From positions 1 to 20,472 of the IMG/VR virus record IMGVR_UViG_3300025282_003282: a stretch of 20,472 nucleotides of DNA. One strand, written 5' to 3'. This DNA is from a virus. A program made the translations under genes and the position numbers. The first letter of the stretch is position 1; each line of letters begins with the position of its first letter. Under the pieces are notes generated by a model that was given only the letters and a program-made list of their open reading frames with translations, searched no databases and was not told the DNA's origin. Of the stretch, positions 1-20,472 are shown in pieces.

Positions 1-2
1 GT

Positions 3-107
3 AAGGCACTTTGTACGTCCTACAAGCCAACCGGAGAAGTAAAAGGATTAGCGACATATACCACGACCTTCAAGGTTGATGGTGCAGTAACCATAGCGGC
101 AAACTAA
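3..107 (+). CDS. Major tail (tube) protein, C-terminal fragment
   Basis: The window opens inside a reading frame (codons starting at 3, 6, 9...) that ends with TAA at 105-107. The 34 visible residues include KPTGEVKGLATYTTTFKVDG and end in AVTIAAN. A short Thr-rich beta-strand ending of this kind is common at the C-terminus of siphophage tail-tube proteins. The position directly before the G/GT chaperone and tape measure genes is the canonical place of the major tail protein. The call therefore rests mostly on gene order; the start and most of the protein lie outside the window. Confidence 0.6.
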   Translation, partial: KALCTSYKPTGEVKGLATYTTTFKVDGAVTIAAN

Positions 108-138
108 TAAAGGCGATAAGCCTTGAAAGAAGGTACGT

Positions 139-537
139 ATGAGTACAACCCAGGTTGGCTTCATGCCAACGACCGAGCGTATTGAACTACCTGATGGTCA
201 ATGGTGGGAAATCATCAGCGAACCGACCAGGGGCATGCGAAAGGTTTTTAGAACTGCTGGAATTGAAGTAGGCGGAGACGCTTTGAAGTTGGCCGCTAGT
301 GAAGATCTTCTCGGCGACGACGAGGCTCGCCAACAGTTCTTGATGAAACATGCGACGGAATTGAAACTGGACGCTTTGGATGACGCTTTTCTTCTGCATG
401 GCACAGCTAAATGGTCGTTCGATATGGAAGTAACCGTAGCGAACATCGACAGTTTGCCGGACAAGTTCACGGCTCCTGTATTAGCCAGGATGAACGAGTG
501 CTACCAGGTAGACCAAGACGAAGAAAAAAAAGACTAA
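139..537 (+). CDS. Tail assembly chaperone G
   Basis: This 132-residue protein lies between the tail-tube gene and the tape measure gene, where siphophages encode the chaperone that coats the tape measure during tail assembly. It is an acidic, mostly soluble protein with no signal peptide or membrane segment. The ATG at 139 follows a GAAAGAAGG purine stretch. Its last codons run through eight A residues (524-531) before TAA at 535-537, which is the usual site of a -1 shift producing the longer GT protein. Identification comes from position, size and the slippery run, because G proteins are poorly conserved in sequence. Confidence 0.75.
   Translation: MSTTQVGFMPTTERIELPDGQWWEIISEPTRGMRKVFRTAGIEVGGDALKLAASEDLLGDDEARQQFLMKHATELKLDALDDAFLLHGTAKWSFDMEVTVANIDSLPDKFTAPVLARMNECYQVDQDEEKKD
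525..531 (+). promoter_or_regulatory. Slippery heptamer for -1 ribosomal frameshift
   Basis: In the G frame the codons at 526-528 and 529-531 are both AAA and are preceded by A, so the site is A AAA AAA followed by G. This is an X XXY YYZ slippery site. Slipping back one base makes the next codon AGA (531-533) in the T frame. The G stop codon lies only two codons downstream. No convincing downstream pseudoknot was identified by eye. Confidence 0.7.
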
Positions 538-734
538 ACGAGGCCATCCAGGCGTATTATGATGGGCTGCCTCTGTCGCATGAAATGTCTGAGGCGGCTT
601 TTCTTTTAGAAACGCAATGGTCATATGAAGATTACGTAACAGCACCTGACCGAGTGGTGGCGGATATGTTTCACTTACTGGACGCACAGTCTCAGGTCTT
701 GAAAGCAAAGGAAGCGGAGCGAAGTAATGGCTGA
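531..734 (+). CDS. Tail assembly chaperone T extension (GT by -1 frameshift)
   Basis: This frame has no good start of its own. It opens upstream out of frame with G and becomes protein-like only after the A-run, reading RLNEAIQAYYDGLPL and onward to RSNG. A -1 slip at 525-531 would join residue 131 of G to 67 residues of T, giving a GT protein of about 198 residues. In lambda and most siphophages G and GT are both needed, with T contacting the tail tube subunit. The aromatic and acidic composition (LLETQWSYEDY) and the stop overlapping the tape measure start (727) fit this arrangement. Frameshifting is inferred, not shown. Confidence 0.75.
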   Translation, partial: RLNEAIQAYYDGLPLSHEMSEAAFLLETQWSYEDYVTAPDRVVADMFHLLDAQSQVLKAKEAERSNG

Positions 735-2652
735 CGCAAGAGTCCAAATAATTTTGGAAGGGGTCGACAGAACTTCCAATGCCTTCAAGGGAGTCAACCA
801 ACGACTGAACTCAATGGCTGATAACTTGCGTAAACTGCGTGGGCCAGCGCTTTTAGTAACTGGAGCGTTATCAGCTATTGGGGCAGCGTCAATAAAATCT
901 GCAAGTTCTCTCACTGAATCCATCAACAAAGCTGGCCTGGCTTTCCGTGATTCAATCGACATTGTTACGGCATTCTCTAAAGAATCGGCTTTCGCTATGG
1001 GAATCGCAGAGCAAGATGCGCTGGATTACGCATCAGTCCTTGGGTTTATTTTGAATGCCAGCGGAATGACCAGACAAGCATCGGCAGACATGTCGATACA
1101 AATGGTGAAATTGGCAGCTGACATCGCCTCGGTAAACGACATCCCAATCGCAGATGCGTTGAGGGCTATACGGTCAGGATTGGTTGGTGAAGTTGAACCT
1201 TTACGCCGGTTCGGTATTTTGCTTAGCCAAGCAGCCCTGAAAACAAAAGCGCTGGAAATGGGCCTCATATCAGGAAAAGAGGAAATGAGCGAGGCCGTCA
1301 AGGTTCAAGCCAGGTTCGCTTCCATCCTTGAACAAACGACAGATATCCAGGGCGATGCCGTGAATACGGCTGAATCGTTTGCAAACTCTATGAAGCGATT
1401 TCAGGCCCAAGTAAAAGACGCAGCAGGTCAAATCGGCATGGTTCTAATTCCCAACCTGGAAGGTTTGATGGTAAGGGTGAACGATGCTATGAAAGCGTTC
1501 AACGATTTGACCGACGCTTCCAAGAAAAAGATTATTGCCATTGTTGGCATTGGGGCAGCCCTGGGTGCGCTGATTCTTATTCTTCCATTTGTTCTATCCG
1601 GTATAGCCGGAGTCATAACAATTTTTGGCGGCCTCCTGGTGATGTTCAAGTTAGTTGCCATCGGGATATTCGCCCTGTTTAGCCCCATCACGCTCATTGT
1701 TGTTGCCGTAGCAGCGATGGCTGTTGCCTGGATAAATAACTGGGGAGGCATACGAGATTTTACTAAAATTATTCTTCAAGAAATTCAAGACTTTTTGTTT
1801 CAATGGGTTGAAAACTCTATATTAGGATTCCAGAAATGGATTGATGTCTACAACATGATTGCGTCGAGAGTTGAGAAGTTGCCGACGATAGATAAAACGG
1901 TTGGTGATATATTCAAAGATTTGGCAGGAGTTGCCAAGATTGGTTTTGAGAAAGCGGAGGTCGCTGCCAAGAGCTTTGCCGATAGCGTCGTGGATAAAGT
2001 CGGAGATATCCCAGGTCTTTTGAAAAACGTCCTGGATGAAACCCTTGGAAACCTGGGGGAACTTATTGGGAAAGACATACCTGGCATCGATGAAATTATC
2101 GCTTCCATAAAAGAGCAAATCAAAGCTGCGGTTGAAGGTATATTTGAAATGAGTACAGCAACCGGCGATATGAACGACGGCCTGAAAGAGGGGATGGAAC
2201 TTACCAAAAACATCGCTGACAATATGTTCGACGCCGCCGCCGCTGCCAAAGTATTTAGCACAACTTTCGACAAAGGTATCGAATTACAGAACCGAATCAA
2301 TCGCTTTCTTGCCGCTGGAGGCGACCCATCAATGGTTGCGGGCCTTCAAAAAACCGTAGACCTGTTATTGGGTGGGTTTATGCCTCCCTCGCATATCACT
2401 CCTATGCAACATGGCTCTCGTAATTTCAGAGGTGGGATGGCGTTGGTTGGTGAAGCAGGCCCAGAGTTAGTCCAGTTACCCAGGGGGAGCAATGTGTTCA
2501 GCAACGCTGAAAGCGCTGGGTTCGGTGGCGGAAACGTCATCAACATCAATGCTATGAGCCTGGGGTCAGACCCATTAGAACGGAGGCGGATTGCCGAGGA
2601 ACTCGCAGCGGAAATTGGTTTGTTATTAGCCGAGGAACAAAGGACAAGATAA
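727..2652 (+). CDS. Tail tape measure protein
   Basis: This 641-residue protein sets tail length and travels down the tail tube. Residues about 100-240 resemble the TP901-type phage tail tape measure core (PhageMin_Tail), with motifs such as ADALRAIRSGLVGEVEPLRR and a repeated Ala/Gln-rich helical texture. Residues about 268-336 form a long hydrophobic region with two or three possible membrane segments, common in tape measures and thought to act in DNA entry. Near the C-terminus the GGMALVGEAGPELVQLPRGS stretch is a typical tape measure ending. The common rule of about 0.15 nm per residue suggests a tail of about 95 nm. The start overlaps the T stop by 8 bases. Confidence 0.93.
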   Translation: MADARVQIILEGVDRTSNAFKGVNQRLNSMADNLRKLRGPALLVTGALSAIGAASIKSASSLTESINKAGLAFRDSIDIVTAFSKESAFAMGIAEQDALDYASVLGFILNASGMTRQASADMSIQMVKLAADIASVNDIPIADALRAIRSGLVGEVEPLRRFGILLSQAALKTKALEMGLISGKEEMSEAVKVQARFASILEQTTDIQGDAVNTAESFANSMKRFQAQVKDAAGQIGMVLIPNLEGLMVRVNDAMKAFNDLTDASKKKIIAIVGIGAALGALILILPFVLSGIAGVITIFGGLLVMFKLVAIGIFALFSPITLIVVAVAAMAVAWINNWGGIRDFTKIILQEIQDFLFQWVENSILGFQKWIDVYNMIASRVEKLPTIDKTVGDIFKDLAGVAKIGFEKAEVAAKSFADSVVDKVGDIPGLLKNVLDETLGNLGELIGKDIPGIDEIIASIKEQIKAAVEGIFEMSTATGDMNDGLKEGMELTKNIADNMFDAAAAAKVFSTTFDKGIELQNRINRFLAAGGDPSMVAGLQKTVDLLLGGFMPPSHITPMQHGSRNFRGGMALVGEAGPELVQLPRGSNVFSNAESAGFGGGNVININAMSLGSDPLERRRIAEELAAEIGLLLAEEQRTR

Positions 2653-4193
2653 TGTTTCAATTACCATTACGCCTTATGCAAGCACCAACAGAATTATCTG
2701 AAAACGCTTCAAGCGTAACGTTGACGTTACCCACGATTACCTACAAGGCTCGCCACCTGGTGATTATTGTAGACGGCATAACCAACACCGGCGGCCAAAC
2801 CAGGATGGCTATGCGGTTCAATGGCGACTCAGGTTCTAATTATGGCGATGAGGTATTTCGGGCCGATGGTGCGTCTGCATCAGCGGCACAAAGAAACGCT
2901 CAAACATCAGGCCGAGTCGGGGAACTAACGAGTACGTCCAACGTGTACGGTGGAGCCTATATTCTGATACCGCATTACAAAGGAACTGATGGGCATAAAT
3001 CCTACGTTTCTTTGTCTGGCTCCGGAGAGGAAGCCCTTGATGCGTGTGGTGGTAGATGGGCTGACACCGATGCTATCACATCTGTAACTCTGCTTATGGA
3101 GTCAAATAACTTTGCGGCCACAAGCCGGTTCCTCCTCTGCGCTGTTGACGAACGCTATCTTATTGAGGAAGAAATACTCGCCTCTGACGGAACGTTCACG
3201 TTCGATAAATTGCCAACCCTCCAGGGTGATATTTGCGGAGTGGGTTATTTACGGAGCGACCGAACTGGTGCGCAAGACGGAATTCAATTGACGATAAATG
3301 GAAATACCACGAATGGAAATTACAGCCGGCAAGTGATAGCTGGAACTGCGGCCGCAACTGGAGTTGGTGGAGCCGCTGACAGGAGGATGGGTGGGGATGG
3401 AGCGATACCAGACCAGAGTTGTACGGCTGGAGCATTTTCTGCAACGTGCTTTACGACGTATCATCCGCAAAACGGCGATGATGATGCCCACACGATTTAC
3501 ATATCCAGCTTTCATTCTGTGAGTACAGCCAATGCAGGAGTAGACCTGGGGTCAAGTAGGCTCAACGCCGCAGCCGTTTATACTACCATGTTGTTCAACC
3601 CTCAAAATGGAACGAACTTCAAGGAAGATTCAATGATGAGTTTGTACCAGGTTCCGAAGCCACGCCTGGTGAGGGTGGCTGGTTCGGGGGCAACGCATAC
3701 GTTTGACTCTGTTGATATTCCTTCATCTGGAATCCAATCGTTACAGGGTAGCATTTATGGGCAGAACGATTCCGGAGCAACCAGGGATATCCAATGGAAT
3801 TTCAATAATGATACAACTGCATCCAACTATAATGTGCAATCTTTGAAGGGAACAACAAGCACACTGACGGCCGCCCAAAGCGCTGGCGACGATGTCCTTA
3901 TACCAGAAGGATTCCCAGACGATGGCGAGGCTGATATATTTGGTGGTGGCAGTTTCTTTATTGCCCAGCCGTTACAGACTGACAGGCACAAGCATTGGTT
4001 GTCGTTTGGTGGGTATAATGGAAGCGCTCGAACCGTTAGCATTGCGACAGGCCGATGGGAAAATGCAGGAGCGATAACCGAAATAGACATCGTTTCACAC
4101 ACTGGAAATATTGCCGCTGGAAGCATCAGCGAGCTTTCAAGCCTGGATACTGATGATGTTACGGATAGAAGCAGAAACACGAAAAGTATCTAA
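2652..4193 (+). CDS. Tail protein with three tandem copies of a ~160-residue domain
   Basis: This 513-residue protein starts on the ATG of a TAATG overlap with the tape measure stop. It divides into three related units at about residues 18-172, 177-335 and 343-500. Each opens with a Thr/Ser-rich beta strand and an L-G-I/V segment. Each then has an FNGD-SGSNY-like stretch (FNGDSGSNYGDE; INGNTTNGNYSR; FNNDTTASNYNV), and each closes with an AIT-V/I strand followed by a NFAATS or GNIAAGS turn, best kept in units 1 and 3. This domain type occurs in many phage tail or baseplate proteins and is probably a beta-sandwich used in tail-tip structure or surface binding. The exact role is not known. Confidence 0.7.
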   Translation: MFQLPLRLMQAPTELSENASSVTLTLPTITYKARHLVIIVDGITNTGGQTRMAMRFNGDSGSNYGDEVFRADGASASAAQRNAQTSGRVGELTSTSNVYGGAYILIPHYKGTDGHKSYVSLSGSGEEALDACGGRWADTDAITSVTLLMESNNFAATSRFLLCAVDERYLIEEEILASDGTFTFDKLPTLQGDICGVGYLRSDRTGAQDGIQLTINGNTTNGNYSRQVIAGTAAATGVGGAADRRMGGDGAIPDQSCTAGAFSATCFTTYHPQNGDDDAHTIYISSFHSVSTANAGVDLGSSRLNAAAVYTTMLFNPQNGTNFKEDSMMSLYQVPKPRLVRVAGSGATHTFDSVDIPSSGIQSLQGSIYGQNDSGATRDIQWNFNNDTTASNYNVQSLKGTTSTLTAAQSAGDDVLIPEGFPDDGEADIFGGGSFFIAQPLQTDRHKHWLSFGGYNGSARTVSIATGRWENAGAITEIDIVSHTGNIAAGSISELSSLDTDDVTDRSRNTKSI

Positions 4194-4202
4194 GGAGGAT
4201 TC

Positions 4203-4436
4203 ATGGCTAATTTTATTGTCGAAGTTCGCTACCAAGGCACGGCCTACCAGGGGGCAACCGTGTTGGTAGGGAGTGAGGTTCCGGCGACCACCGGCTCGAA
4301 TGGAAGGGTTTCCTTCAGCACTTCTCTGGCAAAAATAGTGAGCGCTGTGGTAGTCGAAAATGCAGACCCTTATTTTGTATGGGGTTCTGGGTCAGTTATT
4401 CTTACAGCTGATTCCGCTTACGTTATCAATATCTGA
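4203..4436 (+). CDS. Small beta-sandwich-like tail operon protein
   Basis: This 77-residue protein is preceded by an excellent ribosome site (AAGGAGGATTC before ATG), stronger than those of its neighbours. The sequence alternates short hydrophobic strands with Gly/Thr turns (RYQGTAYQGATVLVGSEVPA, then TGSNGRVSF). That pattern resembles small immunoglobulin-like or carboxypeptidase-regulatory-like domains in which a GA-V-V...T-NG-V-F signature is common. Lying between two tail-tip genes, it may be an accessory tail or decoration protein. Function is otherwise unknown; the coding call is strong. Confidence 0.8.
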   Translation: MANFIVEVRYQGTAYQGATVLVGSEVPATTGSNGRVSFSTSLAKIVSAVVVENADPYFVWGSGSVILTADSAYVINI

Positions 4437-4444
4437 GGTAATAC

Positions 4445-6505
4445 ATGGCACAAGTTACGCTCAAGCTCAAAGACGGTACAACGACGCTGGATTTGGCGGA
4501 TACGAGCAAGCATGCAGCGCTTCCGAATTCTTTTCAGATTGGCCCCATTCAACAACTGAGGGGACTGTCAGGGGATTCTTTTTTCCGCAATGGCGCCATC
4601 ATGACTCAGCACGGACTTGGAACCAGGGTGGTGCGAGTGGCGCTGATTTTCAATGGTGATGACGTCGGAACTCTCCAGGCGAACATTCAAAACGTCAACA
4701 AAATGTTGCAACAAAATCGAAACCGGTCTGTGGTTGTCGGTTCTGGTACTCCCCTGGAACTAGAAACCCAACTGGGAACCTCGTCAGATGAAGAGGTTGA
4801 TTTCCGAGTTATTGATGGACAGCTGTCATTACGACGAAACAGTTTTGATGAACCAATAGTCAACAACAAAAGAGCGTTCGCAGATCTATCCCTTCTGGTA
4901 GACCCACTTGGCGTGGGAGCCAGCGAAGAATTATCGAATTATCTCAATAATCCTTCTTTTGAAAATGGAACGCTGATGGTGGGCTGGACGGAGAACTCGA
5001 CCGCAACAGGAACATCCACCAGGGATGGCGCTCGTGCAGTTTACGGAACGGCAAGCATGAAAGTTACCATGACCGGTGCGAGCGGTGGTTTGACGCATGA
5101 AGCCCAATACCAGGACATAGCAGTTACTGCTAGCCAAATCTACTCGGTCAGCGTTTACACGGAGGCAGTTGCCCTCAGCAGCGTGGGTGCGGTTCCTGCC
5201 CAGGCTGTCCTCAAGGTTCAATCGTTATTGGGCACGCATGTGCTTTACGAGGATGAGGACTACCTGGATGTCACGACTACCGGAACGGCGCACCAGCTAT
5301 CAAGGACAAACGTCAGAATTCCAGCTGGGGCAACAACACTGCGAGTGTGGGGTATGGTAAGGGCCTCGACCGCATCGGCAACAGGCACGGCTTACTATGA
5401 CGGTTTTATGGCTGCATCTGGAACTTCTATTCCTGGCGCTTACATAACCGGACGAGTAACAAACAACGAGATTGATACGTTGCTGGGAACCGGAATCAAT
5501 CACTTTGACATTTACGACGTACCAGGTGATGCTCCTGCAAAAATGCGCCTTACGATGAAGTCGCTCGCAGCAAGCGGAACCCACAGAGTGTTCATTACGA
5601 TGCGTGGTGGCGACCGCATGACCGATAATCTACTCAACCAGGGGCAATCGGCTTCCACGGTTATTGTTACTGATGCCTTTGGTGCTTCTGCAACCTTTGG
5701 TGGCACAGTGCATACCCTGACAACAGGAGCGACAGCGATTACAAATGCAAGCTATGGTTCTGCTGGGCAAATCCATTGGACAGTAGTAAACGACAAAGCC
5801 GTGACCAGTACTAACTATGGTTATTGGGAGTTTGACCTGGGTGGGACTGCTCCCAAGGGATTGTTCCGTGTTCTTGCAAGAACTGAGTATACAATTCGTA
5901 CAGCGTCAACTACATCTGGATTGCAGTTAGCAATGCTAAACACAACCGCAGCTGGAACCAATTTCCGCCTGGGGGTTGGATACAGCGTTGGAGATTTGAG
6001 CTTTACGCCACGCCCATCAGTCGCATCTGATTACAACCATTACGGAACGTCATTAGCGAGTACCATGAACCTCATTGATATTGGGGAACTCCAGATTCCA
6101 CCAGGGCAACTCGGCGATAATGACATTTACGACAATTACAAACTCCGAGTCTATTTTGGGCTTGGTACGACTGTAACCTGGAGGAGGTCAGGTGGAATCA
6201 CTCCAGATTTTTTCAACTGGCGTGTTGATTATTTGTTTTTGGCTCCGGTCGAAGAAGGGGCCGTCATCATCAACAACGTGACAAGCGCTGACCAAATCCT
6301 CGTCGACTCGGTAAGCCAGAAACCAGGTGTTTATTTCCTGACGACCACTGGTAGCGTAAGCAATGTTCCTGACCGAGTGGGTGGAGCATTTCAAATAGGG
6401 CCAGAGCCTACCAGGGTTTACATCGTGCGTGATGACAACGCAAATCCATCAGCTGTCAGTTACACTTCAACCCTAACCTATCATCCGCAATACAATATCG
6501 TATAG
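4445..6505 (+). CDS. Dit-like distal tail protein with carbohydrate-binding-type domain
   Basis: This 686-residue protein sits between the triple-domain protein and the Tal-like protein, the usual place of the distal tail component. Residues 1 to about 155 (ending RAFADLSLLVDPLG) look like the ring-forming N-terminal part. Around residue 168 the NYLNNPSFENG stretch begins a segment of about 160 residues typical of CBM4/9-like jelly rolls, a galactose-binding-type fold, ending near YYDGFMAASG. A middle region with GDAPAKMRLTM and a C-terminal strand-rich part with EPTRVYIVRDD are common in evolved siphophage Dit proteins. A role in tail-tip assembly and binding of cell-surface glycans is inferred. 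Confidence 0.75.
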   Translation: MAQVTLKLKDGTTTLDLADTSKHAALPNSFQIGPIQQLRGLSGDSFFRNGAIMTQHGLGTRVVRVALIFNGDDVGTLQANIQNVNKMLQQNRNRSVVVGSGTPLELETQLGTSSDEEVDFRVIDGQLSLRRNSFDEPIVNNKRAFADLSLLVDPLGVGASEELSNYLNNPSFENGTLMVGWTENSTATGTSTRDGARAVYGTASMKVTMTGASGGLTHEAQYQDIAVTASQIYSVSVYTEAVALSSVGAVPAQAVLKVQSLLGTHVLYEDEDYLDVTTTGTAHQLSRTNVRIPAGATTLRVWGMVRASTASATGTAYYDGFMAASGTSIPGAYITGRVTNNEIDTLLGTGINHFDIYDVPGDAPAKMRLTMKSLAASGTHRVFITMRGGDRMTDNLLNQGQSASTVIVTDAFGASATFGGTVHTLTTGATAITNASYGSAGQIHWTVVNDKAVTSTNYGYWEFDLGGTAPKGLFRVLARTEYTIRTASTTSGLQLAMLNTTAAGTNFRLGVGYSVGDLSFTPRPSVASDYNHYGTSLASTMNLIDIGELQIPPGQLGDNDIYDNYKLRVYFGLGTTVTWRRSGGITPDFFNWRVDYLFLAPVEEGAVIINNVTSADQILVDSVSQKPGVYFLTTTGSVSNVPDRVGGAFQIGPEPTRVYIVRDDNANPSAVSYTSTLTYHPQYNIV

Positions 6506-6507
6506 CC

Positions 6508-7611
6508 ATGCCATTACGACTTCATCTTTACGACGACAATCTTTCATCGCCTACTTACCAACAGGATATTCTTCCTTTTGTTGATGGATTAGTCCACACC
6601 ACCAGGCTCAACGGTGGCTTTCACGATATGGTGTTCCGAGTCGGAACCACCCTGGCTGAATTTTGGGAGTGGTATCTGAACCGTAGATTGTATCGCCTGG
6701 TTCTTGCAGAAGATTCTGGGAAGGTTATCTGGGAGGGGCGATATGAAGACCCCGAATTAGGCGAGGGTGGAACGGTCATCAAGTGCTATGGGTACTGGGC
6801 AAATTTTACGGACAGGATGTTGCAGTCAAAAACGTATAGCGCCAAAACGGCCAAAGAGATTATTGTTGATATGCGTGACACCACCGGCACTGCGGAACAA
6901 TTGTCCGATGACGATACCCACATTGACGACCCAGGTGTAGACCTAACCATAACCTACACCGATTTGCAATTATGGGATGCACTAACAAACCAAAATAACG
7001 GAGTGACGGCTTTTACCAGCACGACAAGCGAACCCTGGTTTCTAGCGGTATGGGAAGATAGGAAAATCTACTTCAAGGCCCGTAACGTTTCGGCAATCAC
7101 CTGGCAAGTGGACTTACAGGATTTGACAGCTGTTCCAAGAATACGTGGGCCGTTTAGGAGCATGAGAAATTCGGTGTACTCGGTGTATGATTCAAGCAGA
7201 ACCAGCACTACAACCGATACCACCAGCATAACGAAATATCTGACCAGGGATTATGCCGTGCGTGATATTGTTGGCAACCAGGCGACCGCTGAAAATCGGA
7301 GGAATAAGGAACTGGAGTTCCGAAAGGACATACATGCGGAGATTCCAGAGATTCTTGTTGGAAGCGTTCGGGATGCGAACGGAGCGACCAGGAGCATTTG
7401 CCGAGTCCGTGCTGGGGATGTGATTCGCATCAACGATTTGATACCGGCGACGGTCAACCCTGGCGAGGTTCAGCTAGATGCGCTCAACACGTTCTTTATC
7501 CGAGAAACAAAATGCGACCATAATACTAATACGTTGAGGATTGTTCCAGATGTGCCAGACCTGAGTTTGCATAAAGCATTGGCAGCTGCACAACTAAGAA
7601 TAATCCAGTAA
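6508..7611 (+). CDS. Tal-like baseplate hub / tail-associated protein
   Basis: This 367-residue protein follows the Dit-like gene after only two bases. Its N-terminal YDDNLSSPTYQQDILPFVDG and the WEGRYEDPELGEGG-then-KCYGYWANFTDRML arrangement match the gp27/Tal fold found in siphophage tail tips, where a trimer closes the tube. Residues about 105-190 carry a helical-to-beta segment (KTAKEIIVDM, then LWDALT), and a C-terminal beta region includes RAGDVIRINDL, typical of these hubs. No lysozyme or peptidase extension is present, so this is the short form. The end overlaps the convergent gene on the other strand by 18 bases. Confidence 0.75.
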   Translation: MPLRLHLYDDNLSSPTYQQDILPFVDGLVHTTRLNGGFHDMVFRVGTTLAEFWEWYLNRRLYRLVLAEDSGKVIWEGRYEDPELGEGGTVIKCYGYWANFTDRMLQSKTYSAKTAKEIIVDMRDTTGTAEQLSDDDTHIDDPGVDLTITYTDLQLWDALTNQNNGVTAFTSTTSEPWFLAVWEDRKIYFKARNVSAITWQVDLQDLTAVPRIRGPFRSMRNSVYSVYDSSRTSTTTDTTSITKYLTRDYAVRDIVGNQATAENRRNKELEFRKDIHAEIPEILVGSVRDANGATRSICRVRAGDVIRINDLIPATVNPGEVQLDALNTFFIRETKCDHNTNTLRIVPDVPDLSLHKALAAAQLRIIQ

Positions 7612-7839
7612 TGATTCCTCTATCGCCTCGTAAGCACCTGGGCGGACAATAATTTCTGGCAACCCATTTTCTGCACGCACCACGTTCGCTTTATCAACGC
7701 ACTCCTGGCAGATAGGTTCACGGACTCCCCCTGGGTCTGGCATTCCGTTGGTAGCCCGAATAGACGGAACTGTCATCGGGTTATACGACATCAACCGGTC
7801 GCATCCGAAACACTTACTATGAAATAATGCGTATCCCAT
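7594..7839 (-). CDS. Small zinc-ribbon protein
   Basis: The reverse-strand protein starts MGYALFHSKCFGCDRLMSYN and contains CFGC followed later by PICQECVDKAN, giving a four-cysteine zinc ribbon, then an acidic tail PGAYEAIEES. Small proteins of this design are frequent in siphophages, where their function is unknown. Two adjacent ATGs exist (7842 and 7839). The second is preferred because GGAGG then lies six bases upstream, exactly as in the methyltransferase gene at 9068, whose start region is nearly identical. The methyltransferase stop overlaps this start. The gene ends inside the convergent tail gene. Confidence 0.8.
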   Translation of the reverse strand: MGYALFHSKCFGCDRLMSYNPMTVPSIRATNGMPDPGGVREPICQECVDKANVVRAENGLPEIIVRPGAYEAIEESLLDYS

Positions 7840-9068
7840 CATAATCCTCCGATAAGAGGCAATGGAACATTTCCAATCCTCATTTTAGCTAAATTTAGAT
7901 ATTCCCTGTTGAGGTCTGTGCCTATGGACTTTCTTCCAAACTTCTGAGCCACAGCCAGGGTGGTTCCCGACCCAACGAATGGGTCGAGGACAGTGGCTGG
8001 CACAACGTCAGCATTACAGGTGCAGGTGGGTTCCCACCCAATGGTGTTGTGTTTAGGTGGCACATTCTGAGGATGCTTTTTAGGTTGGCGATTAGTGTAT
8101 GCGTCTGGCTTGCCTTCGTTGGTTCTCCATGCTTTACCGCTACTAATCAAAGCGGCGTATTCTTCTGTCAATTCAACAATACGTTTCCACGACTTGCCAC
8201 ACTGAGCGCACACGCCCTTCTCTGAAGAACCTGCAAGGATACATGGCTCGACTAACTTTTCTGGAAACGTAGCAAAGTGGGCTTCCTTGTATGGCTGAGT
8301 AGTTACTTCCCATACGGTGCGCTTATTCTTTCCAAGTGGGTGGTCTATAAGACTTCCATCTGCCTTGTAATGCCCACTATGCCCTTTGAGGCCAGTACCA
8401 CCGCCATCATACGTGGCATCAGGGTATTTAGAGTCAATCTCCCATACGGAGCGCTTGTTACGCCCTTGCTCAATATTGCCAGCGGCTTTCAGATTTCCGT
8501 TTGTTTTTTGTCCACCGTGTCCTCTGGTTGTTCCTACTTGATTAGCTACATCCTGCTGTAATCTGCTTACAGAACTAGGCAATAGTCGCTCCCTTATCGC
8601 ATCAGCATCGTAGTAATACTGGGAACTCTTGGTCAGCAGGAATATATATTCGTGTGCTTTGGTGGGCCTGTCGGTTACGCTTTCAGGCATTGGGTTTGGC
8701 TTGCTCCAGATAATGTCAGACCGGAGATACCAGCCGTCCGCCTGGAGTGCAAAGGCCACACGCCACGGTATGCCCACGAGGTCTTTCTCATTATAACTAT
8801 CACCAAGGTTCATCCAGACCGTTCCACTTGGCTTCAGTACACGCCAGACCTCACGGAATACCTCTACCATATTGGCGCAGTACGCTTCTGGGGTTGGCTC
8901 AAGCCCGATGCCCTCTTCCTCTAGCTCATAATCTCTAAGGCCCCAATAAGGCGGACTAGTACAAACGCAGTCCACGCTATTGTCCGGTAGAGGTAGGCTA
9001 CGAGCGTCAGCCTGGTACAGCCGTGCAAGCCCATTGTCAAAAATCAAATTATCATTAGCGTATCCCAT
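7839..9068 (-). CDS. SPPY-type DNA amino-methyltransferase (N4-cytosine or N6-adenine)
   Basis: This protein of 409 residues transfers a methyl group from S-adenosylmethionine to an exocyclic amine in DNA. Motif IV TSPPYW is at residues 37-42 and motif I DPFVGSGTT at about 362-370, so the order is IV then I, as in the beta group. SPPY is commoner in N4-cytosine enzymes, but N6-adenine is not excluded. The region between holds a CAQC pair and a CTC group that may bind zinc, and an internal duplication around NKRSVWEI and NKRTVWEV. The start at 9068 is chosen over an upstream in-frame ATG (9104) because GGGAGG lies six bases before it. No restriction enzyme gene is adjacent. Confidence 0.9.
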   Translation of the reverse strand: MGYANDNLIFDNGLARLYQADARSLPLPDNSVDCVCTSPPYWGLRDYELEEEGIGLEPTPEAYCANMVEVFREVWRVLKPSGTVWMNLGDSYNEKDLVGIPWRVAFALQADGWYLRSDIIWSKPNPMPESVTDRPTKAHEYIFLLTKSSQYYYDADAIRERLLPSSVSRLQQDVANQVGTTRGHGGQKTNGNLKAAGNIEQGRNKRSVWEIDSKYPDATYDGGGTGLKGHSGHYKADGSLIDHPLGKNKRTVWEVTTQPYKEAHFATFPEKLVEPCILAGSSEKGVCAQCGKSWKRIVELTEEYAALISSGKAWRTNEGKPDAYTNRQPKKHPQNVPPKHNTIGWEPTCTCNADVVPATVLDPFVGSGTTLAVAQKFGRKSIGTDLNREYLNLAKMRIGNVPLPLIGGL

Positions 9069-9219
9069 TATAATCCTCCCCTGGTGGGTGTTCCTCGCAG
9101 TCAAACTTACTCCCTAAACCGCACTCACTGCACAACCCAATGATTCCTTCCTCGTTAGCTTCTAGGTCATCGCCTGGCTCAGAGTAACAGCAAATTGAGA
9201 GCCATTCACAGTTGTGCAT
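9055..9219 (-). CDS. Small cysteine-rich (C4) protein
   Basis: A 54-residue reverse-strand protein begins MHNCEWLSICCYSEP and contains WLSICC, LCSECG and FDCE, suggesting a zinc-binding ribbon. A longer open frame extends upstream to 9447 but overlaps the preceding gene almost entirely. The short start is supported by an AGGA site (ATGAGGAACACG) just before ATG at 9219. It overlaps the previous gene by 14 bases and the methyltransferase start by 14 bases, so translation is probably coupled. The cysteine pattern resembles the 44-residue protein at 11453, suggesting a distant paralogue. Function is unknown. Confidence 0.6.
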   Translation of the reverse strand: MHNCEWLSICCYSEPGDDLEANEEGIIGLCSECGLGSKFDCEEHPPGEDYNGIR

Positions 9220-9478
9220 CGTGTTCCTCATTTCTACAATGTGGGCATTCCATATCCCACCCTTGTTCAAGTGCAGTTTGCAAAACGTGTTTGGGAATGA
9301 ATATAAGGCAGTCCTCCCCATGATACAAAGCCACCGTTGGTTCGTTGTTGTAGCGCCCAAATGTAAGGCTAACCTCATCCAATTCATGTTGTTCGGTTTC
9401 CATCGCTTCATTGACAAAGTGAAGCGATGGAGCATGGGAGTGTCCATCCTCGAAACCTGGGTGATTTGCGTCAGGCAT
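9206..9478 (-). CDS. Hypothetical protein with C-terminal CxxC
   Basis: A 90-residue reverse-strand protein starts MPDANHPGFEDGHSHAPSLH and ends with the MECPHCRNEEHDAQ stretch, which holds a CxxC pair. A start at 9502 is also open, but ATG 9478 overlaps the stop of the preceding gene (CATGCCTGA) and has a GGAGAAG stretch about nine bases upstream, so it is preferred. The middle (EVSLTFGRYNNEPTVALYHG) looks like a folded beta domain. It is not assigned to a family. It lies in the leftward operon ahead of the methyltransferase. Confidence 0.65.
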   Translation of the reverse strand: MPDANHPGFEDGHSHAPSLHFVNEAMETEQHELDEVSLTFGRYNNEPTVALYHGEDCLIFIPKHVLQTALEQGWDMECPHCRNEEHDAQL

Positions 9479-9692
9479 GACGGTTCTTCTCCAACTTTGC
9501 AAGGTGATAGTTATTCATAACTAGCAAGGCCACTCTCATCGCCGCACTTTTATTGATACGACTACTTCTCCCCAACAGGTATTCTGATGTCAGTAGGTCT
9601 ACCAAATCAGCGAATAACGTTTGCGTGTTCGAATCCATTTTGTTGCCATCGTTATCGATTAGTTCCCATCGCTCTGTCCTAGAGATTTGCAT
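9471..9692 (-). CDS. Hypothetical protein, small helical
   Basis: A 73-residue reverse-strand protein with central helical sequence (QTLFADLVDLLTSEYLLGRS) and a basic C-terminus (KLEKNRHA). The start at 9692 follows a GAAAGGACGG purine site. Its stop overlaps the start of the next gene. The INKSAAMRVALLVMNNY segment could form a ribbon-helix-helix or similar short dimer unit, but no DNA-binding motif is clear. Function is unknown. Confidence 0.65.
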   Translation of the reverse strand: MQISRTERWELIDNDGNKMDSNTQTLFADLVDLLTSEYLLGRSSRINKSAAMRVALLVMNNYHLAKLEKNRHA

Positions 9693-9709
9693 AATATACC
9701 GTCCTTTCG

Positions 9710-9781
9710 TTACCTCGTTCCTATCATTCGTAGCACCCCACCGGCTTTCAAGAATTCCTTCATATCGATATTCGTGGACAT
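9710..9781 (-). CDS. Possible 23-residue peptide gene
   Basis: A very short reverse-strand frame, ATG at 9781 to TAA at 9710, encodes 23 residues beginning MSTNIDMKEFLKAGGV. It is preceded by GGGAGGATATAA, one of the best ribosome sites in this operon with the same six-base spacing as the methyltransferase. The next gene begins 17 bases downstream. It could be a real micro-protein, a translational leader, or a relic. The evidence is the ribosome site and spacing only. Confidence 0.4.
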   Translation of the reverse strand: MSTNIDMKEFLKAGGVLRMIGTR

Positions 9782-9967
9782 TTATATCCTCCCCTCTCCA
9801 GCCAGGCCATCTTCCATCGCTGTAATGTAACCGTGGATAGTTCCGCCTTGCCTCCCGATATCAGCACCCCATGCTTCCAAAAAATCTCGCCCTACTGGAG
9901 TGTCCTTTTCATGATAGCATACTGTTATAACACTGTCAAGCATTATAAAAAAGTAGCAGTCGTACAT
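9782..9967 (-). CDS. Possible small ORF at the head of the leftward operon (start uncertain)
   Basis: An open reverse-strand frame of up to 61 codons ends next to the 23-residue peptide gene. Its distal half (LEAWGADIGRQGGTIHGYIT) looks protein-like. Its upstream ATGs (9967, 9943) lie upstream of or overlapping the promoter at 9911-9939, so a transcript from that promoter could not use them. A TTG in a GATTTTTTGG context after AGGGCGAG would give about 32 residues. It may be a real short gene with a non-ATG start or simply leader DNA. Confidence 0.3.
   Translation of the reverse strand: MYDCYFFIMLDSVITVCYHEKDTPVGRDFLEAWGADIGRQGGTIHGYITAMEDGLAGEGRI
9911..9939 (-). promoter_or_regulatory. Leftward sigma70-type promoter P1 with GTTATAAC in the spacer
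   Basis: On the reverse strand, TTGACA (9939-9934) is followed after 17 bases by TATCAT (9916-9911). The palindrome GTTATAAC occupies spacer positions 3-10. It would drive the leftward operon (small proteins, methyltransferase, zinc ribbon). Both hexamers are near consensus, so the promoter is strong unless repressed at the palindrome. Confidence 0.8.
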
Positions 9968-9993
9968 TTTAGTGGTTTCCAGATTGTCGTGAC

Positions 9994-10022
9994 TTGACTT
10001 TGTTATAACATACAGCTAAAAT
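9994..10022 (+). promoter_or_regulatory. Rightward sigma70-type promoter P2 with GTTATAAC in the spacer
   Basis: TTGACT (9994-9999) and TAAAAT (10017-10022) are separated by 17 bases. GTTATAAC again occupies spacer positions 3-10. P2 is divergent from P1, with 54 bases between the two -35 boxes, and would drive the early genes from 10075. Transcription should start near 10029. Confidence 0.8.
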
Positions 10023-10031
10023 ATGGTTATG

Positions 10032-10048
10032 CCAGGTGGGCCACCTGG
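10032..10048 (+). promoter_or_regulatory. GC-rich dyad at the start of the P2 transcript
   Basis: CCAGGTGG, one G, then CCACCTGG form a 17-base near-perfect inverted repeat just after the expected P2 start point. As RNA it would fold into a seven-pair stem with a three-base loop at the extreme 5' end. As DNA it could bind a dimeric regulator. No U-run follows, so it is not a terminator. Confidence 0.5.
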
Positions 10049-10074
10049 TGAAACAAAAGCGAGGAGGGAAGCCT

Positions 10075-10431
10075 ATGGAAATACCCATTACTAACCCCAG
10101 GGGCACGGTCGTTGGAAACATAGTCATCGAGGCGAACCGAGCCGAACTCCGGAAAAAAGTAAACCGTTCTCGGGGAATGTTACGACGCCCACCTGGGTGG
10201 GCTACGGACACGGTTCATTTGGAAGCCTTGGCTTATCACGCTAAAGATTTCCAAGTTCCTTATGAGAATTGCTGGGTCGTTCTTACAGACGACGCTGGAA
10301 CCATGTGGTCAGCCAGCTTAGAGCAATTCTCAAAACAAGGGTTCACCATAACCAGGGGATTCGGCGACCAGAGAGTGTTGCCACAATCCGCCTGGGCACA
10401 GACAACAAAAGTGCAGAAGCGATTACTGTAA
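10075..10431 (+). CDS. Hypothetical early protein
   Basis: A 118-residue protein, the first gene of the P2 transcript. ATG 10075 is chosen over an upstream in-frame start (10036) because GAGGAGGGAAGCCT sits directly before it and the upstream start would lie within the leader dyad. The protein has a basic N-terminal half (ELRKKVNRSRGMLRRPPGW) and an aromatic C-terminal half (ENCWVVLTDDAGTMW). No family is recognised. Being first in the early operon suggests a host-takeover or regulatory role, which is only a positional inference. Confidence 0.75.
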   Translation: MEIPITNPRGTVVGNIVIEANRAELRKKVNRSRGMLRRPPGWATDTVHLEALAYHAKDFQVPYENCWVVLTDDAGTMWSASLEQFSKQGFTITRGFGDQRVLPQSAWAQTTKVQKRLL

Positions 10432-10457
10432 TAAACGATGAAAGAGAGGACGAACCT

Positions 10458-11072
10458 ATGGATTCAAAACAGGTAGCATCTGACCAGGAACTAGAACAAA
10501 TGTTGGCAGAAGAATGGTTGGACGCCAAGGTGGCTATCGACCGAGCGAAAGCCAAAAAGAAGGAAATCGAAAATCAGCTTAGCAAACTTCTCGATGAGCG
10601 AGGTGGTCGGATTATCAAACACCAAAACCCAAGAAACCCAGATAACCGGTGGGCATTGGAACGGTACTTTCGGCCAGCGTATGTCCAGAACCTACTAGAC
10701 CCTTTGAAAGAGTTGCTTGATGAGGACGAACGAGAAACAGTTTACGAGGAAGAATATGAATACACGAAAGTGATTCATGTGCCAGGCAAATGGAAAACAA
10801 GCCAAGTGAAAAAATTGGCTGACGACAAGGGTGGCGAGGTCAAGGACGTTGTGGAAAGAGCCAGGGCAAACACCGTCAATTCTACTCCGCAATTCAGCAT
10901 GATTCACCCGACCGAAAAGTGGACTTCAAACAACCCAATGGGGCGAGAGCAACATATCAAATATTATGGCACAAGCGAAGAAATCGACAAACAGTGGGAA
11001 GAGCTTGGCGAACAATTTGACAAGGCCGATTTACAGCTGGAGGAGGACAACAATGCCCAGGTTTCAAAGTAA
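10458..11072 (+). CDS. Hypothetical protein with N-terminal coiled coil
   Basis: A 204-residue acidic protein. ATG 10458 follows GAGAGGACGAACCT; the upstream open frame overlaps the preceding gene and is rejected. Residues about 12-55 form a charged heptad-like helix (ELEQMLAEEWLDAKVAIDRA then KAKKKEIENQL), predicted coiled coil. A mixed region follows with KVIHVPGKWKTSQVKKLADD. Helical, charged proteins next to annealing and replication genes sometimes inhibit host nucleases or aid recombination, but no such family is recognised here. The end overlaps the next gene by 20 bases. Confidence 0.75.
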   Translation: MDSKQVASDQELEQMLAEEWLDAKVAIDRAKAKKKEIENQLSKLLDERGGRIIKHQNPRNPDNRWALERYFRPAYVQNLLDPLKELLDEDERETVYEEEYEYTKVIHVPGKWKTSQVKKLADDKGGEVKDVVERARANTVNSTPQFSMIHPTEKWTSNNPMGREQHIKYYGTSEEIDKQWEELGEQFDKADLQLEEDNNAQVSK

Positions 11073-11451
11073 TGCAAGAAGAGACGAAGCGTACCAATAC
11101 GAGCAAGAATCTTATAAAGATTACAAGGACATCAATTACAGCCTAGTTCCGGAGGAATACCGAGGAAATATGGAGCGGTATATTGTTGGGCGTGAAATAG
11201 CTCACGACATGCCCGATTTCCTATTGGCCTGTATCAAGAACGACCTTCTCAACGCTGTCACAATGGCAGACCACAAAAACTTACAGCGCTTGCCTGATAT
11301 CATGCGATTCCTCTATAACGACGCACCCTCAGAATGTTGGGGCAGTTTGCAAGCCTACGAGAGGTGGTTGTACCTGGACAACATGAACACGAAACCATTA
11401 CCTAACATCTACTGGCGTTCACAATCATATTTGCGGAAAGGATATAACTAA
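11053..11451 (+). CDS. Conserved-type phage protein of unknown function
   Basis: A 132-residue protein. ATG 11053 follows GGAGGAGGACAACA, an excellent ribosome site, and is preferred over an open frame from 10966. The VPEEYRGNMERYIVGREIAH segment, followed by FLLACIKNDLL and FLYNDAPSECWGS, matches a pattern seen in many phage proteins: a short helical domain where the last part reads L-Y-N-x-A-P-x-x-C-W-G-S. The family has no established function as far as I know. It lies between two other small early genes. Confidence 0.75.
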   Translation: MPRFQSNARRDEAYQYEQESYKDYKDINYSLVPEEYRGNMERYIVGREIAHDMPDFLLACIKNDLLNAVTMADHKNLQRLPDIMRFLYNDAPSECWGSLQAYERWLYLDNMNTKPLPNIYWRSQSYLRKGYN

Positions 11452-11452
11452 A

Positions 11453-11587
11453 ATGGTTGACGACCACGAACACACCTGGGTGAGCCAGTGCTGCGGAATA
11501 GAAAATTCAGAACCCGATTCAGGTGGGATTTGTCCTAAATGCAACGAGCCTACCGGTTTTGAATGTGAAACCTGTGAGGCGGAATGA
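11453..11587 (+). CDS. Small zinc-ribbon protein
   Basis: A 44-residue protein starting MVDDHEHTWVSQCCGIE and including GICPKC and FECETCEAE. The CC, CPKC and CETC clusters form a plausible zinc ribbon. Similar tiny cysteine-rich proteins occur in phage early regions. ATG 11453 follows the stop of the previous gene by one base; the ribosome site AAAGGA is weak and distant, so coupling to the upstream gene is likely. The pattern resembles the reverse-strand protein at 9055-9219 (W-V/L-S-x-CC ... SEP ... C-x-x-C ... F-E/D-C-E). Confidence 0.65.
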   Translation: MVDDHEHTWVSQCCGIENSEPDSGGICPKCNEPTGFECETCEAE

Positions 11588-11612
11588 GGGATTACGGCGC
11601 AGTTCTAGCAAT

Positions 11613-11641
11613 TTGTTATAGTTATAACATCGTTATATAAT
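11613..11641 (+). promoter_or_regulatory. Promoter P3 of the helix-turn-helix gene with GTTATAAC and extra half-sites
   Basis: TTGTTA (11613-11618), a 17-base spacer and a perfect TATAAT (11636-11641). GTTATAAC is at 11621-11628, the same spacer position as in P1, P2 and P4. Further GTTATA half-sites lie at 11615-11620 and 11632-11637. The gene driven is a small DNA-binding protein, which suggests autoregulation. Confidence 0.8.
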
Positions 11642-11672
11642 TAGAAGGAAATTCAACGAGGAAGGAGGACAA

Positions 11673-11903
11673 ATGGTGACTTTAGACGAACTTTCGTGGG
11701 CGACTAGGATAAAACGGCTCCACGACGACCCAAGAGTCGGCACGTACACTAAGTTGGCTCAATTTTTAGGAGTAAACCAGGTGTCGGTCATCAGGTGGGC
11801 ACAAGGAACACACCAACCAAAGCGGATGTTCCAGGAACCCATCATGCAAATGGAAAAAGATGGTTACGGGCCTTTAGAAAATGAGATTGGAGGGAAACCC
11901 TAA
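11673..11903 (+). CDS. Small helix-turn-helix regulator
   Basis: A 76-residue protein. The TYTKLAQFLGVNQVSVIRWA segment (residues about 27-46) is a classic helix-turn-helix, with the turn at FLGVNQ and the recognition helix at VSVIRWAQG, as in Cro/CI-type phage regulators. There is no C-terminal cleavage or dimerisation domain, so it is Cro-sized. The start is well supported by GAAGGAGGACAA. Because its own promoter P3 holds GTTATAAC, it is the best candidate in the window for the protein that binds that palindrome, by inference. It overlaps the next gene by one base. Confidence 0.8.
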   Translation: MVTLDELSWATRIKRLHDDPRVGTYTKLAQFLGVNQVSVIRWAQGTHQPKRMFQEPIMQMEKDGYGPLENEIGGKP

Positions 11904-12604
11904 TGGCAACAGGAGAGACGGCAATCGAAGTCGTAGAAGAAACTGGTGAAATCGTGGAAATAACAAAAGCGAACAACATGGGCGATGAAATCGGCGTAGC
12001 CAGGGTTAGGGCCAAAATTTTGCAGGACTTGGTCACGCAAAATCCAAATTGGTCAGTTCAAATTGACAAGAGCAAGAAAGCTCCATCCTATTTGAAGGTT
12101 GAAGCCTGGCAAGCGCTTGGGGCAGCCTACGGATACTCCGCTGTTTTGGACGGCGACGTTGTCAGGGATACGGTGGAACCGCAAGCATGGGTGGCTAAAG
12201 TCAAAATACTGAATCGATTCGGAACTCAGGTGGGAGGGGCACAATCCATTTGCGGAACCGAGGATGATGGTCGCTGGGCGACTCAGCCAACAAACTCTCG
12301 AATGTCTATGGCTGAAACCAGGGCTATCTCAAAAGGATTCCGTTCATGCTTGTCATTTGTTGCGGTATTAGCAGGATACGAGCCTACACCGGCAGAGGAA
12401 ATGGAGCATGTTCAGCCCAATAAGGCTTCTTCTGAAAGCCAGCACAGCTTTATTAGGAACATGGCGAAAAAGAGTCAAGACCATCAGGACTTTGTGTCAG
12501 ACTTTTTGGAAGAACATTATCCAGATCTAGAGCCATTAGAAAGAATGGTAGCGCTAACGACTGTTGAAGCGTCCAAGTTATTAGATGAACTCCAGGCGCT
12601 TTAG
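11903..12604 (+). CDS. Rad52-like single-strand annealing protein (candidate)
   Basis: A 233-residue protein. Residues 60-78 (APSYLKVEAWQALGAAYGY) and residues 135-165 (SMAETRAISKGFRSCLSFVA, then GYEPTPAEEM) match a protein type widespread in phages, in which S-M-A-x-T-R-A-I-S-x-x-x-R is followed by an AGYExTPAEEM ending. The arrangement of a strand-rich domain followed by this helix recalls Rad52/DdrA-type annealing proteins, which pair single strands during phage replication and recombination. This is inference from pattern and from the neighbouring replication genes. The C-terminal part (180-233) is a separate acidic helical region. Confidence 0.55.
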   Translation: MATGETAIEVVEETGEIVEITKANNMGDEIGVARVRAKILQDLVTQNPNWSVQIDKSKKAPSYLKVEAWQALGAAYGYSAVLDGDVVRDTVEPQAWVAKVKILNRFGTQVGGAQSICGTEDDGRWATQPTNSRMSMAETRAISKGFRSCLSFVAVLAGYEPTPAEEMEHVQPNKASSESQHSFIRNMAKKSQDHQDFVSDFLEEHYPDLEPLERMVALTTVEASKLLDELQAL

Positions 12605-12606
12605 CA

Positions 12607-13239
12607 ATGGCGATTGAAATCATTGCTCAGGTATTAGAGTATTCGCAATCGAGACTTGCTTCTCGGCTTGTTTTGTTGGCTATTGCTAACTATGCGGACG
12701 AAAACGGTAATGCCTATCCGTCCATAGCAACGATTGCGAAAAAAGCGATGATTGGCGAGAGACAAGTAAGACGATGCCTGAGACAGTTGGAATTGTTGGG
12801 GGAATTATCTGTCGAGAAAGAAGCGAGCCAGTATGGTACGAATCTTTACGGCATCAAAAACTTTAGACGGGATGACAATTTGTCAGGGGGGGCTTTTTCG
12901 GTCGGAGGACAGTCCGAAAAGCCCTCCAAACCGTCATATAAACCAATAGATTCTAAAGAATCTATTATCTCTCCAAAACCAGAGCAGGTTACTGTTGCTT
13001 TTGTCGACGGCTTACGAGCGTTATACTCCGCTCGGTACGGCGATGAATGGGTTATGGGAAAAGTTTACGATGCCTTGAACCACAAGGCATTTCACAAGGC
13101 GATAAATAAGCAACTCTACGTTTCCCGATGGTTACAGAAGGATGCGGAAAGGAGGCAAAATGGATGGAGAAAACCCAGGGCTAACCAAACCATTATGGAT
13201 TCCGAAGCCAGGTGGAGTCGCAACGCAGCTGGCAGTTGA
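12607..13239 (+). CDS. Replication initiation-type winged-helix protein
   Basis: A 210-residue protein. Residues about 18-75 (LASRLVLLAIANYADENGNA, then IATIAKKAMIGERQVRRCLR) form a helix-turn-helix of the HTH_36/DnaD-like class found at the N-terminus of phage replication proteins. Lys- and Pro-rich linkers at about 98-125 lead to a C-terminal part rich in aromatic and charged residues. It lies directly before the helicase loader and helicase, as O-type or DnaD-type origin-binding proteins do. An origin might lie within or near this gene, but no iterons were seen. The next gene overlaps its end by 80 bases. Confidence 0.75.
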   Translation: MAIEIIAQVLEYSQSRLASRLVLLAIANYADENGNAYPSIATIAKKAMIGERQVRRCLRQLELLGELSVEKEASQYGTNLYGIKNFRRDDNLSGGAFSVGGQSEKPSKPSYKPIDSKESIISPKPEQVTVAFVDGLRALYSARYGDEWVMGKVYDALNHKAFHKAINKQLYVSRWLQKDAERRQNGWRKPRANQTIMDSEARWSRNAAGS

Positions 13240-13936
13240 CGAATGGGAAGCGGATAACCATGTGAAAGGTTGTCCGTTTTGCCGAAACGAACCAAACAGC
13301 TTACCGTGCGTGAACGACCAGGACTACAACACCAAAATTCGCCGCATATCAGCTGGGCTACCTCAAGATGGAACTGGTAAATCTTTTGAAAATTGGAATC
13401 ACCTGGGAAAACCCAAAGTCTCGAAGGCCCTCTTAGAAGTACAACGTTTTGCAGGAGAGCCAAAAGGATTGCTGGTGCTGGCTGGCCCAAGAGGTACAGG
13501 CAAAACGCATTTAGCCCTGGCGGTGGCAGAGCAACGCATCGCTGAAGAATCACCGGTTCTTTATTCGAAAATACCACGATTGCTGATGAGGTTACGAACG
13601 TCTTTGAGCGCACAACCACCAGCCATGAATTACCAGGAAACGTTCGACATTTGGGCTAATACGCCTATGGCTATTTTTGATGATTTGGGTCAGGAAAGGG
13701 ATAGCGATTGGGTTCAAGAATCGTTACTTTTGCTCCTGGACATGCGATACGAATCCAGGACTCCGACCATCATCACGACCAACCTAGATGGACAAGGCAT
13801 CAAAGACCGGTACGGTTACGCATTATTTGACAGGCTGACTGATATCGGTACTGGCATCACGAAACAAATCCAATGCAATTGGGAATCTTACAGACAGCAG
13901 GAAGAAAATGTACATCGAACAAATACCACCTCATAG
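13160..13936 (+). CDS. dnaC: DnaC/IstB-type helicase loader ATPase
   Basis: A 258-residue AAA+ protein that would load the DnaB helicase onto DNA. Walker A GPRGTGKT is at residues 109-116, Walker B MAIFDDL at 170-176, sensor 1 TIITTN at 203-208 and a likely arginine finger in FDRLTD near 225. Cysteines at 38, 41 and 50 could bind zinc, as in some DnaC-type N-termini. ATG 13160 follows AAAGGAGGCAAA and is chosen over an upstream start at 13142. It overlaps the preceding gene by 80 bases and the helicase gene by 29, which suggests coupled translation. Confidence 0.9.
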   Translation: MDGENPGLTKPLWIPKPGGVATQLAVDEWEADNHVKGCPFCRNEPNSLPCVNDQDYNTKIRRISAGLPQDGTGKSFENWNHLGKPKVSKALLEVQRFAGEPKGLLVLAGPRGTGKTHLALAVAEQRIAEESPVLYSKIPRLLMRLRTSLSAQPPAMNYQETFDIWANTPMAIFDDLGQERDSDWVQESLLLLLDMRYESRTPTIITTNLDGQGIKDRYGYALFDRLTDIGTGITKQIQCNWESYRQQEENVHRTNTTS

Positions 13937-15260
13937 CATAGAAGCTGAAGAATACGTCATTGGAGCGATTTTGATAGACCCTGATTGTATGCACATAGTT
14001 CCAGACATATTGAAGCCAGGCCATTTTTACCGAGAACGTAATCGGTGGATTTACGAGGCAATGCTAACCGTTTGGAACCAGGGGAGGCCCCCAGATATGG
14101 CAGTCGTTGGCGAAGAACTTACAAGGACAAAGCACCTGGGCGACTGCGGTGGCTATGCAGCACTTTCAGCGATGAGCGCTGTTGTTCCCACATCCGTCCA
14201 TGCACAGTATTACGCCGAAATGATAGCGAAATCAGCGGTGAATCGGTCGGTGATTGGGTTTGCTTCAGAACTGGCTGGTAAAGCGTACGACAATCCGTAC
14301 GACGTCGAGCAAGCCCTGGCAGAAGCTGAAAGTAGTTTACTGGCTTTGTACCCACAAGAATTGCGTAACGGCATGACTTCCATGAGGGCCGTTATGGATG
14401 AATTTTTACAATCCCAGGCGGATACGATAGAAGGGTTGATTTCCCAGAAAACGATACCGACAGGATTCATGGATTTGGACTTATTGCTTGGCGGATTGCC
14501 CAGAAGCGACATGCTGATATTGGCGGCACGACCTGGTGTTGGGAAAAGTGCGTTGGCATTGAACATAGCGCTCAAGGCTTCTCAGAAAAATTTCATCACT
14601 GGAATTTTTAGCATCGAAATGTCGAAAGAACAAGTCGCAATGCGGATAATTTCCGAACAAGCAAACGTCAACGGCATGCGCTTACGGCAAGGTTTGTACA
14701 CCGGCGATGAAGAATTGCGGATTATGGATGCGGTAGGGGAAATATCGGAATTACCTCTTTATGTGGACGACACTCCGAGGGTAAGCCTGAGCCAGATTCG
14801 GAGTAGGGCAAGAAGGATGAAAGCTCAGTCAGGATTGGATTTGTTGATAGTGGATTATTTGCAGCTGGTGACAACAGACCGAAGAATGAACCGTGTAGAA
14901 GAAGTGACCGAGGTGACCGCAGCTCTCAAAGGGTTGGCAAGGGAACTGAACATCCCAATGTTGGCGTTGAGCCAGTTGAATCGGGCTAGCGAAACCAGAA
15001 CCGAGCATCGCCCTATTTTAGCAGACTTGCGAGACAGTGGGTCGATTGAGCAAGACGCTGATACGGTGTTGTTTTTGTTCAGAGAAGATATGCACATAAC
15101 CGAAGAAGATTGGTTGGTCAGAAACCCAACAGTACCTTACCCCAGGGGCATAGCAGAAGTTATTGTAGCAAAGCACAGGCACGGAGCGCTCGGCACGGTC
15201 AAACTTCAATTTGCGTCAGCGTTGGCATCTTTCAAATCATTAGGAAACGAGGAAACATAG
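13908..15260 (+). CDS. dnaB: Replicative DNA helicase DnaB
   Basis: A 450-residue hexameric helicase of the replication fork. The N-terminal domain begins IPPHSIEAEEYVIGAILIDP (DnaB signature). Walker A ARPGVGKS lies at 207-214, Walker B LLIVDYLQL near 312-320, the LSQLNR segment near 354-359 and LRDSGSIEQDAD near 375-386. The length matches bacterial and phage DnaB. No intein or insertion is seen. The start lies inside the loader gene with AGGAAG upstream. The stop TAG shares its last base with the GTG of the next gene. Confidence 0.95.
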   Translation: MYIEQIPPHSIEAEEYVIGAILIDPDCMHIVPDILKPGHFYRERNRWIYEAMLTVWNQGRPPDMAVVGEELTRTKHLGDCGGYAALSAMSAVVPTSVHAQYYAEMIAKSAVNRSVIGFASELAGKAYDNPYDVEQALAEAESSLLALYPQELRNGMTSMRAVMDEFLQSQADTIEGLISQKTIPTGFMDLDLLLGGLPRSDMLILAARPGVGKSALALNIALKASQKNFITGIFSIEMSKEQVAMRIISEQANVNGMRLRQGLYTGDEELRIMDAVGEISELPLYVDDTPRVSLSQIRSRARRMKAQSGLDLLIVDYLQLVTTDRRMNRVEEVTEVTAALKGLARELNIPMLALSQLNRASETRTEHRPILADLRDSGSIEQDADTVLFLFREDMHITEEDWLVRNPTVPYPRGIAEVIVAKHRHGALGTVKLQFASALASFKSLGNEET

Positions 15261-15676
15261 TGGCTTTACCAGCGATTGAACAAAAAGTATGGACTTATAA
15301 ATTCCCTTTTTTGCCAGACCTAGATCTTACCGAAAACAAACGGAAGGCCCTTAGTTTACATTATCGGGAATACAGCAAACACTCGACTGATTCAAGGGAG
15401 GCATGGGGATGGGCATTCAAAGAAAAAAGAATACCATCATTTTACCCAATAGATGGGAGAATCAGAATAGACTTTACCGTCTATTTTGAAAGCTGGGCGA
15501 AAGCGTTCGACCCAGACAACACGGCGTTGGCTTTCAAACCAGCGGTCGACGCCCTGGTAGATATAGGGGTAATCAAGAAGGATAGCGGGAAATATGTATC
15601 TCGCATCAGCTACGGCGTGGAAATAGACAGAAACTACCCACAACGAACCACGCTAACGATTACAAGAGAGGAGTGA
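15260..15676 (+). CDS. RusA-like Holliday junction resolvase
   Basis: A 138-residue protein starting with GTG at 15260 (TAGTG overlap with dnaB; GAGG about ten bases upstream). The open frame extends further upstream but inside dnaB. The C-terminal half contains the RusA-type pattern: an acidic pair in FDPDNTALAFKPAVDALVDI, with the following Lys, and IKKDSGKYVSR after it. In RusA such Asp residues bind the catalytic metal. The enzyme would cut branched DNA made by replication and annealing. It is more divergent than typical members, so the subfamily is uncertain. Confidence 0.75.
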   Translation: MALPAIEQKVWTYKFPFLPDLDLTENKRKALSLHYREYSKHSTDSREAWGWAFKEKRIPSFYPIDGRIRIDFTVYFESWAKAFDPDNTALAFKPAVDALVDIGVIKKDSGKYVSRISYGVEIDRNYPQRTTLTITREE

Positions 15677-15677
15677 G

Positions 15678-15890
15678 ATGAAATTTTTGCTGAGGTTCTT
15701 GCCCAAGGAATATCGGGCTTTGCTAGAGTTGGGGATGAGGATTGTCGAAAACCTGGATACGAAAGAGGAGCGACAGAAGGCAGTAGAAATGGGCATAGAG
15801 ATTCTAAAGGATGGGGTTATTGGTGCGCCAGAATGGGCGAAATTTGGCAAAGCCCTTGGAATTTGGAACAAACCAAAAAACGGCTCGTAG
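15678..15890 (+). CDS. Hypothetical small helical protein
   Basis: A 70-residue protein with sequence MKFLLRFLPKEYRALLELGM at the start, then KEERQKAVEMGIEILKDG and GAPEWAKFGKALGIW. It is amphipathic helical, with no membrane segment strong enough to call a holin. GAGAGGAGTGAG precedes the ATG. Small proteins of this kind are seen in phages, without a known role. It sits between the resolvase and the methyltransferase. Confidence 0.75.
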   Translation: MKFLLRFLPKEYRALLELGMRIVENLDTKEERQKAVEMGIEILKDGVIGAPEWAKFGKALGIWNKPKNGS

Positions 15891-15893
15891 CCA

Positions 15894-16493
15894 ATGACTG
15901 AAAAAACAACACTTACAGAACTGAGTCTATTTACTGGATTCGGCGGTTTTTCGCTGGGTTTGCGCCTGGCTGGACTCAAGACAAGGACAATTGGTTATGT
16001 TGAAATCGAACCCTACTGCCAGGAACTCCTCCGAGCAAGAATACGAGACGGCTTGCTTGATTGGGCGCCAATCATTAGAGATGTTAGAAGTGCCGATTTT
16101 AGACCAATGGCCGGAATGGTGGATATCATCACAGCTGGCTTCCCTTGCCAGCCCCATTCCAAGGCTGGACTGCGTAAAGGAGAACAGGACGAACGAAACC
16201 TCTGGCCTGATACACTCAGAGTTATCCGAGAAACCAAGCCAAGGTACGCCCTACTCGAAAACGTCCCAGGGCTATTATCCTCCACAGGAAATAGCGACAT
16301 GGAATCAACAGGCTCAGCGCTGGGAGACGTTACAATTGGGACTCCTGGGTATGCGGCAACAATTGTCGGGCAGCTTGCCGAAATCGGGTATGACTGCGAA
16401 TGGCATATTGTATCCGCCGAAGATGCAGGAGCGCCACACCTTAGAGAAAGATGGTGGTGTTTTGCCCACAAAGTGGCCGACTCCGAGGGTTAG
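15894..16493 (+). CDS. C5 cytosine methyltransferase, N-terminal half (motifs I-VIII)
   Basis: A 199-residue product with the catalytic part of an m5C DNA methyltransferase: motif I FTGFGGFSLG (residues 13-22), motif IV GFPCQPHSKAG (82-92, catalytic Cys85), motif VI ENVPG (122-126) and motif VIII HLRERWWCFA (182-191). It stops at TAG 16491, before any target recognition domain or motif X, so by itself it lacks parts a usual enzyme of over 300 residues needs. Those parts are in the +1 frame of the overlapping gene at 15991. Candidates are a two-subunit enzyme, a frameshifted product, or a relic. Split C5 enzymes with overlapping genes (M.AquI, M.EcoHK31I) are known precedents. Confidence 0.85.
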   Translation: MTEKTTLTELSLFTGFGGFSLGLRLAGLKTRTIGYVEIEPYCQELLRARIRDGLLDWAPIIRDVRSADFRPMAGMVDIITAGFPCQPHSKAGLRKGEQDERNLWPDTLRVIRETKPRYALLENVPGLLSSTGNSDMESTGSALGDVTIGTPGYAATIVGQLAEIGYDCEWHIVSAEDAGAPHLRERWWCFAHKVADSEG

Positions 16494-17550
16494 CGGACAA
16501 GAAGGTTATGACACAAGGGCTGCCAGAAAAGGACACGACACGGCAATGTCATATCTTGAATCTGCTGTTGAATACCATGAAAAGCAGGTCAAGTGGCCTA
16601 CTCCGACAGCAACTGATAGTTCCGTTGGTCATGCGAGAACTCCCGAAAACATGGTGCGGAAGGATGGAAGAAATGTTCTCCGCACTCCTAATTTGGCAGA
16701 AACAATACTACAGGAGAATGACTTCCCTTATACCAAGCAGGACTTGGCAATGAAAGAAAAAGGTGAAGATTATACAGTGGCAAAACGACTCTGGCCTACT
16801 CCGAGTTCAATGCCTCGTGGCCCACACACTGGAAGGGATTATGATGGCTTGCAGACTGTCAGCAAGACCACAGGGACAAAGTTTGGCATGACTCTGGAAA
16901 CAGCAATCAAGCACTACCCAACACCAACGGCAAGCGACCACAATGGATGGAGTCCGGGCCACAAACGTGCAGACATTCCGAACAACAGGCTCGATTTCAT
17001 GGTAGAGAGTGAAGCGCATAACAAGAACTGGCCTACTCCGAGGGCAGGGAACCCAGGAAGCAGAGCGCCTGGTACAGGGGGAAAAGTTCTCAACGAGGAA
17101 GTAAAGAGGTGGCCTACTCCGACAGTTATGGAAGCTGGCAAGATGAGCAACCGCCCAAACTACGGCCAAATGGGATTGAGTAATCATCCAGCTATTGTCG
17201 GACTTCCAACCAGGGCAAAGGGGAAACAATCTATGAAAAACGATGGCACACGCCCATCGGAAAATCCTCGGAAAAGGGATTCGCAAAATGCAGTATTATC
17301 TTCAAAATGGGTCACCTGGCTTATGGGATTGCCCCTGGGGTGGGTAGCGCTGGAACCGTTGCCGAAAGAAGCGTATGACGAGTGGTTTGAGAGAACAACC
17401 AACCAGGCTTGGTGGGAAGAAGAACAAGGGCTACCCAGGGCAGCCCCATCAGAAGTTGAAAGGACAAACAAACTAAAGGCCCTTGGGAACGGTATAGTGC
17501 CAGCAACAATAGCAGTATTGCTGAACGACCGGATTCGCATTTATGGATAA
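15991..17550 (+). CDS. C5 methyltransferase C-terminal partner: target recognition and motif X, with WPTP repeats
   Basis: A frame of up to 519 residues overlaps the N-terminal half by about 500 bases in a different frame. Starts: TTG 15991 or ATG 15997, with AAGGA upstream. The stretch LPKSGMTANGILYPP (about 129-143) matches a motif common in phage methyltransferase-type proteins, and is followed by six WPTP or YPTP units at nucleotides 16474, 16594, 16792, 16915, 17029 and 17110. The end carries VTWLMGLPLGWV and the motif X-type ALGNGIVPATIAVLL. It is therefore the target recognition domain plus motif X. Whether it works in trans with the 199-residue product is inferred. Confidence 0.75.
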   Translation: MVMLKSNPTARNSSEQEYETACLIGRQSLEMLEVPILDQWPEWWISSQLASLASPIPRLDCVKENRTNETSGLIHSELSEKPSQGTPYSKTSQGYYPPQEIATWNQQAQRWETLQLGLLGMRQQLSGSLPKSGMTANGILYPPKMQERHTLEKDGGVLPTKWPTPRVSGQEGYDTRAARKGHDTAMSYLESAVEYHEKQVKWPTPTATDSSVGHARTPENMVRKDGRNVLRTPNLAETILQENDFPYTKQDLAMKEKGEDYTVAKRLWPTPSSMPRGPHTGRDYDGLQTVSKTTGTKFGMTLETAIKHYPTPTASDHNGWSPGHKRADIPNNRLDFMVESEAHNKNWPTPRAGNPGSRAPGTGGKVLNEEVKRWPTPTVMEAGKMSNRPNYGQMGLSNHPAIVGLPTRAKGKQSMKNDGTRPSENPRKRDSQNAVLSSKWVTWLMGLPLGWVALEPLPKEAYDEWFERTTNQAWWEEEQGLPRAAPSEVERTNKLKALGNGIVPATIAVLLNDRIRIYG

Positions 17551-17570
17551 CGGAATTGGGGAGGAGAACA

Positions 17571-18143
17571 ATGCAACCAAACAAATATGTGCCAATAAAC
17601 GTTGAGGCGGCAAATTCCTTGATAGATGGGTTCAAGCAAAAGATTGACGCTTTGGAAAAACAATTAGCCCAGGTGGAAGCCAAGCCGAATTACAGTTACC
17701 GGTGCGTTGTCACCAGGGTGGTTGACGGCGATACTTGTGATGTGGACATCGACCTGGGATTCAACGAATGGCGACGTGACCGTGTGCGGTTGATGGGAAT
17801 TGACACACCAGAATCACGCACCCGAAACAAAAAGGAAAAGGTACTCGGCCTGGCATCGAAAGCCAGGTTCAAGGAAATAGTCAAGTCTGCTTCTCTCCTG
17901 GATGGGAAAAGAGGAAAGAAGAACATTTACCTCAAGACGACCAAGGAGGGTAAGGGAAAATTCGGGCGGATACTGGGAACTATTTACGTCAATGATACCA
18001 ACGTGAATGAGCAGCTGATGAAAGAAAATCACGCCAGGCCCTACTACGGCGGTTCCAAAAACGAACTTGGGGAATGGGTAAAGGAAACAAATAACACCTG
18101 GTATCGGTGGACACCTGGTGGGTATGTCGAGTTCGACTCCTAG
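17571..18143 (+). CDS. Staphylococcal-nuclease-type thermonuclease
   Basis: A 190-residue protein with an N-terminal coiled segment (residues about 15-38) and an SNase fold: VVDGDTCDVDI, RVRLMGIDTPESRT, the KGKFGRILG stretch and NEQLMKENHARPYYGG. These correspond to the metal-binding Asp/Glu and the Arg residues of micrococcal nuclease. It would hydrolyse DNA or RNA phosphodiester bonds with Ca2+. No signal peptide is seen, so it acts inside the cell, possibly in host DNA breakdown. ATG 17571 follows GGGGAGGAGAACA; the upstream TTG at 17556 is rejected. It overlaps the HNH gene. Confidence 0.9.
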   Translation: MQPNKYVPINVEAANSLIDGFKQKIDALEKQLAQVEAKPNYSYRCVVTRVVDGDTCDVDIDLGFNEWRRDRVRLMGIDTPESRTRNKKEKVLGLASKARFKEIVKSASLLDGKRGKKNIYLKTTKEGKGKFGRILGTIYVNDTNVNEQLMKENHARPYYGGSKNELGEWVKETNNTWYRWTPGGYVEFDS

Positions 18144-18456
18144 AAGCCGGTACATTCCAGTTGCTGTCAAGCGAGCGGTAGATGCCAGGGATAGGGGCAT
18201 TTGCCAGGAGTGCATGTTCCCAGCGCACAAACCTCATTACGACCACATCATCCCATTTAGCCACCTGGGTGAACCCACGGTAGAGAATATCAGAGTTCTT
18301 TGCGAGCGCTGTAACACCAGGAAAGGTTCCAAGCAAAATTGGACGCATAAAACCCCACGCACCAAGACTTTGGCCTCCAGGGCTAGATGGTTGCGGAGCA
18401 AAGGGTGGCCGAAAGGGAAAAAGATTCCATCAAGGAAATTTCCTAAACATCATTGA
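18124..18456 (+). CDS. HNH endonuclease
   Basis: A 110-residue basic protein with an HNH nuclease fold: CQECMFPAHKPHYDHIIPFS, then HLGEPTVENIRVLCERCNTR and KGSK. The HxxP-type DHIIP core, the Asn and the two CxxC pairs are all present, so it is likely active. In phages such proteins sit near terminases or act as free nucleases; here it follows the thermonuclease. GTG 18118 and ATG 18124 are both possible starts, and neither has a strong ribosome site, suggesting coupling to the upstream gene. The C-terminus is rich in Lys and Arg. Confidence 0.9.
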   Translation: MSSSTPRSRYIPVAVKRAVDARDRGICQECMFPAHKPHYDHIIPFSHLGEPTVENIRVLCERCNTRKGSKQNWTHKTPRTKTLASRARWLRSKGWPKGKKIPSRKFPKHH

Positions 18457-18481
18457 CTTTGTTATAACGATGTGCTATCAT
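18453..18481 (+). promoter_or_regulatory. Promoter P4 with GTTATAAC in the spacer
   Basis: TTGACT (18453-18458), 17 bases, then TATCAT (18476-18481). GTTATAAC is at 18461-18468, spacer positions 3-10 as in the other three promoters. The box overlaps the end of the HNH gene and would drive genes from 18509. A 12-base palindrome AGGAAATTTCCT (18433-18444) lies just upstream within the HNH gene. Confidence 0.8.
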
Positions 18482-18508
18482 GAAGTTGAGAAAGAAAGAG
18501 GTGCAGAA

Positions 18509-18724
18509 ATGAAAACCGCAACACACAAGGTAAGGGTAAGCACAACGGAGTACGAGTTCGTACACGGCAAGAAGCCAAGAGGAACCGGCCATTGGTTCTT
18601 TTACATCAAGGAAGGGGCAGTAGAGGCCTCAATTTGGATGACCGGAACATACTCTGAAGCTACTCATGGGGCAAAGAAGTTTGCAAAGAACATTGGGGCA
18701 ACTGAGATAAAGGTAGGTGCGTAA
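18509..18724 (+). CDS. Hypothetical phage protein, small and basic
   Basis: A 71-residue basic protein. ATG 18509 follows GAAAGAGGTGCAGAA; a start at 18470 would lie within promoter P4 and is rejected. The sequence has a beta-like core (KVRVSTTEYEFVHGKKPRGT, then GHWFFYIKEG) and a helix (SEATHGAKKFAKNI). Small proteins of this layout with a HGKKPRG-type motif recur in phages without a known function. It is the first gene after P4 and shares a 19-base start region with the gene at 19423. Confidence 0.75.
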   Translation: MKTATHKVRVSTTEYEFVHGKKPRGTGHWFFYIKEGAVEASIWMTGTYSEATHGAKKFAKNIGATEIKVGA

Positions 18725-19344
18725 TGTTAGTAGAAATCACTGGTTCATGCGGACATACGAAACCGAGGGATGTGAAAAACAGCGAAAATCGCTATGAAGA
18801 GCCTACAAACAGACAGGTCAGAAAAGAGACTAAGTTTTGGTCAACCAGGATTTGCTCGGATTGTTATCGTGATGACGTATCTCAGCGATTGGAACGGTTC
18901 GGAACATTGCCAACCCTGGAAGGCTCGGAGAAGCAAGCCAGTTGGGCGACTCGGATACGACAATATCAGTTATTGAAAGTGAACGAATTTCTGGGCAACT
19001 TACTGTCTTATATTGATACCTTAGATTTGGACTCCGTAGATGATTCAACCAAATGTTATGACAACATTTCCAACGCCGAAAAACTAGCCGAAATGCTAGC
19101 TTCAGTTACGGATGCGAAATTCTGGATAGATACTCGGGATGAGGACGCACAGATTTTAGTTGGTATCGATTATAGTCGTGACCACCAAGTGAAATTCGAC
19201 TTAGAAACTGGTGAGGTTGTTCTTGCAACAAGGGCAGGAACGAAATTGGTAGAAATGAGTTCTCGGAATGAAACTTCTCCCAGCAAAGTTATTAGAGTAG
19301 GCGGTAAACTCTTCCACGACAGGCTAGTAAAAGCTGGTAGCTAA
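18724..19344 (+). CDS. Hypothetical protein with N-terminal zinc-binding motif
   Basis: A 206-residue protein starting with ATG in a TAATG overlap. Residues 8-46 contain CGH and CSDC, which could bind zinc. LPTLEGSEKQASWATRIR, near residues 62-79, is a sequence type (L-x-G-S-x-K-Q-x-x-W-A-x-x-I-R) seen in many phage and plasmid proteins of unknown function. A helical part and a beta-rich acidic C-terminus follow. No enzyme motif was seen. Confidence 0.7.
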   Translation: MLVEITGSCGHTKPRDVKNSENRYEEPTNRQVRKETKFWSTRICSDCYRDDVSQRLERFGTLPTLEGSEKQASWATRIRQYQLLKVNEFLGNLLSYIDTLDLDSVDDSTKCYDNISNAEKLAEMLASVTDAKFWIDTRDEDAQILVGIDYSRDHQVKFDLETGEVVLATRAGTKLVEMSSRNETSPSKVIRVGGKLFHDRLVKAGS

Positions 19345-19347
19345 ACG

Positions 19348-19406
19348 CAACCTTCTGGGTAGGGTCTGAGGGGATACCTACCCAGAGGGTTGGGCTTAGA
19401 CCCAAC
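19348..19406 (+). promoter_or_regulatory. Mutually exclusive RNA hairpins upstream of the gene at 19423
   Basis: The segment 19348-19363 can pair with 19377-19392 to give a 16-pair stem with one G-U pair and a 13-base loop. The bases 19389-19394 (GTTGGG) can instead pair with 19401-19406 (CCCAAC) in a six-pair hairpin that ends a few bases before the ribosome site. The two structures share bases 19389-19392, so they compete. No U-run follows, so this is not a simple terminator. Confidence 0.7.
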
Positions 19407-19422
19407 AGAAAGAGGTGCAGAA

Positions 19423-19980
19423 ATGCAAACAAGCGCAGAACTTAGGAAGGTCAAAATCTATCGGGGCTTGTCCGAGGAAACGACGGCGTTTACGGCGCAG
19501 TTGTGGTGGTTCAGAAACCACATCGGCTACGTCAAGAATAATGGTCGTGGTGGGGCGAACCAAATTGACCCTTTGTATGATTCCGAAGGAGTAAGCAATC
19601 GGGGAGTCGTTCAGCAATTCGAAGAATGGTGTACACAACAGAAACGCCCAACTCCATCAATGCCGAAAACCGGTAGTCCAGCGGAATTAGCATCAGCAGA
19701 GGTGGACATTATGGGTTGGTCGGAACCATTGCCAATGACACCCGACTATTACATTTCCCTGTTGTTGGACGATTACGAACTGACACAAACCCTGAAGAGG
19801 TGGTGCAGAAAAACCACGGTTATCAAACTGGCAGAGCATACGGAAGAAGAATACATCAGGGTGCAACGAATTTATTCGCCGGAGATAGCTAACAAGGTAA
19901 GGGAGAAATACCCAAGTTTGGTAGAGATAATCAACGAACGGTTTCTACGAAGCAAGTGGGGCAAGGTGGTGGGAGCGTGA
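19423..19980 (+). CDS. Hypothetical protein
   Basis: A 185-residue protein. ATG 19423 follows AGAAAGAGGTGCAGAA, the same start region as the gene at 18509; an upstream open start (19390) lies inside the hairpin region and is rejected. The protein is mixed helical with hydrophobic and charged segments (TPDYYISLLLDDYELTQTLK, then KLAEHTEEEYIRVQRIYSPE) and no recognised motif. It looks like a folded, soluble protein. Its expression may be controlled by the structured leader upstream. Confidence 0.7.
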   Translation: MQTSAELRKVKIYRGLSEETTAFTAQLWWFRNHIGYVKNNGRGGANQIDPLYDSEGVSNRGVVQQFEEWCTQQKRPTPSMPKTGSPAELASAEVDIMGWSEPLPMTPDYYISLLLDDYELTQTLKRWCRKTTVIKLAEHTEEEYIRVQRIYSPEIANKVREKYPSLVEIINERFLRSKWGKVVGA

Positions 19981-20240
19981 AAACAGTATGGAGGGGCAAC
20001 ACTCTCGGTGGAGCAATTCGGTTGATGGAAATGAACGACGCCAGGGGGGAAGAACATTCGATAGAATGCCCAGGTTGTCGAGACGAAAAGTACGTCCTGA
20101 ACATTCGGTTTGCAAGCCAGGCTGATAGGGATTTGATATACAAGTTTATGCAAAGGCAAGACGAAATAATCGACACGTTTACGATGAATAAATCAACGGA
20201 GGGGGGAACCCATGAAACTGATGACGAAAGCAATCGCTAA
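19977..20240 (+). CDS. Hypothetical protein
   Basis: An 87-residue protein starting with GTG at 19977 in a GTGA overlap with the preceding stop. The protein has an early CPGC pair (possible zinc or redox site), then DRDLIYKFMQRQDEIIDTFT, and an acidic tail. A longer open frame begins at 19956 inside the upstream gene. No ribosome site is obvious; coupling is likely. Function is unknown. Confidence 0.6.
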   Translation: MKTVWRGNTLGGAIRLMEMNDARGEEHSIECPGCRDEKYVLNIRFASQADRDLIYKFMQRQDEIIDTFTMNKSTEGGTHETDDESNR

Positions 20241-20472
20241 AAGTTTACCCGAAATTGGTACGACTGATGGGCAAGGGTATTCGGCTGTGGCAAAGGTCAA
20301 GTATTTCACTCCGTGGTCAAACTGGACTTGGTACGCCACGGAGTATGAGCCAGAGACGGAAAGAATGTTTGGTTTGGTTGTAAGCCCAATGGAAAAAGAA
20401 CTCGGCACTTTCAGCCTAGAGGAAATAGGGTCAGTATCATTCGCTGGGCTGAAGGTGGAACGAGACTTATAC
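20212..20472 (+). CDS. DUF2958 family protein, N-terminal fragment (truncated by the window)
   Basis: A reading frame of 87 codons runs to the window edge. It begins MKLMTKAIAKSLPEIGTTDG and has VKYFTPWSNWTWYATEYEPE, then FGLVVSPMEKELGTFSLEEI and KVERDLY, which match the DUF2958 family found in phages and mobile elements (F-x-P-x-S-x-W-T-W-Y followed by F-G-L-V and L-G-x-F-S-L-x-E). Function of the family is unknown. ATG 20212 follows GGAGGGGGGAACCC. The gene starts inside the end of the preceding gene. Confidence 0.85.
   Translation, partial: MKLMTKAIAKSLPEIGTTDGQGYSAVAKVKYFTPWSNWTWYATEYEPETERMFGLVVSPMEKELGTFSLEEIGSVSFAGLKVERDLY

Follow-up and report, generated by a model that had tools for sequence, protein, structure and literature searches.

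The window analysed here is a stretch of viral DNA of 20,472 nucleotides, and at 15894-17550 it carries the parts of a C5-cytosine methyltransferase in two overlapping reading frames, which we refer to as P1 (alpha) and P2 (beta, in the +1 frame). The features of the locus are listed below.

15894..16493, + strand: P1 (alpha), the catalytic part of a C5-cytosine methyltransferase, motifs I-VIII (199 aa, PF00145)
15983..15987, + strand: AAGGA, candidate Shine-Dalgarno site 9 nt upstream of the P2 ATG at 15997
15997..17550, + strand: P2 (beta), +1 frame, 517 aa; N-terminal part overprinted on P1, then the WPTP repeats and motifs IX and X
15997..16493, + strand: dual-coded overlap of P1 and P2, 497 nt
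16137..16154, + strand: P1 motif IV GFPCQP, with the catalytic Cys
16384..16413, + strand: P2 SGMTANGILY, in DNA that P1 reads as GYDCEWHIV
16428..16451, + strand: P1 motif VIII GAPHLRER
16474..17121, + strand: P2 WPTP-type modules, six W/YPTP and one LRTP, the presumed target-recognition region
17296..17343, + strand: P2 LSSKWVTWLMGLPLGW, the motif IX equivalent, which aligns with LTPREC-RLQGFP of conventional C5 enzymes, adjoining motif X
17467..17523, + strand: P2 NKLKALGNGIVPATIAVLL, motif X in the P2 frame

In profile searches P1 matched PF00145 (E 5.4e-39) and also phrog_363. Motifs I, IV (PCQ), VI (ENV) and VIII are all present in P1, with their residues conserved in alignment, and the protein ends right after motif VIII, without a recognition domain, motif IX or motif X. 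The +1 frame has no stop across 15925-17550 and contains SGMTANGILYPP, the WPTP repeats and the motif X peptide LKALGNGIVP; motifs IX and X of the window enzyme are both located in P2, and the overlap runs across motifs IV-VIII. The first-pass annotation had described a frame from 15894 that carries motifs I-VIII and stops at 16493, and a +1 frame that carries the recognition part and motif X and stays open through the overlap. Both descriptions held, and the peptides quoted there for 16360-16490 are present in both frames. The P2 start at about 15991 and the overlap of about 500 bases were refined to ATG 15997 and 497 nt; this ATG is the likely start, given the AAGGA 9 nt upstream, with TTG 15991 as an alternative. 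PHROG families were the only matches of the window P2 (best phrog_1008, E 2.6e-24), and profile searches of Pfam and NCBIfam with it gave no match. All of the 101 P2 relatives that were scanned also matched phrog_1008, and none of the 101 had a meaningful Pfam or NCBIfam family. Window P1 carries an odd insertion of 20-25 aa ahead of motif VIII (GNSDMESTGSALGDVTIGTPG). A second DNA methyltransferase (phrog_67; 7839-9104, - strand) sits among the tail and replication genes of the window.

We evaluated the second frame of the window by a permutation test in which the P1 amino acids were fixed and synonymous codons were shuffled. The +1 frame of the overlap was open in 1 of 5000 shuffles, the mean being 4.3 stops, and the SGM signature of window P2 scored 54.9 bits, compared to 23.9 +/- 7.3 with a maximum of 48.8 in 500 shuffles, using an HMM built without the window sequence. 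The same overlap is present in IMG/VR contigs 3300008219_000241 and 3300009605_003974, identical in one and with a single substitution at 16154 in the other, and the entire P1/P2 cassette is unchanged in one relative contig. The presence of the overlap in independent contigs led us to reject an assembly or sequencing frameshift. There was no moderately diverged relative for a direct rate test on the window's own overlap, and the bulk of the window's P2 recognition region falls outside it. The two contigs (L001/L002) are unrelated to the window before ~15677 and near-identical beyond, a mosaic breakpoint that coincides with the start of a 70-aa gene (15678-15890) upstream of P1.

Relatives were collected from IMG/VR by P1 and by P2, from GTDB genomes by P2, and from individual phage records. 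Each of the three forward frames was then matched against separate profiles of motifs I-VIII, the SGM segment, motif X and the WLMG segment, which corresponds to motif IX. These profiles derive from the same family, and the classification of loci rests on score thresholds. The P1-only sample was the best 80 of 600 candidates, representing a clade near the window and not all C5 enzymes; the set fetched by P1 alone contains 71 non-redundant loci. Nested loci, with SGM and WLMG in the +1 frame and motif X in the P1 frame, accounted for 156 of the 218 non-redundant loci, and 34 were of the window type, with SGM, WLMG and motif X all in +1. The WLMG segment and motif X lie in the P1 frame in 11 of the 218, with the SGM/WPTP part still in +1. 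Motif X was found in P1 for 159 loci, in P2 for 34 and in both for one (L201). A single continuous frame joining motif VIII to WPTP, which the first-pass annotation had named as the sign of a plain frameshift, was sought in the 218 non-redundant loci and found in none. The GTDB hits to the P2 query came from Alpha- and Gammaproteobacteria, Spirochaetes, Bacillota, Actinomycetota, archaea and others. The 218 viral and bacterial loci show the two-frame layout to be the usual state of a large C5 methyltransferase family.

The +1 frame is depleted of stops in these relatives. Across the 71 P1-sampled loci it contained 130 stops before motif IV, compared to 130.4 expected, and 2 from motif IV to VIII, compared to 141.6 expected; where WLMG is in +1 and motif X in P1 (159 loci), no stop at all occurred past motif IV, against ~288 expected. 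The depletion sets in just upstream of motif IV, and we read this boundary as marking the P2 start. As controls, seven phage C5 enzymes of the conventional kind, whose recognition domain is in frame, had 82 stops against 80.3 expected; these seven therefore show no +1 stop depletion. The motif IX signature in +1 scored 34 bits in the P1-sampled nested loci, compared to 0.9 in permutations, and the observed score topped every permutation in 58 of 59 such loci. P2 pN/pS was below 1 in all 35 independent P2-aligned pairs (mostly 0.04-0.6), and P1 pN/pS was mostly above 1 in the same pairs. Substitution rates throughout are simple counts, and the 35 pairs were picked by P2 similarity, so that the frame-neutral test described below carries the weight. 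Two trivial explanations were rejected: a second frame open by chance or as a by-product of P1 constraint was ruled out by the codon permutations, and selection bias from P2-chosen loci was ruled out by the P1-only sampling and by pairs chosen on the catalytic domain. The initial claim of dual coding, as opposed to a plain frameshift mutation, held and is supported well beyond the window; the outcome that would have pointed to a plain frameshift, a second frame without constraint, failed, the +1 frame being strongly constrained in relatives.

In motifs I-III, 62% of substitutions fell at P1 third positions, the usual pattern. For the frame-neutral test, 19 independent pairs were picked on similarity of the catalytic domain alone, and their nucleotide sequences were aligned. 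Between motifs VIII and X of these pairs, substitutions at P2 positions 3:1:2 numbered 580:188:144, where P2 position 3 is P1 position 1, and P2 is therefore the selected frame in this region. The reverse test, with P2 fixed, gave 58 P1-frame stops between VIII and X against 606 expected, and the P1 frame was fully open there in 146 of 151 loci, compared to 9.5 expected. The P2-biased substitutions together with the openness of P1 indicate that the VIII-X part of P1 serves as a linker, on which selection acts mainly to keep it open. An AF2 model of a nested P1 (L021) had residues 1-167 mostly at pLDDT >90, residues 168-276 below 50 and a motif X helix of high confidence, and its fold matches M.HaeIII / M.HhaI over ~170 residues. 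These results show that both frames are under selection, that P2 is constrained between VIII and X, and that the motifs are split complementarily between the two proteins. The evidence points to a P1 without a recognition domain of its own, and P1 has no other candidate for one.

The WLMG segment of P2 (LNPxWVEWLMGxPxGW) aligns with motif IX of conventional enzymes (LTPRECxRLQGFPxxF). It directly precedes motif X in the P1 frame, the order of ordinary enzymes, in Leucobacter-like loci and in L208, L257 and L265, which are actinobacterial and alphaproteobacterial relatives. In the nested loci P2 motif IX and P1 motif X occupy overlapping nucleotides, for example VEPxLDRVADGVADRVDR in P1 and LNPxWIEWLMGLPIGWT in P2. 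Motif X switches frames and is nearly always present exactly once, which is evidence for a single enzyme divided between two chains. The number of WPTP modules per P2 ranges from 0 to 7 across the family. By position and elimination, these modules are the best candidate for the recognition region, without support from a fold: an AF2 model of isolated P2 was poor (pLDDT 60, pTM 0.28) and did not show a recognition-domain fold, and a P2 profile search of the PDB returned no C5 enzyme, only two insignificant hits. The W/YPTP module resembles a tandem unit with gains and losses across the P2 family. A segment of ~45 aa (RTPENMVRKDGRNVLRTPNLAETILQENDFPYTKQDLAMKEKGEDY, window 16640-16800) is highly similar in the P2 of the alphaproteobacterial L208, where it overlaps P1, as it does not in the window. 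The L201 locus (133-1955) has a nested P1/P2 pair followed by a second copy, in which P1' is without motifs I-IV and has a broken motif X, and P2' (347 codons) is fully open with motif IX intact, possibly as a spare specificity subunit.

The suggestion that the SGMT/WPTP family was born as an alternate reading of motif VIII proved half right. Shuffles keeping only the P1 amino acids still gave the SGM segment 24-31 bits out of its 55-63, and P1 therefore dictates part of the SGM motif; motif VIII is not the source of the WPTP modules or of motif IX. We regard P2 as the other half of the same enzyme and not an unrelated protein, because it carries motif IX and, in the window, also motif X.

With regard to how P2 is made, an ATG or GTG with a Shine-Dalgarno-like site opens the +1 stretch in 129 of 159 nested loci, a count for which there was no chance control. 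The P2 ATG lies 4 nt after the P1 start codon (ATGNATG) in 49 nested loci, often with one common Shine-Dalgarno site; these include L044, L021, L229, L260 and Acinetobacter phage ABMM1 (AGGAGACCAAATGAATGAG). In the ATGNATG loci the P1 and P2 genes are almost fully coextensive. A gene expressed by frameshifting would have a second frame that is open or constrained only past the shift site, and the locus does not meet this criterion, the +1 frame being stop-free from just before motif IV.

We propose that the locus encodes one two-subunit C5-cytosine methyltransferase, made as two separately translated polypeptides from overlapping frames; we consider this likely (probability of roughly 0.82), with expression and activity inferred. 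P1 would bind AdoMet and supply the catalytic cysteine (motifs I-VIII). P2, begun at an ATG inside P1, would contribute motifs IX and X together with the target-recognition part, and the active enzyme formed by the two chains would modify DNA of the phage or its host. P1 of most relatives extends to its own motif X; its VIII-X part would be a linker kept open and unselected for sequence because the same DNA encodes, in +1, motif IX and the recognition domain of P2. Separate translation of P2, its assembly with P1, recognition by P2 and methylation are all inferred, as there are no translation or activity data. By a narrow margin we also favor a bolder reading, that the annotated enzyme of the whole phage and prophage family has no recognition domain and would take its specificity from an overprinted phrog_1008 subunit, whose motif IX shares DNA with P1 motif X. 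If this is true, it is in one frame that specificity evolves, with nothing but openness maintained in the other, and additional P2 copies such as the one in L201 could act as exchangeable specificity subunits.

We considered the possibility that P2 is a separate protein (a regulator, anti-restriction or nuclease-like protein) nested by chance and not a subunit. No Pfam family or PDB homologue was detected for P2, and out-of-frame passengers are known in phage methylase genes (the HNH element, PMC11855218), both of which would fit. Against it, P2 has motif IX, which adjoins motif X in the P1 frame in L208, L257 and L265; motif X changes frame yet is nearly always present exactly once; and P1 is without another candidate recognition domain. 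We consider this explanation very unlikely. Programmed +1 ribosomal frameshifting near motif VIII, giving a single-chain enzyme and no free P2, would account for a window P1 that ends just past VIII and a P2 that goes on with the recognition part, IX and X, and the frame change is indeed +1. However, frameshifting near VIII needs no open +1 frame from IV to VIII, where stops were 2 against 142; start codons and Shine-Dalgarno-like sites lie ahead of the open stretch in 129 of 159 nested loci, 49 of the nested loci have the P2 ATG 4 nt past the P1 start, and in nested loci P1 translation must also continue in its own frame as far as motif X. This explanation, too, has little chance of being correct. 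The same low standing applies to the view that the family is dual-coded and the window copy is a decayed, inactive remnant: the insertion before P1 motif VIII and the lack of rate data for the window speak for it, but all catalytic motifs are intact, P2 has IX, X and seven PTP modules with no stops, and one relative contig is unchanged over the whole cassette. A plain frameshift mutation or sequencing error, with the second frame open by chance, would explain why window P1 is without the C-terminal part of a normal enzyme but is all but excluded by the same layout in independent contigs, the absence (0 of 218) of a single frame from VIII to WPTP, the window permutation (P = 1/5000) and the strong selection on both frames in relatives.

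The two-subunit methyltransferase that we favor resembles, in the way its motifs are divided, M.AquI and M.EcoHK31I, which are known biochemically as two-polypeptide C5 enzymes (PMC3404938). The larger subunit of M.AquI (CYCGRG) has motifs I-VIII and the smaller has the distal variable region and motifs IX-X (PMC3404938). The window is split likewise, with I-VIII in alpha and IX-X in beta, but its WPTP modules are all in P2 and its genes overlap by 497 nt across IV-VIII. The overlap of the M.AquI genes is much shorter than 497 nt. The larger subunit of M.EcoHK31I (YGGCCR) has motifs I-VIII and X and the smaller has motif IX (PMC3404938); its beta gene is reportedly nested within alpha in a different frame (Lee, Kam and Shaw 1995). 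This composition is met by 159 related loci, with P2 in +1, but not by the window, where P2 carries motif X. The predicted TRD of M.EcoHK31I was placed in the larger subunit (PMC3404938), which counts against our reading of P2 as the recognition subunit; in contrast to that published TRD in alpha, the VIII-X part of alpha evolves here as a passenger frame and is predicted to be disordered.

Two overlapping methyltransferase genes are annotated in Paenibacillus phage Sitara (gp59/gp60, with gp60 as 'g59 internal gene'), and two overlapping DNA methyltransferase genes in Mycobacterium phages TinaFeyge (gp77/gp76) and NiebruSaylor (gp6/gp5); we found no dual-coding or two-subunit analysis of these pairs. 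Only one frame is annotated in Bipolar, SOVA965, ABMM1 and phiBT1, and in Bipolar and SOVA965 it is the P2 frame. In phage phiBT1 (L293, 1714-2764), P1 corresponds to gp9.1, a methylase that according to its annotation 'may be inactive', and P2 is an unannotated +1 frame, open over 1832-2764 (310 aa), that has motifs IX and X and fills an annotation gap. The presumed recognition half of the family has mostly been missed or misread by annotators. The HNH element of the ShiLan phage methylase is likewise a second, out-of-frame protein in a gene open in both frames, but it is a mobile homing insertion, whereas P2 is integral to the methyltransferase family (PMC11855218). The open-access literature that we searched, which did not include the M.EcoHK31I paper, held no report of a general two-frame phenomenon or of an overprinted recognition part. 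Two-subunit enzymes of this kind were already known; the depth of the overlap, its generality and a P1 without its own recognition domain appear to be new.

The arrangement of M.AquI and M.EcoHK31I, a curiosity of the 1990s, would in this light become the normal state of a large enzyme family. It would account for phage methylases annotated as truncated or possibly inactive, such as phiBT1 gp9.1, and many such enzymes would seem inactive or non-specific when cloned as one ORF. The family also offers a clean natural case of dual coding, 200-300 codons long, for which there are hundreds of homologues, a measurable activity and two kinds of internal control, the upstream motifs and the conventional enzymes. 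With the P1/P2 system, the origin and maintenance of overlapping genes become directly testable.
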